Source: Propionivibrio dicarboxylicus (GTDB lineage: Bacteria > Pseudomonadota > Gammaproteobacteria > Burkholderiales > Rhodocyclaceae). From it: DNA of 64,000 nucleotides. Position 1 is the stretch's first letter; each line of letters starts with the position of its first letter. The notes beneath the pieces are model-generated. The model saw nothing but the letters and a program-made list of their open reading frames with translations, was not told the DNA's origin and did no database searches. Both the position numbers and the translations under genes were made by a program. Shown piece after piece: positions 1 to 64,000 of this stretch. The stretch is from positions 310,001 to 374,000 of the forward strand of contig NZ_FNCY01000001.1 of the NCBI RefSeq assembly GCF_900099695.1, given 5' to 3'.

Positions 1-1296
<1,296 letters not shown>

Positions 1297-1361
1297 TCAT
1301 CTCAATGACAGTATCTTAGCCGAGAGCGCAACGCAGACGATTGCGATTATCAACGAACAGA

Positions 1362-1400
1362 CACGACTTTTTGGCATTAAATTAAATATAATTAGTCGTG
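1362..1400. promoter_or_regulatory. Inverted repeat and -10 box in leuA/lrp divergent promoter region
   Basis: A perfect 7-bp inverted repeat (CACGACT at 1362-1368, AGTCGTG at 1394-1400) flanks a 25-bp A+T-rich core holding a consensus TATAAT at 1387-1392. The geometry suits an operator for the adjacent Lrp/AsnC protein. The -35 match about 17 bp upstream is weak, which would suit an activated or autoregulated promoter. Function is inferred from position and symmetry only. Confidence 0.4.
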
Positions 1401-1441
1401 CCAGCAATAAAATTGCTCACTAACGAGACAGCGAGATATTT

Positions 1442-1903
1442 ATGGAAATCGACCGCTACGACCGCGCGATTCTGCAGGTCCTCCAGCAGGAAGGGCGCAT
1501 CAGCAACCAGGACCTCGCCGACCGTGTCGGTCTGTCGCCCTCGCCCTGCCTGCGCCGCGTCCGTGCGCTCGAAGACGCCGGCGTCATCCGTGACTACCGT
1601 GCCCGGGTCAATGAAAAGGCCCTGGGCTATTCGCTCGTTGCGCTCATCTACATTGCCATGGATGCGCACACGCCCGAACGCTTCGAACACTTCGAGATGG
1701 AGATCCGGAAACTGCCGGAAGTGCTCGAATGCCTGCTGATCACGGGGCAGGATGCCGACTATCAACTCAAGGTGATCGTCCGGGACATGGATGCGTTCCA
1801 GGAACTCCTGCTCAATCGCATCAATCGGATCCAGGGGGTCACCGGCGTGCATTCGAGCTTCGTCCTTCGCCGGGTGGTCGAACGCACCGACGTCCCGGTC
1901 TAG
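1442..1903 (+). CDS. Lrp/AsnC family transcriptional regulator
   Basis: A 153-residue protein with an N-terminal winged helix-turn-helix (about residues 3-60, LDRYDR-like start MEIDRYDRAIL, GLSPSPCLRRVRALE recognition helix) and a C-terminal RAM/AsnC ligand-binding domain (about 68-145). The length is normal for the family. These proteins form octamers that bind amino acids and regulate amino-acid metabolism genes. Divergence from leuA suggests leucine or branched-chain amino acids as possible signal and leuA as possible target, which is inference. The specific subfamily (Lrp, AsnC, BkdR) cannot be settled by eye. Confidence 0.9.
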   Translation: MEIDRYDRAILQVLQQEGRISNQDLADRVGLSPSPCLRRVRALEDAGVIRDYRARVNEKALGYSLVALIYIAMDAHTPERFEHFEMEIRKLPEVLECLLITGQDADYQLKVIVRDMDAFQELLLNRINRIQGVTGVHSSFVLRRVVERTDVPV

Positions 1904-2008
1904 GCGCTTCGTCGTTCCTTGGGATACACTCGACCGTGGCTCGACCTCCCGTGTCCGGCCCCTTGGCCGGCACCAGCCCTTCCGATCCACTTTGACCCCG
2001 GGACGACG

Positions 2009-2749
2009 ATGAAAGCCCTCGCCAACGGTTTATTTCTCGTTTGCGTTTTGCTGTTGGCGAGCACGATGGCACGTGGGTCGACCGTGCTGGTTCTGGGTAA
2101 CGAATCGATGCCCTGGAACGGCGTCGTGCAAGGCAAGCCACTCGGCATCGTTGTCGAAATTCTCAACGAAGCCGGCAAGTACGGCGCCCCAGGGTTCGAA
2201 TTCCAGCTGGGACTCCCCTGGATGCGGGCGCAAGCCGAAGTATTGCGGCGGAACGGCGAACCGGTCGCCTTGATCCCCTTGTCACGCACCCCCGAACGGG
2301 AAACGCGATACCGATGGATCGCCGAACTGGTACCCAACCAGATCCGCATCGCGACTTACGCCAAGGCCACGCCGCCGCGCACGCTCGACGAGGCGCGCAA
2401 CTTGTCGGTCGGCCTGATTCGTGGTCACGCCGCGATCGAATTCCTGCGCCGACAAGGTTTCAGCCGGATCGACGACAACGCCGGCGACGCCGAGGCCAAT
2501 ATCAAGAAGTTGCTGAGCGGACGCGTCGATGCCATCGCCGACTCACGCGTCGTCTACCGCTACCACTGGCGGAAAATCGGCGCGCTGCCGGAGATGCTGC
2601 AAGAAGGCCCGGTGGTCGGCAACACCATCGGCATCTATATCGCCGCAGGCCCCGACTTTCCGGCCCCGTTGGCCAGGAAAATCGCCGATGCGATCGATGT
2701 CATGCGCAAGAACGGAAAACTGCAGGAAATCATCGATCGCTGGCAGTAG
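2009..2749 (+). CDS. Periplasmic solute-binding protein family 3 (amino-acid-type)
   Basis: A 246-residue secreted protein. The ATG at 2009 gives a clear signal peptide (MKALANGLFLVCVLLLAS, then cleavage near ARGS); longer in-frame starts upstream would bury it. The fold is a two-lobed family 3 solute-binding protein like those of polar amino-acid ABC transporters, with the C-terminal LQEIIDRWQ helix typical of the family. No permease or ATPase gene is adjacent. Proteins of this size without a transporter in betaproteobacteria often act as stand-alone binding proteins for sensors; the ligand is unknown. Confidence 0.8.
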   Translation: MKALANGLFLVCVLLLASTMARGSTVLVLGNESMPWNGVVQGKPLGIVVEILNEAGKYGAPGFEFQLGLPWMRAQAEVLRRNGEPVALIPLSRTPERETRYRWIAELVPNQIRIATYAKATPPRTLDEARNLSVGLIRGHAAIEFLRRQGFSRIDDNAGDAEANIKKLLSGRVDAIADSRVVYRYHWRKIGALPEMLQEGPVVGNTIGIYIAAGPDFPAPLARKIADAIDVMRKNGKLQEIIDRWQ

Positions 2750-2775
2750 GCCGCCCAATCACGGCAGCCCTTGCG

Positions 2776-4230
2776 TCACAACAGGACGATGTCGTATTGC
2801 TCCTGGGTATAGCTGGGCTCCGCCTGTAGCGAAATCGGCTTGCCGATAAAATCGGACAGCATCGCCAACCCCTGCGATTCCTCATCGTGGAAGACATCGA
2901 TCACTGGCACGCTACCGAGAATGCGGAATTCGCGGGCATTGAACTGGCGCGCCTCGCGCAGCAACTCGCGCAGGATCTCGTAGCAGACGGTACGCGCCGT
3001 CTTGACTTCGCCACGACCGCCGCAGGTCGGGCATTCCTCGCAGAGCACGTGCGCCAGCGACTCGCGCGTCCGCTTGCGCGTCATTTCGACGAGACCGAGC
3101 GCGCTGAAACCGTTGACAGTCAACCGCGTGTGATCGCTGGCCAGCGCCTTGTTGAACTCGGCCAGCACCGCCGCGCGATGCTCGTCGCTGTCCATGTCGA
3201 TGAAATCGATGATGATGATGCCACCAAGGTTACGCAGACGGAGTTGCCGGGCGATCGCCTGCGCCGCCTCGAGATTGGTCTTGAACACGGTGTCGTCGAA
3301 ATTGCGCACACCGACGAAACCGCCGGTATTGACGTCGATCGTCGTCATCGCCTCGGTCTGGTCGAAAATCAGGTAGCCGCCAGACTTCAGATCGACGCGG
3401 CGCGCCAATGCCTTCTGGATTTCGTCCTCGACGCCGTGCAGATCGAAGAGCGGCCGCTCGCCGGTGTAATGCGTCAGCAAGGGTAGCACCGACGGCGTGT
3501 ACATATCGGCAAAGGCCTTCAGCGCCTGAAAGTTCTCGCGCGAATCGATGACGATGTCGGTCGTATCCGAACTGACGAAATCGCGCAGCACACGCAAGCC
3601 GAGCGACAACTCGCGGTAGATCATCGACGGCGCGGCACGCGTGCGCGACCGCTCCTCGATGTTACCCCAGAGCTTGCGCAGGTACGCCATGTCCTTGAGC
3701 AGGTCTTCGTCGCTGGCATTCTCGGCCATGGTGCGAACGATGTATCCGCCCGGCTCGTCCTCCGGCACCAGGCGCGCCAGTTTCTCGCGCAGGGCCTCGC
3801 GCCCTGCCTCGTTCTCGATACGCTGGGAAATCCCGATGTGCTTCTCCATCGGCAGATAGACCAGCAAGCGCCCGGCCAGCGACATCTGCGTGGACAAGCG
3901 TGCGCCCTTGGTGCCGATCGGATCCTTGATCACCTGGACGACGATGCTCTGACCCTCGTGCAGGATGCGTTCGATCGGCCGCGGCGGCTCGCCGGCCGGT
4001 CGCGATTCGTAGATGTCGGCGACATGGAGGAAGGCCGTGCGTTCGAGGCCGACGTCGATGAATGCGGACTGCATGCCGGGAAGGACGCGAACGACCCGCC
4101 CCAGGTAGATGTTGCCGACGAGACCGCGATTGGCCGTGCGCTCGATGTGCAATTCCTGCACGGCGCCCTGGTAGATGACGGCGACGCGCGTCTCTTGCGG
4201 TGTGAAATTGATGAGGATGTCTTCAGCCAT
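2776..4230 (-). CDS. rng: Ribonuclease G
   Basis: Endoribonuclease of the RNase E/G family that matures the 16S rRNA 5' end and cleaves mRNAs with 5' monophosphates. At 484 residues it matches RNase G (about 489) rather than RNase E, with no long disordered tail. It has an S1 domain at about residues 35-125, the catalytic acidic residues in IDVNTGGFVG (about 297) and FIDMDSDEHR (about 343), and the CPTCGGRG zinc-link motif. The start at MAEDILINFTPQETR is the conserved one. In many relatives rng directly follows maf; here a two-gene plus-strand insertion separates them. Confidence 0.96.
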   Translation of the reverse strand: MAEDILINFTPQETRVAVIYQGAVQELHIERTANRGLVGNIYLGRVVRVLPGMQSAFIDVGLERTAFLHVADIYESRPAGEPPRPIERILHEGQSIVVQVIKDPIGTKGARLSTQMSLAGRLLVYLPMEKHIGISQRIENEAGREALREKLARLVPEDEPGGYIVRTMAENASDEDLLKDMAYLRKLWGNIEERSRTRAAPSMIYRELSLGLRVLRDFVSSDTTDIVIDSRENFQALKAFADMYTPSVLPLLTHYTGERPLFDLHGVEDEIQKALARRVDLKSGGYLIFDQTEAMTTIDVNTGGFVGVRNFDDTVFKTNLEAAQAIARQLRLRNLGGIIIIDFIDMDSDEHRAAVLAEFNKALASDHTRLTVNGFSALGLVEMTRKRTRESLAHVLCEECPTCGGRGEVKTARTVCYEILRELLREARQFNAREFRILGSVPVIDVFHDEESQGLAMLSDFIGKPISLQAEPSYTQEQYDIVLL

Positions 4231-4330
4231 GGTATCCGATTGTCTTGCCCGATCCGGGTAAAATGCCGGTTTCCGCTGCATTCTACCTTTTTCCCGCATT
4301 TTTCTCGGTTCCTTTCGCCGCCTCCGCCGC

Positions 4331-5602
4331 ATGCCAAACGCTTCCCGCCGCCCCGAACTGCTCGCCCCCGCCGGCTCGCTCGTCATGATGCGCACCGCCT
4401 TTGCCTTCGGTGCCGACGCCGTCTATGCCGGCCAACCGCGCTACAGCCTGCGCGTCCGCAACAACGAATTCGGCAACCTCGAACGCCTCGGTGACGCCAT
4501 TAGCGAAGCCCATGCCGCGAGCAAGTCGTTCTATGTCGTCAGCAATGTGCTGCCGCACAACGCCAAGGTACGCAGCTATCTCGCCGACATGGCGCCGGTC
4601 GTCGCGCTCGGCCCCGACGCCCTGATCATGGCCGACCCCGGCCTGATCGACCTCGTCCGTGAACGCTGGCCGAGCTTGCCGATCCATCTCTCGGTCCAGG
4701 CCAACACCGTGAACTTCGCCGCCGTTCGCTTCTGGCGAAAGCTTGGCATCCGTCGCATCATCCTCTCGCGCGAACTCTCGCTCGACGAAGTCGCCGAAAT
4801 CCGGCAGGAATGCCCCGACATCGAGCTCGAAGTCTTCGTGCACGGCGCGCTCTGTATCGCCTACTCGGGCCGTTGCCTGCTCTCCGGCTATTTCAACCGG
4901 CGCGACTCGAACCAGGGCAGTTGCACCAACTCATGCCGCTGGGATTATGCCGTGCGTCCTGCCGCCGAAGACGCGGCCGCCGACGTCTGGTTGCTCGAAG
5001 AAAGCGAACGGCCCGGCGAACTGATGCCGATCGAGGAAGACGAACACGGCACCTACATCCTCAACTCGAAGGACCTGCGCGCCATCGAGCATGTGCAGCG
5101 CCTGGTCGACATCGGCGTCGATTCGCTCAAGATCGAGGGACGAACGAAATCCCCGTACTACGCGGCACGTACCGCGCAAACCTATCGCCGCGCCATTGAC
5201 GACGCACTCGCCGGACGCCCGCTCGATACGCGCCTACTCGGAGAACTCGAGGGCCTTGCCAACCGCGGCTATACCGATGGCTTTTATCAGCGCCATCACG
5301 ACGCCGAGCGCCAGAACTACCTGCGCGGTCATTCGGAATCCGGGCGCAGCCGTTATGTCGGCGACATCATCAGCGGGGAGGTTGGCCGAGGCCTCGTCGA
5401 AGTCGAGGTGAAGAACCGTTTTGCCGTCGGCGACCGCCTCGAACTCGTCCACCCCGCCGGCAATCGCGAATTCGTTCTCGATCGCATGGAAAATGCCGAA
5501 GGGATTGGCATCGACGTCGCGCCCGGCAACGGTCACCGCGTCTGGATTCCGCTCGCCGAGCCCTGCCAGGGCGGCATGCTCGCGCGTTTCGTCGCACCCT
5601 AG
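4331..5602 (+). CDS. trhP: Peptidase U32 family tRNA hydroxylation protein TrhP (YegQ)
   Basis: A 423-residue U32-family protein. In E. coli the homologue YegQ/TrhP makes 5-hydroxyuridine at position 34 of several tRNAs, using prephenate-derived chemistry, so the old label of protease is misleading. The sequence starts ELLAPAGSLVMMRTAFAFGADAVY, a family hallmark, and has the HGALCIAYSGRCLLS and NQGSCTNSCRWDY cysteine-rich motifs at about residues 170-205 expected to bind an iron-sulfur cluster. It is divergent from rng by 100 bp and followed after 2 bp by the glycosyltransferase-like gene, so the two are probably co-transcribed. Confidence 0.9.
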   Translation: MPNASRRPELLAPAGSLVMMRTAFAFGADAVYAGQPRYSLRVRNNEFGNLERLGDAISEAHAASKSFYVVSNVLPHNAKVRSYLADMAPVVALGPDALIMADPGLIDLVRERWPSLPIHLSVQANTVNFAAVRFWRKLGIRRIILSRELSLDEVAEIRQECPDIELEVFVHGALCIAYSGRCLLSGYFNRRDSNQGSCTNSCRWDYAVRPAAEDAAADVWLLEESERPGELMPIEEDEHGTYILNSKDLRAIEHVQRLVDIGVDSLKIEGRTKSPYYAARTAQTYRRAIDDALAGRPLDTRLLGELEGLANRGYTDGFYQRHHDAERQNYLRGHSESGRSRYVGDIISGEVGRGLVEVEVKNRFAVGDRLELVHPAGNREFVLDRMENAEGIGIDVAPGNGHRVWIPLAEPCQGGMLARFVAP

Positions 5603-5604
5603 CG

Positions 5605-6684
5605 ATGCCGCATCTCTTCGTCGATATCTCCTCGCACGGCTTCGGGCATCTTGCTCAGACAGCGCCGATCCTCAGTGCGCTGCAGGACCGGCGCCCCAAC
5701 CTGCGCCTGACAGTGCGCTGCGGACTGCCCGAAGCGAAGGTCCGGGCGCGCATTCGCGGCGATTTCGCCTTCATCGCCGACAGCACCGATTTCGGCTTCG
5801 CCATGCTCAATGCCGTCAGCATTGACGCAGCCGAAACCGAACGCCGCTACCGCGCCTTCCACGCCGATTGGTCCCGGCGCGTTGCCGCCGAGGCGCGCCT
5901 GCTCGCCGACTGCGCGGCCGACCTCGTTCTGACCGACGTCGCCTACCTGCCGCTCGCCGGCGCCGCCCAAGCCGGCATTCCGGCGCTGACGATGTGCTCG
6001 CTCAACTGGGCCGAACTCTTCGCCCATTTCTTCGGCGACGCCGATTGGGCCAATCCGATCCATGCCGAAATCCACGCTGCCTACGCATCCGCCGAGCACT
6101 TCCTCCGGCTAATTCCGGCGATGCCGATGGCTGCGCTCGGCAATGCCCGTCCGGTCGGGCCGGTCGCGTCGCTCGGCCGGCGCCGGCGCGACAAACTGGC
6201 TGAGCGCCTGGCTTGTGACGATGACCGGATCGTCCTGATCGCCTTTGGCGGTGTCGCGCACGAACTGCCCGTCGAACACTGGCCGCAACATCCCGGCATC
6301 CATTGGCTGGTGCCACAAGATTGGGGCGTCGAACGGGCGGACATAAACGCGCTTGAACCTCTGAAATTGCCTATTACCGACGTGCTCGCCAGCGTCGACG
6401 CGGTGCTAACCAAGCCCGGCTATGGCACCTTCACGGAGGCCGCCTGCAACGGCACCGCCGTCCTCTACCAGCGGCGGACCGACTGGCCCGAACAGGACTG
6501 CCTGATCGAATGGCTGGAGCAGCACGCACGCTGCCGTGAGGTCGGTGCCGATGCTCTTCGCAGCGGCGATCTCGCTGACACACTAACTGAGCTCTGGCGC
6601 CTGCCGGCACCGACGCCGCCGCGCCCCACCGGTATTGCCGAAGTCGCCGAATTGCTCGACCGTCGCCTCAGTACGACGCGTTGA
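5605..6684 (+). CDS. Uncharacterised glycosyltransferase-like protein (GT-B fold)
   Basis: A 359-residue protein beginning MPHLFVDISSHGFGHLAQTAPIL, whose GFGH(L/A)xxxxPI segment resembles the N-terminal acceptor-side motif of GT-B nucleotide-sugar transferases (MurG/MGT-like). A C-terminal donor-side motif is visible at about residues 258-285 (ASVDAVLTKPGYGTFTEAACNG). No signal peptide or membrane helix is seen, so it is cytosolic. The substrate is unknown. It starts 2 bp after trhP, and its 3' end overlaps the convergent maf gene by 17 bp. The pairing with a tRNA-modification gene may or may not be functional. Confidence 0.6.
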   Translation: MPHLFVDISSHGFGHLAQTAPILSALQDRRPNLRLTVRCGLPEAKVRARIRGDFAFIADSTDFGFAMLNAVSIDAAETERRYRAFHADWSRRVAAEARLLADCAADLVLTDVAYLPLAGAAQAGIPALTMCSLNWAELFAHFFGDADWANPIHAEIHAAYASAEHFLRLIPAMPMAALGNARPVGPVASLGRRRRDKLAERLACDDDRIVLIAFGGVAHELPVEHWPQHPGIHWLVPQDWGVERADINALEPLKLPITDVLASVDAVLTKPGYGTFTEAACNGTAVLYQRRTDWPEQDCLIEWLEQHARCREVGADALRSGDLADTLTELWRLPAPTPPRPTGIAEVAELLDRRLSTTR

Positions 6685-7291
6685 ACCGCCGGAGCAAACG
6701 CCCCGTTTCAAACAGCGGCAGGCCCATCACACCGGTATAGCTGCCGGCCAGATGCTCGACGAACAGACCGGCATGCCCCTGGATGCCGTAGGCGCCAGCC
6801 TTGTCCATCGGTTCGCCGCTATCGACATAGCGCCGGATGTCTTCGTCATCTAGCACGCCAAAACGCACCGCGCTGATCGACAAGGCCGCTTCCAGGCGCC
6901 CGTCACCCGCCACCGCTACCGCCGTCAGCACCCGATGCGTCTTGCCCGACAGTCGCCGCAGAATGCGAAAGGCATCGTCCGCATCGCAGGGCTTGCCGAT
7001 GATCTCGCCATCGAACTCCAAGGTCGTATCGGCCGCCAGCACCGGACGTCGCTCGAGGCGACGCCATCCGACGATCCGTTCGCCATGGCGGGCCTTGGCC
7101 TCGGCGACGCGCTGGACATAATCGATCGGCCGCTCACCAGGCAGCGGCGTTTCATCGGTTTCGTCATCCTCGCGCGGCGGGCCGCGAAAGGCGATGACAT
7201 CGAAGCTGACGCCGATCTGCGTCAGCAACTCGCGGCGACGCGGGCTGCGCGATGCCAAATAGATCGCCGGTGCATCCAGTTCGAGCGCCAT
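6668..7291 (-). CDS. maf: Maf-family nucleoside triphosphate pyrophosphatase (YhdE type)
   Basis: House-cleaning pyrophosphatase acting on dTTP, UTP and modified nucleotides, linked to septum inhibition. 207 residues with the Maf signature YLASRSPRRRELL at about residue 10 and the catalytic segment ADTTLEFDGEIIGKP near residue 85. The latter resembles YhdE more than YceF (7-methyl-GTP pyrophosphatase). It is the last gene of the nadD-rsfS-rlmH-maf run, starting 3 bp after rlmH. The 3' end overlaps the convergent glycosyltransferase-like gene. Confidence 0.92.
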   Translation of the reverse strand: MALELDAPAIYLASRSPRRRELLTQIGVSFDVIAFRGPPREDDETDETPLPGERPIDYVQRVAEAKARHGERIVGWRRLERRPVLAADTTLEFDGEIIGKPCDADDAFRILRRLSGKTHRVLTAVAVAGDGRLEAALSISAVRFGVLDDEDIRRYVDSGEPMDKAGAYGIQGHAGLFVEHLAGSYTGVMGLPLFETGRLLRRFNASY

Positions 7292-7294
7292 CGC

Positions 7295-7765
7295 CTAGCC
7301 TTCGCGGTGATAGGGATGGTTGCGCACGACGCTGTGCGCGCGATAGAGCTGCTCGCACAACACCAGGCGGGCCATCGCGTGCGGCAACGTCAGGCTCGAC
7401 AGGCGGATCATCGCGTCGCTGCGCTGTTTGATCTCGGCGTCGATGCCGTCGGCGCCGCCGATGATGAAGGCGGTGTCGCCGCCTTCTCGCATCCAGCCTT
7501 CGAGCTTCTGGGCGAGCTTCACCGTCGTCAGATCCTCGCCGCGCTCATCGAGCACGACAATGCGGGAATAGCCCTGCAGGGCCTGCTGCAGACGGACTTT
7601 TTCCGCTGCCAGCAATTGCTCGCGGGTCTTCGTCCCGCGCGGCTCCGGCTTGATCTCGACAACCGTCAGCGGCAACTCGCGCGGCATGCGCTTCAAATAC
7701 TCGGCGCAACCGTCGGCGACCCAGTCGGGCGTCCGGTGACCGACGGCAAGAATGGTCAGGCGCAT
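7295..7765 (-). CDS. rlmH: 23S rRNA (pseudouridine1915-N3)-methyltransferase RlmH
   Basis: SPOUT-class methyltransferase that methylates pseudouridine 1915 in helix 69 of 23S rRNA on assembled 70S ribosomes. 156 residues, the standard length, with the trefoil-knot SAM-binding segment FIIGGADGID and the conserved C-terminus RLVLCEQLYRAHSVVRNHPYHREG. It lies 9 bp after rsfS in a ribosome and cofactor operon conserved across proteobacteria. Confidence 0.97.
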   Translation of the reverse strand: MRLTILAVGHRTPDWVADGCAEYLKRMPRELPLTVVEIKPEPRGTKTREQLLAAEKVRLQQALQGYSRIVVLDERGEDLTTVKLAQKLEGWMREGGDTAFIIGGADGIDAEIKQRSDAMIRLSSLTLPHAMARLVLCEQLYRAHSVVRNHPYHREG

Positions 7766-7774
7766 CGCCGGACC

Positions 7775-8134
7775 TCAGGCCGAATGCGAGGCCGCCCGCA
7801 CGCGGGCCGGACCCTTGCCGCCCCAGAGTTCTTCGAGGTTGTAGTACGCGCGGATCGCCGGCTGCATGACATGAACAACGACCGAACCGAGATCGACCAG
7901 AATCCATTCACCGCCGTCCTCGCCTTCGGTCGACAGGATCTCGATGCCGGCTTCGCGCACCTTGTCCTCGACGTTACGTGCGAGAGAACGCACCTGGCGG
8001 TTGGAATCGCCGCTGGCGACGACGATGCGCTCGAACAGCGGCGTCAGCGCGCTGGTATTGATGACTTCGATGTCCTTGCCTTTGATGTCTTCGAGCGCGG
8101 CAACGACGATCTGCTCGATCTGGGCGGTGTTCAT
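7775..8134 (-). CDS. rsfS: Ribosomal silencing factor RsfS
   Basis: A 119-residue RsfS/YbeB/Iojap protein. The family binds L14 of the 50S subunit and blocks subunit joining during starvation. The conserved core DIEVINTSALTPLFERIVVASGDSNRQVRSLA and EWILVDLGSVVVHVM is intact. It lies between nadD (7 bp upstream) and rlmH, the usual arrangement. Confidence 0.96.
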   Translation of the reverse strand: MNTAQIEQIVVAALEDIKGKDIEVINTSALTPLFERIVVASGDSNRQVRSLARNVEDKVREAGIEILSTEGEDGGEWILVDLGSVVVHVMQPAIRAYYNLEELWGGKGPARVRAASHSA

Positions 8135-8141
8135 AGGCGGA

Positions 8142-8819
8142 TCAGCTCTCCTGGTACAGTGAATGAAGATGAATATAGTCGAGGACTGCGTCCGGCAACA
8201 GGTAGCGCGGACTCGTCCGCTTTGCCAGCGCCTCGCGGATGCGCGTCGCCGAAATGCCGAGCGGCGTCATGGCGAAGCTGACGATGCGTCCGGCCGGCGC
8301 CTCGGAAAGCTCGGCGGGATCGTCGCAGAGACGCTGCCGATAGACCTCGGCAAGCGCCGGCGGCAGGCTGTCGGCCTGGATCGAATAACCGGGACGGCAG
8401 GCGACGGCCACATGCGCCAACTCGAAGAGTCGCTCCCAGCGATGCCAACTCGACATGCCGGCAAAGGCATCGGCGCCGGTCAGCAACACGAGCGGTCGCG
8501 CCGTGCCGCAGACCGTCGGCAGGCGCAGTCGCTCCAGCGTCAGGACGGTATAACTGGTCTGATCGGCCTCGACTTCGCCGGCATCGATCTCGAAACGGGC
8601 GTTGCCATCGATGGCCCGCCGCACCATTTCCAGGCGCTGGCGGGCGCTGGCCAGCGGCGGACGCAGACGTGCCGGCGGTTGTCCGGCCGGAATCCAGCGC
8701 ACGGTATCGAGCGCCAGCGCGTCGGCCGCTTCCTCCGCCAGGCGCAAGTGGCCGCAATGAACGGGATCGAAGGTACCGCCGAAAATACCGAGCGGACGCA
8801 GGGTCAATGCTTCAGACAT
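8142..8819 (-). CDS. nadD: Nicotinate-nucleotide adenylyltransferase
   Basis: Adenylates nicotinate mononucleotide in NAD synthesis. 225 residues with the nucleotidyltransferase motif GGTFDPVHCGHL near the N-terminus and the ISATRIRE motif near the C-terminus. The start chosen is the ATG at 8819 (MSEALTLRPLGIFGGTF). The open frame runs further upstream, but that sequence is antisense-like and overlaps the upstream membrane protein. The chosen start overlaps the stop of that gene by 8 bp, suggesting translational coupling. Confidence 0.95.
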   Translation of the reverse strand: MSEALTLRPLGIFGGTFDPVHCGHLRLAEEAADALALDTVRWIPAGQPPARLRPPLASARQRLEMVRRAIDGNARFEIDAGEVEADQTSYTVLTLERLRLPTVCGTARPLVLLTGADAFAGMSSWHRWERLFELAHVAVACRPGYSIQADSLPPALAEVYRQRLCDDPAELSEAPAGRIVSFAMTPLGISATRIREALAKRTSPRYLLPDAVLDYIHLHSLYQES

Positions 8820-9570
8820 TCTCGTCGACAGCGACGAAGACGTCGCGATAACTGACGTAGAAGCTGGCATAGACAATCGGCATGCCGATGAAACCGACGA
8901 CCAGGAACGACAGTTTGCCGGCGCCCGCGAACATCGACGACACCATGCCGGACAAGAGCAGCATGGCGAGGCCACAGCCGATCAGGCCGAACCCGTAAAC
9001 GAGAAACGCGCGCCAGTTCCGCATGCAGGCGACGAGGCTGAAAAACAGCGATTTCGCCGCCGAATAGCCATGCCATGCCGCCAGAATCGGGGCATACCAG
9101 TAGGCCATGACCAGCGGCATGAAAAGCACGGTGGCGATTTGCGCGGCAACCAGCACCGCGTTGGTGGACAAGGTCTCGTCGAACTCGCCGCCGACGACGA
9201 AGAGGTTGAACAGCACGCCGCCGTCGATCAGCGACGTGATCGCGAAAATCAGCAGCGCCGCGCACAAATACATGCCGCCCAAGCTGAGCAGGATCGGAGT
9301 ATTAGCCGAAAACCCGGAAAACAGCACCGGCGGCAGGACCGTCCCGCCCTGCTCGATGCGCCGGAACGCATTCATCATGCTGACGGACATCGCCGGCAGG
9401 CAGATCGTCGCGATCACCTGCCCGATGACCGGCACCGAATTGACCGTCATCATCAGCAGCCAATAGGAGAAAACGATCAGGGAAAGCATCAGCCGGCTTT
9501 TGCTGTAGATCGCGTAGCCGTCAATAATCCAACGCCAGCCGCGGCGCGCAGGGAGAGTCAGTGCTTGCAT
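8812..9570 (-). CDS. BPSS1780-family membrane protein (first paralogue)
   Basis: A 252-residue integral membrane protein with about six hydrophobic helices and a C-terminal SFYVSYRDVFVA motif. This type is common in betaproteobacteria and often occurs as tandem copies upstream of nadD. Function is unknown. It shares the FLVYGFGLI and VYASFYVSYRD segments with the next gene upstream, which indicates duplication. The amphipathic FSLVACMRNWRAFLVYG block recurs in the paralogue as SFGACAKNTLPFLVYG. Confidence 0.75.
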   Translation of the reverse strand: MQALTLPARRGWRWIIDGYAIYSKSRLMLSLIVFSYWLLMMTVNSVPVIGQVIATICLPAMSVSMMNAFRRIEQGGTVLPPVLFSGFSANTPILLSLGGMYLCAALLIFAITSLIDGGVLFNLFVVGGEFDETLSTNAVLVAAQIATVLFMPLVMAYWYAPILAAWHGYSAAKSLFFSLVACMRNWRAFLVYGFGLIGCGLAMLLLSGMVSSMFAGAGKLSFLVVGFIGMPIVYASFYVSYRDVFVAVDENV

Positions 9571-9591
9571 CGGAACCCGAAAAAGGCCACG

Positions 9592-10329
9592 TCAGTCGGC
9601 CAGGAAGATGTCCCGGTAGGACACGTAGACCGAACCGGCGATGACCGGCAGGAGTACGAGAAACCCGAGGAACAGCGGCAAAGCCGCAAAAAAAGTCAGG
9701 ATCAGGACGATCAGCCCATAGACCAGGAAAGGCAGTGTATTTTTCGCGCAAGCGCCAAAACTCGCCTTGAGCGCCTCGACCGGTGCCATGCGATTGAAAT
9801 ACACGAGCGCCGGCGCGAACCAGAGCGCCATGAATAGCGGCACCGACAAGACCAGCGACAGCAGCATCGCAAGCGCCACGCCACCGAAGGCGACGCCCGC
9901 CCCGAGCATGCTCCCGGCCATCATCCCGCCAACCAGGCCACCGCCGCCAATCGCGAGGCCGACAAGAAAAATGCAGAACATGCCGAGCATATAAAAGAGG
10001 CCGATGATGACCAGGTTTCCGGTATTGGCCTTGAAGCCGGCGAAAAGATCACCCGCCTCCGGGGTCTCGCCGTTGAGCGTGCGCCGACAGGCATGCAGCA
10101 AGCCGGCCAGGAACACCGGCGTCAGAAGATTGCCCGCCAGCGTGCCGATCAAAGGCACGATCGACAAGCCCAACATCATGACCAGCAACAACAGCGACAG
10201 GATCAGCCATTGTCCCGGCTGCGCCATGAACACTGCCCAGCCTTGCCGCAACCAGTCGAAGGCATTGCCGGCATCGACGGTCCGGCTGTCGCCGGAGAAC
10301 GCCGGCGCGGCGAGCGGAAATTCATCCAT
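9592..10329 (-). CDS. BPSS1780-family membrane protein (second paralogue)
   Basis: A 245-residue polytopic membrane protein, paralogous to the gene 21 bp downstream. It has a soluble N-terminal segment of about 30 residues (VDAGNAFDWLRQGWAVF), then hydrophobic helices including a glycine-rich one (GLAIGGGGLVGGMMAGSMLGAG, of which the central repeat is visible at about residues 122-143). It ends GSVYVSYRDIFLAD. Function is unknown; the tail motif YVSYRDIF is the family marker. Probably co-transcribed with the DUF2782 gene and the nadD run. Confidence 0.75.
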   Translation of the reverse strand: MDEFPLAAPAFSGDSRTVDAGNAFDWLRQGWAVFMAQPGQWLILSLLLLVMMLGLSIVPLIGTLAGNLLTPVFLAGLLHACRRTLNGETPEAGDLFAGFKANTGNLVIIGLFYMLGMFCIFLVGLAIGGGGLVGGMMAGSMLGAGVAFGGVALAMLLSLVLSVPLFMALWFAPALVYFNRMAPVEALKASFGACAKNTLPFLVYGLIVLILTFFAALPLFLGFLVLLPVIAGSVYVSYRDIFLAD

Positions 10330-10347
10330 GGCCAGGGGTGGGTCGGA

Positions 10348-10686
10348 TCAGAAGGTACCGATTTCCCACAGCGGAACACTGATCTGCGTTCCCGCCGGGT
10401 TGTACGGCACGAGCACGCCATCGCCCTTCGGGTCGATCAGCGTATAGGGCACGCCATGCTCCGGCGTAACCACCACCTTGACGAGTATGCCATTGACCCG
10501 GTATTCCTCGATCATGTCTTCGCCGCGCTTGCGGATCGTCACCTGCGGCTCCACCGAATCGTCGATGACTTCCAGGGCGGGCGGCCGCGCGTCGTTCACC
10601 GGCGCCGGGATAGCTTGCCCCTGGGCGCCGACGGAACCCGCGCAAACACACAGCAGCAAGGCGAGAAGACTGGGCGATCGGGACAT
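10348..10686 (-). CDS. DUF2782 secreted protein
   Basis: A 112-residue protein with a signal peptide (MSRSPSLLALLLCVCAGSVGAQ) and a small beta-rich domain matching the DUF2782 type: TIRKRGEDMIEEYRVNGILVKVVVTPEHGVPYTLID. The ATG at 10686 was chosen because it begins the signal peptide directly; an upstream in-frame start adds nine unlikely residues. Function is unknown. The family is commonly near polA in betaproteobacteria, as here. Confidence 0.8.
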   Translation of the reverse strand: MSRSPSLLALLLCVCAGSVGAQGQAIPAPVNDARPPALEVIDDSVEPQVTIRKRGEDMIEEYRVNGILVKVVVTPEHGVPYTLIDPKGDGVLVPYNPAGTQISVPLWEIGTF

Positions 10687-10732
10687 GGCGGCTTTCCGGG
10701 CAGGACAGAACAAAGGGAATACTTACATTGTA

Positions 10733-11458
10733 TTACAGATTCAGCCACATCTCCCGCTCGGCAGGCAGCGGTGCAAAGCCGCGCGACTCGTAATGCTTGA
10801 AAATGGCATTGACGACATCCTCGGGCCGGTCGAGCACCTGGACAAGATCGAGGTCATCCCGCGAAATCATGCCTTCATCGACGAGCGTCGTCCGGAACCA
10901 GTCGACGAGCCCGCGCCAGAACGGCTCATGCACCAGGATGATCGGGATTTTCTGGCTCTTGCCGGTCTGGATCAAGGTCAGCGCCTCGAGCAGTTCGTCG
11001 AGCGTGCCGAAACCGCCGGGCATAACGACATAGGCATTGGCGAAGCGCACGAACATGTACTTGCGCGCAAAAAAGTGCCGGAAGGTCTGCGACAGATCCT
11101 GGTAGGAATTGGCCATCTGCTCGTGCGGTAGCTGGATATTCAGGCCGACGCTCGGCGACTTGCCGAAATAGGCGCCCTTGTTAGCCGCCTCCATGATGCC
11201 GGGGCCGCCACCGGAGATGACCGAAAAGCCCGAATCGGAGAGCTTGCGCGCGATTTCCTCGGTCAGCGCGTAAAACTCCGAACCGGGCTTGATCCGCGCG
11301 CTGCCGAAGATCGACACGGCCGGACGGATCGCCGCCAGGCGCTGCGTCGCCTCGACGAACTCTGACATAATGCCGAACACTCGCCAGGCCTCCTGCGAGG
11401 CGGCGAACTTGGAAGCGCCGGGATCAGCCAGCGGGGGGACTTTCTGTTTTTCGCTCAT
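10733..11458 (-). CDS. LOG-family protein (TIGR00730 Rossmann fold)
   Basis: A 241-residue lysine-decarboxylase-like protein. The family (LOG/YgdH/PpnN types) hydrolyses nucleoside monophosphates to free base and ribose phosphate. The signature MPGGFGTLDEL is present near residue 150 with an upstream GGGPGIMEAANKGA loop. The ATG at 11458 (MSEKQKVPPLADPG) is used because the longer frame upstream is antisense to polA. It is divergent from polA with only 12 bp between start codons. Confidence 0.88.
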   Translation of the reverse strand: MSEKQKVPPLADPGASKFAASQEAWRVFGIMSEFVEATQRLAAIRPAVSIFGSARIKPGSEFYALTEEIARKLSDSGFSVISGGGPGIMEAANKGAYFGKSPSVGLNIQLPHEQMANSYQDLSQTFRHFFARKYMFVRFANAYVVMPGGFGTLDELLEALTLIQTGKSQKIPIILVHEPFWRGLVDWFRTTLVDEGMISRDDLDLVQVLDRPEDVVNAIFKHYESRGFAPLPAEREMWLNL

Positions 11459-11470
11459 GGTGCCTTCTCG

Positions 11471-14224
11471 ATGACTAAGCCTATCCTGCTGCTGGTGGAC
11501 GGTTCGTCCTACCTCTACCGCGCCTTTCACGCCATGCCCGACCTGCGCAACTCGCAGAACGAGCCGACCGGCGCCATCTACGGCGTGCTCAACATGCTGC
11601 GGCGGCTGGACGGTGACTTCAAAGGACAGAACGTAGCTTACAAGGCTTGCGTCTTCGATGCCAAGGGCAAAACCTTCCGCGACGACTGGTACCCTGAATA
11701 CAAGGCCAACCGACCCTCGATGCCCGACGACCTCGCCGCCCAGATCGCGCCGATCCATGCCGGCGTCGCCGCGCTCGGTTGGCCGATCCTGATGGTCGAC
11801 GGCGTCGAGGCCGACGACGTCATCGGCACTCTGGCGTGCCAGGCCGCGGCGGAGGGACTCGACGTGGTCGTATCGACCGGCGACAAGGACCTTGCACAAC
11901 TCGTCACGCCGCAGGTTCGCCTGGTCAACACGATGAGCAACGAAACGCTCGATGAGGCCGGCGTGCTCGCCAAGTTCGGCGTTCCGCCGCAGCGGATCGT
12001 CGACTACCTGACACTGATCGGCGATGCCGTCGATAACGTTCCGGGCGTCAACAAGGTCGGCCCCAAGACCGCCGTCAAATGGCTGGCGCAATACGGATCG
12101 CTTGACGGCATCATTGCCGCGGCCGGCGACATCGGCGGCGTGGTCGGCGAAAACCTGCGCACCGCGCTCGATTTCCTGCCGCTCGGGCGACGCCTGGTCA
12201 CGGTCCGCTGCGACCTCGACCTGCCGCAACGCGCGACCGAACTCATCCCGCGGCCAACCGATCGCGAGCAACTTGTCGAACTCTTCACGCGCTACGAAAT
12301 GAAGTCCTGGCTGAAGGAAGTCAGTGAGCAGAACAAGGCGACGACGCCAGCAACCGCCATCGCCGCGCCCGTTTCACCCGTCTCGGACTCGCTGTTCGCG
12401 CCGGCACCGCGCCACTACACGACGATCCTCGACTGGCCGACATTCGACACCTGGCTCGACCGGATCGAAAAAACGCCGCTCGTTGCGCTCGACACCGAAA
12501 CCACCAGCCTCGACCCCTTCGCCGCACGCCTCGTCGGCATCTCGTTCGCCACCCGCGAAGGCGAGGCCGCCTATCTGCCGCTGGCGCACGACTATCCGGG
12601 CGCCCCGCAGCAACTGCCGCTCGACGCGGTGCTCGCCCGCCTCAAGCCCTGGCTCGAATCGCCGCGGCACGCCAAGATCGGCCAGCACCTCAAGTACGAC
12701 CAGCATGTCTTCGCCAATCACGGCATCGCGCTCGCCGGCGTCGTCCATGACACCTTGCTGCAGTCCTATGTGCTCGAGGCCGGCAGGTCCGGCGTGCGCG
12801 GCCATGATCTCGGCCAGCTGGCGCTGCGCCACCTCGGCCTCGCAACCATCGCCTACGAGGACCTGTGCGGCAAGGGCGTGCACCAGATTGGTTTCAACCA
12901 GGTCGCCATCGAACAGGCCGGCGAGTACGGCGCCGAAGACGCCGACCTCTGCCTGCAGCTACACGCCCGGCTTTTCCCGCAGATCGCCGCCGAAACCGGT
13001 CTCAAGCGGATCTACGAAACGATCGAGATTCCGGTCCGCGACATCCTGTACCGCATGGAGCGTACCGGCATCCTCATTGACAGCACGCTGCTGGCACGGC
13101 AAAGCGACGAACTCGGCAAGCGACTGCTCGAAATCGAGGGCCAGGCGCACGAACTGGCTGGCCAGCCGTTCAACATCAACTCACCGAAACAGTTGGCCGA
13201 GATTCTCTTCGACAAGCTGGGACTGCCAGTCAAGAAGAAGACGCCGTCGGGAACGCCATCGACCGACGAGGAGGTGCTCTCCGAACTCGCCCTCGACTAT
13301 CCGCTGCCAAAACTGCTGCTCGAATCCCGCCAACTCGCCAAACTCAAGGGCACCTATACCGACAAATTGCCGCGCATGGTCAATGCACAGACCGGTCGCG
13401 TGCACACCAGCTACGCCCAGGCCGTCGCGGTAACGGGACGACTGGCCTCGAGCGATCCCAACCTGCAGAACATCCCGGTCCGCACCAGCGAAGGCCGGCG
13501 TATCCGCGCCGCCTTCATCGCCGCACCAGGATGTCATATTGTCTCGGCCGACTATTCGCAGATCGAACTGCGCATCATGGCGCACCTCTCGCAGGACGCC
13601 CGGCTGATCGAAGCCTTTGCAAGCGGCGAGGACGTGCACCGCGCCACCGCCGCCGAGATTTTCGGCGTCACGCCGATCGAAGTCGGCGCCGATCAGCGCC
13701 GCGTTGCCAAGGTCATCAATTTCGGACTGATCTACGGCATGAGCGCTTTCGGCCTCGCGCGCCAGCTCGACCTCGAACGCAGTGCCGCGCAAAGCTACAT
13801 CGAACGGTATTTCGCCCGCTATCCCGGCGTCGCGCGCTACATGGAGCGCACGCGCAACGAGGCAAAAATGCAGGGTTACGTCGAAACCGTCTTTGGCCGC
13901 CGGCTCTGGCTGCCAGACATCACCGCAGCCCAGGTCGGACGCCGCCAGGGCGCCGAGCGCGCCGCCATCAATGCCCCCATGCAGGGCACTGCCGCCGATC
14001 TCATCAAACTGGCGATGATCGCGGTACAAGACTGGATCGATCGCGAGAGCCTGCAGACCCGACAAATCCTTCAAGTCCACGACGAAATCGTGCTGGAAGT
14101 TCCCGACCGCGAACTCGCTCGCGTGCGTGAGGAACTGCCGCCGCTGATGACCCGATTGGGCGGTCTTGGCGTCCCCTTGGCGGTCGAGGTCGGCGTCGGC
14201 GCCAACTGGGACGAAGCGCACTGA
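11471..14224 (+). CDS. polA: DNA polymerase I
   Basis: A 917-residue DNA polymerase I for Okazaki fragment processing and repair. The 5'-3' exonuclease domain spans about residues 1-290 (LLLVDGSSYLYRAFHA start). The proofreading domain retains its catalytic acids in ALDTETTSLDP near residue 340. The polymerase domain has motif A SADYSQIELRIMAHLS near residue 690 and motif C QVHDEIVLEVP near 867. All three activities therefore look intact. Its promoter must lie in or near the divergent LOG gene, because the gap is only 12 bp. Confidence 0.97.
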   Translation: MTKPILLLVDGSSYLYRAFHAMPDLRNSQNEPTGAIYGVLNMLRRLDGDFKGQNVAYKACVFDAKGKTFRDDWYPEYKANRPSMPDDLAAQIAPIHAGVAALGWPILMVDGVEADDVIGTLACQAAAEGLDVVVSTGDKDLAQLVTPQVRLVNTMSNETLDEAGVLAKFGVPPQRIVDYLTLIGDAVDNVPGVNKVGPKTAVKWLAQYGSLDGIIAAAGDIGGVVGENLRTALDFLPLGRRLVTVRCDLDLPQRATELIPRPTDREQLVELFTRYEMKSWLKEVSEQNKATTPATAIAAPVSPVSDSLFAPAPRHYTTILDWPTFDTWLDRIEKTPLVALDTETTSLDPFAARLVGISFATREGEAAYLPLAHDYPGAPQQLPLDAVLARLKPWLESPRHAKIGQHLKYDQHVFANHGIALAGVVHDTLLQSYVLEAGRSGVRGHDLGQLALRHLGLATIAYEDLCGKGVHQIGFNQVAIEQAGEYGAEDADLCLQLHARLFPQIAAETGLKRIYETIEIPVRDILYRMERTGILIDSTLLARQSDELGKRLLEIEGQAHELAGQPFNINSPKQLAEILFDKLGLPVKKKTPSGTPSTDEEVLSELALDYPLPKLLLESRQLAKLKGTYTDKLPRMVNAQTGRVHTSYAQAVAVTGRLASSDPNLQNIPVRTSEGRRIRAAFIAAPGCHIVSADYSQIELRIMAHLSQDARLIEAFASGEDVHRATAAEIFGVTPIEVGADQRRVAKVINFGLIYGMSAFGLARQLDLERSAAQSYIERYFARYPGVARYMERTRNEAKMQGYVETVFGRRLWLPDITAAQVGRRQGAERAAINAPMQGTAADLIKLAMIAVQDWIDRESLQTRQILQVHDEIVLEVPDRELARVREELPPLMTRLGGLGVPLAVEVGVGANWDEAH

Positions 14225-14294
14225 GGCGACGTCGAAATAAATACAAAAGCATTACAAGGCAAGAAGGGATCAACTCTGCATATTTGAGAGTAAT

Positions 14295-17200
14295 ATGGGG
14301 ACGATGAGGAGAAGCGATGTGAATGAGTCCGACGCCGTGTCGTCAAAAGATCCGCTCATTGCTCCTGGCCCGCACGGCCTGAAGCTGGCGGTCTTCGTCG
14401 CGCTCTTCCTTGCATTCATCATTCCTTCCTTCACTTTCTACCTGATCCAGACCTCGTCGTCGGAAGCGCGCGCCCGCGCGGCGCTGGAAACGGATCTCGT
14501 CAGCGTATCGAAGGCGCTCGAAGCGTCGCTGCGCGGCGCGCTCTGGGATTTTTCCGAAGCCAATACGATTGAAATCGTGCGTGCCTTCATGGAGGACCGG
14601 CGCATCACCTCGATCACGGTCATCGACGCCCTGTCAGGGAAACCGGTGGCCGACCTCCGCTCGCCGCAGGACAATCCGGCCACCACCGTCCATCGCGAGG
14701 CCGTCATCGATTACAAGGGCAATGTCGTCGGCCGCTTCCGCCTCGGCATGTCGATGGATTCCTATCTTGACGCCGACCGGCGGCAATCGCGCGCGAACCT
14801 TCTGCAGCAATCGATCATCATCGCCCTCTCGCTGACCCTGATCGCACTGGTGCTGCGCACGCGGCTGATCGGTCCGCTGAACCGGCTCAACCGGGCCGCG
14901 CAACGGATTGCCGACGAAGATCTGCAATCGCCGATCGTCGCCGATTATCCCGACGAACTCGGACGTGTGGCGCTGTCGATGGAGAGCATGCGCACCCGCC
15001 TGCTCGCCGCGTTCGAGGATCTCCGGCGCAAGAACGCGATGCTGGAAAGCCTGAACGACCTGTCATCGGACTGGATCTGGGAGCAGGACGAGCACTACCG
15101 CTTCACCTATGTCTCGTCGAATTTCTACCGGCTTTCGCTGGGGAACGAATCGCTGCTGGGCAAAAGTCGCTGGGAAATGCCCTCGACACTGACCGAAGAA
15201 GACTGGAAGGCGCACCGGGCTTGCCTCGATGCGCACCAACCCTTCCGCGACCTCGAGTTCGGCGCATTGGGACGGGACGGCTCGCTGATCGGCTATCGCA
15301 GCATTTCTGGCATTCCCGTATTCGCCGACGACGGACGTTTCATCGGCTATCGCGGCACCGGCAAGGACATCACCTCACGCAAGCGCGCCGAAGAAGCCCT
15401 GCGTGCCAGCGAATCCCGCTTCCAGGCGCTGTTTGAGAAATCGCCCTTGCCGCTCTCGCTGACGGACACCTTGTCGCCCAAGGAAGCGCGGATCATCGAT
15501 CCAACCCGCAACGAGGCCTGGTTCGAACTCTTCGGCTACCCGCACGACGGTGTGCGCAGAAAGACCGCCGCGGAATTCAATTTCTGGGTCAATCCCGAAG
15601 ATCGCAACACCTATTTCGGCGCACTCGAGCAGTACGGCCGATGCGAACTGGAGGCCTGGGTACGGCGTGCCGACGGGCAACAGCTGAAAATCCTCCATTC
15701 ATCGCGGCTGATCGAGCAGGACGGCCACCGCCTGATTCTCTGCGCCTACATCGACATGACCGAACAGCGACGGGTGGAACAGGCCCTGCGCGACCTCAAC
15801 ACGACGCTTGAAGAACGCATCGGCGAGCGAACCGCCGAACTTGAGGCAGCCAAGCTGGCAGCCGAAGCGGCCAACGTCGCCAAGAGCACCTTCCTCGCCA
15901 ACATGAGCCACGAAATCCGCACGCCGATGAACGCCATTATCGGCCTGACACACCTGCTCAGGCGAGAGGTCACCGAAGGACAGACCGTACGCCGGCTCGA
16001 AAAAATCGACACTTCGGCCCAACATCTCCTCGGCATCATCAACGACATTCTCGACCTCTCGAAAATCGAGGCCGGCAAGCTCATTCTCGAAAGTTACGAT
16101 TTCTCGGTCGACCAGTTGATCGTCAGCATCGCCGACATGGTGCGCGACCGCGTCACCAGCAAGAATCTCGAATTGATCGTCGACACCGACCACCTGCCGC
16201 CGATGATGCACGGCGACGGCAAACGGCTCGGACAGATCCTGCTCAATTTCGTCAGCAACGCGGTCAAGTTCACCGAAGTCGGGCAGGTGCTCCTGCGCTG
16301 CCGCATCATTCACCGGCGGGGCGACATCCTGATCATCCGCTTCGAGGTCATCGACACCGGCATCGGCATAACGCAGGAACAACAACTGCATCTGTTCGAA
16401 GCTTTCGAACAAGCCAATGCCTCGACCACCCGCGAATTCGGCGGCACCGGCCTCGGCCTGGCGATCTGCCGACGCCTGGCGACGCTGATGGATGGCACGG
16501 TCGGCTGCACGAGCGAGCCCTCCAAGGGCAGCTGTTTCTGGCTCGAGTTGCCGCTGCGCGCACTCAACGATGTCTCCTGGCCGCAGATCGGACAGGAGCT
16601 ACGCCGGACGGTCCGCATACTGATCGTCGACGACCTCGAAGAAGCCCGCGAACCGCTGCTGGCCACGCTCGAAAACCTGGGCTTGCAAGGCAAAGCCGTT
16701 GCCTCCGGCGAGGCCGCGATCAACGCGGTCGTCGAAGCCGACCAGGCGGGACGTCCGTTCGACGTCGCGCTGATCGACTGGCAGATGCCCGGCATGGACG
16801 GTTACGCGACGGCCAGACGCCTGAATGGTCTGCCGATCGAGCGGAAGCCAAAATTGATCATGGTTTCGGCCAACGGCAACCAGCAGGACTCCAGCGAGCA
16901 TGCCAACTCCGGTTTCGCGGCTTTTCTCCCGAAGCCGGTCACCTCATCCTCGCTCTACGACGCCCTACTCCTGCTGCTGGAACCGCGGCAGCAGGAGTCG
17001 GCGACATCAAACCGAAACGCACGGGAAACGCTAACGCCCGGACCGGCAACCCTGCTGCTGGTGGAGGACAACCCGATCAACCAGGAGGTCGCACGCGACC
17101 TTCTGAGCATGGCCAGCCTGACCGTCGACGTTGCCAGCGATGGCATCGAGGCGCTCGAAAAAGCGACAAAGCGCCGTTACGACCTGATCCTGATGGACGT

Positions 17201-17837
17201 GCAGATGCCGCGCATGGATGGCCTCGAAGCCACCCGCCGGCTGCGGCAGATGCCCGAATACGCCACCACGCCGATCCTGGCGATGACCGCCAACGCTTTC
17301 TCGGTCGATCGTGCGCGCTGCCTCGACGCCGGGATGAACGACCATGTCGCCAAACCCGTCGATCCCGACCAGCTGTTCGAGGCGCTGACCCGCTGGCTCG
17401 TTCCCGCTGCCGCCGCGGAAAACACTGCGCCCCCTCCGCCGGCAACGACGCCGCCGGAAAAACGCAGCGCCACCGAGACGGCATCGCTCGATTTTGACGG
17501 CCTGCTCCGCCGCTTCGGCGGTCGCACCGAATTCGTCGCCAAGCTGCTCCACTCTTCGCTCGACTACTATGCCGAGACGCCGCAGAAACTGGCCGAATTC
17601 ATCGCCACTGGCGACATTGCCGAAATCGGACGCATCGCGCATGGACTCAAGGGTACCGGCGGCAACCTGATGGCCAACCGCTTGCGTGAAGTCGCCCAGC
17701 AGACACAGGCCGCGGCGCGCACCGGCGAACCCGACACCCTAGCGCTCGCGCGTGAACTGAAAACCAGCCTCGAAGCAGTCCTCGGCGCCTGCCGGAACTG
17801 GCTCGCCAACACCCCGCAACAGACGAAACCCTCATGA
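14295..17837 (+). CDS. Hybrid sensor histidine kinase with two receiver domains and HPt
   Basis: An 1180-residue inner-membrane kinase. Order seen: TM helix (about 32-52), periplasmic sensor region (about 53-173), second TM (about 175-193), HAMP (about 194-245), two PAS domains (about 255-370 and 375-500), HisKA with His539 in SHEIRTPMN, HATPase_c ending near 755 (GTGLGLAICRR), a receiver with Asp828 (LIDWQMPGMDG), a second receiver with Asp968 (LMDVQMPRMDG), and a C-terminal HPt with His1116 (IAHGLKGTGGNL). All phosphotransfer residues are present. The stop overlaps the next gene as ATGA, so the HD-GYP regulator is the likely output partner. The signal is unknown. Confidence 0.93.
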   Translation: MGTMRRSDVNESDAVSSKDPLIAPGPHGLKLAVFVALFLAFIIPSFTFYLIQTSSSEARARAALETDLVSVSKALEASLRGALWDFSEANTIEIVRAFMEDRRITSITVIDALSGKPVADLRSPQDNPATTVHREAVIDYKGNVVGRFRLGMSMDSYLDADRRQSRANLLQQSIIIALSLTLIALVLRTRLIGPLNRLNRAAQRIADEDLQSPIVADYPDELGRVALSMESMRTRLLAAFEDLRRKNAMLESLNDLSSDWIWEQDEHYRFTYVSSNFYRLSLGNESLLGKSRWEMPSTLTEEDWKAHRACLDAHQPFRDLEFGALGRDGSLIGYRSISGIPVFADDGRFIGYRGTGKDITSRKRAEEALRASESRFQALFEKSPLPLSLTDTLSPKEARIIDPTRNEAWFELFGYPHDGVRRKTAAEFNFWVNPEDRNTYFGALEQYGRCELEAWVRRADGQQLKILHSSRLIEQDGHRLILCAYIDMTEQRRVEQALRDLNTTLEERIGERTAELEAAKLAAEAANVAKSTFLANMSHEIRTPMNAIIGLTHLLRREVTEGQTVRRLEKIDTSAQHLLGIINDILDLSKIEAGKLILESYDFSVDQLIVSIADMVRDRVTSKNLELIVDTDHLPPMMHGDGKRLGQILLNFVSNAVKFTEVGQVLLRCRIIHRRGDILIIRFEVIDTGIGITQEQQLHLFEAFEQANASTTREFGGTGLGLAICRRLATLMDGTVGCTSEPSKGSCFWLELPLRALNDVSWPQIGQELRRTVRILIVDDLEEAREPLLATLENLGLQGKAVASGEAAINAVVEADQAGRPFDVALIDWQMPGMDGYATARRLNGLPIERKPKLIMVSANGNQQDSSEHANSGFAAFLPKPVTSSSLYDALLLLLEPRQQESATSNRNARETLTPGPATLLLVEDNPINQEVARDLLSMASLTVDVASDGIEALEKATKRRYDLILMDVQMPRMDGLEATRRLRQMPEYATTPILAMTANAFSVDRARCLDAGMNDHVAKPVDPDQLFEALTRWLVPAAAAENTAPPPPATTPPEKRSATETASLDFDGLLRRFGGRTEFVAKLLHSSLDYYAETPQKLAEFIATGDIAEIGRIAHGLKGTGGNLMANRLREVAQQTQAAARTGEPDTLALARELKTSLEAVLGACRNWLANTPQQTKPS

Positions 17838-18985
17838 GACAAAAGGTCATCGCCGTCGACGATCAACCCGACAATCTCCTGATCATCGAGGACTATCTCG
17901 GCAAGAATTACGACGTCATCACCTTCAACCTTGGTCAGGCGATGATCGACTACTTCGAGTCCGGCAACAAAGCCGACCTCGTGCTTCTTGACATCGTCAT
18001 GCCAATGCCAGACGGCTATGCCCTGTGCAACTGGCTCAAGAGCAACCCGATCACGCGCGACATCCCGGTCATCTTCCTCACCGGTCTGGAAAGTACCGAC
18101 GAGGAAGCCTATGCGCTGTCGATCGGCGCCGAAGACTTCCTGCATAAGCCGCTGTCGCCACCGGTGCTCGGCGCCCGCGTCCGCAACCATCTTTTGCTCA
18201 GCCAAGTGCGTCACGCCCTGCAGAACCAGAACCGGGGGCTGGAAAAGCTGGTGATCGAGCGGACACGCAAGATCCAGGAACAATCGGACGAGCTGATGCG
18301 GCGCACGGAACAACTCATCTCGGCACAAAGCGCGATCATTTCCGCCTTCTGCGCCCTCGTCGAGGCGCGCGACAACGAAACCGGCAACCACGTCCGGCGG
18401 ACGCAGCATTACCTGCTCGCCTTGTGCGAAAAGCTCGTCCGGCACCCGCGTTTCGCCGCCGAACTCACCCAGACCAACATTCAGCTGATGTTCAAATCGG
18501 CGCCGCTGCACGACATCGGCAAGGTCGCGATTCCCGACCATATCCTGCTCAAACCCGGCAAGCTGACGCCGGACGAGCGCCTGATCATGCAACGACACGC
18601 CGAATTCGGCGCCGAAGCGATCGCCGCGGCCGAGCGCGAAATCGGCGAAGGCAGCGCCAGCTTCCTTGGCTACGCACGCCAGATCGCGCTGACACACCAT
18701 GAGCGCTGGGATGGCAGCGGCTACCCGCGGGGCCTGGCCGGCGACGCCATTCCCCTGGCCGGGCGGCTGATGGCGGTCGCCGACGTCTACGATGCACTGA
18801 TTTCGCGGCGCAGCTACAAACCCGCGTTCCCGCACGACGAAGCCGTCGACATCATGCGCGCCGAACGCGGCCGCCATTTCGATCCCGACATCCTCGACTG
18901 CATGCTCGACTGCGCCGAAAAGTTCGAGGACATCGCCCGTTGTTTCGCCGACCCACCTGCGGACACTACAGAGTCGACTACGTAA
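17834..18985 (+). CDS. Response regulator with HD-GYP c-di-GMP phosphodiesterase domain
   Basis: A 383-residue two-component output protein. The receiver (1-120) has Asp9/Asp10 and phospho-acceptor Asp53 (LVLLDIVMPMPDG). A helical linker leads to an HD-GYP domain with the catalytic LHDIGKVAIPD and HHERWDGSGYPRGL motifs (the GYP triad is intact), so hydrolysis of cyclic di-GMP is expected. The start codon overlaps the hybrid kinase stop by 4 bp, implying a dedicated phosphorelay. Transcription probably ends at the hairpin at 19104. Confidence 0.93.
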   Translation: MRQKVIAVDDQPDNLLIIEDYLGKNYDVITFNLGQAMIDYFESGNKADLVLLDIVMPMPDGYALCNWLKSNPITRDIPVIFLTGLESTDEEAYALSIGAEDFLHKPLSPPVLGARVRNHLLLSQVRHALQNQNRGLEKLVIERTRKIQEQSDELMRRTEQLISAQSAIISAFCALVEARDNETGNHVRRTQHYLLALCEKLVRHPRFAAELTQTNIQLMFKSAPLHDIGKVAIPDHILLKPGKLTPDERLIMQRHAEFGAEAIAAAEREIGEGSASFLGYARQIALTHHERWDGSGYPRGLAGDAIPLAGRLMAVADVYDALISRRSYKPAFPHDEAVDIMRAERGRHFDPDILDCMLDCAEKFEDIARCFADPPADTTESTT

Positions 18986-18988
18986 TTC

Positions 18989-19075
18989 CCGCAATTCTTT
19001 GCGGAAAGTACGGATTGCGCCAAAAATCCAGATACGTCATTCTGTCTTCGGGTTAGGGCCGGTCCTTCTGGACCG
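18989..19075 (+). other. Two small hairpins in the 3' untranslated region of the HD-GYP gene
   Basis: Two tight palindromes precede the terminator: CCGCAA-TTCT-TTGCGG (18989-19004) and CGGTCC-TTCT-GGACCG (19060-19075), each with a 6-bp stem and the same TTCT loop. They may protect the 3' end or belong to a 3'-UTR-derived small RNA. No promoter or open frame is evident in the 153-bp gap, so this is only a structural observation. Confidence 0.35.
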
Positions 19076-19103
19076 CATATCTTCCCCATGACATACCCCC
19101 CTC

Positions 19104-19131
19104 AGGCGCCCTCGTGGCGCCTTTTTTTTTT
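19104..19131 (+). terminator. Rho-independent terminator after the phosphorelay operon
   Basis: A perfect 7-bp stem AGGCGCC/GGCGCCT with loop CTCGT, followed directly by ten T residues. The orientation ends plus-strand transcripts from polA or the kinase operon, just before the convergent MaoC-like gene. Confidence 0.9.
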
Positions 19132-19138
19132 GCCCCAT

Positions 19139-19987
19139 TCAGGCCAATCGCGCTTCCGCCTGCATGCTCGGCGCCCCGTTGCCGAGCAGGGCGCGCAGCC
19201 GGACCGCGTCGCCATCACATTGAACATTGAAGGTGATCGTCTCACCGAGAAAGGCCGGCGAAACCCCCCGATAGGAAAACTCGCGGATCGGACGGCCGCC
19301 GACCGCCTCGGCCAATTGCGCCAACAAAGTGGCATTGAGCGGGCCGTGGATGACGAGATTCGGGTAGCCCTCGACCTCGCGGCAATAATCGGCATCGTAA
19401 TGAATCCGGTGACCATTGAAGGTCAGCGCCGAGTAGCGGAACAACAGCGTCGATGTCGGCGTCAGGCTGCGCGACACCCCCGCCGGACTCGCTGCATCGG
19501 CGACCGGCACCGGCTTGGCGAGCGGTTGCGGCTCGCGATAGACGATATCGTGCTCCTCACGCAGGCAGAGCGTGCCCTCCGTCAGGAATAACTCATGCAG
19601 CACCGTCACGAAGACCAGATCGCCCGACCGGCCCTGCTTGTGCTCGACCGAAAGAATGGTGGAAACCTTGCGCACCGAAGCACCGATCGGAATCGGCCGG
19701 AGAAAGGCAACGCGCCCACCGGCCCACATCCGGTTGGAGAGCGGCACCGGTGGCAGGAAACCGCCGCGCGCCGGATGCCCGTCGCGCCCCAGTTCGGCCG
19801 GCGGCAGGCCGTTGAGGAAATAGACCCAGTGCCACAGCGGCGGCAGGGGCTGCCCCGCCGCGATCCGCTCCAGCGGATAGTCGACAGTCGCCGCCATCAG
19901 GCGCGCCTGCCGTTCGGAAATCAGGTCCTCATCCGTTTGCGACTTGCCGATCCAGCCGCGCAAATGATCGATCACAGCAGTATCCAC
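19139..19987 (-). CDS. MaoC-like (R)-hydratase / mesaconyl-C4-CoA hydratase-like protein
   Basis: A 282-residue double hot-dog protein. The N-terminal half resembles the FAS1-like dehydratase domain (HWVYFLNGLP, GGFLPPVPLSNRMWAGG). The C-terminal half carries the hydratase motif FRYSALTFNGHRIHYDADYC with the catalytic Asp/His pair and NLVIHGPLNATLL. Relatives include fungal Htd2-like dehydratases and mesaconyl-C4-CoA hydratase of the 3-hydroxypropionate cycle; the real substrate here is unknown. No acyl-CoA gene neighbour is present. The gene lies between the terminator at 19104 and the palindromic repeat at 20020. Confidence 0.7.
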   Translation of the reverse strand: MDTAVIDHLRGWIGKSQTDEDLISERQARLMAATVDYPLERIAAGQPLPPLWHWVYFLNGLPPAELGRDGHPARGGFLPPVPLSNRMWAGGRVAFLRPIPIGASVRKVSTILSVEHKQGRSGDLVFVTVLHELFLTEGTLCLREEHDIVYREPQPLAKPVPVADAASPAGVSRSLTPTSTLLFRYSALTFNGHRIHYDADYCREVEGYPNLVIHGPLNATLLAQLAEAVGGRPIREFSYRGVSPAFLGETITFNVQCDGDAVRLRALLGNGAPSMQAEARLA

Positions 19988-20019
19988 GGCACATTCCTCC
20001 GAGTAATGACAACGGCTAG

Positions 20020-20195
20020 GAGCCTATTTCGGTAGGGATCGTGGGGCGCGCTGACGGCCCTTCGGGTTGCCGATAGGGGCGGTGTCTGCGGCGTTGCTCC
20101 GCTTGCGCATGGAACAACCATGCGCTGCGCCTCGCGCCTTGCATCCCTCCGCCCCTATCGACAACGCGGCCCGCGAGCCCTACTGAAATAGGCTC
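20020..20195 (+). repeat. 176-bp nested palindromic repeat, copy 1
   Basis: Bounded by 18-bp terminal inverted repeats (20020-20037 and 20178-20195, one mismatch). Inside is a second inverted repeat of 17 bp (20066-20082 and 20149-20165, one mismatch) and a central 8-bp hairpin (GCGCATGG/CCATGCGC, 20105-20125). A TTCG tetraloop segment lies near 20057-20070. A second copy of identical length and about 94% identity lies at 40847-41022 in the opposite orientation. It fills the gap between yheS and the MaoC-like gene. No transposase is encoded; small ORFs inside are by-products of the repeat. Confidence 0.9.
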
Positions 20196-20217
20196 TAAAT
20201 CATACCCGCCGCCGCAT

Positions 20218-22149
<1,932 letters not shown>

Positions 22150-22208
22150 CGAATGCTTTCAGTCGCCGGCAGCCAGGCGACGAACGCCCGTGCCGGCCTT
22201 GGACCTGC

Positions 22209-23084
22209 CTATCGGAATACCACCGTCTTGTTGCCGTGCACGAGGACGCGGTCTTCGAGGTGATAGCGCAAGCCGCGCGCCAGGACCGCCTTCTCGATGT
22301 CCTTGCCGTAGCGAACCATGTCATCGACCGAATCGGAATGGTCGATGCGGATCACGTCCTGCTCGATGATCGGTCCCTGGTCGAGGGCGCTGGTGACGTA
22401 GTGGCAGGTCGCGCCGATCAGCTTGACGCCACGCTGGTAGGCCTGGTGATACGGCTTGGCGCCGACGAAGCTCGGCAGGAAGGAATGGTGGATGTTGATG
22501 ATCCGTCCCGGATAGTCGGCACAGATATCCGGCGGAATGATCTGCATGTAGCGCGCCAGCACCAGGGTGTCGCCGCGCACTTCCTCGAAGAGACGGCGCA
22601 TTTCGGCATAGGCCGCCGCCTTGTTGTCGGGGTTGACCGGCACATGGTGAAAGGGAATGCCGTGCCACTCGACGAAACCCTTGAAGGTGTCGTGATTCGA
22701 GATGACGCAGGGAATCTCGATGTCGAGTTCCTTCGATTGCCAGCGGGCGAGCAAATCGTAAAGACAATGTTCCTGCTTGCTGACGAAGATGACAACGCGC
22801 TTCTTGACGGCCGAATCGGAAATCTTCCAGTCCATCTCCAGCTCTTCGGCGATCGGCCGGAAACGCTCGCGGAACTCCGCCAGGTGGAAGGGCAGCGAAT
22901 CGGCCTTGACCTCGAGCCGCATGAAATAACGGCTGCCATCGGCATCGCCGCCGCCGTCGTCGGAGTGATAGCTCGATTCGAGAATCCAGCCGTGGTGCTC
23001 GGCGATGAAGCCGGCGACGCGGGCAATGATCCCGACCCGGTCGGGACAGGAAGCGGTCAGGGTGTAGAAGCGTTGTGAATACAT
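22209..23084 (-). CDS. purU: Formyltetrahydrofolate deformylase
   Basis: Hydrolyses 10-formyl-THF to formate and THF, balancing one-carbon pools and feeding PurT. 291 residues: an N-terminal ACT domain (about 8-90, YTLTASCPDRVGIIARVAGFIAEH) and a C-terminal formyl-transferase fold with NIHHSFLPSFVGAKPYHQAYQRGVKLIG, which includes the catalytic Asn/His, and a later Asp in LDQGPIIEQDV. The ACT domain distinguishes PurU from PurN. It lies 9 bp after thrH on the same strand. Confidence 0.95.
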   Translation of the reverse strand: MYSQRFYTLTASCPDRVGIIARVAGFIAEHHGWILESSYHSDDGGGDADGSRYFMRLEVKADSLPFHLAEFRERFRPIAEELEMDWKISDSAVKKRVVIFVSKQEHCLYDLLARWQSKELDIEIPCVISNHDTFKGFVEWHGIPFHHVPVNPDNKAAAYAEMRRLFEEVRGDTLVLARYMQIIPPDICADYPGRIINIHHSFLPSFVGAKPYHQAYQRGVKLIGATCHYVTSALDQGPIIEQDVIRIDHSDSVDDMVRYGKDIEKAVLARGLRYHLEDRVLVHGNKTVVFR

Positions 23085-23093
23085 GGGCAGGGA

Positions 23094-23714
23094 TCAGACG
23101 CGCGCAAAGGCCTTGTCGATTTCGGCGCGCAATTCGTCATAGTTCAGGATCACCGGATACTGCGGGAACTCGCGAATCACGTTCTCCGGCGGATGGAAGA
23201 GGATGCCGCCGTTGGCCTCGCCGAGCATCGCCGTGTCATTGTAGGAATCGCCGGCGGCAACGACGGTGAAGTTCATCTCGCGCAGGCGCTTGACCGCCTC
23301 GCGCTTCTGGTCCGGCATGCGCAGGCGATAAGCGACCAGCATGCCGTCGGCGTCGGTTTCGAGACTGTGGCAGAACAGCGTCGGCCAGCCGAGCTGGCGC
23401 ATCAGCGGGTGGGCGAACTCGTAGAAAGTGTCGGAAAGAATGATCACTTCATAGCGCTCGCGCAGGTTGTCGAGGAAGGCACGCGCGCCCGGCATCGGTC
23501 CCATTTCGCCGATCACCTTCTGGATATCGGGCAGGCCCAGACCATGCTGGCGCAGCAGGTTCAGACGAAACTGCATGAGCTTGTCGTAATCGGGTTCGTC
23601 GCGCGTCGTGCGGCGTAGCTCGGGAATGCCCGTGCGCTTGGAAAACTCGATCCAGATTTCGGGAACGAGAACACCTTCAAGATCGAGGCAGACGATTCTC
23701 ACAACACGCTCCAA
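23094..23714 (-). CDS. thrH: Phosphoserine phosphatase / homoserine phosphotransferase ThrH
   Basis: HAD-superfamily enzyme of about 206 residues. The nucleophile motif CLDLEGVLVPEIW and C-terminal AAGDSYNDTAMLGEANGGILF with PENVIREFPQYPV match Pseudomonas ThrH closely, which dephosphorylates phosphoserine and can phosphorylate homoserine. The start may instead be the GTG at 23702 (giving VRIVCLDLEG), as family members begin just before the nucleophile strand. Relevant to serine and threonine synthesis; purU follows at 9 bp. Confidence 0.92.
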   Translation of the reverse strand: MERVVRIVCLDLEGVLVPEIWIEFSKRTGIPELRRTTRDEPDYDKLMQFRLNLLRQHGLGLPDIQKVIGEMGPMPGARAFLDNLRERYEVIILSDTFYEFAHPLMRQLGWPTLFCHSLETDADGMLVAYRLRMPDQKREAVKRLREMNFTVVAAGDSYNDTAMLGEANGGILFHPPENVIREFPQYPVILNYDELRAEIDKAFARV

Positions 23715-23806
23715 AAAAACGAAAACAAGAAGAAAAACAGCCGGCTATTCTATCAAAAAGCCCGCTTCCGCATGGGGTCAAGCGCAAGAAACCCGATTTT
23801 GGCGCT

Positions 23807-24010
23807 TCATTTCCCTTCTTCGCGCCGCGATGACGGCGCCCGCAACCAGTCCGGCGTTTCTTCGTCGCTCAGGTGATCGAGCAAATACTGGCGAATCAGG
23901 CGACGCACCACCTGCGAAGTATTCAGATCCTGGCGGGCGCATAAATCCTCGAACAATTGCTTCTTGCGCGGATCGATCAGCACCGTCAACCGGGCCGTAC
24001 GATTTTCCAT
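23807..24010 (-). CDS. Small ribbon-helix-helix (CopG-like) protein
   Basis: A 67-residue protein beginning MENRTARLTVLIDPRKKQLFEDLCARQ. It has a beta strand followed by two helices (DLNTSQVVRRLIRQYLLDHL), typical of CopG/Arc-type DNA-binding proteins, and a charged tail. The ATG at 24010 was chosen because the longer frame adds a non-conserved leader. It is divergent from the SulP transporter with 116 bp between starts. It could be a lone repressor or the antidote half of a lost toxin pair; no toxin gene is adjacent. Confidence 0.65.
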   Translation of the reverse strand: MENRTARLTVLIDPRKKQLFEDLCARQDLNTSQVVRRLIRQYLLDHLSDEETPDWLRAPSSRREEGK

Positions 24011-24126
24011 GAATGCCTCCCGACTTTCCCTTTGGATGTGACTTTTATTATAATGCGACGCACATTTTTTTAACATTTCATCCCGCGACCCCTTACGCGG
24101 TCGCAGTGTTTCCCACGGAAAACGGC

Positions 24127-25770
24127 ATGATCGCGATCGTCGAAGCCGCCCGCGCCGGGCTGCTGCAACAAAAACACCTTCCCAAGAACCTTGTCGCCGG
24201 CATCATCGTCGGCATCATCGCGCTGCCGCTGGCCATGGCCTTCGCCATCGCCTCCGGGGCCAAGCCGGAACAGGGCCTGTACACGGCCATCGTCGCCGGC
24301 CTGATGACTTCGCTGTTCGGCGGCAGCCGCACGCAGATATCCGGCCCAACCGGTGCCTTCATCGTCATCCTCGCCGGCATCACCGCCCAGTACGGCATCG
24401 TCGGCCTGCAGGTCGCGACCCTGATGGCCGGTTGCATGCTCGTCGCCATGGGACTCGCGCGCATGGGCGGCGTCATCAAGTACATTCCCGATCCGGTCAT
24501 CATCGGCTTCACCACCGGTATCGGCGTGATCATCTGGATCGGCCAGTGGAAGGACTTCTTCGGTCTGACGCTGAGCGGATCGGCAACGCATTTCCATGAA
24601 AAGCTCTGGCAACTGCTGACCGCGCTGCCGCAGTTGCACCTCGCCACCACCGGCCTCGCCCTGCTCAGCCTCGTCCTGCTGATCCTGACCCCACGCGTCA
24701 CCAAGCGCGTCCCGGCGCCGCTGGTCGCCATGGTGACGGCAACCGTACTGCAATCGATCTTCCACTTCGACGGCGTCGCCACCATCGGCAGCGCCTTCGG
24801 CGGCATCCCGCAAACGCTGCCGAGCTTCTCGGTTCCGGCCTTCACTGTCTCGGATGCCTTGCACCTGATCGGCCCGGCCTTCACCATCGCCCTGCTCGGC
24901 GCCATCGAATCGCTCTTGTCCGCCGTCGTCGCCGACGGCATGGCCGGCACCCGTCACAATTCGAACCAGGAACTCATCGGTCAGGGCATCGCCAACATCG
25001 TCTCGCCGCTGTTCGGCGGTTTTGCCGCCACCGGCGCGATCGCCCGAACCGCCGCCAACATCCGCAACGGTGGCAACAGCCCGGTCGCCGGCATCATTCA
25101 CACCGTCACGCTGCTGGCCATCATCCTCGCGCTGGCGCCGCTCGCCGCCTACATCCCGCTCTGCTCGCTCGCCGCCATCCTCTTCGTCATCGCCTACAAC
25201 ATGAGCGAAGTCCGGCACTTCCTGCGCATGGCCCGCACGGCGCCGTCGCCCGACGTCGGCGTCATGCTGGTCACCTTCGCGCTGACCGTCTTTTCGGATC
25301 TCGTCATCGCCGTCAATGTCGGCGTCATCCTCGCCTCGCTGCTCTTCATGCGGCGCATGGCCGACGCCGTCCGCATCGAGAACGACAACGAGAGCTTCAA
25401 GGCGGCGACCGCGCATGAAGACTTCGATTTGCCGGCCGGCACCATGATTTATGACATCGAAGGTCCGTTCTTCTTCGCGGCCGCCGAAAAGCTCGAACGC
25501 GTGCTCGAAAGCGTCCAGGCCCATGCCGACACGCTGATCCTGCGTATGCGGCGCGTGCCGTTCATCGATGCAACCGGCATCGAAACGCTGGCGGAAATCG
25601 CCGACGACTGCCGTCAATTCGACACCCGACTGGTCATCTGCGGCCTGCGTTCGAACGTGCAACGCAAGATCGAACGCGCCGGTCTCGCCAATCGACTCGG
25701 CAAACATGCGTTCTATCCGTCGGTAACCGATTTCATGCGTGCCGAACACGGCGCGAAACAAACGGCCTGA
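24127..25770 (+). CDS. SulP/SLC26-family anion transporter with STAS domain
   Basis: A 547-residue inner-membrane anion transporter. About 12-14 hydrophobic segments occupy residues 20-430, with the SulP signature region PLAMAFAIASGAKPEQGLYTAIVAG at about 40-64 and the SGPTGAFIVILAG segment after it. A cytoplasmic STAS domain follows at about 440-545 (FIDATGIETLAEIADDC). The ATG at 24127 (MIAIVEAARAGLL) is preferred; the frame upstream has no homology-like sequence. Substrate could be sulfate, bicarbonate or a dicarboxylate; no carbonic anhydrase or sulfate gene is nearby. Confidence 0.9.
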   Translation: MIAIVEAARAGLLQQKHLPKNLVAGIIVGIIALPLAMAFAIASGAKPEQGLYTAIVAGLMTSLFGGSRTQISGPTGAFIVILAGITAQYGIVGLQVATLMAGCMLVAMGLARMGGVIKYIPDPVIIGFTTGIGVIIWIGQWKDFFGLTLSGSATHFHEKLWQLLTALPQLHLATTGLALLSLVLLILTPRVTKRVPAPLVAMVTATVLQSIFHFDGVATIGSAFGGIPQTLPSFSVPAFTVSDALHLIGPAFTIALLGAIESLLSAVVADGMAGTRHNSNQELIGQGIANIVSPLFGGFAATGAIARTAANIRNGGNSPVAGIIHTVTLLAIILALAPLAAYIPLCSLAAILFVIAYNMSEVRHFLRMARTAPSPDVGVMLVTFALTVFSDLVIAVNVGVILASLLFMRRMADAVRIENDNESFKAATAHEDFDLPAGTMIYDIEGPFFFAAAEKLERVLESVQAHADTLILRMRRVPFIDATGIETLAEIADDCRQFDTRLVICGLRSNVQRKIERAGLANRLGKHAFYPSVTDFMRAEHGAKQTA

Positions 25771-25837
25771 CCCGTTTCCCGGCCAGTCCGTGCGAGAATC
25801 GCGTTTTGTTCGAGACAACATGAATTGGAGACATGCG

Positions 25838-26437
25838 ATGGCAGCGATTCGAAAGCGGCTGGTCCCAGCGCTGCTGCTGAGCACGCTGGCGCTGCCGTTT
25901 CACGCCGGCGCACTGGAAGTGCCGCAAACGGCGGAGCAGGCTAAAGCGCAACGGGACCGGGCCGCCGCGATGAAACAGGCGGCGACCGACCAATATGCCG
26001 CGGACAAGGCCGCCTGCTACCAGAAAATACTGGTCAGCGCCTGTCTCAAGGACGCCAAGGCACGCCATACCGCGGCGAACGTTGCCGCCCGCGAGCTCGA
26101 CGCACCGGCACGCGCCTTCCAGCAAGACGCCCGCCGCACCGAAGTCGAAGCCAAGGAAGCCAAGCGCGAGGCCGACGCGCCGGCACGCGAAGCCGAGCAG
26201 CAAACCCAGGCGAGCGAATTCCGCAGCAAGGAAGCAACGCGCGCCGCCGAACGCGAACGCAAGATCGCCGAAAAGGCTGAACAGGCCGCTCAGTACCGGC
26301 AAAAAGCCGCTGCCGAGCAGAAGGAGCGGGAAGAGCGCCAGGCCGAGCGCGAAAGACGGCTGGCCGAGCGCCGGGCCAAGCAGGCCAGCGCCGACGCCAG
26401 CGCCGAGGCCAGTACGCGGGAACGGGTACCTAAATAA
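25838..26437 (+). CDS. Secreted, highly charged coiled-coil protein of unknown function
   Basis: A 199-residue protein. The ATG at 25838 follows a GGAG box at 25827-25830 and begins a signal peptide (MAAIRKRLVPALLLSTLALPFHAGA). The mature chain is almost entirely charged helix rich in Ala, Glu, Lys and Arg, with one early segment bearing two cysteines (ACYQKILVSACLKDAKARH) that could form a disulfide in the periplasm. Similar CY-x-K-x-CL segments appear in uncharacterised betaproteobacterial proteins. It ends 1 bp before the convergent acyltransferase gene. No function can be assigned. Confidence 0.65.
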   Translation: MAAIRKRLVPALLLSTLALPFHAGALEVPQTAEQAKAQRDRAAAMKQAATDQYAADKAACYQKILVSACLKDAKARHTAANVAARELDAPARAFQQDARRTEVEAKEAKREADAPAREAEQQTQASEFRSKEATRAAERERKIAEKAEQAAQYRQKAAAEQKEREERQAERERRLAERRAKQASADASAEASTRERVPK

Positions 26438-26438
26438 T

Positions 26439-26999
26439 TCAGTCGCGACGGAAGGCGATATCGCCGGCCTTGGCGGAATCGAAAGCCTGTTTGTCGCTGT
26501 AGAACGCTTGCAGCAGGGCCAGGTCAGCCGCCTCGTCACCGCTCAGGACGACCCAGCGCTCAATACCGACGCGCTTGGTGCGGTAGTCGGCAAAGGCCAA
26601 TCCGAGCGGCACGCCGGCCGCCAGCGAAAGGCGATAGAACCCGGTTTTCAGGTGATCGGTCTTCTTGCGCGTGCCTTCCGGGGCGATGCACAGATGGAAG
26701 GAGTCGCTCTCGGCGAAACGCGCGACCATCTGACCGATCATGCCGGTGCGCTCGCGCCGGTTGATCGGCACACCGCCGAGCCACAACAGCAAGCGGCGCA
26801 GCGGAAAGCGGAACAAGGTGTCCTTGCCCGCCCAATGAACATCGAAGCCGAAGCGCGCCTTGAACAGCACCCCCAGGGGAAAATCCCAGTTCGAGGTGTG
26901 CGGGTAGAACATGATGACCGACTTGGGGCCGGGCGGCGGCACCAATACCGCCTGCCAGCCGATCAGACGCAATACCCATGAAGCCAACGCGCTGCACAT
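26439..26999 (-). CDS. 1-acyl-glycerol-3-phosphate acyltransferase-family protein
   Basis: A 186-residue PlsC-type acyltransferase. Block I is a variant H-x4-D motif, HTSNWDFPL, near residue 33. Block III is APEGTRKKT near residue 110, followed by a GFYRLSLAAGVPL segment. It is shorter than canonical PlsC (about 240). The ATG at 26999 gives a hydrophobic N-terminus (LASWVLRLIGWQAVLV). It lies 10 bp downstream of ybiT and probably shares its transcript. Physiological acceptor unknown. Confidence 0.8.
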   Translation of the reverse strand: MCSALASWVLRLIGWQAVLVPPPGPKSVIMFYPHTSNWDFPLGVLFKARFGFDVHWAGKDTLFRFPLRRLLLWLGGVPINRRERTGMIGQMVARFAESDSFHLCIAPEGTRKKTDHLKTGFYRLSLAAGVPLGLAFADYRTKRVGIERWVVLSGDEAADLALLQAFYSDKQAFDSAKAGDIAFRRD

Positions 27000-27009
27000 G
27001 TGGCGCTCC

Positions 27010-28629
<1,620 letters not shown>

Positions 28630-28727
28630 GCAAAAACCTCGGACAATCAGCCAGTTGAAAAACCCGGCATTGTACCCGAGCCAGCGCCTTCGCGCTGAAA
28701 TTGCCGAATAAAATCAGGTATCGACGC

Positions 28728-28754
28728 GGCGGCGCCCTATCGGAGGGCGCCGCC
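28728..28754 (-). terminator. Strong hairpin downstream of ybiT promoter region / upstream end of panE
   Basis: A perfect 11-bp GC-rich stem (28728-28738 with 28744-28754, loop ATCGG) lies 12 bp past the panE stop. On the minus strand it is followed about a dozen bases later by a short T-rich run, so it may terminate or stabilise the panE transcript. The missing immediate T tract lowers confidence. Confidence 0.5.
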
Positions 28755-28765
28755 CCGGCGTCGGA

Positions 28766-29689
28766 TCAAGCCGCCTTGCGACGCAGGTCGTAGGCCTGCA
28801 GGTGCGAGTAGGCCAGGCGCAGATTGGGCGTCGCGACGCCCAGCGCCTCGGCACGCGCGACCATGTCGCCGAGGATATGGTCGGCCTCGGTCGGACCGCC
28901 CTTCTCGACATCGCGCAGCATCGAGGCCATCAGGCCCGAACTCTTGTCGGTCAGCTGTCCGCGGTAGGCGCCCAGCTGTGCCTCGGCCAGCGTATAGCCG
29001 CTCGCTGCCGCCACGGCGGCACATTCATCGAGCAAACCGTTCAGGAAGGCTTCGCCGGCGACCGTGCTCATGATCTGCCCGACGCTGGCCCGCATCGTGC
29101 AAGTCGCCCCGGCCAGCGAGGTCAGGAAGACGAATTTGTCCCACAGCGCCTGGTCGATGTTGTTCGACAACACGAAGTCGAACCCGGCCGAAGCCAGCAA
29201 CTGCGCCAGCGGCGCCAGCACTGCCGGCGCAGTCTCGCCGCGCGCGCCGGTGATGAAGCGATGCATCTTGTTGAGGTGCTGGACGTCGCCATTGAGCGCG
29301 AGCGTCACCGAGATCGCGGCGACGCCGCCGAGCACATGCTCGGCGCCAAAACGGGCAACGAGCGCGTCGATATGACGAACGCCATTGAGCAGCGGCAGGA
29401 TCACGCTGCCCTTGCCGACCGCCGGCGCGATCGCGTCCATCGCCGAGTCGAGATCGAAGGCCTTGCACGACACGATGATGACGTCGTAGCTGGAATTGAG
29501 CGTCTCCTTGGTCTCCACTTGCGCCGGAAGGTGTAGATCGCCAAACGGGCTGAAGACGTTGAGGCCATCGCGCTTGAGCTGTTCGGCGCGTCCCGGACGC
29601 ACCAGGAAAGTGACATCGCCGCCTGCCGCCTGGATGCGCGCCCCGTAATAGCCGCCGATTCCTCCCGCTCCCAGAACCAAAACTCGCAT
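28766..29689 (-). CDS. panE: 2-dehydropantoate 2-reductase
   Basis: NADPH-dependent ketopantoate reductase of pantothenate synthesis. 307 residues with the dinucleotide-binding VLGAGGIGGYYGARI at the start and the conserved C-terminal helix region. The catalytic lysine is within DQALWDKFVFLTSLAGATC, and the substrate-binding segment is SSGLMASMLRDVEKGGPTEADHILGDMV. The ATG at 29689 is directly before the Rossmann strand. PanE-like proteins are often multi-copy, so the true substrate could be another 2-oxoacid. Confidence 0.88.
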   Translation of the reverse strand: MRVLVLGAGGIGGYYGARIQAAGGDVTFLVRPGRAEQLKRDGLNVFSPFGDLHLPAQVETKETLNSSYDVIIVSCKAFDLDSAMDAIAPAVGKGSVILPLLNGVRHIDALVARFGAEHVLGGVAAISVTLALNGDVQHLNKMHRFITGARGETAPAVLAPLAQLLASAGFDFVLSNNIDQALWDKFVFLTSLAGATCTMRASVGQIMSTVAGEAFLNGLLDECAAVAAASGYTLAEAQLGAYRGQLTDKSSGLMASMLRDVEKGGPTEADHILGDMVARAEALGVATPNLRLAYSHLQAYDLRRKAA

Positions 29690-29816
29690 TGCCGGTCTCC
29701 TTAGGCTGAAAAACCAAAATGTACCACTGTAGAGACCCGATTCGATGACCCCGCAATCGCTTTTCGTTCGAGCGAGTAGCTTATACTCTTGCTTTCCCCG
29801 ACATCCGCTTCGACCC

Positions 29817-31091
29817 ATGCCTCCCGCCGCCAACGCGCCGACCGCCCCCTCCTGCGACATCGCCTTGCTCGGCCAGGTGTTCACCCCGCCGGCCATCGTC
29901 GATTGCATGCGCAAACTGGTGCGCAATCGGGGCCGCGTGCTCGAACCGGCCTGCGGCGACGGCGCCTTCCTGCAGCACTTCCCCGACGCCATTGGCATCG
30001 AGATCGACGCGCGTCACGCGCCGGCGACAGCGCAGGTCATGGATTTCTTCACTTACCCCGACGACGAACTGTTCGCCACAATCATCGGCAATCCGCCGTA
30101 TGTCCGCTACCAGGACATCTCCGAGTACACCCGCATGCTCACCCGCCACAGCGTACTCGACGGTCGGGCCAACCTGTACCTGTTTTTCATCGAAAAGTGC
30201 CTGCGTCACCTCGAACCCGGCGGCGAGCTGATTTTCATCACACCGCGCGACCTGCTCAAGGCGACCTCGGCCGTGCCGCTCAATCGCCTGCTCTTCGCGG
30301 CCGGCACCATCACCGATTTCATCGATCTCGGCGACCTGCACCTCTTCAACGACGCCGCGCCCAATTGCGCCATCTGGCGCTTCGAACGCGACAACCACAG
30401 CCATCGCACCCGTTACAGCACGCTCGGCGCCGGCCAGGACGCGAGCTTCCTGGAAAGCCTGTACGCCGAGGAAAGGCGCTTCGTCGAGAGCAACGGCCAT
30501 CTGCTATTCACGCGCCATGACTACGCGCTACACCTGACCGACATCGCCTTCGTCAAGGTCGGCGCAGTCTCCGGCGCCGACGACCTGTACACCAGCGAAG
30601 CGCATGGCACCCGCGATTTCGTCTGTTCATCGACGGCGCGCGACAGCAAGACGCGACGGATGATCTGGTGCGAACCCGGCGGGGCGCCGCCGGAAGCGCT
30701 GCTGCCCCACCGGGAGCGGCTCATCGCCCGGCGCATCCGTTCCTTCGACGCCTCGAACTGGTGGCATTGGGGGCGTGCCTATTACGTTTCGACGCAACCG
30801 CGCGTCTATGTGAACGCCAAGACGCGGCGTCCGCGCCCCTTCTTCACGCATGACTGCCCGCACTATGACGGATCGGTGCTGGCGATCTTTCCGCGCCATC
30901 CCGACGTTGACGTCCGGCAACTGGCCGAAGCACTCAACGACGTCGACTGGGAAGACCTCGGTTTCGTCTGCGACGGCCGTTTCCTCTTCACGCAGCGCAG
31001 CCTCGAACATGCGCCACTGCCGGCAAGCTTCCGCACCTTCCTGCCGGGAGCGAGTTCAACGTGGTGGGACAGGCTCAAGCGGCATTTCTGA
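29817..31091 (+). CDS. Orphan N6-adenine DNA methyltransferase (Eco57I/TaqI-like)
   Basis: A 424-residue class I SAM-dependent DNA methyltransferase. Motif I is LEPACGDGAFL near residue 42 and motif IV is NPPYVRY at residue 92; this order (gamma class) with a long C-terminal target-recognition region is seen in TaqI and Eco57I-type enzymes. No restriction endonuclease is adjacent: panE lies upstream and gshA follows 36 bp downstream. It is therefore either solitary, with a regulatory role, or a relic of a restriction-modification system. The start at 29817 (MPPAANAPTAPS) precedes the conserved GQVFTPPAIVD segment. Confidence 0.8.
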   Translation: MPPAANAPTAPSCDIALLGQVFTPPAIVDCMRKLVRNRGRVLEPACGDGAFLQHFPDAIGIEIDARHAPATAQVMDFFTYPDDELFATIIGNPPYVRYQDISEYTRMLTRHSVLDGRANLYLFFIEKCLRHLEPGGELIFITPRDLLKATSAVPLNRLLFAAGTITDFIDLGDLHLFNDAAPNCAIWRFERDNHSHRTRYSTLGAGQDASFLESLYAEERRFVESNGHLLFTRHDYALHLTDIAFVKVGAVSGADDLYTSEAHGTRDFVCSSTARDSKTRRMIWCEPGGAPPEALLPHRERLIARRIRSFDASNWWHWGRAYYVSTQPRVYVNAKTRRPRPFFTHDCPHYDGSVLAIFPRHPDVDVRQLAEALNDVDWEDLGFVCDGRFLFTQRSLEHAPLPASFRTFLPGASSTWWDRLKRHF

Positions 31092-31127
31092 GCCCGCACC
31101 CACCGACACGACCTACAGGAGAACCGC

Positions 31128-32423
31128 ATGGTCCCACATCTCACTACCGCCCTGAACGGCCCGATTCTCGAACTCGAGCGCCGCTTCCTCAACGCCGCGC
31201 CGGAAATCGAGCGCTGGCTGCGCGGCCAATGGCAGGAGCATACCCCGCCGTTCTATGGCTCGGTCGATCTGCGTAATGCCGGTTTCAAGCTGGCGCCGGT
31301 CGACATGAACCTGTTCCCCGGCGGTTTCAACAACCTCAATGCCGATTTCATGCCGCTCTGCGTACAGGCGGCGATGACCGCGATCGAGAAGATCTGCCCG
31401 AGCGCCAAGAGCCTGCTGCTGATCCCCGAAAACCACACGCGCAATGTCTTCTACCTGCAGAACGTCGCCCATCTCGTCAATATCCTGCGCCTGACCGGCC
31501 TTGACGTGCGCCTCGGCTCGCTGCTGCCGGAAATCACCGAACCGACGCCGGTGGCATTGCCGAACGGCCAGTCGCTGCTGCTCGAACCGCTGGTGCGCAC
31601 GCGTTACCGCCTCGGCCTCAAGGACTTCGATCCCTGTGCCGTCCTGCTCAACAATGACCTGTCGGCCGGCATCCCCGAGATCCTGCAGAACCTCAACGAG
31701 CAGTTCGTGCTACCTCCCCTGCATGCCGGCTGGGCCGTGCGGCGCAAGTCGAACCACTTCGCCGCCTATGACGAAGTCGCCGACGAATTCGCCAAGCTGG
31801 TCGGCATCGATCCCTGGCAGATCAACCCTTATTTCTCGGTGTGCAGCCACGTGAACTTCCACGAGCGCCAAGGCGAGGAATGCCTGGCCGCCAACGTCGA
31901 CGCGGTACTGACGCTGATCCGCGAGAAATACAACGAATACGGCATCACCGAAACGCCCTATGTCGTCGTCAAGGCCGACGCCGGTACCTACGGCATGGGC
32001 GTGATGACGGCGAAGAGCGCCGAAGAGGTCATCGGCCTCAACCGCAAGCAACGCAACAAGATGTCGGTCATCAAGGAAGGACTCAACGTCACCCAGGTCA
32101 TCATCCAGGAGGGCGTCCATACCTTCGAGCGCGTCGTCAAGAACGACGTGGCCGAAGTCGCCGAACCGGTCGTCTACATGATCGATCGCTTTGTCGTCGG
32201 CGGTTTCTACCGCGTCCACGGCGGACGCGGCATCGACGAGAATCTCAATGCTCCCGGCATGCATTTCGAGCCGCTGGCGTTCGAGACGAGTTGCTGCCTG
32301 CCGGACTGCGGCCAGAATCCGGACGCGCCGCCCAACCGCTTCTATGCCTATGGCGTCGTCGCCCGCCTCGCCCAGCTCGCCGCTTCGCTGGAACTCGAAC
32401 GCACCGCGCCCGCCGACGAATAG
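31128..32423 (+). CDS. gshA: Glutamate-cysteine ligase (Thiobacillus-type)
   Basis: Catalyses the first, rate-limiting step of glutathione synthesis. 431 residues, MVPHLTTALNGPILELERRFLNAAPEIE at the start. This matches the distinct proteobacterial glutamate-cysteine ligase family of T. ferrooxidans type rather than the E. coli or plant types. Conserved-looking blocks include DLRNAGFKLAPVDMNLFPGGFNNL and VKADAGTYGMGVMT. An AGGAG box precedes the ATG. gshB follows 41 bp later, making a two-step pathway operon. Confidence 0.93.
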   Translation: MVPHLTTALNGPILELERRFLNAAPEIERWLRGQWQEHTPPFYGSVDLRNAGFKLAPVDMNLFPGGFNNLNADFMPLCVQAAMTAIEKICPSAKSLLLIPENHTRNVFYLQNVAHLVNILRLTGLDVRLGSLLPEITEPTPVALPNGQSLLLEPLVRTRYRLGLKDFDPCAVLLNNDLSAGIPEILQNLNEQFVLPPLHAGWAVRRKSNHFAAYDEVADEFAKLVGIDPWQINPYFSVCSHVNFHERQGEECLAANVDAVLTLIREKYNEYGITETPYVVVKADAGTYGMGVMTAKSAEEVIGLNRKQRNKMSVIKEGLNVTQVIIQEGVHTFERVVKNDVAEVAEPVVYMIDRFVVGGFYRVHGGRGIDENLNAPGMHFEPLAFETSCCLPDCGQNPDAPPNRFYAYGVVARLAQLAASLELERTAPADE

Positions 32424-32464
32424 ACGAACACAGACGAACAGCCCCTGCTCAGAGAGGACACTTC

Positions 32465-33421
32465 ATGCGCTTAGCCTTTATTGTCGACCCGCTCGATTCG
32501 CTCAAGGTCACCAAGGATTCCAGCATCGCCATGATGCGCGCCGCGCAGGCTGCCGGCCACGCGGTCTGGGCCATCCAGCAGTCGGCGATCCACTGGTCGC
32601 CGTTGCACGGCGTTTGCGCCGAAGCGGTGCATCTCGAAATGCTGTACGACGATGCGCGCTGGTGCGTCGAACTCGTCCGTCATGTCGTCCCGCTGCGCGA
32701 CTTCACCGCCGTCCTGATGCGCAAGGACCCGCCCTTCGACATCGAGTACATCACCACCTGCTGGCTGCTCGAACGCGCCGAAGCGGAAGGCGCGCGCATC
32801 TTCAACCGCCCGGCGGCGCTGCGCGATCACTCGGAAAAGCTGGCCATCCTCGAATTTCCGCAATTCATCGTCCCGACCGAGGTCGCGCGCGACGAAACCT
32901 TGCTGCACACCTTCATCGACATGCAGCACGACTGCATTCTCAAGCCGCTCGACGGTATGGGCGGCAGCCAGGTCTTCCGTGTCCGCGCCGACGATCCCAA
33001 CCGTAACGTCATCGTCGAGACACTGACGGCGGGCGGCCAGCGCACGATCATGGCGCAGCGTTACATCCCTGAGATCAGCCAGGGCGACAAGCGCATCCTG
33101 ATCATCGACGGCGAGGTCGCCCCCTACTGCCTGGCGCGCATTCCCAAAGCCGGCGAAACGCGCGGCAACCTGGCCGCCGGCGGACGCGGCGAGGCACGCG
33201 AACTGACGCCGCGCGACCGCGAGATCGCCGGCGCGCTGGCGCCGGTACTCGCCGCCCGCGGCCTGCTGATCGTCGGCATCGACGTCATCGGCGACTGGCT
33301 GACCGAAATCAACGTCACCAGCCCGACCTGCATGGTCGAAATCGCCGACCAGACCGGCTTCGACACGGCCGGTCTCGTCATCGCCGCTGTGGAAAAGGCA
33401 TGTATCGCCTCGGCCGCCTGA
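32465..33421 (+). CDS. gshB: Glutathione synthetase
   Basis: ATP-grasp ligase adding glycine to gamma-glutamylcysteine. 318 residues (E. coli 316), beginning MRLAFIVDPLDSLKVTKDSSIAMM. Conserved blocks are LLRKDPPFDIEYI-like MRKDPPFDIEYI, ILKPLDGMGGSQVF, and the C-terminal GIDVIGDWLTEINVTSPTC. A longer in-frame extension into gshA is rejected because the N-terminus shown is the family start. Its 3' end overlaps apbE by 22 bp. Confidence 0.97.
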   Translation: MRLAFIVDPLDSLKVTKDSSIAMMRAAQAAGHAVWAIQQSAIHWSPLHGVCAEAVHLEMLYDDARWCVELVRHVVPLRDFTAVLMRKDPPFDIEYITTCWLLERAEAEGARIFNRPAALRDHSEKLAILEFPQFIVPTEVARDETLLHTFIDMQHDCILKPLDGMGGSQVFRVRADDPNRNVIVETLTAGGQRTIMAQRYIPEISQGDKRILIIDGEVAPYCLARIPKAGETRGNLAAGGRGEARELTPRDREIAGALAPVLAARGLLIVGIDVIGDWLTEINVTSPTCMVEIADQTGFDTAGLVIAAVEKACIASAA

Positions 33422-34476
33422 TCCTCGTTCTCCTGTTCGCCGGCCTCAGCGCCTGCGGCCGGCCCGCCCTGCACCAGCAGGAATCCTTCGTTTTCGGTAC
33501 GCGCGTCGAGGTGCTCGTCGCCGATACCGACGAGACCACGGCGCGGCGGGCCGCCGACGCCGTGCTGCGCGAGTTCGACCGGCTGCACCGGACCTATCAC
33601 GCTTGGCTGCCGTCCGAACTCAGCGCGCTCAACACCGCCATCGCCGCCGGAAAACCCATCGAGGTCTCCGACGAAATGGCGGCCATCCTCAAGGATGCCC
33701 AGCGCATTTCAGCGCTGGGCAACGGCCTGTTCGATCCTGGCATCGGCCGCCTGATCGGCCTCTGGGGATTCCAGTCCGACGACTTCAAGGCCGCCCTCCC
33801 CGATCCCCGTGCGCTTGCCGCCTGGCGCAAGCAGCGTCCGGGCATCGCCGACCTGCGCATCGAGAACCGGCGCGTCAGCAGCCGCAACCGCGGCGTCGCG
33901 CTCGACCTGGGCGGTTATCTCAAGGGCTACGCGCTAGACCGGGCCAGCGCCATCCTGCGCGAAAACGGCGTCGGCAACGCCCTCGTCAACATCGGCGGCA
34001 ACGTCATGGCGCTGGGTACGAAGCACGGCGACGCCTGGCGCATCGGCATCCAGCATCCGCGCCAGCCCGGCCCGCTGGCCGTGCTCTCGCTCAAGGACGG
34101 CGAAGCGATCGGCACCTCGGGCGACTATCAGCGCTACTTCGAACTCGACGGCAAGCGTTACTGCCACCTGCTTGACCCGCGTAGCGGCGCACCGGTGACG
34201 CACACCCAGTCGCTCAGCGTCCTGATCACGCCACGACCCGCCGCCGGCACGCTCTCCGACGCGGCCTCCAAGCCGCTGTTCATCGCCGGTTCGGAATGGC
34301 CCGAGATGGCAAGGGCGCTCGGCATCACCCACGTTCTCCGGGTCGACGCCAGCGGCCGCATCGAAGCCAGCGCCGCCTTCCGGCAACGGCTCGAAAGCGG
34401 CAGCCTCGCCGGCGCCGACCTCACTGTCATCAGCATCGATGCCGCCGCACCTGCCGGAAATCGCGGAATACCTTAG
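33400..34476 (+). CDS. apbE: FAD:protein FMN transferase (ApbE), lipoprotein
   Basis: Attaches FMN covalently to threonine in periplasmic or membrane flavoproteins such as RnfG or NqrC. 358 residues. The N-terminus is a lipoprotein signal with lipobox LSAC (Cys about 19). The core includes ALDLGGYLKGYALDRA, NALVNIGGNVMALG and AIGTSGDYQRYF, with C-terminal THTQSLSVLI. The start lies inside gshB (22-bp overlap). No flavoprotein target is encoded in this window. Confidence 0.92.
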   Translation: MYRLGRLILVLLFAGLSACGRPALHQQESFVFGTRVEVLVADTDETTARRAADAVLREFDRLHRTYHAWLPSELSALNTAIAAGKPIEVSDEMAAILKDAQRISALGNGLFDPGIGRLIGLWGFQSDDFKAALPDPRALAAWRKQRPGIADLRIENRRVSSRNRGVALDLGGYLKGYALDRASAILRENGVGNALVNIGGNVMALGTKHGDAWRIGIQHPRQPGPLAVLSLKDGEAIGTSGDYQRYFELDGKRYCHLLDPRSGAPVTHTQSLSVLITPRPAAGTLSDAASKPLFIAGSEWPEMARALGITHVLRVDASGRIEASAAFRQRLESGSLAGADLTVISIDAAAPAGNRGIP

Positions 34477-34503
34477 AATGTCGGAATATTCCCCGGAGGA
34501 GTC

Positions 34504-34893
34504 ATGATCGGCATTCTTCTCATCACGCACGGAACATTCGGCGAAAGCCTCGTGCAGAACGTTTGCCACATCCTCAACCGGCGTCCTCCCTTGATGGCCC
34601 AACTGGGCCTGACGCCGCAGGACGATCCACTCGACACGCTGCCGCTGGCGCGTGAACTGGTCACCCAAGTCGACGAAGGCGACGGCGTGCTCATCATGAC
34701 CGATGTGCTCGGCGCATCGCCCTCGAACCTTACGCTCAAACTGCTCGAACCGGGCCGCGTCGAAGGCGTCGCCGGCGTCAGTCTGCCGATGGTGTTGCGA
34801 GCGCTCACCTACCGCAAAGGCGAAATGAAAACCCTGGTAAAAAAAGCTGTCAGCGGCGGTCGCGACGGCGTCATCAACATGCACCGGCAATAA
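34504..34893 (+). CDS. PTS EIIA component, mannose type
   Basis: A 129-residue single-domain EIIA of the mannose family. The phospho-acceptor is His9 in MIGILLITHGTFGESL. A strong GGAGGA box sits just before the ATG. No EIIB, EIIC or EIID sugar permease is adjacent, and the next genes encode HPr and EI. The set therefore looks like a regulatory phosphorelay rather than a sugar uptake system, as is typical of betaproteobacteria. Confidence 0.93.
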   Translation: MIGILLITHGTFGESLVQNVCHILNRRPPLMAQLGLTPQDDPLDTLPLARELVTQVDEGDGVLIMTDVLGASPSNLTLKLLEPGRVEGVAGVSLPMVLRALTYRKGEMKTLVKKAVSGGRDGVINMHRQ

Positions 34894-34918
34894 GACTGCC
34901 GATCACGAGGAAAACCGA

Positions 34919-35188
34919 ATGGCACGTGCAGAAATTCAGATCTCCAACAAACTCGGGCTTCATGCCCGCGCCTCGGCCAAGCTGACGCAACTGGCGTCCG
35001 GCTTCGATTCCGAGGTGTGGATGGAAAAGGGCAGCCGCCGCGTCAATGCAAAAAGCATCATGGGCGTAATGATGCTGGCTGCCGGCAAGGGAACCACCGT
35101 CGTCGTCGAAACCGTCGGTGCCGATGAACAACCGGCGCTCGATGCCATCCTTAAACTGATCGAGGACAAATTTGGCGAAGGGGAGTGA
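34919..35188 (+). CDS. ptsH: HPr phosphocarrier protein
   Basis: An 89-residue HPr that relays phosphate from EI to EIIA. His15 lies in NKLGLHARASAKL, and Ser46, the HPr-kinase site, lies in VNAKSIMGVMML. Both residues are present, so regulation by an HprK encoded elsewhere is possible. It is 25 bp after the EIIA gene and 7 bp before the EI start. Confidence 0.96.
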   Translation: MARAEIQISNKLGLHARASAKLTQLASGFDSEVWMEKGSRRVNAKSIMGVMMLAAGKGTTVVVETVGADEQPALDAILKLIEDKFGEGE

Positions 35189-35195
35189 GTACGCC

Positions 35196-36947
35196 ATGAG
35201 TTTCACCCTGCACGGATTGCCGGTATCCGGCGGCATCGCCATCGGCCGGGCGCACCTCATTTCGCAGGCGACGCTCGAAGTCTCGCACCTGCTGATTCCG
35301 CCGCGCATGGTGGACAAGGAGGTCGCGCGTTTCGAAACCGCCGTTGAGGCCGTCCGCAACGAATTCCAGGCGCTGAAGGCCAACACCAGTCACGCTCTCA
35401 CCGACATCGGCGCCTTCGTCAACCTGCACCTGATGATCCTGTCGGACCCCGAACTTTCGGAGATCCCCAAGGACATCATCCGCGAACGCCGCTGCAACGC
35501 CGAATGGGCGATCGTCCAGCAGATGGAACACCTGGTCGGCCAGTTCGAAGCGATCGACGATACCTACCTGCGCGAACGCAGCTATGACGTCCGCCAGGTG
35601 GTCGAACGGGTCGTGCGCGAACTGACCGGACACCCCGACCACGCGCATTCGCGTTTCGGCAAGGGCGTCAAAGGCGAGAACCTGATCGTCGTCGCCCACG
35701 ATCTGTCACCGGCCGACGTCATGGCCTTCAAGGACCAGAATTTCGCCTCGTTCATCACCGACGTCGGCGGCGCCACCTCGCATACCGCCATTCTTTCGCG
35801 CGGCATGGGCATTCCGGCGGTACTCGGCCTGCATAACGCGCGGCAACTGATTCGCGACAAGGAACAACTGATCGTCGACGGCACGCGTGGCGTCGTCATC
35901 GTCAATCCCGACCCGCGCATTCTCGAGGAATATCAGCTCAAGAAAAGCCAGATCGAGATCGAACGCGCCAAGCTCAAGCTGCTCAAGACCGCGCGCGCGA
36001 CCACGCTCGACAAGACCAAGATCGACCTGCTCGCCAACATCGAAGAGCCGTCCGAGGTCGCGCTGGCACTTGAGAGCGGCGCCGAAGGCATCGGCCTGTT
36101 CCGGACCGAGTTCATCTTCCTCGGCCGCGGCGACATGCCCGGCGAAGAAGAACAGTTCGATGCCTACCGCAAGGTCGTCAAGGGCATGGAAGGCCGTCCG
36201 GTCACCATCCGTACCTTCGACCTCGGCAACGACAAGAACCTGCACACCGAACTCTCTTCGTCCGACCGCAAACGCGACAACCCGGCGCTCGGCTTACGTT
36301 CGATCCGGCTGTCGCTGGCCGAGCCCAAACCTTTCCTCGCCCAGCTGCGCGCCATCCTGCGTGCCTCGAAATACGGCAAGATCCGGATTCTCATCCCGAT
36401 GCTCTCGCATGCGCACCAGATCGATCAGACGCTGGCGATGCTGGAGCAGGCGAAATCGAGCCTGCGCGGCGAACGCGTTCCCTTCGACGAGGCGATCGAG
36501 ATCGGCGGCATGATCGAGGTACCGGCCGCGGCGCTCGCCGTTGGACTTTTCCTGCGCCGACTCGATTTCCTCTCGATCGGCACCAACGACCTGATCCAGT
36601 ACACGCTGGCCATCGATCGCAGCGACGAACAGGTCGCCAGCCTGTACGACCCGCTTCACCCGGCCGTGCTCATGCTCCTCTCGCATGTCATCACCAGCGG
36701 CGAGAAGGCCGGCATCCCGGTGTCGATGTGCGGCGAGCTCGCCGGCGACCCGCACATGACGCGCCTGCTGCTCGGTCTCGGGCTGCGCCAGTTCTCGATG
36801 TTCCCGGCGCAGATTCCGGAGGTGAAGCAGAAGATCAAGCAGAGCGACATTTCCGAGATCACCCCAATCGTCCGACGCATCCTGAAGCTCGAGGAATCGG
36901 CCAAGATCCAGGAGCAGATCGAACGGCTCAATGCCTGGCAACTTTAG
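35196..36947 (+). CDS. ptsI: Phosphoenolpyruvate-protein phosphotransferase (enzyme I)
   Basis: Transfers phosphate from PEP to HPr. 583 residues. The phospho-acceptor is His196 in GGATSHTAILSRGMGIPAVLG, and the PEP-binding C-terminal TIM barrel has IGLFRTEFIFLGR and DFLSIGTNDLIQYTLAIDR with the conserved MCGELAGDP. The ATG at 35196 (MSFTLHGLPVSGGIAIG) is preferred to a start overlapping ptsH. It closes the EIIA-HPr-EI operon. Confidence 0.97.
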   Translation: MSFTLHGLPVSGGIAIGRAHLISQATLEVSHLLIPPRMVDKEVARFETAVEAVRNEFQALKANTSHALTDIGAFVNLHLMILSDPELSEIPKDIIRERRCNAEWAIVQQMEHLVGQFEAIDDTYLRERSYDVRQVVERVVRELTGHPDHAHSRFGKGVKGENLIVVAHDLSPADVMAFKDQNFASFITDVGGATSHTAILSRGMGIPAVLGLHNARQLIRDKEQLIVDGTRGVVIVNPDPRILEEYQLKKSQIEIERAKLKLLKTARATTLDKTKIDLLANIEEPSEVALALESGAEGIGLFRTEFIFLGRGDMPGEEEQFDAYRKVVKGMEGRPVTIRTFDLGNDKNLHTELSSSDRKRDNPALGLRSIRLSLAEPKPFLAQLRAILRASKYGKIRILIPMLSHAHQIDQTLAMLEQAKSSLRGERVPFDEAIEIGGMIEVPAAALAVGLFLRRLDFLSIGTNDLIQYTLAIDRSDEQVASLYDPLHPAVLMLLSHVITSGEKAGIPVSMCGELAGDPHMTRLLLGLGLRQFSMFPAQIPEVKQKIKQSDISEITPIVRRILKLEESAKIQEQIERLNAWQL

Positions 36948-36991
36948 GAAATGAAAGCGGAAGCCCGCCGCCGTGGCATGTCCGCGCTGAT

Positions 36992-37020
36992 TTGACAATT
37001 TTCAGCCGCGGCGGTAACTT
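36992..37020 (+). promoter_or_regulatory. Sigma70-type promoter for metXW
   Basis: A consensus -35 TTGACA at 36992-36997 is followed after exactly 17 bp by TAACTT at 37015-37020. Transcription would begin near 37027, matching the 5' edge of the riboswitch. This makes metXW independent of ptsI. Confidence 0.75.
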
Positions 37021-37028
37021 CCTCCCAT

Positions 37029-37083
37029 AGCGCCGATTTGAAGATCAGCTTGCGGGCGCTCAATAAATCCGGCTAAAGCGGCT
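37029..37083 (+). ncRNA. SAM-II riboswitch upstream of metX
   Basis: Matches the SAM-II (metA/metX, SAM-alpha) aptamer layout. P1 is AGCGCC (37029-37034) with GGCGCT (37055-37060). The loop begins GATTTG and contains TTGCG, and the 3' pseudoknot strand holds AATAAATCC then GGCTAAAGCGG. The spacing and conserved words parallel the known metX SAM-II crystal construct. It should bind S-adenosylmethionine and reduce metX expression when SAM is plentiful. Most described examples are alphaproteobacterial. Confidence 0.88.
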
Positions 37084-37086
37084 CGC

Positions 37087-37125
37087 ACCCAGTCCGCTTT
37101 TTGGCCGACTGGGTTTTGTTTTTTG
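37087..37125 (+). terminator. Intrinsic terminator coupled to the SAM-II riboswitch
   Basis: An 8-bp stem ACCCAGTC (37087-37094) with GACTGGGT (37107-37114) is followed by a T-rich stretch to 37125. It sits four bases after the aptamer and 16 bp before the metX start, so ligand-controlled premature termination is a natural reading. An overlapping antiterminator was not worked out. Confidence 0.85.
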
Positions 37126-37140
37126 TGCGAACAGACTGAA

Positions 37141-38268
37141 ATGACCTCTGAAAATTCTGTCGGAATCGTCACCCCACAGCGCTTCCGCTCCGAAGCGCCA
37201 CTGACCTTGAAAAGCGGCGCCGTGCTGCCCGGTTTCGAACTCGTGTACGAAACCTACGGCACGCTCAACGCGGCGCGCTCGAACGCGGTGCTCGTCTGCC
37301 ATGCGCTGTCAGGCAGCCACCACGTCGCCGGCACCTACGCCGACAACCCGAACAATCTCGGCTGGTGGGACAACCTCGTCGGCCCGGGCAAGCCGCTCGA
37401 CACGCAAAAGTTCTTCGTGATCGGCGTGAATAACCTCGGCGGCTGCTACGGATCGACCGGACCCTTGTCGACCAATCCGGAAACCGGCAAGCGCTACGGC
37501 GCCGACTTCCCGCTCGTCACCGTCGAGGACTGGGTCGCCGCGCAAGCCCGCCTGGCCGACGCGCTCGGCATCGACACCTGGGCCGCCGTGCTCGGCGGCA
37601 GTCTCGGCGGCATGCAGGCGCTCGAATGGTCGCTGCAGTTTCCCGACCGCATCCGTCATGTTGTCGCCATTGCCTCGGCACCGAAGCTGTCAGCCCAGAA
37701 CATTGCCTTCAACGAAGTCGCGCGACAGGCGATTCTGTCCGACCCCGACTTCCACGGCGGCCACTACGCCGAACACGGCGTCGTCCCCAAGCGGGGCTTG
37801 CGCCTGGCGCGCATGATCGGCCACATCACCTACCTGTCGGACGACCAGATGGACGAGAAATTCGGCCGCCGGCTGCGTCACGACGAACACCGCTTCAGCT
37901 ATGACGTCGACTTCGAAGTCGAATCCTACCTGCGCTACCAGGGCGACAAGTTCGCCGGATTCTTCGACGCCAACACCTACCTGGCGACGACCAAGGCGCT
38001 CGACTATTTCGACCCGGCCTTCGCCTACGACGGCGACCTCGCCGGCGCGCTGGCGCGGGCAAAAGCCGAGTTTTTCATCGCCAGCTTCTCGACCGACTGG
38101 CGTTTCTCGCCGGCACGCTCGCGTGAAATCGTTTTCGCGCTGCTGAAAAACCGCCGACGTGTCGCCTATGCCGAAATCGACTGCGACGCCGGACACGATT
38201 CCTTCCTGCTCGACGACGCCCATTATCACGCTGTGCTGCGGGCCTATCTGGAGAACATCGCGGTATGA
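37141..38268 (+). CDS. metX: Homoserine O-acyltransferase MetX
   Basis: Alpha/beta-hydrolase enzyme activating homoserine for methionine synthesis. 375 residues with catalytic Ser154 in [12 protein letters not shown] and the late His in [16 protein letters not shown]. Betaproteobacterial MetX enzymes can use succinyl-CoA rather than acetyl-CoA; the choice here cannot be read with confidence. It is controlled by the SAM-II riboswitch and overlaps metW by 4 bp. The ribosome-binding site is weak. The ATG at 37141 lies just past the terminator. Confidence 0.95.
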
Positions 38269-38879
38269 ACCTACGCAAACTGACCAAACAGGAACGCGAC
38301 CGCTTCGACTTCGCCGTCATCGCCGACTGGATACCCCGCAACAACCGTGTGCTCGACCTCGGCTGCGGCGACGGTTCGCTACTGCGCTACCTGCGCGAAC
38401 ACAAGGACATCAGCGGCTACGGCGTCGAGATCGACCATGACAGCGTTCTCGGCTGCATCCGCAACAACGTCGACGTCATCCAGATGAACATCGACCACGG
38501 GCTGTCTGGCTTCGAAGACCAGTCGTTCGATTACGTCGTCATCTCGCAGGCACTGCAGGCGATGCTGGCGACCGAGCGCATCCTGACGGAAATGCTGCGC
38601 GTCGCCCGCGAAGCGGTCGTCAGCTTTCCCAATTTCGCCTACCGCACCAACCGCGAGGCGATCGCCAACGGCCGCGTCCCAGTGTCCGAGGATCTGCCCT
38701 ACGAATGGTACGAAACGCCGAACGTGCGCTTCTTCACCATCGCCGACTTCGAGGCGTTGTGCGACAAGCTCGGCATCGCCATTCTCGAACGGCGCGCCTT
38801 CAACAACGCAGGGCAACTCGTGACCGAGGATCCGAACCTCGACGGCAGCCTCGCCTTCTACCGCCTGGGCCGAAAATAG
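38265..38879 (+). CDS. metW: Methionine biosynthesis protein MetW
   Basis: A 204-residue SAM-methyltransferase-like protein that partners MetX in many proteobacteria and is needed for full methionine synthesis. The SAM-binding segment [15 protein letters not shown] is near residue 30, followed by [19 protein letters not shown] overlap with metX couples translation. The stop overlaps the GTG start of ampG as TAGTG. Confidence 0.95.
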
Positions 38880-40138
38880 TGAGGGCCGGCAGTCTGCGCA
38901 TCCTGTTCGACCGGAAGATGCTGATCTGCATCTTCACCGGTTTCAGTTCGGGCCTGCCGCTGTTCCTGCTGCTCAACCTGCTGCCGGCCTGGCTCAAGAC
39001 CGAGGGCATCAGCCTGCGCGAGATCGGTCTCTTTGCGCTGATCCAGTTTCCCTACACCTGGAAATTCCTCTGGGCGCCGCTGATGGACCGCTATGCGCTG
39101 CCCTGGCTGGGGCGACGCCGCAGCTGGATGGCGGCCACCCACCTGGCGCTGGTCGGCGCCATCTGTTGGCTCGGCACCTTGTCGCCGAGCCAGTCGCTTT
39201 CAAGCATCGCCGCCGTCGCGACCTTGATCGCCGTGCTCTCGGCAACGCTCGATATCGCCCTCGACGCCTTCCGGCGCGAATTGCTTGACGACCAGGAACT
39301 GGGACTCGGCAACGCGATCCACGTCAACGCCTACAAGGTCGCCGGGCTGATCCCCGGTTCGCTGTCGCTCTGGCTCGCCGACCGCCTGCCCTGGTTCGAA
39401 GTGTTCGCCGTCACCGGCCTCTTCATGCTGCCAGGACTCCTCATGACGCTGCGTGTCTCCGAACCGGGCCGCGCGCCGGCACCGCGCACGCTGGCGGCGG
39501 CGGTAACCGAGCCCTTCCGCGAATTTCTGCATCGGTCGGGCGTCAAGAGCGCCCTGCTGGTGCTCGGGTTCATTTTCCTCTACAAGCTCGGCGACTCGCT
39601 CTGCACTGCGCTGGCAACGCCGTTCTATCTCGAGATGGGCTACACCAAGACTGAAATCGGGCTGGTGGCCAAGAATGCCGGCCTGTGGCCCTCGGTCATC
39701 GGCGGTCTGCTCGGCGGCCTGTGGATGGTCCGCCTGGGCATCAACCGCTCGCTCTGGCTGTTCGGTGCCGTGCAGATGCTGGCCATCCTCGGTTTTGCCT
39801 GGCTGGCCGGCGCCGGCAGCGCGCCGGCGACGCCGGAACGTCTCCTGGCGCTGGCCCTCGTCATCGGCATCGAAGCCTTTGGTGTCGGACTCGGCACCGC
39901 CGCCTTCGTCGCCTTCATCGCCCGAACGACGCATCCGGCCTACACGGCCACCCAGTTCGCCCTGTTCACCAGCCTCGCCGCGGTGCCGCGCACCGTCGTC
40001 AACGCGTCGGCCGGCTGGCTTGTCGAACAACTGGGCTGGGTCCATTTCTTCGGTCTCTGCTTCCTGCTTGCCATTCCCGGCATGCTCCTCCTCTTCAAGA
40101 TCGCGCCATGGAACTCAACGACACCTCAGAACGCCTGA
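38879..40138 (+). CDS. ampG: AmpG-family muropeptide permease (MFS)
   Basis: A 419-residue, 12-helix major facilitator protein that in E. coli imports anhydro-muropeptides for cell-wall recycling. The GTG at 38879 is used: the protein then begins [29 protein letters not shown], matching AmpG, whereas the longer upstream frame runs through metW. The family segments LKTEGISLREIGLFAL and PYTWKFLWAPLMDRY are present. Overlap with metW and the next gene suggests one transcript. Confidence 0.9.
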   Translation: MRAGSLRILFDRKMLICIFTGFSSGLPLFLLLNLLPAWLKTEGISLREIGLFALIQFPYTWKFLWAPLMDRYALPWLGRRRSWMAATHLALVGAICWLGTLSPSQSLSSIAAVATLIAVLSATLDIALDAFRRELLDDQELGLGNAIHVNAYKVAGLIPGSLSLWLADRLPWFEVFAVTGLFMLPGLLMTLRVSEPGRAPAPRTLAAAVTEPFREFLHRSGVKSALLVLGFIFLYKLGDSLCTALATPFYLEMGYTKTEIGLVAKNAGLWPSVIGGLLGGLWMVRLGINRSLWLFGAVQMLAILGFAWLAGAGSAPATPERLLALALVIGIEAFGVGLGTAAFVAFIARTTHPAYTATQFALFTSLAAVPRTVVNASAGWLVEQLGWVHFFGLCFLLAIPGMLLLFKIAPWNSTTPQNA

Positions 40139-40839
40139 TCGCTGCCGCCCGTACGCTCTCGACCGCCGTCAACGCCCTGCGCTTCGCGCCACCGGTCTCG
40201 CACCTGTACAACCCGCTCGACTATGCCCGGGCGCCGCACGAGATCTACCTGCGCCGTTTCGGCAAGAGTCGCAAGAAGGTAATCTTCGTCGGCATGAATC
40301 CGGGACCGTTCGGCATGGTCCAGTGCGGCATCCCGTTCGGCGAAATCGCCGCGGCGCGCGACTGGATGGGAATTGAAGCCCGCGTCGACAAGCCTGCCGT
40401 CGAAAACCCGAAACGCCCGATCGAAGGGTTCGCCTGCGCCCGTTCCGAAGTGAGCGGACGACGGCTGTGGGCGCTGTTCCAGCAACGTTTTGGTACGGCC
40501 GAGCAATTCTTTGCCGACCATTTCGTCGCTAACTACTGTCCGCTCGCCTTCTTCGACCAAGGTCGCAATCTCACCCCCGACAAGCTGCCGAGCGCCGAAA
40601 GTGCGCCGCTCTACGCCGCCTGTGACGAGCATCTGCGACAGATCGTGACGATCCTGCAACCGGAATGGGTCATTGGCATCGGGGCCTTCGCCGAAGCCCG
40701 AGCAGTGGAAGCGTTGAAGGGGATGCCGCTCAAAATTGGCAAGGTGCTCCACCCGAGTCCGGCCAGCCCCGCCGCCAACCGCGGTTGGGCCGAAGCCGCC
40801 ACGCGGCAGCTTTCTGCGCTGGGACTGTGGGCAGACTGA
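40108..40839 (+). CDS. SMUG1-type (family 3) uracil-DNA glycosylase
   Basis: A 243-residue base-excision repair enzyme. Motif 1 is VGMNPGPFGMVQCGIPFGE near residue 65 and motif 2 is HPSPASPAANRGW near residue 212, both hallmarks of single-strand-selective monofunctional uracil-DNA glycosylase. It removes uracil and some oxidised pyrimidines. Bacterial SMUG1 has a patchy distribution. The start overlaps ampG by 31 bp. The ATG at 40108 (MELNDTSERLIAAART) fits the family N-terminus. Eight bp after the stop the palindromic repeat begins. Confidence 0.88.
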   Translation: MELNDTSERLIAAARTLSTAVNALRFAPPVSHLYNPLDYARAPHEIYLRRFGKSRKKVIFVGMNPGPFGMVQCGIPFGEIAAARDWMGIEARVDKPAVENPKRPIEGFACARSEVSGRRLWALFQQRFGTAEQFFADHFVANYCPLAFFDQGRNLTPDKLPSAESAPLYAACDEHLRQIVTILQPEWVIGIGAFAEARAVEALKGMPLKIGKVLHPSPASPAANRGWAEAATRQLSALGLWAD

Positions 40840-40846
40840 GAATTTA

Positions 40847-41022
40847 GCGCCTATTTCGATAGGGCGCGCGGACCGCGTTGTCGATAAGGGCGGAGGGATG
40901 CAAGGCGCGAGGTGCAGCGCATGGTGGTTCCATGCGCAAGCGGAGCAATGCCGCAGACACCGCCCCTATCGGCAACCCGAAGGGCCGTCGGCGCGGCCCA
41001 CGATCCCTACCGAAATAGGCTC
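40847..41022 (-). repeat. 176-bp nested palindromic repeat, copy 2
   Basis: The same element as at 20020-20195 but inverted; the two copies have the same length and about 11 differences. Terminal inverted repeats are at 40847-40864 and 41005-41022, and the central hairpin GCGCATGG/CCATGCGC is at 40917-40937. It fills the whole gap between the convergent SMUG1 gene and the LETM1-like gene, abutting the latter's stop codon. It may end transcription from both sides. The ORF that crosses it is a by-product. Confidence 0.9.
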
Positions 41023-41334
41023 TTAGTGAAGCGCCGCTCTCGGCTTGCGCCGCCGGTCGAGCCACCAGGCATACGCCGGCAGGAGCAAGGCCGAACCGGG
41101 CAAGAGCAAGAGAAGCAAATACGGCGAGACGCGCGACAGGATGCGCAACTGGTTCAGGAGCTCGGCCCTTTCGCCCGGCGTCCACACGCCGCCATTGCGG
41201 TGCTTCATCAACAACGGCATCAAGCCGCGCATGCGCACCAGATCGCTGACCAGATCCTTTGCCTGGGAACGTTGCGACGCCCACGCCCGGGAAAGCAGCC
41301 CGGGCGCTGGCTTTTCGGACGGATCGTCACTCAT
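41023..41334 (-). CDS. Small LETM1-related membrane protein
   Basis: A 103-residue protein, MSDDPSEKPAPGLLSRAW at the start, with one hydrophobic helix (YLLLLLLPGSALLLPAYAWWL). The tail RILSRVSPYLLLLLLPGSALLLP and the WWLDRRRK end resemble the region preceding the ribosome-binding part of LETM1 proteins; this is a weak, motif-level similarity. The start overlaps the yqjK-like stop by ATGA, so it ends the four-gene stress operon. Its stop codon touches the palindromic repeat. Confidence 0.6.
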   Translation of the reverse strand: MSDDPSEKPAPGLLSRAWASQRSQAKDLVSDLVRMRGLMPLLMKHRNGGVWTPGERAELLNQLRILSRVSPYLLLLLLPGSALLLPAYAWWLDRRRKPRAALH

Positions 41335-41651
41335 CAGAAGCCCGGCCAACCCGAGGCGAGCAAGCGCTCCCGCAGCGAACGCCAGGTCCGCCAGAGGAAG
41401 AAGCCGCGTCGCGCCAACCGGAACGCCCGGCGCGCATTGAGGATGCAGACGAGCGCGGCAGCGACGCCGGCAATCGCCGGATAGCGCTTGACCGTCTCGA
41501 TGCCCGATCGCACCGTCACGACGACGTGGTCGGCCCGATCGAGCGTCGCCCGGATCGGCTGCACCTCGTTGATCAGCACATAGCGCTGGGTGGTAATGCG
41601 TTCGAGCAGTTTTCCCCGCTCAAGATGAAGCTCATTTAGACGCTGCATCAT
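41334..41651 (-). CDS. YqjK-family protein
   Basis: A 105-residue protein with an N-terminal coiled-coil helix (MMQRLNELHLERGKLLERITTQR) and a mid helix (YPAIAGVAAALVCIL) followed by basic residues (NARRAFRLARRGFFLWRTWR). This pattern and its position after YqjE match YqjK. Function unknown; E. coli relatives are stationary-phase envelope proteins. Overlaps yqjE by 20 bp. Confidence 0.7.
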   Translation of the reverse strand: MMQRLNELHLERGKLLERITTQRYVLINEVQPIRATLDRADHVVVTVRSGIETVKRYPAIAGVAAALVCILNARRAFRLARRGFFLWRTWRSLRERLLASGWPGF

Positions 41652-42039
41652 GATCGAGGCCTGCTTTCAACTGGCGCAAATCTTCTTCGAGCTCGGCAAG
41701 ACTCGCCGCGAACATCCGTTCCGGCCGCTGCAACGCACGTTGCAGCCCACCGACGAAAAGATAACCGGCGACCAGCAGGATGCCGGTGGAAACGCCCAGC
41801 ACCATGACCCGGCTTTCCCAGAACAAGGCGGTCAGGAACAGGATCAGGACGAGTGCGCCAAAACCGAGGCAGAACGCCGCGCCCAACACCATCACGAGGA
41901 TCCGGACGGCGCGCAGCTTCTCTTCCTCGATCTCGTTGGCGAAGAGTTCGAGCCGCGTCTTGCCGCTTGCCAGCAGCGTCGCGGCACTGTTCTTGAGGGC
42001 GGCAAACAGGCCGCCCCGACCTCCGGAACGTTCTTCCAT
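41632..42039 (-). CDS. yqjE: YqjE-family phage-holin-like membrane protein
   Basis: A 135-residue protein with two adjacent transmembrane helices (about 48-70 and 76-98) framed by a conserved N-terminal SAATLLASGKTRLELFANEIEEEK helix. It belongs to the actinobacteriophage holin/YqjE superfamily. Second gene of the yqjDEK-like set, 11 bp after yqjD. Confidence 0.82.
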   Translation of the reverse strand: MEERSGGRGGLFAALKNSAATLLASGKTRLELFANEIEEEKLRAVRILVMVLGAAFCLGFGALVLILFLTALFWESRVMVLGVSTGILLVAGYLFVGGLQRALQRPERMFAASLAELEEDLRQLKAGLDHDAASK

Positions 42040-42050
42040 GCGGCGTTCGC

Positions 42051-42371
42051 CTAGCGGCGGCTGACGATGACGCCGATCAGGAAGCCGATCCCGGCGGCAA
42101 CGCCAACGGCCTGCCAGGGGTTTTCCTTGACGTATTCGTCGGTCGCGCGCGCTGCGGCCCGCGTCTTGTCGACGACCAGCGCTTCGGCATCGGCCAGGCG
42201 AATCTTGGCATCGGCCAGGCGCTCGCCGACACGTTCGCGCAACTCGACCATCTTCTCGCCGGCGACGCCCGCCGTCGCCCGCAGAATCTCTTCGGCATCG
42301 GCAACGACGTTCTTCAGGTCATCGACCAGCTTCTGCTTGCTGCAGCAACCCACTTCGGAATATTCAGACAT
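42051..42371 (-). CDS. yqjD: DUF883 family membrane-anchored protein (YqjD/ElaB type)
   Basis: A 106-residue protein with an amphipathic coiled-coil region (KLVDDLKNVVADAEEILRATAG) and a C-terminal hydrophobic anchor with glycines (WQAVGVAAGIGFLIGVIVSRR). E. coli YqjD and ElaB use this anchor to tether ribosomes to the inner membrane in stationary phase. The ATG at 42371 (MSEYSEVGCCSKQ) is chosen over a start 12 bp upstream. First gene of the operon; the promoter probably lies in 42372-42481. Confidence 0.85.
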   Translation of the reverse strand: MSEYSEVGCCSKQKLVDDLKNVVADAEEILRATAGVAGEKMVELRERVGERLADAKIRLADAEALVVDKTRAAARATDEYVKENPWQAVGVAAGIGFLIGVIVSRR

Positions 42372-42481
42372 GGTAAGCCTCACGGTAAAGGAATTTGGCG
42401 GCGGCGTCCCGGTATTTCAGGCGCTTTGCCGGCGTCCTGCACAGGGTATCGAATTTGCCGTGACTAAGCAATTGCCAAGCA

Positions 42482-43264
42482 CTATGGCATACGGTCGTAG
42501 TCGATGGTCAATGGCGCGTGATCGGAAAAGCGCTGCGCTTTGTAGACCCCAGCTGATGTCGCCTGTGCCGCCAAGGCCGGGGTCGCCAACTGGTAATCGA
42601 GCCGCCAACCGACGTTCTTGGCCCAGGCTTGTCCGCGGTTGCTCCACCAGGTGTAGCAATCCTCGCTCGCTTCGGGATGGAGACGCCGGTAGGCATCGAC
42701 CCAGCCCGCTTCATCCAGAAGCCGGCCGACCCAGGCCCGCTCCTCCGGCAGGAAGCCGGAATTCTTGCGATTGCTCTTCCAGTTCTTCAGGTCGATTTCG
42801 CGATGCGCGATATTCCAGTCTCCGCAAACGACGACATCGCGGCCGCTGGCGGCAAGATCGGCCAGTACCGGGTAGAAGCGGTCCATGAAGCGGAACTTGG
42901 CCTCCTGCCGCTCCGGCGAACTCGAGCCCGAAGGAAGATAGAGCGAGATGACCGACAACATGCCGAAATCAGCCCGCAGATAGCGCCCCTCGGCATCGAA
43001 TTCGGCATCGCCAAGGCCCTCGATTACCGCATCGGGTTGTCGCCGGCACCACAGACCGACGCCGCTGTAGCCCTTGCGCTCGGCCAGATGGTAGTAGGCG
43101 TGAAAACCCTCGGGGGCCCGCATCTCGTCGGAGAGGTCGGCCAACTGCGCCTTGATCTCCTGCAGGCAGACGACATCGGCATCCTGAGCGGCCAGCCAGG
43201 GAAAGACGCCCTTGCTCCATGCCGAACGAATTCCATTGAGATTTAGGGTAATGATGCGTACCAT
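42482..43264 (-). CDS. xth: Exodeoxyribonuclease III
   Basis: AP endonuclease/3'-5' exonuclease of base-excision repair. 260 residues. Conserved blocks: [21 protein letters not shown] (catalytic Glu), [30 protein letters not shown] (Asp/Asn pair), and the C-terminal [12 protein letters not shown] with catalytic Asp-His. Divergent from pyrE with a 35-bp gap. Confidence 0.96.
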
Positions 43265-43299
43265 TTGCCTCTCGCAACCGTATTCATGTTTGGTGTTTT

Positions 43300-43947
43300 A
43301 TGGACTTTCGCCAGGAATTCATCGAATTCGCCCTCAACCAGAACGTTCTGCGTTTTGGCGAATTCAAGACCAAGGCAGGCCGGCTCTCGCCGTACTTCTT
43401 CAACGCCGGCCTGTTCGACGACGGCGCCTCGCTCGACCGGATTTCGCAATTCTACGCCATGGCCATCCTCGCCAGCGGCACGCCGGTCGATATGCTGTTC
43501 GGCCCGGCCTACAAGGGCATTCCGCTCGTCTCGGTCAGCGCCCTGGCGCTCGCCCGCACCGGACACAACCTGCCTTTCGCCTTCAATCGCAAGGAAGCCA
43601 AGGATCACGGCGAAGGCGGCAACATCATCGGCGCGCCGCTTTCGGGCCGCGTCCTGATCATTGACGACGTCATTTCGGCCGGCACCTCGGTGCGTGAATC
43701 GGTGGAAATCATTCGTGCCGCCGGAGCGACGCCCTGCGGCGTCGTCATCGCGCTCGACCGGATGGAGCGCGGCACCGGCGAATTGTCGGCGGTCCAGGAA
43801 GTGCGCCGCGACTTCGGCATCCCGGTCGTCGCCGTCGCCACGCTCGACGACCTCATGGCCTACCTGCGCAATCGGCCCGACTTCAAGCAACACGAAGAAG
43901 CCGTCGCGCGCTACCGGCAACAGTACGGCGTCAGCCTGTCGGCCTGA
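43300..43947 (+). CDS. pyrE: Orotate phosphoribosyltransferase
   Basis: Makes orotidine 5'-phosphate from orotate and PRPP in pyrimidine synthesis. 215 residues. The PRPP-binding motif [13 protein letters not shown] is at about 118-130 and the flexible loop [12 protein letters not shown] at about 95-106. Family start [22 protein letters not shown] is present. A stem-loop follows the stop. Confidence 0.97.
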
Positions 43948-43955
43948 CGCGCTCC

Positions 43956-43978
43956 CGCCGGCCGTATTCTGGCCGGCG
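43956..43978. terminator. Hairpin between convergent pyrE and gatB
   Basis: A perfect 8-bp stem CGCCGGCC/GGCCGGCG with a 7-nt loop lies 8 bp after pyrE and 15 bp before the gatB stop. No T tract is present on either strand, so it may act as a weak bidirectional terminator or 3'-end stabiliser. Confidence 0.45.
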
Positions 43979-43992
43979 TCAGGCACTCACGC

Positions 43993-45450
43993 TCAGGCGC
44001 CAGCCAGCTTCTTGCGCAGCAGTTCGTTGACCTGTTGCGGGTTGGCCTTGCCCTTGGTCGCCTTCATCGCCTGGCCGACCAGCGCGTTGAAGGCCTTTTC
44101 CTTGCCAGCCTTGAATTCCGCGACCATCGCGGCATTGGCGGCAAGCACCTCGTCGATCAGCTTCTCGATCGCGCCAGTATCGGTGATCTGCTTGAGGCCC
44201 TGCTTCTCGATGATTTCGTCAGCGCTCTGACCTTCACCGGCCCACAGCGCCTCGAACACTTTCTTGGCGATGTTGTTGGAGATGGTGTTATCGGCAATCC
44301 GTGCCACCAACCCACCCAACTGCGCCGCCGACACCGGCGATGACGCGATGTCGAGCCCATCCTTGTTGAGTCGCGCCGCCAGATCGACCATCACCCAGTT
44401 GGCACAAGGCTTGGCCGCACCCTTGCCAGCAACGGCCACCGCCGCTTCGTAGTAACCGGCGATATCGAGCGAAGCGGTCAGCGTCGTCGCGTCATAGGCG
44501 GAAAGGCCGAAGTCGGCAACGAAACGCTGCTTCTTGGCCGTCGGCAGTTCCGGCATGTCGGCGCGCGTCCGCGCCACCCAGTCGCGGTCGATCATCAGCG
44601 GCAGGAGATCGGGGTCGGGGAAATAGCGATAATCGTGCGCGTCTTCCTTGGTACGCATGGACCGCGTTTCACCCGTGTCCGGGTCGAACAGCACGGTGGC
44701 CTGCTGGATGGCGCGGCCTTCCTCGATTTCATTGATCTGCCAGCTGACCTCGTAGTCGATCGCCTGTTGCATGAAGCGGAAGGAATTGAGGTTCTTGATT
44801 TCGCGACGGGTGCCGAATTCCTGCTGGCCGACCGGCCGGACCGAGACGTTGGCATCGCAACGGAAGGAGCCTTCCTGCATGTTGCCGTCGCAAATACCGA
44901 TCCAGCGCACGAGCGCGTGCAGTGCCCGCGCGTAGGCCACCGCTTCGGCCGACGAACGCATGTCCGGTTCGGTGACGATCTCGAGCAACGGCGTCCCGGC
45001 ACGGTTGAGGTCGATCCCCGACTTGCCATGAAAATCTTCATGCAGCGACTTGCCTGCGTCTTCCTCGAGGTGTGCCCGCGTCAGGTTGATCGTCTTCTCG
45101 ACCGCCGCATCGCCTTCACCAAGCGTAATGGTCAGTTTCCCACCGACCACCACTGGCAACTCGTACTGGCTGATCTGGTATCCCTTCGGCAGATCGGGAT
45201 AAAAGTAGTTCTTGCGTGCGAACACCGACTTCGGCGCCACTTCGCCCTCGACCGCGAGTCCGAAACGGATCGCGCATTCGACGGCGCCGCGATTGAGCAC
45301 CGGCAACACGCCGGGCAAGGCGAGGTCGACGGCGTTGGCCTGCACGTTCGGCTCAGCGCCGAAGGCCGTCGAACTGCCGGAGAAGATCTTCGAGCGCGTC
45401 TGCAACTGCGCGTGCGTCTCGATGCCGATGACGACTTCCCATTGTTTCAT
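43993..45450 (-). CDS. gatB: Asp/Glu-tRNA amidotransferase subunit B
   Basis: Amidates misacylated Glu-tRNA(Gln) and Asp-tRNA(Asn). 485 residues with [13 protein letters not shown] at the N-terminus, [30 protein letters not shown], and the C-terminal YqeY/GatB domain ending [19 protein letters not shown]. Transcribed after gatA across a 70-bp gap. Its presence implies that tRNA-dependent amidation is used. Confidence 0.97.
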
Positions 45451-45520
45451 CGTTTATGACTCTCTCATCAAGCGCAGCCGGGCTGCGCGTTTCCATCCAA
45501 ATCGTCGCGGCGGGCCGGCC

Positions 45521-46975
45521 TCAATCGAGGCCTGCGGGACGGCGCAGGTGCCAGTCGGTCGCCTGCTGATAGCGATGTGCCACATTGAGCAGGCGCGCCT
45601 CGCTGAAATAATCGCCGATCAACTGCAGCCCCACCGGCAAGCCGTCGACCAAACCGCAGGGCACCGACATGCCGGGCAAGCCGGCCAGGTTGACGCCCAG
45701 CGTAAAGATGTCGAACAGATACATCTGCACCGGATCGTCGATCTTTTCACCCAGCTTGAACGCCGTCGTCGGGCTGGTCGGCCCCATGATCACGTCGCAC
45801 TGCTTGAAAGCGGTGCGGAAATCGTCGGCGATCAGCCGGCGGATGCGTTGCGCCTGAAGGTAGTAAGCGTCGTAATAACCGTGCGAGAGCACATAGGTGC
45901 CGATCAGGATGCGCCGCTTGACCTCGTCGCCGAAACCTTGCGCCCGTGTCTTGGCATACATGTCGTTGAGATCGGCATATTCGGGGGCGCGATAGCCATA
46001 GCGCACGCCGTCATAACGCGACAGGTTGGAACTCGCTTCCGCCGGCGCGATGACGTAATACGCCGGCACCGACAGCTTCATGTTCGGCAGGCTCACCTCG
46101 ACGGTTTCGGCGCCGAGCTTGCGGTATTCGGCAATCGCCGCCTCGATGCTGGCCATGACAGCCGCATCGCAGCCTTCACCGAAGAATTCCTTTGGCAAAC
46201 CGATGCGCAGTCCGGCGAGCGGACGCTCAAGATCGCGCAGATAATCGTCTGCCGGACGCTCAAGACTGGTCGAATCGCGCGGATCGAAGCCGGCCATGGC
46301 ATCGAGCAGCAGCGCACAATCCTCGGCCGAACGCGCCATCGGTCCGCCCTGGTCGAGCGACGAGGCATAGGCGATCATGCCGTAGCGAGAGACGACGCCA
46401 TAGGTCGGCTTGAGGCCGGTCAGGCCGCACAGCGCCGCCGGTTGGCGGATCGAACCGCCGGTGTCGGTGGCGGTCGCGGCCGGCGCCAGGCGTGCCGCCA
46501 CGGCAGCAGCCGAACCGCCCGACGAGCCGCCGGAAACGCGGTCGCGATCCCAGGGGTTCTTCACCGCGCCGAAATACGAGGTTTCGTTCGACGAGCCCAT
46601 GGCAAACTCGTCCATGTTCGTCTTGCCGAGAATCACGGCGCCCGCGGTGTTCAGCCGCTCGATGACGGTCGCATCGTAAGGGCTGACGAAATTGTCGAGC
46701 ATTTTCGAACCGCAGGTCGTGCGCCAGCCTTGCGCACAGAAAATATCCTTCTGCGCCAGCGGAATGCCGGTCAATGCCGTCGTCTGCCCGGCGGCGATGC
46801 GCGCATCCGCTGCTTTTGCCTGCGCCAGGCTTTTTTCCGGAGCGACGGTGATATACGCGTTGATGTCGGGGTTGAGCCGGGCGATCCGATCCAGATAGGT
46901 CTGCGTCAGTTCGACGCTCGAGATTTCCTTGCCCGCAAGCGCGGCGGCAAGCGATTTCAGACTGCGTTCGATCAT
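45521..46975 (-). CDS. gatA: Asp/Glu-tRNA amidotransferase subunit A
   Basis: Amidase subunit that releases ammonia from glutamine for GatB. 484 residues. The Ser-cisSer-Lys amidase triad segments are visible: the catalytic Lys in [10 protein letters not shown], then [31 protein letters not shown]. It overlaps gatC by 4 bp. Confidence 0.97.
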
Positions 46976-47259
46976 TCGATCACCTTCGGCACCAGGAACA
47001 AGCCGGCTTCGACCTCGGGCGACACCGCCTGAAAGGCCCCGCGCCGGTCGGTTTCGGTCACTTCATCCGGCCGCAGGCGCTGCGACAGATCCTGTGCGTG
47101 CGCCATCGGCTCGATCCCCTTCGTATCGACGGCCTGCATCGCCTCGATCAGGGTAAAGATGGCATTGAGTTGGGTGCGCGTCGTTTCGGCCTCGGCATCG
47201 CTGATTTCGAGCCGCGCCAACTGGGCAACGCGATGAACTTGTTCCAGGGAAAGCGACAT
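46972..47259 (-). CDS. gatC: Asp/Glu-tRNA amidotransferase subunit C
   Basis: A 95-residue subunit that braces GatA and Gat[24 protein letters not shown] at the N-terminus and the LRPDEVTE segment are typical. First gene of gatCAB, divergent from mreB across 96 bp. Confidence 0.95.
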
Positions 47260-48399
<1,140 letters not shown>

Positions 48400-48514
48400 A
48401 CCTCCTGTCGAGTCGAGGGTGATCGGTCACGCATCGCGCATCAGCGCCCAGGCCGTCCCGGCATCGGAGGCGGCCGGCGGCCGCTCGCCGCAGACGTTTC
48501 CGAATCCTTAGCGC

Positions 48515-49432
48515 ATGGACCAGCAGCCGCCTCCATTTTTCAAACGAGGACCCGCGCCGCTGGCGCGCCTGTCGTTTTACGCGGCGCTATCGACGGCGCT
48601 GCTGTTTGTCGATGCGCGCTTCCAGACACTGGAGCTCTTGCGCTCGACGCTCTCGCTGATCACCTACCCCCTGCATGTCGCGGCGCACGCACCGATCGAA
48701 CTGCTGAGCAACGGCGGCCAATACCTGACCGGCATCACCCGCTTCCAGGAAGAAAATTCCAAGCTCAAGCGCGACCAGCTCGAAAGCGCTTCGGCACTGC
48801 TGCGACTGCGCCAGCTCGAAAGCGAGAATACACATCTGCGCAAACTGCTCGACATGCGCGAACGCCAGCATGTCGATGGCATCGTAGCCCGCATCGTCTA
48901 TGCCGCCCGCGACCCGTTCTCCCGCAGGATCGTCGTCGATAAAGGACAGCAGCATCGCATCGAAGCCGGACAACCGGTCATCGACGAGGCCGGCGTCGTC
49001 GGGCAGGTCACCCGCATTTTCCCGTTCGTCTCGGAGATCGCGCTGATCACCGACAAGGAACAATCGGTGCCGGTGCAGATCGTCCGCAACGGCCTGCGTT
49101 CGGTCGTCTTTGGTCTCGGTAGCGGCCAGCTTGAGTTGCGTTTCATGCCGGCCAACGCCGACGTCCAGAATGGCGACGTGCTCGTCACGTCGGGACTCGA
49201 CGGCATTTTCCCGGTCGGTCTTCCGGTCGCGCGGATCACGCATATCGAACGCGATACGTCCTACTCGTTTGCGCGCATTTTCTGCGAGCCAACGGCAGGC
49301 GTGGAAAACTACAACGAGGTCATGGTGCTGGCCAAGCGCCAGCCCGAAGCGATTCCCGAAGAAGCGCTGACCAGCAAGGTCAAGACAGTGGCCAAGCCGG
49401 GGCAGAAGAAGAAACGCCTGAAGAGGGACTGA
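48515..49432 (+). CDS. mreC: Rod shape-determining protein MreC
   Basis: Periplasmic scaffold of the elongasome that activates PBP2. 305 residues: an N-terminal membrane helix (about 20-40), a coiled coil (FQEENSKLKRDQLESASALLRLRQLESEN, read at about 86-114), then two beta domains (RNGLRSVVFGLGSGQLELRF, VLVTSGLDGIFPVGLPVARI). A 115-bp gap without a gene separates it from mreB. Confidence 0.95.
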   Translation: MDQQPPPFFKRGPAPLARLSFYAALSTALLFVDARFQTLELLRSTLSLITYPLHVAAHAPIELLSNGGQYLTGITRFQEENSKLKRDQLESASALLRLRQLESENTHLRKLLDMRERQHVDGIVARIVYAARDPFSRRIVVDKGQQHRIEAGQPVIDEAGVVGQVTRIFPFVSEIALITDKEQSVPVQIVRNGLRSVVFGLGSGQLELRFMPANADVQNGDVLVTSGLDGIFPVGLPVARITHIERDTSYSFARIFCEPTAGVENYNEVMVLAKRQPEAIPEEALTSKVKTVAKPGQKKKRLKRD

Positions 49433-49436
49433 GCCC

Positions 49437-49958
49437 ATGCAAACCACTTATTCCTCGTCACGCATCCTGCAACCGGTCCGGCCCTTCTTCATCGCGCTGA
49501 GCCTGATCATCGCGCTGTTCCTCAATTTCCTGCCGACCGCCTCGATTACCTGGATCCCTGACTGGGTCGCCCTGACGCTCGTTTTCTGGAGCATCCGCGA
49601 ACCGCGCCGCGTCGGCATGGGCTCGGGCTTCCTGCTGGGACTGGCGATGGATGTCGCCGATGCGAGCCTGCTCGGGCAGCATGCGCTGGCCTACGTCGTC
49701 GTCGCCTACCTGGCTGCGCTGCTGTCGCGTCGTATTCTGTGGTTCCCGCTCTCGCAGCAGGCATTGCACGTCCTGCCGCTGATGCTGGTGGGGCAGGCGG
49801 TGCAGGTGATCGTCCGCCTGGCGCCGGGGGTCGACTTCCCCGGCGGGGGTTATTTCGTCGGACCGTTTCTCGCCACCGTCCTCTGGCCGCCGCTGACGTA
49901 TGTGCTCCTGCTGCCGCAGTACCAGCCGATCGAACACGACGCCAACCGGCCGATCTGA
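49437..49958 (+). CDS. mreD: Rod shape-determining protein MreD
   Basis: A 173-residue inner-membrane protein with about five hydrophobic helices and the segment FWSIREPRRVGMGSGFLLGLAMDVADASLLGQHAL, typical of MreD (P-x-R-x-G near the second helix, L-D-x-x-x-G-x-x-L-G). It lies 4 bp after mreC. Confidence 0.93.
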   Translation: MQTTYSSSRILQPVRPFFIALSLIIALFLNFLPTASITWIPDWVALTLVFWSIREPRRVGMGSGFLLGLAMDVADASLLGQHALAYVVVAYLAALLSRRILWFPLSQQALHVLPLMLVGQAVQVIVRLAPGVDFPGGGYFVGPFLATVLWPPLTYVLLLPQYQPIEHDANRPI

Positions 49959-49969
49959 GCGAGGCCCGC

Positions 49970-51874
49970 GTGCGCCACCGTTTTGCCTACCCCCTCTCTT
50001 CGCAGGACAGCGAACTCGACCGCTTCCGCTTTCGCATCGCCTTTGCGGCCGGCGCGGTGCTGCTCTCGTTCCTGCTGTTGATCGGCCGTTTCATCTACCT
50101 GCAAATCGTCCAGCACGATTACTACGTCACCCGCGCCGAGGACAATCGCATTTCGCTGGTGCCGATCCCGCCCAATCGCGGCGTCATCGTCGACCGCAAC
50201 GGCGTCATCCTCGCCCGCAACTACTCGGCCTTCACGCTTGAGATCACACCCTCGAAAGTCGACGATCTCGAGGCGACGATCGACGGACTCAGCACGATTA
50301 TCGAAATCCAGGCGAAAGACCGGCGGCGTTTCAAGAAATTGATGGAGGAAAGCAAGTCCTTCGAAAGCCTGCCGATCCGCACGCGTCTCAACGATCAGGA
50401 TGTCGCCCGCTTCGCCGCCAATCGTTACCGCTTCCCCGGCGTCGAGGTCAAAGCGCGACTGTTCCGCCAATATCCGCTGGGATCGCTGGCATCGCACGCG
50501 CTCGGCTACATCAACCGCATCAACAAGACCGACCTGGCCGACATCGAGCGCAACGATCAGGAGGCCAATTATCGCGGCACCGACCATATCGGCAAGACCG
50601 GTCTGGAAAAATCCTACGAATTCCAATTGCATGGCGAGACCGGCTACGAGGAAGTCGAAATCGACGCGGGTGGACGCGCCGTGCGCAGTTTGTCGCGTAC
50701 GCCGCCGGTATCGGGCAACAATCTGACCCTGACGCTCGACGTCAAACTGCAGGAGATCGCCGAGAAAGCCTTCGGCGATCGCCGCGGCGCGCTGGTGGCG
50801 CTCGAACCTTCGACCGGCGGCCTGCTGGCGCTCGTGTCGACGCCCACCTTCGATCCCAACCTGTTCGTCGACGGCATCCGTACTGAAGACTGGGAACAAC
50901 TGAACGCCTCGGGCGACCGTCCGATGATCAACCGCGCCCTCAACGGCGCCTATCCGCCCGGATCGACCTTCAAGCCCTTCATGGCCCTGGCGGCGCTGGA
51001 ATCGGGCAAGCGCACCCCCAGCCAGGCCATCGCCGACCCGGGCTTCTTCAACTTCGGCGGTCACACCTTCCGCGACGACAAGAAGGGCGGCCACGGACTC
51101 GTCGACATGTACAAGTCGATCGTCCAGTCCTGTGACACCTACTATTACATGCTTGCCAACGACATGGGCATCGATCTGATCGCCCGTTTCATGGGGCAGA
51201 TCGGTCTCGGCCAGAGAACCGGCATCGACATTGAGGGCGAGTCGGAAGGCGTGCTGCCATCGCCCGAGTGGAAGAAACGGCGCTTCAAGCGCCCCGAGCA
51301 ACAAAAGTGGTTCGCCGGCGAAACCATCTCGATCGGCATCGGCCAGGGGTACAACGCTTACACGCCGATCCAGCTTGCCCAAGCCACGGCGGCGCTGGCC
51401 AACAACGGCGTCATGTACCGTCCGCATCTCGTCAAATACATCACCGACACCAAAAGCGGCGAGAAGACGATGATCGAGCCCAAGCCGATCCGCACGCTCA
51501 CCTGGAAGCAGCAGAACATCGACACGATCAAGAAAGCCATGGTCGGCGTCAATCGCGAAGGGACCGGCGCCCGCGCCTTCGCCGGCGCCGAATACACGTC
51601 CGGCGGCAAAACCGGCACGGCACAGGTCTTCAGCCTCAAGGGCTCCGATTACAAGGCCGGGAAGCTGAAACAGGAACTGCGCGATCACGCGCTCTTCATC
51701 GCCTTCGCCCCGGCCGAAGATCCCAAGATCGCGGTCGCCGTTCTGGTCGAGAACGGCGGGTTCGGCGCACAGTCGGCGGCACCGATCGCACGCATGGTCT
51801 TTGACTACTACCTGCTCGGCAAACAGCCGAAAGGGCCGGCCAAGGAAGACGAAAACGCCGAGGAAGAGGAGTAA
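49970..51874 (+). CDS. mrdA: Penicillin-binding protein 2 (elongation transpeptidase)
   Basis: Class B transpeptidase for lateral wall crosslinking. The GTG at 49970 gives 634 residues (E. coli 633), with a membrane anchor (AGAVLLSFLLLIGRFIYLQIV), a pedestal domain and the catalytic Ser332 in YPPGSTFKPF. The SxN-type motif lies in SCDTYYYM, and KTGT is in GGKTGTAQVF. A longer frame upstream overlaps mreD and is rejected. Followed by rodA after 8 bp. Confidence 0.96.
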   Translation: MRHRFAYPLSSQDSELDRFRFRIAFAAGAVLLSFLLLIGRFIYLQIVQHDYYVTRAEDNRISLVPIPPNRGVIVDRNGVILARNYSAFTLEITPSKVDDLEATIDGLSTIIEIQAKDRRRFKKLMEESKSFESLPIRTRLNDQDVARFAANRYRFPGVEVKARLFRQYPLGSLASHALGYINRINKTDLADIERNDQEANYRGTDHIGKTGLEKSYEFQLHGETGYEEVEIDAGGRAVRSLSRTPPVSGNNLTLTLDVKLQEIAEKAFGDRRGALVALEPSTGGLLALVSTPTFDPNLFVDGIRTEDWEQLNASGDRPMINRALNGAYPPGSTFKPFMALAALESGKRTPSQAIADPGFFNFGGHTFRDDKKGGHGLVDMYKSIVQSCDTYYYMLANDMGIDLIARFMGQIGLGQRTGIDIEGESEGVLPSPEWKKRRFKRPEQQKWFAGETISIGIGQGYNAYTPIQLAQATAALANNGVMYRPHLVKYITDTKSGEKTMIEPKPIRTLTWKQQNIDTIKKAMVGVNREGTGARAFAGAEYTSGGKTGTAQVFSLKGSDYKAGKLKQELRDHALFIAFAPAEDPKIAVAVLVENGGFGAQSAAPIARMVFDYYLLGKQPKGPAKEDENAEEEE

Positions 51875-51882
51875 ACAGCGCC

Positions 51883-52983
51883 ATGGAAATCCTCTACCGC
51901 ATCCGCAGCCGCCTCGTCTCCAACCTCGACATGCCCTTGCTCGGCATTACCGCGCTGCTCATGCTCGCCGGCCTGGCGACGGTCTTCAGCGCCACCTACG
52001 ATGCCAACAATCGCGCGCTGTCGCAGCTCGTCAATATGGCGGTCGGGTTGGCCGTCATGTGGGGGGTGGCGCAATTCCCGCCACAAAAACTGATGCGTTT
52101 TGCCGTTCCGCTCTATGTCGTCGGCGTCATCCTGCTGGTGCTCGTCTTTCTCGTCGGCATCAAGGTCAACGGCGCCCGGCGCTGGCTCTCACTCGGCTTC
52201 ATGCGCATCCAGCCGTCCGAAATCCTGAAAATCGCCATGCCGCTGATGCTCGCCTGGTATTTCCAGAAATACGAGGCCGCGCTCAAACTGCGGCATTACT
52301 GCGTCGCCGGACTGCTCCTGATCGTGCCCTTCGGACTGATCGCAAAACAGCCCGACCTCGGAACCGCCATCCTCGTCGGCGCGGCCGGCTTCTACGTCAT
52401 TTTCTTCGCCGGGTTACCGTGGAAGGTCATCATCGGCATGATCACCGCCGGCGCCGGCGCCGCGCCCTTCGTCTGGACCGTGCTGCACGATTACCAGCGC
52501 AAGCGCATCCTGACGCTGATCGACCCCTCGACTGATCCGCTCGGCTCCGGCTACCACATCATCCAGTCCACCATCGCCATCGGCTCGGGCGGAATTTTTG
52601 GCAAGGGCTGGCTGGAAGGCACGCAAACCCACTTGGAATTCATTCCCGAACGGCATACAGACTTCATCTTCGCGGTGTTTTCCGAAGAGCGGGGCCTGAT
52701 CGGTTGCACCATTCTGGCCATACTTTATCTCCTGCTGATTGCCCGAGGGCTGATGATCACCGCCAACGCCTCGACGCTGTTCGCCCGCGTCCTCGGTGGC
52801 TCGATCACGCTGAGTTTCTTCACCTATGCCTTCGTCAACATGGGAATGGTCAGCGGCATTCTGCCCGTCGTCGGCGTTCCGCTGCCATTCATGAGCTATG
52901 GCGGCACCGCACTCGTCACGCTGTTCCTCGGACTCGGTATCCTGATGAGCATCCAGTCGCATCGCATGCTCGTCAAGAAATGA
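51883..52983 (+). CDS. rodA: Peptidoglycan glycosyltransferase RodA
   Basis: SEDS-family polymerase paired with PBP2. 366 residues and about ten helices. Signature segments: KVNGARRWLSLGFMRIQPSEILKIAMPL, the catalytic-Asp region LVGAAGFYVIFFAG, and the C-terminal GIGLPFMSYGG-like VPLPFMSYGGTALV. Operon position after mrdA supports the call. Confidence 0.97.
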   Translation: MEILYRIRSRLVSNLDMPLLGITALLMLAGLATVFSATYDANNRALSQLVNMAVGLAVMWGVAQFPPQKLMRFAVPLYVVGVILLVLVFLVGIKVNGARRWLSLGFMRIQPSEILKIAMPLMLAWYFQKYEAALKLRHYCVAGLLLIVPFGLIAKQPDLGTAILVGAAGFYVIFFAGLPWKVIIGMITAGAGAAPFVWTVLHDYQRKRILTLIDPSTDPLGSGYHIIQSTIAIGSGGIFGKGWLEGTQTHLEFIPERHTDFIFAVFSEERGLIGCTILAILYLLLIARGLMITANASTLFARVLGGSITLSFFTYAFVNMGMVSGILPVVGVPLPFMSYGGTALVTLFLGLGILMSIQSHRMLVKK

Positions 52984-53002
52984 AGCTTCGTATTTCGTTG
53001 TC

Positions 53003-54049
53003 ATGACCACCAAAGAAGATACGCATCGTTTCATGCTGCGCAAGACCGCACGGCGCGCCGGCGGAAGCGTTCCGGCACTATTGGCATCCTTCGCCGTGCT
53101 CGTTCTCGCCGGATGCGGCAGCACCCCGGTCCACGTCGTCGAGCCGGGCGAGTCGGCCAATCGGATAGAACCCGCCGCGACAGCAGCAAAATCCGCACCG
53201 CGAAAAACGCAGGCGGTGCAAAAGCGTGGCGGCGGCTACTACAAGGACGACGGTCCCGGCGACGAGATTCCCGACAATCTCGATGACATCCCCGACGCAC
53301 AACCGCGACTCGAACCGCTGCACCGCTTCGCCAACCGACCCTACAGCGTGCTCGGCAAGAACTATGTGCCGGACACGACGCTACGAGCGCTTCGCCAGCG
53401 CGGCGTCGCCAGCTGGTACGGCAAGAAATTCCACGGACAGCGGACCTCGATCGGCGAGCCCTACGACATGTTCTCGATGACGGCGGCACACCCGACGTTG
53501 GCGATTCCGTCCTACGTCCGCGTCAGCAATCCGGCCAATGGCAAGAGCGTCGTCGTACGCGTCACCGACCGCGGACCTTTCCACGCCGACCGGATCATCG
53601 ACCTGTCGTATGCCGCAGCTTACCGTCTCGGCTACATCAACAACGGCAGCACGCTGGTCGAGGTCGAGACGATCCTTCCTGGTGACGCAACCTCGGTGTC
53701 CTATGCCCAGGTCAAGCCGCCGGCGCCGGCAACAGGTGGCCGCGACGAGATCGAACTGCTGGCCAGCCGGCTCGCTGCCGAGCCGCCCACACCCGCCAGT
53801 CGCCCGGTGACGCTGGCCGCCGGCGTTTATCTGCAACTGGGCGCCTTCTCGAACAACGACAATGCCGAGAGCCTGCGCGCGCATATCGCCCGCGAACTTG
53901 ATTGGGTAGACGAGCCGATCGTCGTCGTCCCGAGCGATAGCTGGTACCGGGTTCAGGTCGGCCCGTACCCGAATCGGGCCGACGCGGAAAAAGTCGCCGA
54001 ACGCATCCGCCTGTCCTACGGCCAAAAGCCGGCTTTCGTCGTCCGCTGA
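53003..54049 (+). CDS. rlpA: Septal-ring lytic transglycosylase RlpA family lipoprotein
   Basis: Outer-membrane lipoprotein that cleaves stripped peptidoglycan. 348 residues from the ATG at 53003. The ATG at 53033 (MLRKTARRAGG) gives a more normal lipoprotein signal and may be the true start. Lipobox LAGC. The double-psi beta-barrel runs at about 130-220 (GVASWYGKKFHGQRTSIGEPYDMFSMTAAHPTLA, VRVTDRGPFHADRIIDLSYAAA). A C-terminal SPOR domain follows at about 270-348 (VYLQLGAFSNNDNAESL) for binding denuded glycan. Last gene of the elongation operon. Confidence 0.92.
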   Translation: MTTKEDTHRFMLRKTARRAGGSVPALLASFAVLVLAGCGSTPVHVVEPGESANRIEPAATAAKSAPRKTQAVQKRGGGYYKDDGPGDEIPDNLDDIPDAQPRLEPLHRFANRPYSVLGKNYVPDTTLRALRQRGVASWYGKKFHGQRTSIGEPYDMFSMTAAHPTLAIPSYVRVSNPANGKSVVVRVTDRGPFHADRIIDLSYAAAYRLGYINNGSTLVEVETILPGDATSVSYAQVKPPAPATGGRDEIELLASRLAAEPPTPASRPVTLAAGVYLQLGAFSNNDNAESLRAHIARELDWVDEPIVVVPSDSWYRVQVGPYPNRADAEKVAERIRLSYGQKPAFVVR

Positions 54050-54059
54050 CGCGCTCCGT

Positions 54060-56402
54060 TCAACCCAGACTGTCGCCAAGCAGGTAGCGCTGGGCAACCC
54101 AGGCCTGACCCAGCGCCAGTGCGCCGTCGCTCGGCGGCAGCCGACGCGCCTCGATGAACGTCAGGCCGAATTTCCCCGCCCGGAAACGCAATTCACGCGA
54201 AAACACCTGGTTTTGCATGCAGCCGCCGCCAGCAGCCACCGCGCTGCCCTCGGGCACCAGAGTGTGCATCCAGTCGGCGAGGGCGGCCGCCACGGTGGCA
54301 TAGAAAACTGCGGCGCCGCGTTGTGGCTCGCGCTCTTCGCGCAGGTAGTCGAATACGGGCAAGAGATCGAGCCAATTGCCCGACACGCGCCAGCCATCCG
54401 GGAGCGGTTCGGCCGCCCCGAAGCGTTCCGCGTAACCTTCCATCAGCAACCCGGCCTGATCCCGGTAAATCAGTTCGTGGCGGATGCCCAACAGCCCGGC
54501 GGCCGCTTCGAAGAGGCGGCCAAGACTCGAGGACTGCCGTCCCATCGCGCCCGCCGCCAGTTCGGCGGCAACGTTTTCGACGCCCGCGAGGCCGGCGAAG
54601 CGTCGGACGATCTCGTCCCCACGGCCAAGCGACTGCAGGATCGAGGCCGCCAGCCGCCAGGGCACGCGCGACTCGATTTCGGACCCCGGCAACAGGAAGG
54701 GGGACAGATGACCAACGCGCTCGAAACGCGCGCCGCTGACCTTGAGCAATTCGCCGCCCCAAATCGTGCCATCGGTCCCAAGTTCGCCGCCATCGAGCGC
54801 CAAGCCATAGGTCGGTTCGACCACCTGATGCTCGGCCAGAACCGCCGCCACATGCGCGTGATGGTGCTGCACCGCCAGCATCGGCACGTCGCGCTCGCGC
54901 GCCATCTCGTCGACCAGCGCGGTGACGTAGGCATCCCGATGGATATCATGCGCAATCACTGCCGGCACCACTTCAAGCATCTTGAGCAGATGCTGGACGG
55001 TATCCTCAAAACCGACGGCAGCGACTGGATTCGACAGCTCGCCGATATGCTGCGAAACGAAGGCCTCGTTGCCACGCGTAACGCAGATGGCGTTCTTCAC
55101 CGGGCCGCCGACCGCAAGTACTGGCGGTCCCGACTGAGGCAATTTCAAGGCTTTCGGCGCATAGCCGCGCGACCGCCGGATGAGTTGCAAGCCCCCCGGC
55201 GCCGAGCAGGCGACACTGTCGTCACAACGCGTGACGATCTTGCCGTCGTGCATGAGAAACGCATCGGCAACGCCGGCCAGGCGCTGCAACGCCTCGTCGT
55301 TGTCGATGGCGATCGGTTCGCGCGCGAGATTGCCGCTGCTCATCATGAGCACCAATTCCTGGTCGCTCTCCAACCATTGCAATCCGCTCGGACGTCCCGC
55401 CGCCTCGTGGAAAAGCAGATAGTGAATCGGCGCGAACGGCAGGACGACGCCGAGCCAGTGCAGCTCGGGCGCAACGGCCGGCATCACCTCGTCGCAACGC
55501 TTGCGCTTGTTGAGCAGGATGATCGGACGCTCTGGCAAGGTCAGCAGTCCCGGCTCGCCGACGCGGAACTGAACATACGGAAGTGCCGACATCGCGCTGG
55601 CGAACATCACCGGGAACGGCTTGCACTGGCGCCGCTTGCGTTCGCGCATCAGGGCGACAGCCGCCGGATTGTGCGCATCGCAGAAGAGATGGAATCCGCC
55701 CGGCCCCTTGATCGCGACAACGCGGCCGGCCCGAATCAGGGCCAGCGCATTGACGACGACATCACCGGGAATCGGCTTTCCAGCAGCATCGAGAAGTGAA
55801 ATCTGGGGACCGCAGCGTGGGCAGCAATTCCCTTCGGCATGAAGACGCCGGTCATGCGCCCGGTGATATTCGCCCTCGCATTTTCCGCACATCGCGAACG
55901 GTTTGAGGCTGGTGCGCGCACGATCGAAGGGCAAGCCGGTGCAAATCGAATAGCGCGACCCGCAGTGACCGCAATTGGTCAGCGCATAACGCCAGCGCCG
56001 GCTGGAAGGATCGAACATTTCGGCCAGGCAATCCCGACATACCGTCATATCCGGCCCGATCATCGTTGCCGAACGTCCGCCGCGGCTGTCGAGAATGAAA
56101 AAATCGCCCGAAACCGACACCGATTCGGTATATCGCGACGTAATCGCATCGATCTGCGCGTTCGGCGGTGCGTCCCGATGCAGGCGCTCGATCAGCGTCT
56201 CGACGTGCGAGCGCAGCCCGCTGACCTCGAGTTCTACGCCACGGGCATCGTTGCGAACCCAGCCAGTAAGACCGAGTTCCTTTGCCAGCCGCCACACCAG
56301 CGGCCGGAATCCGACCCCTTGCACGACGCCGTTGATCCGCACGCGCTGGCAGACAAGTTCATTATTTTCAGAGGTTTGCACTCGGACACAACCCGTTGGC
56401 AT
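54060..56402 (-). CDS. hypF: Carbamoyltransferase HypF
   Basis: Makes the thiocarbamate on HypE that becomes the cyanide ligands of [NiFe] hydrogenase. 780 residues in the usual order: acylphosphatase (about 20-105, NGVVQGVGFRPLVWRLA), two zinc-finger repeats (CRDCLAEMF, CGHCGSRYS, CGKCEGEYH, CPRCGP), YrdC-like domain (about 215-400), and the Kae1-like domain with HHHAHVAAVLAEH. The ATG at 56402 is preferred to a TTG two codons earlier. No other hyp or hydrogenase gene is in the window. The 3' end is 10 bp from rlpA. Confidence 0.95.
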   Translation of the reverse strand: MPTGCVRVQTSENNELVCQRVRINGVVQGVGFRPLVWRLAKELGLTGWVRNDARGVELEVSGLRSHVETLIERLHRDAPPNAQIDAITSRYTESVSVSGDFFILDSRGGRSATMIGPDMTVCRDCLAEMFDPSSRRWRYALTNCGHCGSRYSICTGLPFDRARTSLKPFAMCGKCEGEYHRAHDRRLHAEGNCCPRCGPQISLLDAAGKPIPGDVVVNALALIRAGRVVAIKGPGGFHLFCDAHNPAAVALMRERKRRQCKPFPVMFASAMSALPYVQFRVGEPGLLTLPERPIILLNKRKRCDEVMPAVAPELHWLGVVLPFAPIHYLLFHEAAGRPSGLQWLESDQELVLMMSSGNLAREPIAIDNDEALQRLAGVADAFLMHDGKIVTRCDDSVACSAPGGLQLIRRSRGYAPKALKLPQSGPPVLAVGGPVKNAICVTRGNEAFVSQHIGELSNPVAAVGFEDTVQHLLKMLEVVPAVIAHDIHRDAYVTALVDEMARERDVPMLAVQHHHAHVAAVLAEHQVVEPTYGLALDGGELGTDGTIWGGELLKVSGARFERVGHLSPFLLPGSEIESRVPWRLAASILQSLGRGDEIVRRFAGLAGVENVAAELAAGAMGRQSSSLGRLFEAAAGLLGIRHELIYRDQAGLLMEGYAERFGAAEPLPDGWRVSGNWLDLLPVFDYLREEREPQRGAAVFYATVAAALADWMHTLVPEGSAVAAGGGCMQNQVFSRELRFRAGKFGLTFIEARRLPPSDGALALGQAWVAQRYLLGDSLG

Positions 56403-56521
56403 TGGCAACAGGCCAAGCTCGAAATCCCGATCGAATCACCGGAACTCCCATTGAGCATAGCCAGACATGTTGCCGCGGATTCTAGCGCAAGGAATCCTTA
56501 GGGTATATGCGTGGTTTTACG

Positions 56522-56554
56522 GAAAAGAAACGGCGATGCCCGGAGGCATCGCCG
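56522..56554 (-). terminator. Rho-independent terminator of the decaheme/porin operon
   Basis: Read on the minus strand, a perfect 10-bp stem CGGCGATGCC/GGCATCGCCG with loop TCCG is followed by TTTCTTTTCC. It is 27 bp past the MtrB-type stop and before hypF, so the conduit operon and hypF are separate units. Confidence 0.88.
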
Positions 56555-56580
56555 TGAAAGGACTGTGCTGCGTTCCTGGC

Positions 56581-58578
56581 TTACTGGAAGCGATAGATGT
56601 AGCGCGCACCGACGTAGTTGGAGATCTGCTTGGGCATGGTGGATACCATGGTGCCATCATTCGGCGACGTTCCATAAACAAACGCACTGCCGTTCGCAAA
56701 CATCCATGTCCAGTCGTTTGTCTTCCAGCGCTCATGGATGAAGTCAAAGCGCACTTCCGACTGCTTGTCGAGCGTATATTGAGAGAAGATCTTGGCACGG
56801 AAAAGGATATTAGTGATCGGTTCCAGCGTTGACGGCTGCGTGGCCGCTTGCTGATAGGTGCTGGTACCGCGTGTCCATACGACATCGCTACCGAATTTCA
56901 GGCGCTCGCTGGCATTGGCGCGCGTCCCGAAACCGAAGGAGTGGTCAACCTCCATAAGACTGTCGGACATTCCGAAATTGAGCTGATTCGCGTGGCTGCG
57001 ATCGTAGGCATACCAGCTATTCAGGCTCCAGTTTTCGCTCATCGCGTAATTGGCATCGAGTCCATAGTGCAAGGCACTGCCGTCGCGAACGCCATAGATA
57101 CGGTCGAACCCGTAATTGTCCTTCGCCGCTTCAAGCGTCATCTGCAGCGTCAGAGCATCCGCCGGCGTCCAGTCGGCCGTCATCCGAATCTTGTTGCGCG
57201 TCCGGTTGGCAATGTTGAGCGGGTTGATCTGGTTGCTATACACCGTTGCCAGCGCGGTTGAAGTCTGCCCGTAGGAAGACCCCGCCCGAGTGCTGTAAAG
57301 GTAAGCGATGGCGCCATTGACCGTTTCCGACATCGCGCGACGTAGCTGCATCCGGTACGTCGTCTCGTCGACCTTGTAACGATAAGGCACCGCCCGTTGC
57401 GCATCGAATCCGGTCGGAATGCCACGATCCTGGCGACTGAAATCCACACCGCCCGTCAGACTGTATCCCTTAGGCAAACGATACGTGCCTTCAAACTTTC
57501 CGGTTGTCGTCTTATACGACCACGGCATATAGTTCGTCGGCGTCGAACTCAACAGTGAAATCGGGGTAGCGTCATCAACGTTGTGATAGCGCAGATTCGT
57601 CATCACCGAAAAGTCCTTGGTCAGCCGCGACGTCAGGCCAGCCTGAAGCAGTGTCGTATTGACCGCACCATTCAGACTTTGCGGCGAACTCGCCCACCCC
57701 TGGTTAGCCAGTCCCTGATTCTGGGTAGCATGTGTGTAGGCTGCCTTGAACGTCCCGCGCGTGGACGACGTAAAGTTGTAGCCGCCATGCACAAAGGCCT
57801 GGTGCGCCTGATTATCAAGCGGCAGCGACAGGAAAACGGGGGTCGTGGAAGCCGGATACACGGTCACGGAGCTGGTGCCCATGTTGTTCCCGTACCAGCT
57901 GCCGTAGTAACCGCCCGACAACTGCAATTTCTTCGTCGTGTAGTTGAGCGCAGTTTCAAGCTGACGCGTCGTGCTATTGATCGGTTCGACGGCAAACAGC
58001 GGGGTGCTGCCAGCCCCCCACGCGCGAGTGCCGGTCTTGTCCTCGTTCTTGAAACTGACGACGAGATCAAACTCAGAGTTGAACCGCTTGGTGAAACCGA
58101 GACCATACAGATCGCGCTTCGTGCCCAGCGAGATAACACCGTTCGTCCCGACAGTCGATGGAATCGTCTCCGTGGTCGTCCCAATCCCCTGGAGACGCGT
58201 CGAGAAGGTATTCGGATTAACCGAAGGCGTTCGCGAATACTCGAACGTCACCCCCATGTCGCCCTGGCGCAGGTACTCCGCCTTGACTTCACGCGACTCC
58301 AACCCGAGGTTGCTGGCATTGAGTTTCAGCCAAGTCCCGGTTTCCTCGTCGCGCTTGTTGATGTCGGCGTCCATCAGCCCGACAGCGCCCTTCTCCCGCA
58401 TGCCATCGTAGATGCCCTGCTGGTGACGGTCGCCCGACCAGTTGCCGACGCCAACCGAAACGGAGCTATCGGGCTTGGTCAGCGCATCGACATTGACATC
58501 CGCCGCCAGTGCCACCCCATACGCCGAGCCAAGGCAGATCGAGAGCGCGGAAAGCTTGAATTTCTGTACTGTTTTCAT
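56581..58578 (-). CDS. MtrB/PioB-family outer-membrane beta-barrel
   Basis: Predicted outer-membrane porin that sheathes a multiheme cytochrome and carries electrons across the outer membrane. 665 residues: signal peptide MKTVQKFKLSALSICLGSAYGVALAA, then alternating polar/aromatic strands through to YVGARYIYRFQ. Segments such as NASNLGLESREVKAEYLRQGDMGVTFEY and the many paired TGGVDFSRQDRG-like strands fit MtrB/PioB proteins. The mature chain contains no cysteine, so the N-terminal CXXC of Shewanella MtrB is absent. Located 17 bp after the decaheme cytochrome gene. Confidence 0.88.
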   Translation of the reverse strand: MKTVQKFKLSALSICLGSAYGVALAADVNVDALTKPDSSVSVGVGNWSGDRHQQGIYDGMREKGAVGLMDADINKRDEETGTWLKLNASNLGLESREVKAEYLRQGDMGVTFEYSRTPSVNPNTFSTRLQGIGTTTETIPSTVGTNGVISLGTKRDLYGLGFTKRFNSEFDLVVSFKNEDKTGTRAWGAGSTPLFAVEPINSTTRQLETALNYTTKKLQLSGGYYGSWYGNNMGTSSVTVYPASTTPVFLSLPLDNQAHQAFVHGGYNFTSSTRGTFKAAYTHATQNQGLANQGWASSPQSLNGAVNTTLLQAGLTSRLTKDFSVMTNLRYHNVDDATPISLLSSTPTNYMPWSYKTTTGKFEGTYRLPKGYSLTGGVDFSRQDRGIPTGFDAQRAVPYRYKVDETTYRMQLRRAMSETVNGAIAYLYSTRAGSSYGQTSTALATVYSNQINPLNIANRTRNKIRMTADWTPADALTLQMTLEAAKDNYGFDRIYGVRDGSALHYGLDANYAMSENWSLNSWYAYDRSHANQLNFGMSDSLMEVDHSFGFGTRANASERLKFGSDVVWTRGTSTYQQAATQPSTLEPITNILFRAKIFSQYTLDKQSEVRFDFIHERWKTNDWTWMFANGSAFVYGTSPNDGTMVSTMPKQISNYVGARYIYRFQ

Positions 58579-58595
58579 GAGTCGGCGCTCCTCGA

Positions 58596-59564
58596 TCAAC
58601 GACGGAAGTCCCGGGCCTGCACGTTATTGAGCGTGCTGTTTCCGCCATGGATATTGGTATGACAATTCAGGCAGCCACGGGCGACTGTCCCAACCGACGA
58701 GGTACCCGTCGTACGCCCTGCCGGCAAAGCAAATACCTGCCCCGGGTGCCCGCTCTGGCTATGGCACTCCTGGCAAAGGAACGGCGCTCGCGACTTGAGC
58801 ATCCCCGAGATCGAAGTACCATGCGGCTGGTGGCAGATGCCGCAGTCTTCGGTCACCGGTTGGTGGTTATGCACGAAGGGACCGCGCTTCTCCATGTGGC
58901 AGGTGTAGCAGGTGTCGTTGGTGCTGTCCTTGACGAGCTGCTTCGGGGTGTCGCTGTGTACGTTGTGGCACGAGGCGCAGTTCATCTTGCCTTCGATGAT
59001 CGGGTGGTGCGAGGGCTTGGTGACCTGCGTGCGCTGCTCCTTGTGGCACGTCGAGCACACCTCGATCTGGGTGAACTTGCCCATCACCTTGTCGTTCTTG
59101 GCATGCACCTGGTGGCAAGAGGTACAGGCGACGTCGTTGAGGCCATGCTTGCTCCCCTGCCATCCGATCCGCTTGCTTCCTTCGTGACAAGTGAGGCAAA
59201 CCCCGTTCTTGGTCGTCGCGTCGGTCTTGCTCTTCTTGTCGAAGGTCACATCGGTCAATGGCGGCGTGCCGCTGCCGCGATGCTTGACGTGCTTGTCGCT
59301 ATCGCCGTGGCAATCGGTACAGGTCGGCGTCCGACCGTCGGCGCGGGTACCGTGCTTGGTCTTGCCGATCGAAAGCACCGAGGGGTGCAGGTCGATCATG
59401 TTCGGGCCGGCATCATCCGACTCGTCGTGGCAACCGGTGCAGCGGGCATCCCCCTTGAGCACCAGATCGTTGGCCGGATCGGCCGCAAACGCCGGTGCGG
59501 AGAGACTGGCAGCAGCAACACCCAGCGCCACCATCAGCCCCAAAAACAACTTCGGTATTCCCAT
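58596..59564 (-). CDS. DmsE/MtrA-family periplasmic decaheme c-type cytochrome
   Basis: A 322-residue secreted cytochrome with a signal peptide (MGIPKLFLGLMVALGVAAASLSAPAFA) and exactly ten CXXCH heme sites: CTGCH, CTDCH, CLTCH, CTSCH, CSTCH, CASCH, CYTCH, CGICH, CQECH and CLNCH. Length and heme number match MtrA, DmsE, MtoA and PioA. It should fill the adjacent barrel and pass electrons between periplasm and cell surface. The ATG at 59564 is fixed by an AGGAGG box 5 bp upstream; an in-frame start 36 bp earlier is less likely. Confidence 0.93.
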   Translation of the reverse strand: MGIPKLFLGLMVALGVAAASLSAPAFAADPANDLVLKGDARCTGCHDESDDAGPNMIDLHPSVLSIGKTKHGTRADGRTPTCTDCHGDSDKHVKHRGSGTPPLTDVTFDKKSKTDATTKNGVCLTCHEGSKRIGWQGSKHGLNDVACTSCHQVHAKNDKVMGKFTQIEVCSTCHKEQRTQVTKPSHHPIIEGKMNCASCHNVHSDTPKQLVKDSTNDTCYTCHMEKRGPFVHNHQPVTEDCGICHQPHGTSISGMLKSRAPFLCQECHSQSGHPGQVFALPAGRTTGTSSVGTVARGCLNCHTNIHGGNSTLNNVQARDFRR

Positions 59565-59600
59565 AACGCCTCCTTGAGCATCGACCGCAACCTGCTTCAA

Positions 59601-59737
59601 GATGCAGTCCGGCCGATCTTTCTTCTAATGCAAAGATGTCAAGGAGTGTAAATAAAGGTTAATGACCACAATATCGGCATTGGATTAAAAGGGCTGTAGG
59701 AAAATTCCTACCCTTCTCGGGAATGCCAACCGTCGGA
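59601..59737. promoter_or_regulatory. Probable promoter region of the decaheme/porin operon
   Basis: The 173-bp gap (59565-59737) between the response-regulator stop and the cytochrome start is A+T-richer than its surroundings. Minus-strand TTGACA at 59642-59637 resembles a -35 box, but no convincing -10 follows at normal spacing. That would fit an activated promoter, for instance by the adjacent LuxR-type regulator. No -24/-12 sigma54 pattern was seen. Confidence 0.4.
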
Positions 59738-60394
59738 TCAGTATTGCCCCGGATCGACCAAGCCTCTGGAAATCGCGTAGCGCACCAGTTCGGCGTTGTT
59801 GGTCAGGCCCATTTTCTGAAGGATATGCGTCTTGTGGGTACTGATCGTCTTGACGCTCAGCGACAGTTCGAGGGCGATCTCGCTCAATCCCCGGCCTTGC
59901 ACGAGTTTATCGAAAATCTGGTATTCGCGGTCTGACAACAATTGATGCGGCGCCACGTCACACGCCGACTGACCACTGCGGATCATCAACTCGGCCACCT
60001 TGTCGCTGACGAACACGCCGCCGTTGGCAACCTTACGGATCGCGCCAACCAGCAGGTCGGCATCGCTTTCCTTGGTGACATAGCCCTGGGCGCCGGCCTT
60101 CAGCGCCCGGACGGCGTACTGCTCCTCGTGATGCATGCTGAGGACCAGGATCGGCACAGCGTGACGCTCGTCGCGGATCATCCGGATCAGTTCTATCCCG
60201 CCGCGCCCCGGCATCGAAATATCGAGGACGAGCACATGCCAGACGCCCTCGCGGATACGCTGCATCACCTCGATGCCGTTGGCCGCCTCGCCGGCGACCT
60301 CGAGGTCCTCGGTATCGCTGAGGATTTGCCGCACACCGTCGCGGATGATGGCGTGATCGTCCGCCAACAGCACTCTACGCTTTTCCATCGTCAT
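59738..60394 (-). CDS. NarL/FixJ-family (LuxR-type) response regulator
   Basis: A 218-residue DNA-binding response regulator. Receiver acidic pocket Asp12-Asp13, phospho-acceptor Asp58 (VLVLDISMPGRGG) and conserved Lys in YVTKES. The C-terminal LuxR HTH is at about 150-210 (LSDREYQIFDKLVQGRGLSEIALELSLSVKTISTHKTHILQKM). Its start overlaps the sensor kinase stop by 20 bp. It lies immediately upstream of the decaheme operon on the same strand, so that operon is the obvious candidate target. Confidence 0.93.
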   Translation of the reverse strand: MTMEKRRVLLADDHAIIRDGVRQILSDTEDLEVAGEAANGIEVMQRIREGVWHVLVLDISMPGRGGIELIRMIRDERHAVPILVLSMHHEEQYAVRALKAGAQGYVTKESDADLLVGAIRKVANGGVFVSDKVAELMIRSGQSACDVAPHQLLSDREYQIFDKLVQGRGLSEIALELSLSVKTISTHKTHILQKMGLTNNAELVRYAISRGLVDPGQY

Positions 60395-62441
60395 CCTTTG
60401 GCTGCCCGTTGCCCGGAATCGTCACGCTGATCCGCGTGCCACGTTCTGGCGAGCTTTCGACTTCCAGATGCCCGCCCAGCATTTGCGCGCGTTCGCGCAT
60501 GCCGACGAGGCCCATGTTGCCGCAACATTGCCCGTTATCGTATACAAATCCCTGCCCGTCGTCCTCGACACAAAGGTTCCACTTGCCCCCGTCATGACCA
60601 AGGCGAACCGTCAGACGCGAGGCCTGAGCATGGCGCGCCACGTTCGTCATCGATTCCTGCAGGATGCGGAAAAGCGCCGTCGCCACTGCCGAATCACACT
60701 CGACATCGCTGTCGGGTAAATGTCGGTCGATCTCAATCCCCGTGCGCTCGGAAAACTGATCGATGTACCAATGCGCGGCATCGACCAAACCCAGATCGTC
60801 GAGCACGAGGGGCCGCAGCTCCGAAGAAATCCGGCGCACCGATGCGATCGTCTGGTCGATCTGCTCCTTGATGGCGACGACCCGCTCGGAGAGTAGCCGC
60901 TGCTCCGGAATCAGGCGCCCGCCCAACCAGGATATTTCGAGCCGGATGCCGGTCAGCAACTGGCCCAGCTCGTCATGCAGTTCCCGTGCAATGCGTGAGC
61001 GCTCGTCCTCACGCACGCGCTGCAGCGAAGCCGACAACTCCTGTAACTGACGGTGTGAATCGCGCAACTGCTGATCGGCCCGGCGTCGTTCGGTGGCATC
61101 GCGAAATACCGCGGTCAGCAAACTTTCGCCACGAAACTGGGCCGCGGACAAACTCAACTCGACAAACAGCGTCCGCCCGTCACGGCGAAGATCGAGCGCT
61201 TCGATGCCCTCGCCACCGGCCTCCGGCCGACTCCGGTCCATGCTGCGGGCCAGGCGATCGAGTTGCCGCGCCGGGATCTTGCCATCGAGCAAGGCGACCA
61301 GACGCTGGCCCACCGCGTGCCCGGCCGAAATGCCGAAGAGTTCGGCCGCCGCCGTATTGGCCATCAGCACCCGCCCCTGCGCATCGAGCGTGACGATGGC
61401 GTCGCGTGCCGATTCGATCATGTGCCGCAATTGCTCGGCGCTTTCGAGCAAGGCCAATTCGAGCAGTTCCTTGCGCGCCAGATTCCGGGCAAAAACCCAG
61501 GTCGTGAAGACGACGAAAACGATCACCATCACGATCCCGAATGCGATCGGGCGCGCCACATCCCACCAGGAAGCCAGCGCCACCGCTTCATCAGCCACCA
61601 CGCCAACGAAGAACGGGTAGTTCGCCACCGCGCGGTAGGCGACGAACTGTCGCGCGCCATCGGCATCGAGGCGGGTTTCCATCGCGCTCTTGCCGGGTGA
61701 CCCGACGAGGCCCGCCAGGATGCTCCGGTTGCCGAACAGCGAGCCCATCGCCTCGTCGCCACGGAACTGGCCCGCCGCCAGTTCGCCGTGCTGGTTCAGC
61801 AACACGATCTGGCTGACCGTATCCAGTCCGATACTGCCGTAGAGCGAATCGAAATAGTCGATGTTCACCGCCGACACCAGGACGCCGCGGAAGCGCCCGG
61901 CACCATCGCGGAGCGCCACGCCGACGTAGTAGGTCCATTGCCCATCGACACGCGCCTTCTCGGGACGGCTGATGAAAATCTCGTCAGGTCCGCCGTCGGC
62001 GAAATAGCGATAGAAAACACGATCCTGCATGCGCAGCTGCCGGATGAAATCGTCGCGCGACGAATTCACGCCGAAGCCGTCGCGGTCGACCAGGAAAATC
62101 GACTTGACCTGTGGCAAACCGGCACTGCGCACCTTGAGCAGCAAGCTGACCGGCAGGCTGTTGAGCGACAGGCGCTGGCCGTAGACGTCGTCCATCCGAT
62201 CGCGCACGCCGCGCATCATCAGGACGATGCCATCGAAAGCGCGCGTCGTCTGCTCGGACAGCAGTCGCGTCAGGCCGAGCGACTGCTGCTGCGCATGTAC
62301 CAGTTCCTTGTGGCGCAGGTCGAAGAGGATCATGGCGGCCGAAATTGCCAGCACAGCGATCATGCCCGACGACAGCAGAACGACCGCGCGTACCGAGGAA
62401 ATGCGTCGCCAAGCCGGCGTCTGACGATGGATGGATATCAC
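60375..62441 (-). CDS. Membrane sensor histidine kinase with Cache and PAS domains (NarX-like transmitter)
   Basis: A 688-residue kinase. The first TM (about 18-43) leads to a large periplasmic double-Cache-like sensor (about 45-295, with IFLVDRDGFGVNSS and VAYRAVANYPFFVGVVA). A second TM (about 300-325) is followed by PAS (about 340-460) and a HisKA_3 transmitter with His489 in IARELHDELGQLL. The HATPase includes DDGQGF and GLVGMRERAQMLGG. The GTG at 62441 is preceded by GAGGGG. A Cache domain suggests a small extracellular ligand such as an organic acid; the ligand is unknown. Confidence 0.92.
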   Translation of the reverse strand: MISIHRQTPAWRRISSVRAVVLLSSGMIAVLAISAAMILFDLRHKELVHAQQQSLGLTRLLSEQTTRAFDGIVLMMRGVRDRMDDVYGQRLSLNSLPVSLLLKVRSAGLPQVKSIFLVDRDGFGVNSSRDDFIRQLRMQDRVFYRYFADGGPDEIFISRPEKARVDGQWTYYVGVALRDGAGRFRGVLVSAVNIDYFDSLYGSIGLDTVSQIVLLNQHGELAAGQFRGDEAMGSLFGNRSILAGLVGSPGKSAMETRLDADGARQFVAYRAVANYPFFVGVVADEAVALASWWDVARPIAFGIVMVIVFVVFTTWVFARNLARKELLELALLESAEQLRHMIESARDAIVTLDAQGRVLMANTAAAELFGISAGHAVGQRLVALLDGKIPARQLDRLARSMDRSRPEAGGEGIEALDLRRDGRTLFVELSLSAAQFRGESLLTAVFRDATERRRADQQLRDSHRQLQELSASLQRVREDERSRIARELHDELGQLLTGIRLEISWLGGRLIPEQRLLSERVVAIKEQIDQTIASVRRISSELRPLVLDDLGLVDAAHWYIDQFSERTGIEIDRHLPDSDVECDSAVATALFRILQESMTNVARHAQASRLTVRLGHDGGKWNLCVEDDGQGFVYDNGQCCGNMGLVGMRERAQMLGGHLEVESSPERGTRISVTIPGNGQPKDDDGKA

Positions 62442-62562
62442 GGCCCCTCATCGGAGAATCGATTTCAAGACATCCCTGACGAACGGCGCTTCGGCCAGAT
62501 CAGGATCACTTGTGTTGCGTCATTACAGCAGAATCCGCCGCGCTTATAAAATTCAGTAGAAT

Positions 62563-62590
62563 TTGACTCTTGTCAAACCCCGGCTAAACT
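62563..62590 (+). promoter_or_regulatory. Sigma70-like promoter for the ccm operon
   Basis: TTGACT at 62563-62568 and TAAACT at 62585-62590 are separated by 16 bp, 43 bp upstream of ccmA, in the 192-bp region divergent from the sensor kinase. No other gene is seen in that region. Confidence 0.6.
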
Positions 62591-62633
62591 CGCTGCCCGA
62601 CAATACCTGTTTAGCCGTATCGCTTCCATCACA

Positions 62634-63254
62634 ATGCTCGTCGCCTCCCATCTCGAGTGCGTTCGCGGAGAACGCAGTCTGTTCCGGAATCTCGCCTTTC
62701 GCCTCGACGAAGGCGAGCTGCTCTATTTGCAAGGCAGGAATGGTTCCGGCAAGACCAGCCTGCTGCGCATGCTGTGCGGACTCCTGCCGCCGGCTGCCGG
62801 CGAGATTCGCTGGAAAGGCGAGACGATCGGGCGACTCGGTGAGGATTACCGCCGCGAACTGTGCTTCCTCGGCCACCTCAACGCCATCAAGGAAGAATTG
62901 ACGCCGCTCGAAAACCTGCGCGCCTCGGCAAAACTCGCCGACACGCCACTCGACGAGGATCTCGCCCTCGAAGCGCTGGAAACCCTGGGCCTCGCCGGAC
63001 GCGCCGATCTGGCCTGCCGCTATCTGTCGCAAGGCCAGAAACGGCGGGTTGCGCTGGCGCGGCTGGTGCATGAACGCAAGTCGCTTTGGCTGCTCGACGA
63101 GCCCTTCGTCGCGCTCGACACCGCCGCTGTCGAGCTCGTCGCCGGCCTCATCGGTGCCCATCTGCAACGCGGCGGCCTGGCCGTGCTGACCACCCACCAG
63201 CCGGTCAACATTCCGGCCGGAACCGTCCGTCAACTGGTGCTTGGATCATGCTGA
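62634..63254 (+). CDS. ccmA: Heme exporter ATP-binding protein CcmA
   Basis: ATPase of the System I cytochrome c maturation machinery; powers release of heme-loaded CcmE. 206 residues. Walker A QGRNGSGKTSL near residue 36, signature LSQGQKRRVALARL near 128, Walker B LWLLDEPFVALD. The 3' end overlaps ccmB by 7 bp. Functionally fits the multiheme cytochrome encoded 3 kb away. Confidence 0.96.
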   Translation: MLVASHLECVRGERSLFRNLAFRLDEGELLYLQGRNGSGKTSLLRMLCGLLPPAAGEIRWKGETIGRLGEDYRRELCFLGHLNAIKEELTPLENLRASAKLADTPLDEDLALEALETLGLAGRADLACRYLSQGQKRRVALARLVHERKSLWLLDEPFVALDTAAVELVAGLIGAHLQRGGLAVLTTHQPVNIPAGTVRQLVLGSC

Positions 63255-63916
63255 ACGCCGTCTTCTCGCTGATCGCCCGCGACCTGCGGCTCGGCATGCG
63301 CCGGCAGGCCGACATCGCTTCGGTGCTGTTTTTCTTCATCATCGTCGTCAGTCTGTTCCCGCTCGGCATCGGACCGGAGCCCGACCAGTTGCGGCGGCTG
63401 GCGCCCGGTATCCTCTGGGTCGCGGCCCTGCTCGCCACGATGCTGTCGTTGCCGCGCCTGTTCGCCGACGATCACCGCGACGGCACGCTCGAACAGCTGG
63501 CGCTTTCGCCGCAACCGCTCGGCCTCATCGTGCTTGGCAAGGTCGCCGCACACTGGCTCGTTTCCGGGCTGCCGCTGACGCTGCTGGCGCCGGTACTCGG
63601 CCTGCAGTTCGACCTGTCGAGCGAGGCCTTGCAGGCGCTCACCCTGTCGCTGCTGATCGGTACGCCGGCGCTGTCCGGCATCGGCGCCATCGGCGCGGCG
63701 CTGACGCTCGGCGTGCGCGGCGGCGGCGTCCTGCTCTCGCTGCTGATTCTGCCGCTATATATTCCGGTGCTAATATTCGGGGCCGGCGCCGTCGAGGCCA
63801 CCGTCACCGGGGTCGGCGCCCAGGCGCATCTGTCGCTGCTCGGCGCGCTGACGCTGGCCGGCGTCTTTTTCGCCCCCTGGCCCACCGCAGCCGCGCTGCG
63901 CATCGCTTTGGAGTAA
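63248..63916 (+). CDS. ccmB: Heme exporter protein CcmB
   Basis: Six-helix membrane partner of CcmA. 222 residues from the ATG at 63248 (MLNAVFSLIARDLRLGMRRQADIASVLFFFIIVV). Conserved PLGIGPEPDQLRRLAPGILWVAALLATMLSLPRLF and the GTPALSGIGAIGAALTLG segment are present. The longer frame upstream runs through ccmA and is rejected. Confidence 0.95.
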   Translation: MLNAVFSLIARDLRLGMRRQADIASVLFFFIIVVSLFPLGIGPEPDQLRRLAPGILWVAALLATMLSLPRLFADDHRDGTLEQLALSPQPLGLIVLGKVAAHWLVSGLPLTLLAPVLGLQFDLSSEALQALTLSLLIGTPALSGIGAIGAALTLGVRGGGVLLSLLILPLYIPVLIFGAGAVEATVTGVGAQAHLSLLGALTLAGVFFAPWPTAAALRIALE

Positions 63917-63924
63917 TTCAGCCC

Positions 63925-64000
63925 ATGTCAAAAGGCTTCAACTGGTACCATTTTTCGAGCCCGCAAACCTTCTATCCGCTCGCCGGCAAGATGATTCCCT
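63925..64000 (+). CDS. ccmC: Heme exporter protein CcmC (partial, N-terminus only)
   Basis: The 25 codons before the window end read MSKGFNWYHFSSPQTFYPL then AGKMIP, the expected CcmC start. CcmC loads heme onto CcmE. Operon order ccmA-ccmB-ccmC is conserved. The rest lies outside the window. Confidence 0.85.
   Translation, partial: MSKGFNWYHFSSPQTFYPLAGKMIP

Follow-up and report, generated by a model that had tools for sequence, protein, structure and literature searches.

The outer-membrane electron conduit of Propionivibrio dicarboxylicus described here is very probably controlled by the two-component system encoded directly beside it, and the evidence is a perfect palindrome in a composite promoter that follows the regulator gene across related bacteria. 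Within the window, by which we mean the whole 64,000-nucleotide stretch analyzed, the minus strand carries in order the genes for a dCache-PAS kinase and the LuxR-type regulator that overlaps it, then those for a decaheme cytochrome and an MtrB/PioB barrel (56581-62441), as the initial annotation had correctly read it. The features are as follows.

60375..62441, minus strand: sensor histidine kinase (TM, periplasmic dCache, TM, PAS, HisKA_3, HATPase_c), from Pfam, an AlphaFold model, and Foldseek
59738..60394, minus strand: LuxR/GerE-type response regulator, from Pfam Response_reg and GerE and from orthologues in family genomes
59696..59711, no strand: proposed operator, the perfect 16-bp palindrome GTAGGAAAATTCCTAC, from comparative site scans
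59682..59689, minus strand: second conserved element TTTAATCC, from fixed-register alignment of 39 distinct sites
59671..59678, minus strand: third conserved element GCCGATAT, from the same alignment of 39 distinct sites
59645..59650, minus strand: proposed -10 hexamer TACACT (register positions A48 90%, A50 74%, T52 85%)
58596..59564, minus strand: decaheme c-type cytochrome (MtrA/MtoA type) with signal peptide, from TIGR03508, ten CXXCH motifs, and 6r2q_A
56581..58578, minus strand: MtrB/PioB-family outer-membrane barrel, from TIGR03509, PF11854, a structure model, and 6r2q_B
56530..56555, minus strand: terminator-like hairpin, from a hairpin scan

The conduit and its surroundings

By homology and predicted fold, the decaheme-barrel pair is an outer-membrane electron conduit of the MtrAB/MtoAB/PioAB kind. 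The ten CXXCH motifs first noticed in the cytochrome are far more than composition predicts (mean 0.08 and maximum 2 in 2000 composition shuffles), and the protein scores 254.8 bits against TIGR03508 (cut-off 192.2) and matches the MtrA chain 6r2q_A at E 1.8e-62. Its best start is an ATG at 59564, with AGGAGG at 59569-59574. The adjacent barrel, 665 aa from a best-start ATG at 58578, scores 329.7 against TIGR03509 (cut-off 240.05) and 423 bits against PF11854. Its model (pLDDT 74.7) has 26 strands of at least 8 residues and finds its best structural match in 6r2q_B, MtrB of the Mtr complex (E 9.7e-32, TM 0.77), to which it is also homologous by sequence. An MtrA-type decaheme beside an MtrB/PioB barrel bears out the earlier reading of a porin-cytochrome pair, homologous in both parts to MtrCAB of Shewanella and betaproteobacterial relatives and, for the barrel, similar in fold as well. 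The assembly encodes one decaheme above the TIGR03508 cut-off and one PF11854 barrel. Comparison with the sister genome G105 gives dN/dS of 0.04-0.10 across the four genes, values that indicate purifying selection. A plasmid search returned one Photobacterium record.

The sensor and regulator genes overlap by 20 bp. Divergent from the sensor, as had been stated of the ccm genes, lies ccmA (62634..63254, plus strand); some mtrCAB clusters are likewise described as adjoining ccm genes in the available portion of PMC8805035. A closing terminator had also been claimed, and a terminator-like hairpin (56555-56530; 11 pairs and a T-rich tail) does lie 3' of the barrel; its stem is the longest among 12 such hits in the scanned region, where shuffled sequence yields 6.2. 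Downstream of the barrel, across 172 bp, is hypF (56408..54060, minus strand), which the earlier reading did not mention.

The NCBIfam model that the decaheme fits bears the name DmsE family, which would suit a DmsEF-type conduit for an extracellular enzyme resembling DMSO reductase. The same model also covers Mto-type conduits among the relatives, however, and neither the surroundings of the pair nor the relatives' loci show a molybdoenzyme gene, as judged by heme motifs and selected homologues, so we regard such a role as very unlikely. The neighbors are ccmA, the two-component genes, and hypF, in agreement with the reported absence of DmsAB.

A kinase-regulator pair of the NarXL class

The comparison originally drawn with NarXL holds at the level of class: a HisKA_3 kinase and a LuxR-type regulator are common to both. 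It does not extend further, as the dCache sensor sets the present system apart and the scores fall far below the NCBIfam equivalog cut-offs (129.3 bits for NarL, cut-off 250; 88.3 for NarX, cut-off 578). The AlphaFold model of sensor residues 1-335 has a pLDDT of 87.2, and the best Foldseek match of the sensor domain is 3lif, a histidine-kinase sensor domain; the matches after it are amino-acid and dicarboxylate chemoreceptors, which do not fix the ligand. We rejected a thiol redox sensor, as the sensor part has 0 conserved cysteines across 21 kinases.

A palindrome that tracks the regulator

The gap between regulator and decaheme contains no gene and holds the palindrome within a composite promoter whose register is kept in relatives. 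The 4.53-Mb assembly contains the core of this palindrome, TAGGA-N4-TCCTA, a single time, in this gap, and G105 and G171 of the same genus each contain it once at the same location. A reversed-pattern control gives 0-4 matches per genome (1 in G000, the present genome), and thus a single core per genome is near chance and the argument rests on its position. The site was present in 44 of 48 loci examined (39 distinct), and in the 39 distinct sites two further elements and a -10-like hexamer stand at fixed distances from it. Scored for this composite, 11 of the 12 conduit sites read reach 10-14 of 14, the remaining one scoring 7 with a 1-base shift, while other sites read score 2-5 and 24,000 random positions at most 10. 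We conclude that the candidate operator and the promoter register are conserved. The site scan also revealed that the genome of Aromatoleum diolicum has a second copy of the conduit, an mtoD-like gene with a decaheme gene, bearing the full composite at 13 of 14. Autoregulation through the same core, placed upstream of the sensor or beyond the barrel, was considered and rejected, as there is no match near the sensor at up to 3 mismatches; one 3-mismatch match lies near the barrel end.

Among 81 related loci, 74 have at least 2.5 kb upstream and were used for site counts. In 20 of these 74 a two-component system adjoins the pair, and the arrangement, which had been thought non-standard, is therefore not unique; Dechloromonas hankyongensis (L053) is one bacterium that shares it. 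Searching the 3 kb upstream of the decaheme gene, we find a perfect core in 17/20 loci with the regulator and 0/54 without it (19/20 and 0/54 when one mismatch is allowed). Ten pairs that are independent on the decaheme tree, compared at up to one mismatch, divide into 9 that agree, 0 that oppose, and 1 tie. In 297 family genomes, where 10 candidates were scored per genome, we found 32 regulator orthologues of at least 256 bits; an orthologue is present in 26 of 78 genomes with a decaheme above cut-off and in 6 of 219 without (Fisher 5.8e-12). Of the 32, 25 share their contig with a decaheme no more than about 7 kb away, and the other 7 are on contigs without one. The candidate operator is thus found at the conduit and tracks the regulator gene. 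The correspondence has exceptions: the site is missing at 4/30 regulator loci (G106, G043, G163, G286), at L045 the regulator is accompanied by no more than a variant palindrome, and L050 and G106 have their two-component genes downstream instead of upstream.

Alternatively, a different regulator might use the palindrome, and the adjacent kinase and regulator genes might be mere neighbors, or they might control something else. Among the 21 core sites in 14 genomes, seven do not lie at a conduit; in G264, a genome of the same genus with no conduit, the gene behind the regulator orthologue and a one-mismatch site encodes an EB_dh-domain heme protein; and ccmA comes after the regulator in G163. 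Yet conduit loci that lack the regulator also lack the site, the independent tree pairs are unanimous apart from the tie, and at G264, G004, and G284, where a different gene follows the regulator, the site is still behind the regulator, as expected of the regulator's own operator. We therefore consider this alternative unlikely, and control of the conduit by the adjacent regulator, previously suggested from gene order, gains comparative support from the palindrome, the composite promoter, and the tree pairs.

Probable inner-membrane partners encoded elsewhere

The conduit had been called self-contained, a description that we reject. The window falls into one group of the decaheme tree with G105, L039, L040, L041, and L076, and in all of the last four, the closest relatives outside G105, an inner-membrane heptaheme gene lies beside the barrel. 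Here and in G105, a heptaheme gene, a cytochrome b gene, and a gene for an MtoD-like monoheme cytochrome (in this genome 57% identical to the L042 protein) are found at a separate location. These unlinked genes nest with linked ones in a tree; the unlinked module in G000 is divided by contig ends. From homology and sister-locus synteny, we infer that the conduit pairs with this unlinked module. The genome's NapC/NirT protein was rejected as a CymA of the pathway: the sole PF03264 match sits, by eye, in an apparent nap operon.

That the four relatives carry the heptaheme gene beside the barrel and the window and G105 do not could be taken to mark the pair as a decaying remnant of a fuller operon that has lost its adjacent inner-membrane genes. 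We find this highly improbable, more so than the DmsEF-type role, because the frames are intact, the operator is perfect, the four genes show the low dN/dS given above, and both genomes still encode the absent parts at another place.

The mtoABCD operon known from the Fe(II)-oxidizer literature (PMC5566968, PMC6295460, as far as their available text extends) shares the decaheme and barrel, and relatives of the window have MtoD-like and MtoC-like (CbcL-type) partners adjoining the pair. In contrast, neither mtoC nor mtoD is found here in the barrel-hypF and regulator-decaheme gaps, and an MtoD-like gene with a heptaheme/cytochrome b pair at another locus substitutes; an MtoC query matched 0/3 genomes, with no positive control. 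A dedicated regulator of the kind proposed here is not mentioned in the accessible portions of the literature on that operon. More broadly, we found no published dedicated two-component regulator for mto/mtr-type conduits of these bacteria in literature mostly outside subscription journals, including available parts of PMC8805035, PMC6295460, PMC5566968, PMC3770913, PMC10734462, PMC7399161, PMC10654088, PMC4245776, and PMC3050613. Mto operons are already known; within the literature searched, the proposed dedicated regulator is the new part.

Direction of electron flow

We lean slightly toward export to an external acceptor because one relative has the same core site together with a paralogous kinase-regulator pair in front of nosZ, which encodes a terminal reductase. 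Uptake of electrons from Fe(II), solid minerals, or a cathode, as in MtoAB/PioAB, is a serious possibility that we rate a little below even. In its favor, relatives carry MtoC-like (27/81 loci) and MtoD-like (61/81) genes, parts of mtoABCD in the accessible text of PMC5566968 and PMC6295460. MtrCAB has MtrC, whereas TIGR03507 finds an MtrC/OmcA match in 0/3 genomes (G000, G105, G171), with no control genome above cut-off either; the reported absence of such a cytochrome holds to that extent. The barrel lacks a CXXC, which 4/80 barrels have in their first 110 residues and which does not decide direction. Against uptake, besides the position of the paralogue before nosZ, the available text of PMC6295460 states that no feature distinguishes quinol-oxidizing from quinone-reducing members.

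Proposed mechanism and implications

We consider the following model of an Mto/Mtr-type outer-membrane conduit under a dedicated two-component system to be probable, on comparative grounds. The periplasmic dCache domain of the kinase would sense a soluble signal, upon which the kinase would phosphorylate the LuxR-type regulator. The regulator would bind the palindrome at 59696-59711 and activate the decaheme-barrel operon, with transcription from the promoter whose predicted -10 is TACACT (59645-59650). Electrons would cross the outer membrane by way of the decaheme within the barrel, which would exchange them on the periplasmic side with the MtoD-like monoheme cytochrome, which may in turn connect to the unlinked inner-membrane heptaheme/cytochrome-b quinol module.

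A known regulatory parallel is pioABC of Rhodopseudomonas palustris TIE-1, a decaheme-barrel conduit that, as probably here, lacks MtrC and is transcriptionally controlled; according to the accessible part of PMC3050613, it is activated by FixK, a global anoxia regulator. The present locus differs in its adjacent two-component system and single perfect core in the genome, and it has no HiPIP gene between barrel and hypF. In this genome the regulator's single perfect candidate operator lies at the conduit. We tentatively suggest, as an idea that may well prove wrong, that Rhodocyclales and their relatives have a one-operon sensory circuit, in which a conduit with its own ligand sensor is deployed as a wire when a single specific small molecule is sensed outside the cell (a shuttle, an organic acid, or a mineral-dissolution by-product) and not under global oxygen or carbon control.

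When and for what purpose mto/pio-type conduits are built is largely open, the link of pioABC to global FixK in the available text of PMC3050613 being one case. The set of sensor, regulator, candidate operator, and promoter accompanies the conduit from genome to genome and offers a defined handle on its control: the isolated dCache domain could reveal the sensed ligand, and the 46-bp-spaced promoter could be used to locate conduits and to report their on-state. Nor need a minimal AB pair be regarded as self-contained, as its inner-membrane half may be encoded elsewhere in the genome. With wire, sensor-regulator pair, and apparent landing site adjoining one another, how a cell decides to build an electron wire becomes directly testable.

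Results

The sensor kinase, regulator, decaheme cytochrome, barrel and terminator-like hairpin that the initial annotation had read in the window are confirmed by coordinates and order, all on the minus strand:

62441..60375, minus: sensor kinase (dCache-PAS histidine kinase)
60394..59738, minus: regulator (LuxR/GerE-type response regulator)
59564..58596, minus: decaheme c-type cytochrome with ten CXXCH motifs
58578..56581, minus: MtrB/PioB-family outer-membrane barrel, then a terminator-like hairpin

Ten CXXCH motifs compare with a mean of 0.08 in shuffled sequences, and the cytochrome is matched by MtrA of the Mtr complex (6r2q_A, E 1.8e-62; the match table gives this chain another name, apparently a labelling slip). 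In the barrel's case the match is MtrB (6r2q_B), both by sequence (E 9.8e-26) and as the top fold match of the barrel model (E 9.7e-32, TM 0.77; runner-up E 1.6e-9), which has a mean pLDDT of 74.7 and, by our count, 26 strands of at least eight residues. In the genome assembly (4,534,676 bases, 44 contigs, 98.6% complete), a single decaheme exceeds the family cut-off and a single barrel belongs to the conduit family. Because dN/dS against a sister genome of the same genus (G105) is 0.088 for the barrel, 0.100 for the decaheme, 0.040 for the regulator and 0.088 for the sensor, the four genes are judged to be kept. Synonymous divergence of the barrel gene (56581-58578) from G105 is unusual (dS 1.51; neighbours 0.34-0.66), perhaps through recombination or pressure on surface loops. 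Elsewhere in the window, the family score of an ORF at 33400-34476 points to an ApbE-like FAD:protein FMN transferase; its 122.6 bits fall short of the cut-off (498).

In the model of the sensor part (pLDDT 87.2), two membrane helices flank a dCache domain. The solved structure closest to this part in fold is 3lif, a histidine-kinase sensor domain, and most of those ranked next are amino-acid chemoreceptors; a search of the sensor part for a conserved cysteine found none.

Among 81 related loci (the best 80 of 235 in a public-genome scan, plus L119, the conduit locus of G105), a barrel follows the decaheme in all 81. Partner genes, counted as lower bounds since contig ends interrupt several loci, include MtoC-like (CbcL-type) genes in at least 27, a heptaheme gene in at least 10, an MtoD-like monoheme gene in at least 61 and an MtrC-like gene in at least one. 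Kinase and regulator are present in 20 of the 74 loci with at least 2.5 kb of upstream sequence (regulator identity 55-95%), lying upstream of the conduit in 19 and downstream in one (L050). The trait requires at least 12 changes on the decaheme tree, so gain and loss are frequent. Across 297 family genomes, with ten candidates scored per genome, 32 regulator orthologues reach at least 256 bits (next score, 244), and for 25 of them a decaheme gene lies no more than about 7 kb away on their contig; the other seven are in G264, G004, G163, G033, G284, G258 and G181. An orthologue occurs in 26 of 78 genomes with an over-cut-off decaheme versus 6 of 219 without (Fisher 5.8e-12). In the window, ccmA (62634-63254) adjoins the two-component genes, and in G163 (L189) a ccmA-like gene, read by eye, lies directly behind the orthologous regulator on the same strand; heme maturation and the regulator may therefore be linked.

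The gap before the decaheme contains the palindrome GTAGGAAAATTCCTAC at 59696-59711, for which 0.03 matches with up to three mismatches are expected within the window. Its core, TAGGA-N4-TCCTA, occurs once each in the window's genome, G105 and another genome of the genus (G171), always in the regulator-decaheme gap. Since the reversed pattern gives 1, 1 and 0 matches, the count alone means little, and it is the position that matters. In 14 genomes selected for having the regulator, 14 of 21 core sites are at a conduit (two positions taken from contig coordinates). At 17 of 20 loci with the regulator, against 0 of 54 without it, the 3 kb upstream contain a perfect core (Fisher 5e-14; 74 loci); with up to one mismatch the counts are 19 of 20 and 0 of 54 (Fisher 9e-17; 74 loci). 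Because loci are related, we also used independent pairs on the decaheme tree, of which nine of ten agree, none opposes and one ties. The exception, L045, has the regulator with a variant palindrome, TTAAGAAATTTCTTAA, and L106 has a perfect core on a contig that begins too near to show a regulator. Within 350 bp behind the regulator, a core is found at 26 of 30 regulator loci read, 23 of them perfect. L045, L188 (G043) and L196 (G286), in which the regulator adjoins the decaheme and this core is absent, may form a sub-branch whose operator has shifted.

Of the 48 loci examined, 44 (39 distinct sequences) share two further elements in fixed register once they are aligned on the palindrome. Positions 47-52 beyond the palindrome form a -10-like hexamer (A 90%, A 74%, T 85%), and the intervening columns are mostly at 40-60%. 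In the window these are:

59682-59689: inner element TTTAATCC
59671-59678: inner element GCCGATAT
59645-59650: -10-like hexamer

Counted from the -10, the palindrome centre would fall at about -66 and the inner elements at about -43, a geometry that would fit an activator also touching the -35 region. The inner elements are displaced outwards at L185, L197 and L199, and poorly kept at L107, L108, L112, L194 and L198. Composite scores at conduit sites read are 10-14 of 14 at 11 of 12, and 7 at the twelfth, which has a one-base shift; other sites read score 2-5, and 24,000 random positions at most 10. A second mtoD-like/decaheme pair in Aromatoleum diolicum (L143, 573-2086, from the genome of L057) is preceded by a complete composite promoter; the 570 bases leading up to this site contain no regulator gene.

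The conduit was initially described as self-contained, a view that its closest relatives do not bear out. The window groups in the decaheme tree with L119, L039, L076, L040 (a MAG named Propionivibrio sp.) and L041 (SH-aLRT 98; 96 in a second tree), and the last four carry a heptaheme gene beside the barrel that is absent in the window and L119. In G105, heptaheme, cytochrome b and MtoD-like genes stand in a row at C1:214262-212295; their counterparts in the window's genome are at contig ends, on C31 (heptaheme) and C28 (cytochrome b, MtoD-like), with neighbours matching those in G105 by eye. Both unlinked heptahemes nest among the linked ones, sister to that of L041 (95/98). The core operator is absent at this module, as the window's genome has only one core, at the conduit. 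At the end of C30 the window's genome has a second heptaheme gene, preceded by a porin, a tetraheme cytochrome and a flavocytochrome-like gene, so the module may act in more than one pathway. The FAD protein of this locus (L122, C30:1-5648), whose heptaheme is interrupted by the contig end, scores 353 bits against a vinyl phenol reductase model (cut-off 600); the locus is perhaps a periplasmic reductase operon.

Discussion

Operons of the mtoABCD type have been reported from Dechloromonas aromatica and Gallionella ES-2, and mtoABD without the inner-membrane gene from Thiomonas (PMC5566968; PMC6295460); pioABC is controlled by FixK (PMC3050613). The window's conduit lies beside ccm genes, as was reported for six mtrCAB clusters (PMC8805035). 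Neither the cited passages nor our searches of part of the literature turned up a two-component system dedicated to an Mto/Mtr-type conduit in these bacteria. Thus, the conduit is of a known kind, and what is new is the regulatory unit with its putative operator and promoter, together with the way the pathway is split in this genus.

The partner genes of relatives' conduits carry names from metal oxidation, but according to PMC6295460 no feature separates the directions of electron flow. We lean slightly towards electron export because a paralogue of the regulator precedes nosZ: behind a paralogous kinase-regulator pair in Dechloromonas hankyongensis (L155:1-3014, from the genome of L053) come a perfect TAGGA-N4-TCCTA core and then a Sec-type nosZ (TIGR04246, 627 bits, partial). 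In G264, of the same genus as the window, where our search of the 297 family genomes found no conduit decaheme, the orthologous kinase and regulator (L173) are followed by a one-mismatch site and an EB_dh (PF09459) heme protein. Taken with the co-occurrence counts, these two cases indicate that the larger family to which the regulator belongs acts on respiratory genes, and the window's branch mostly on the conduit; the same operator core may be used by a broader group of two-component systems in respiration.
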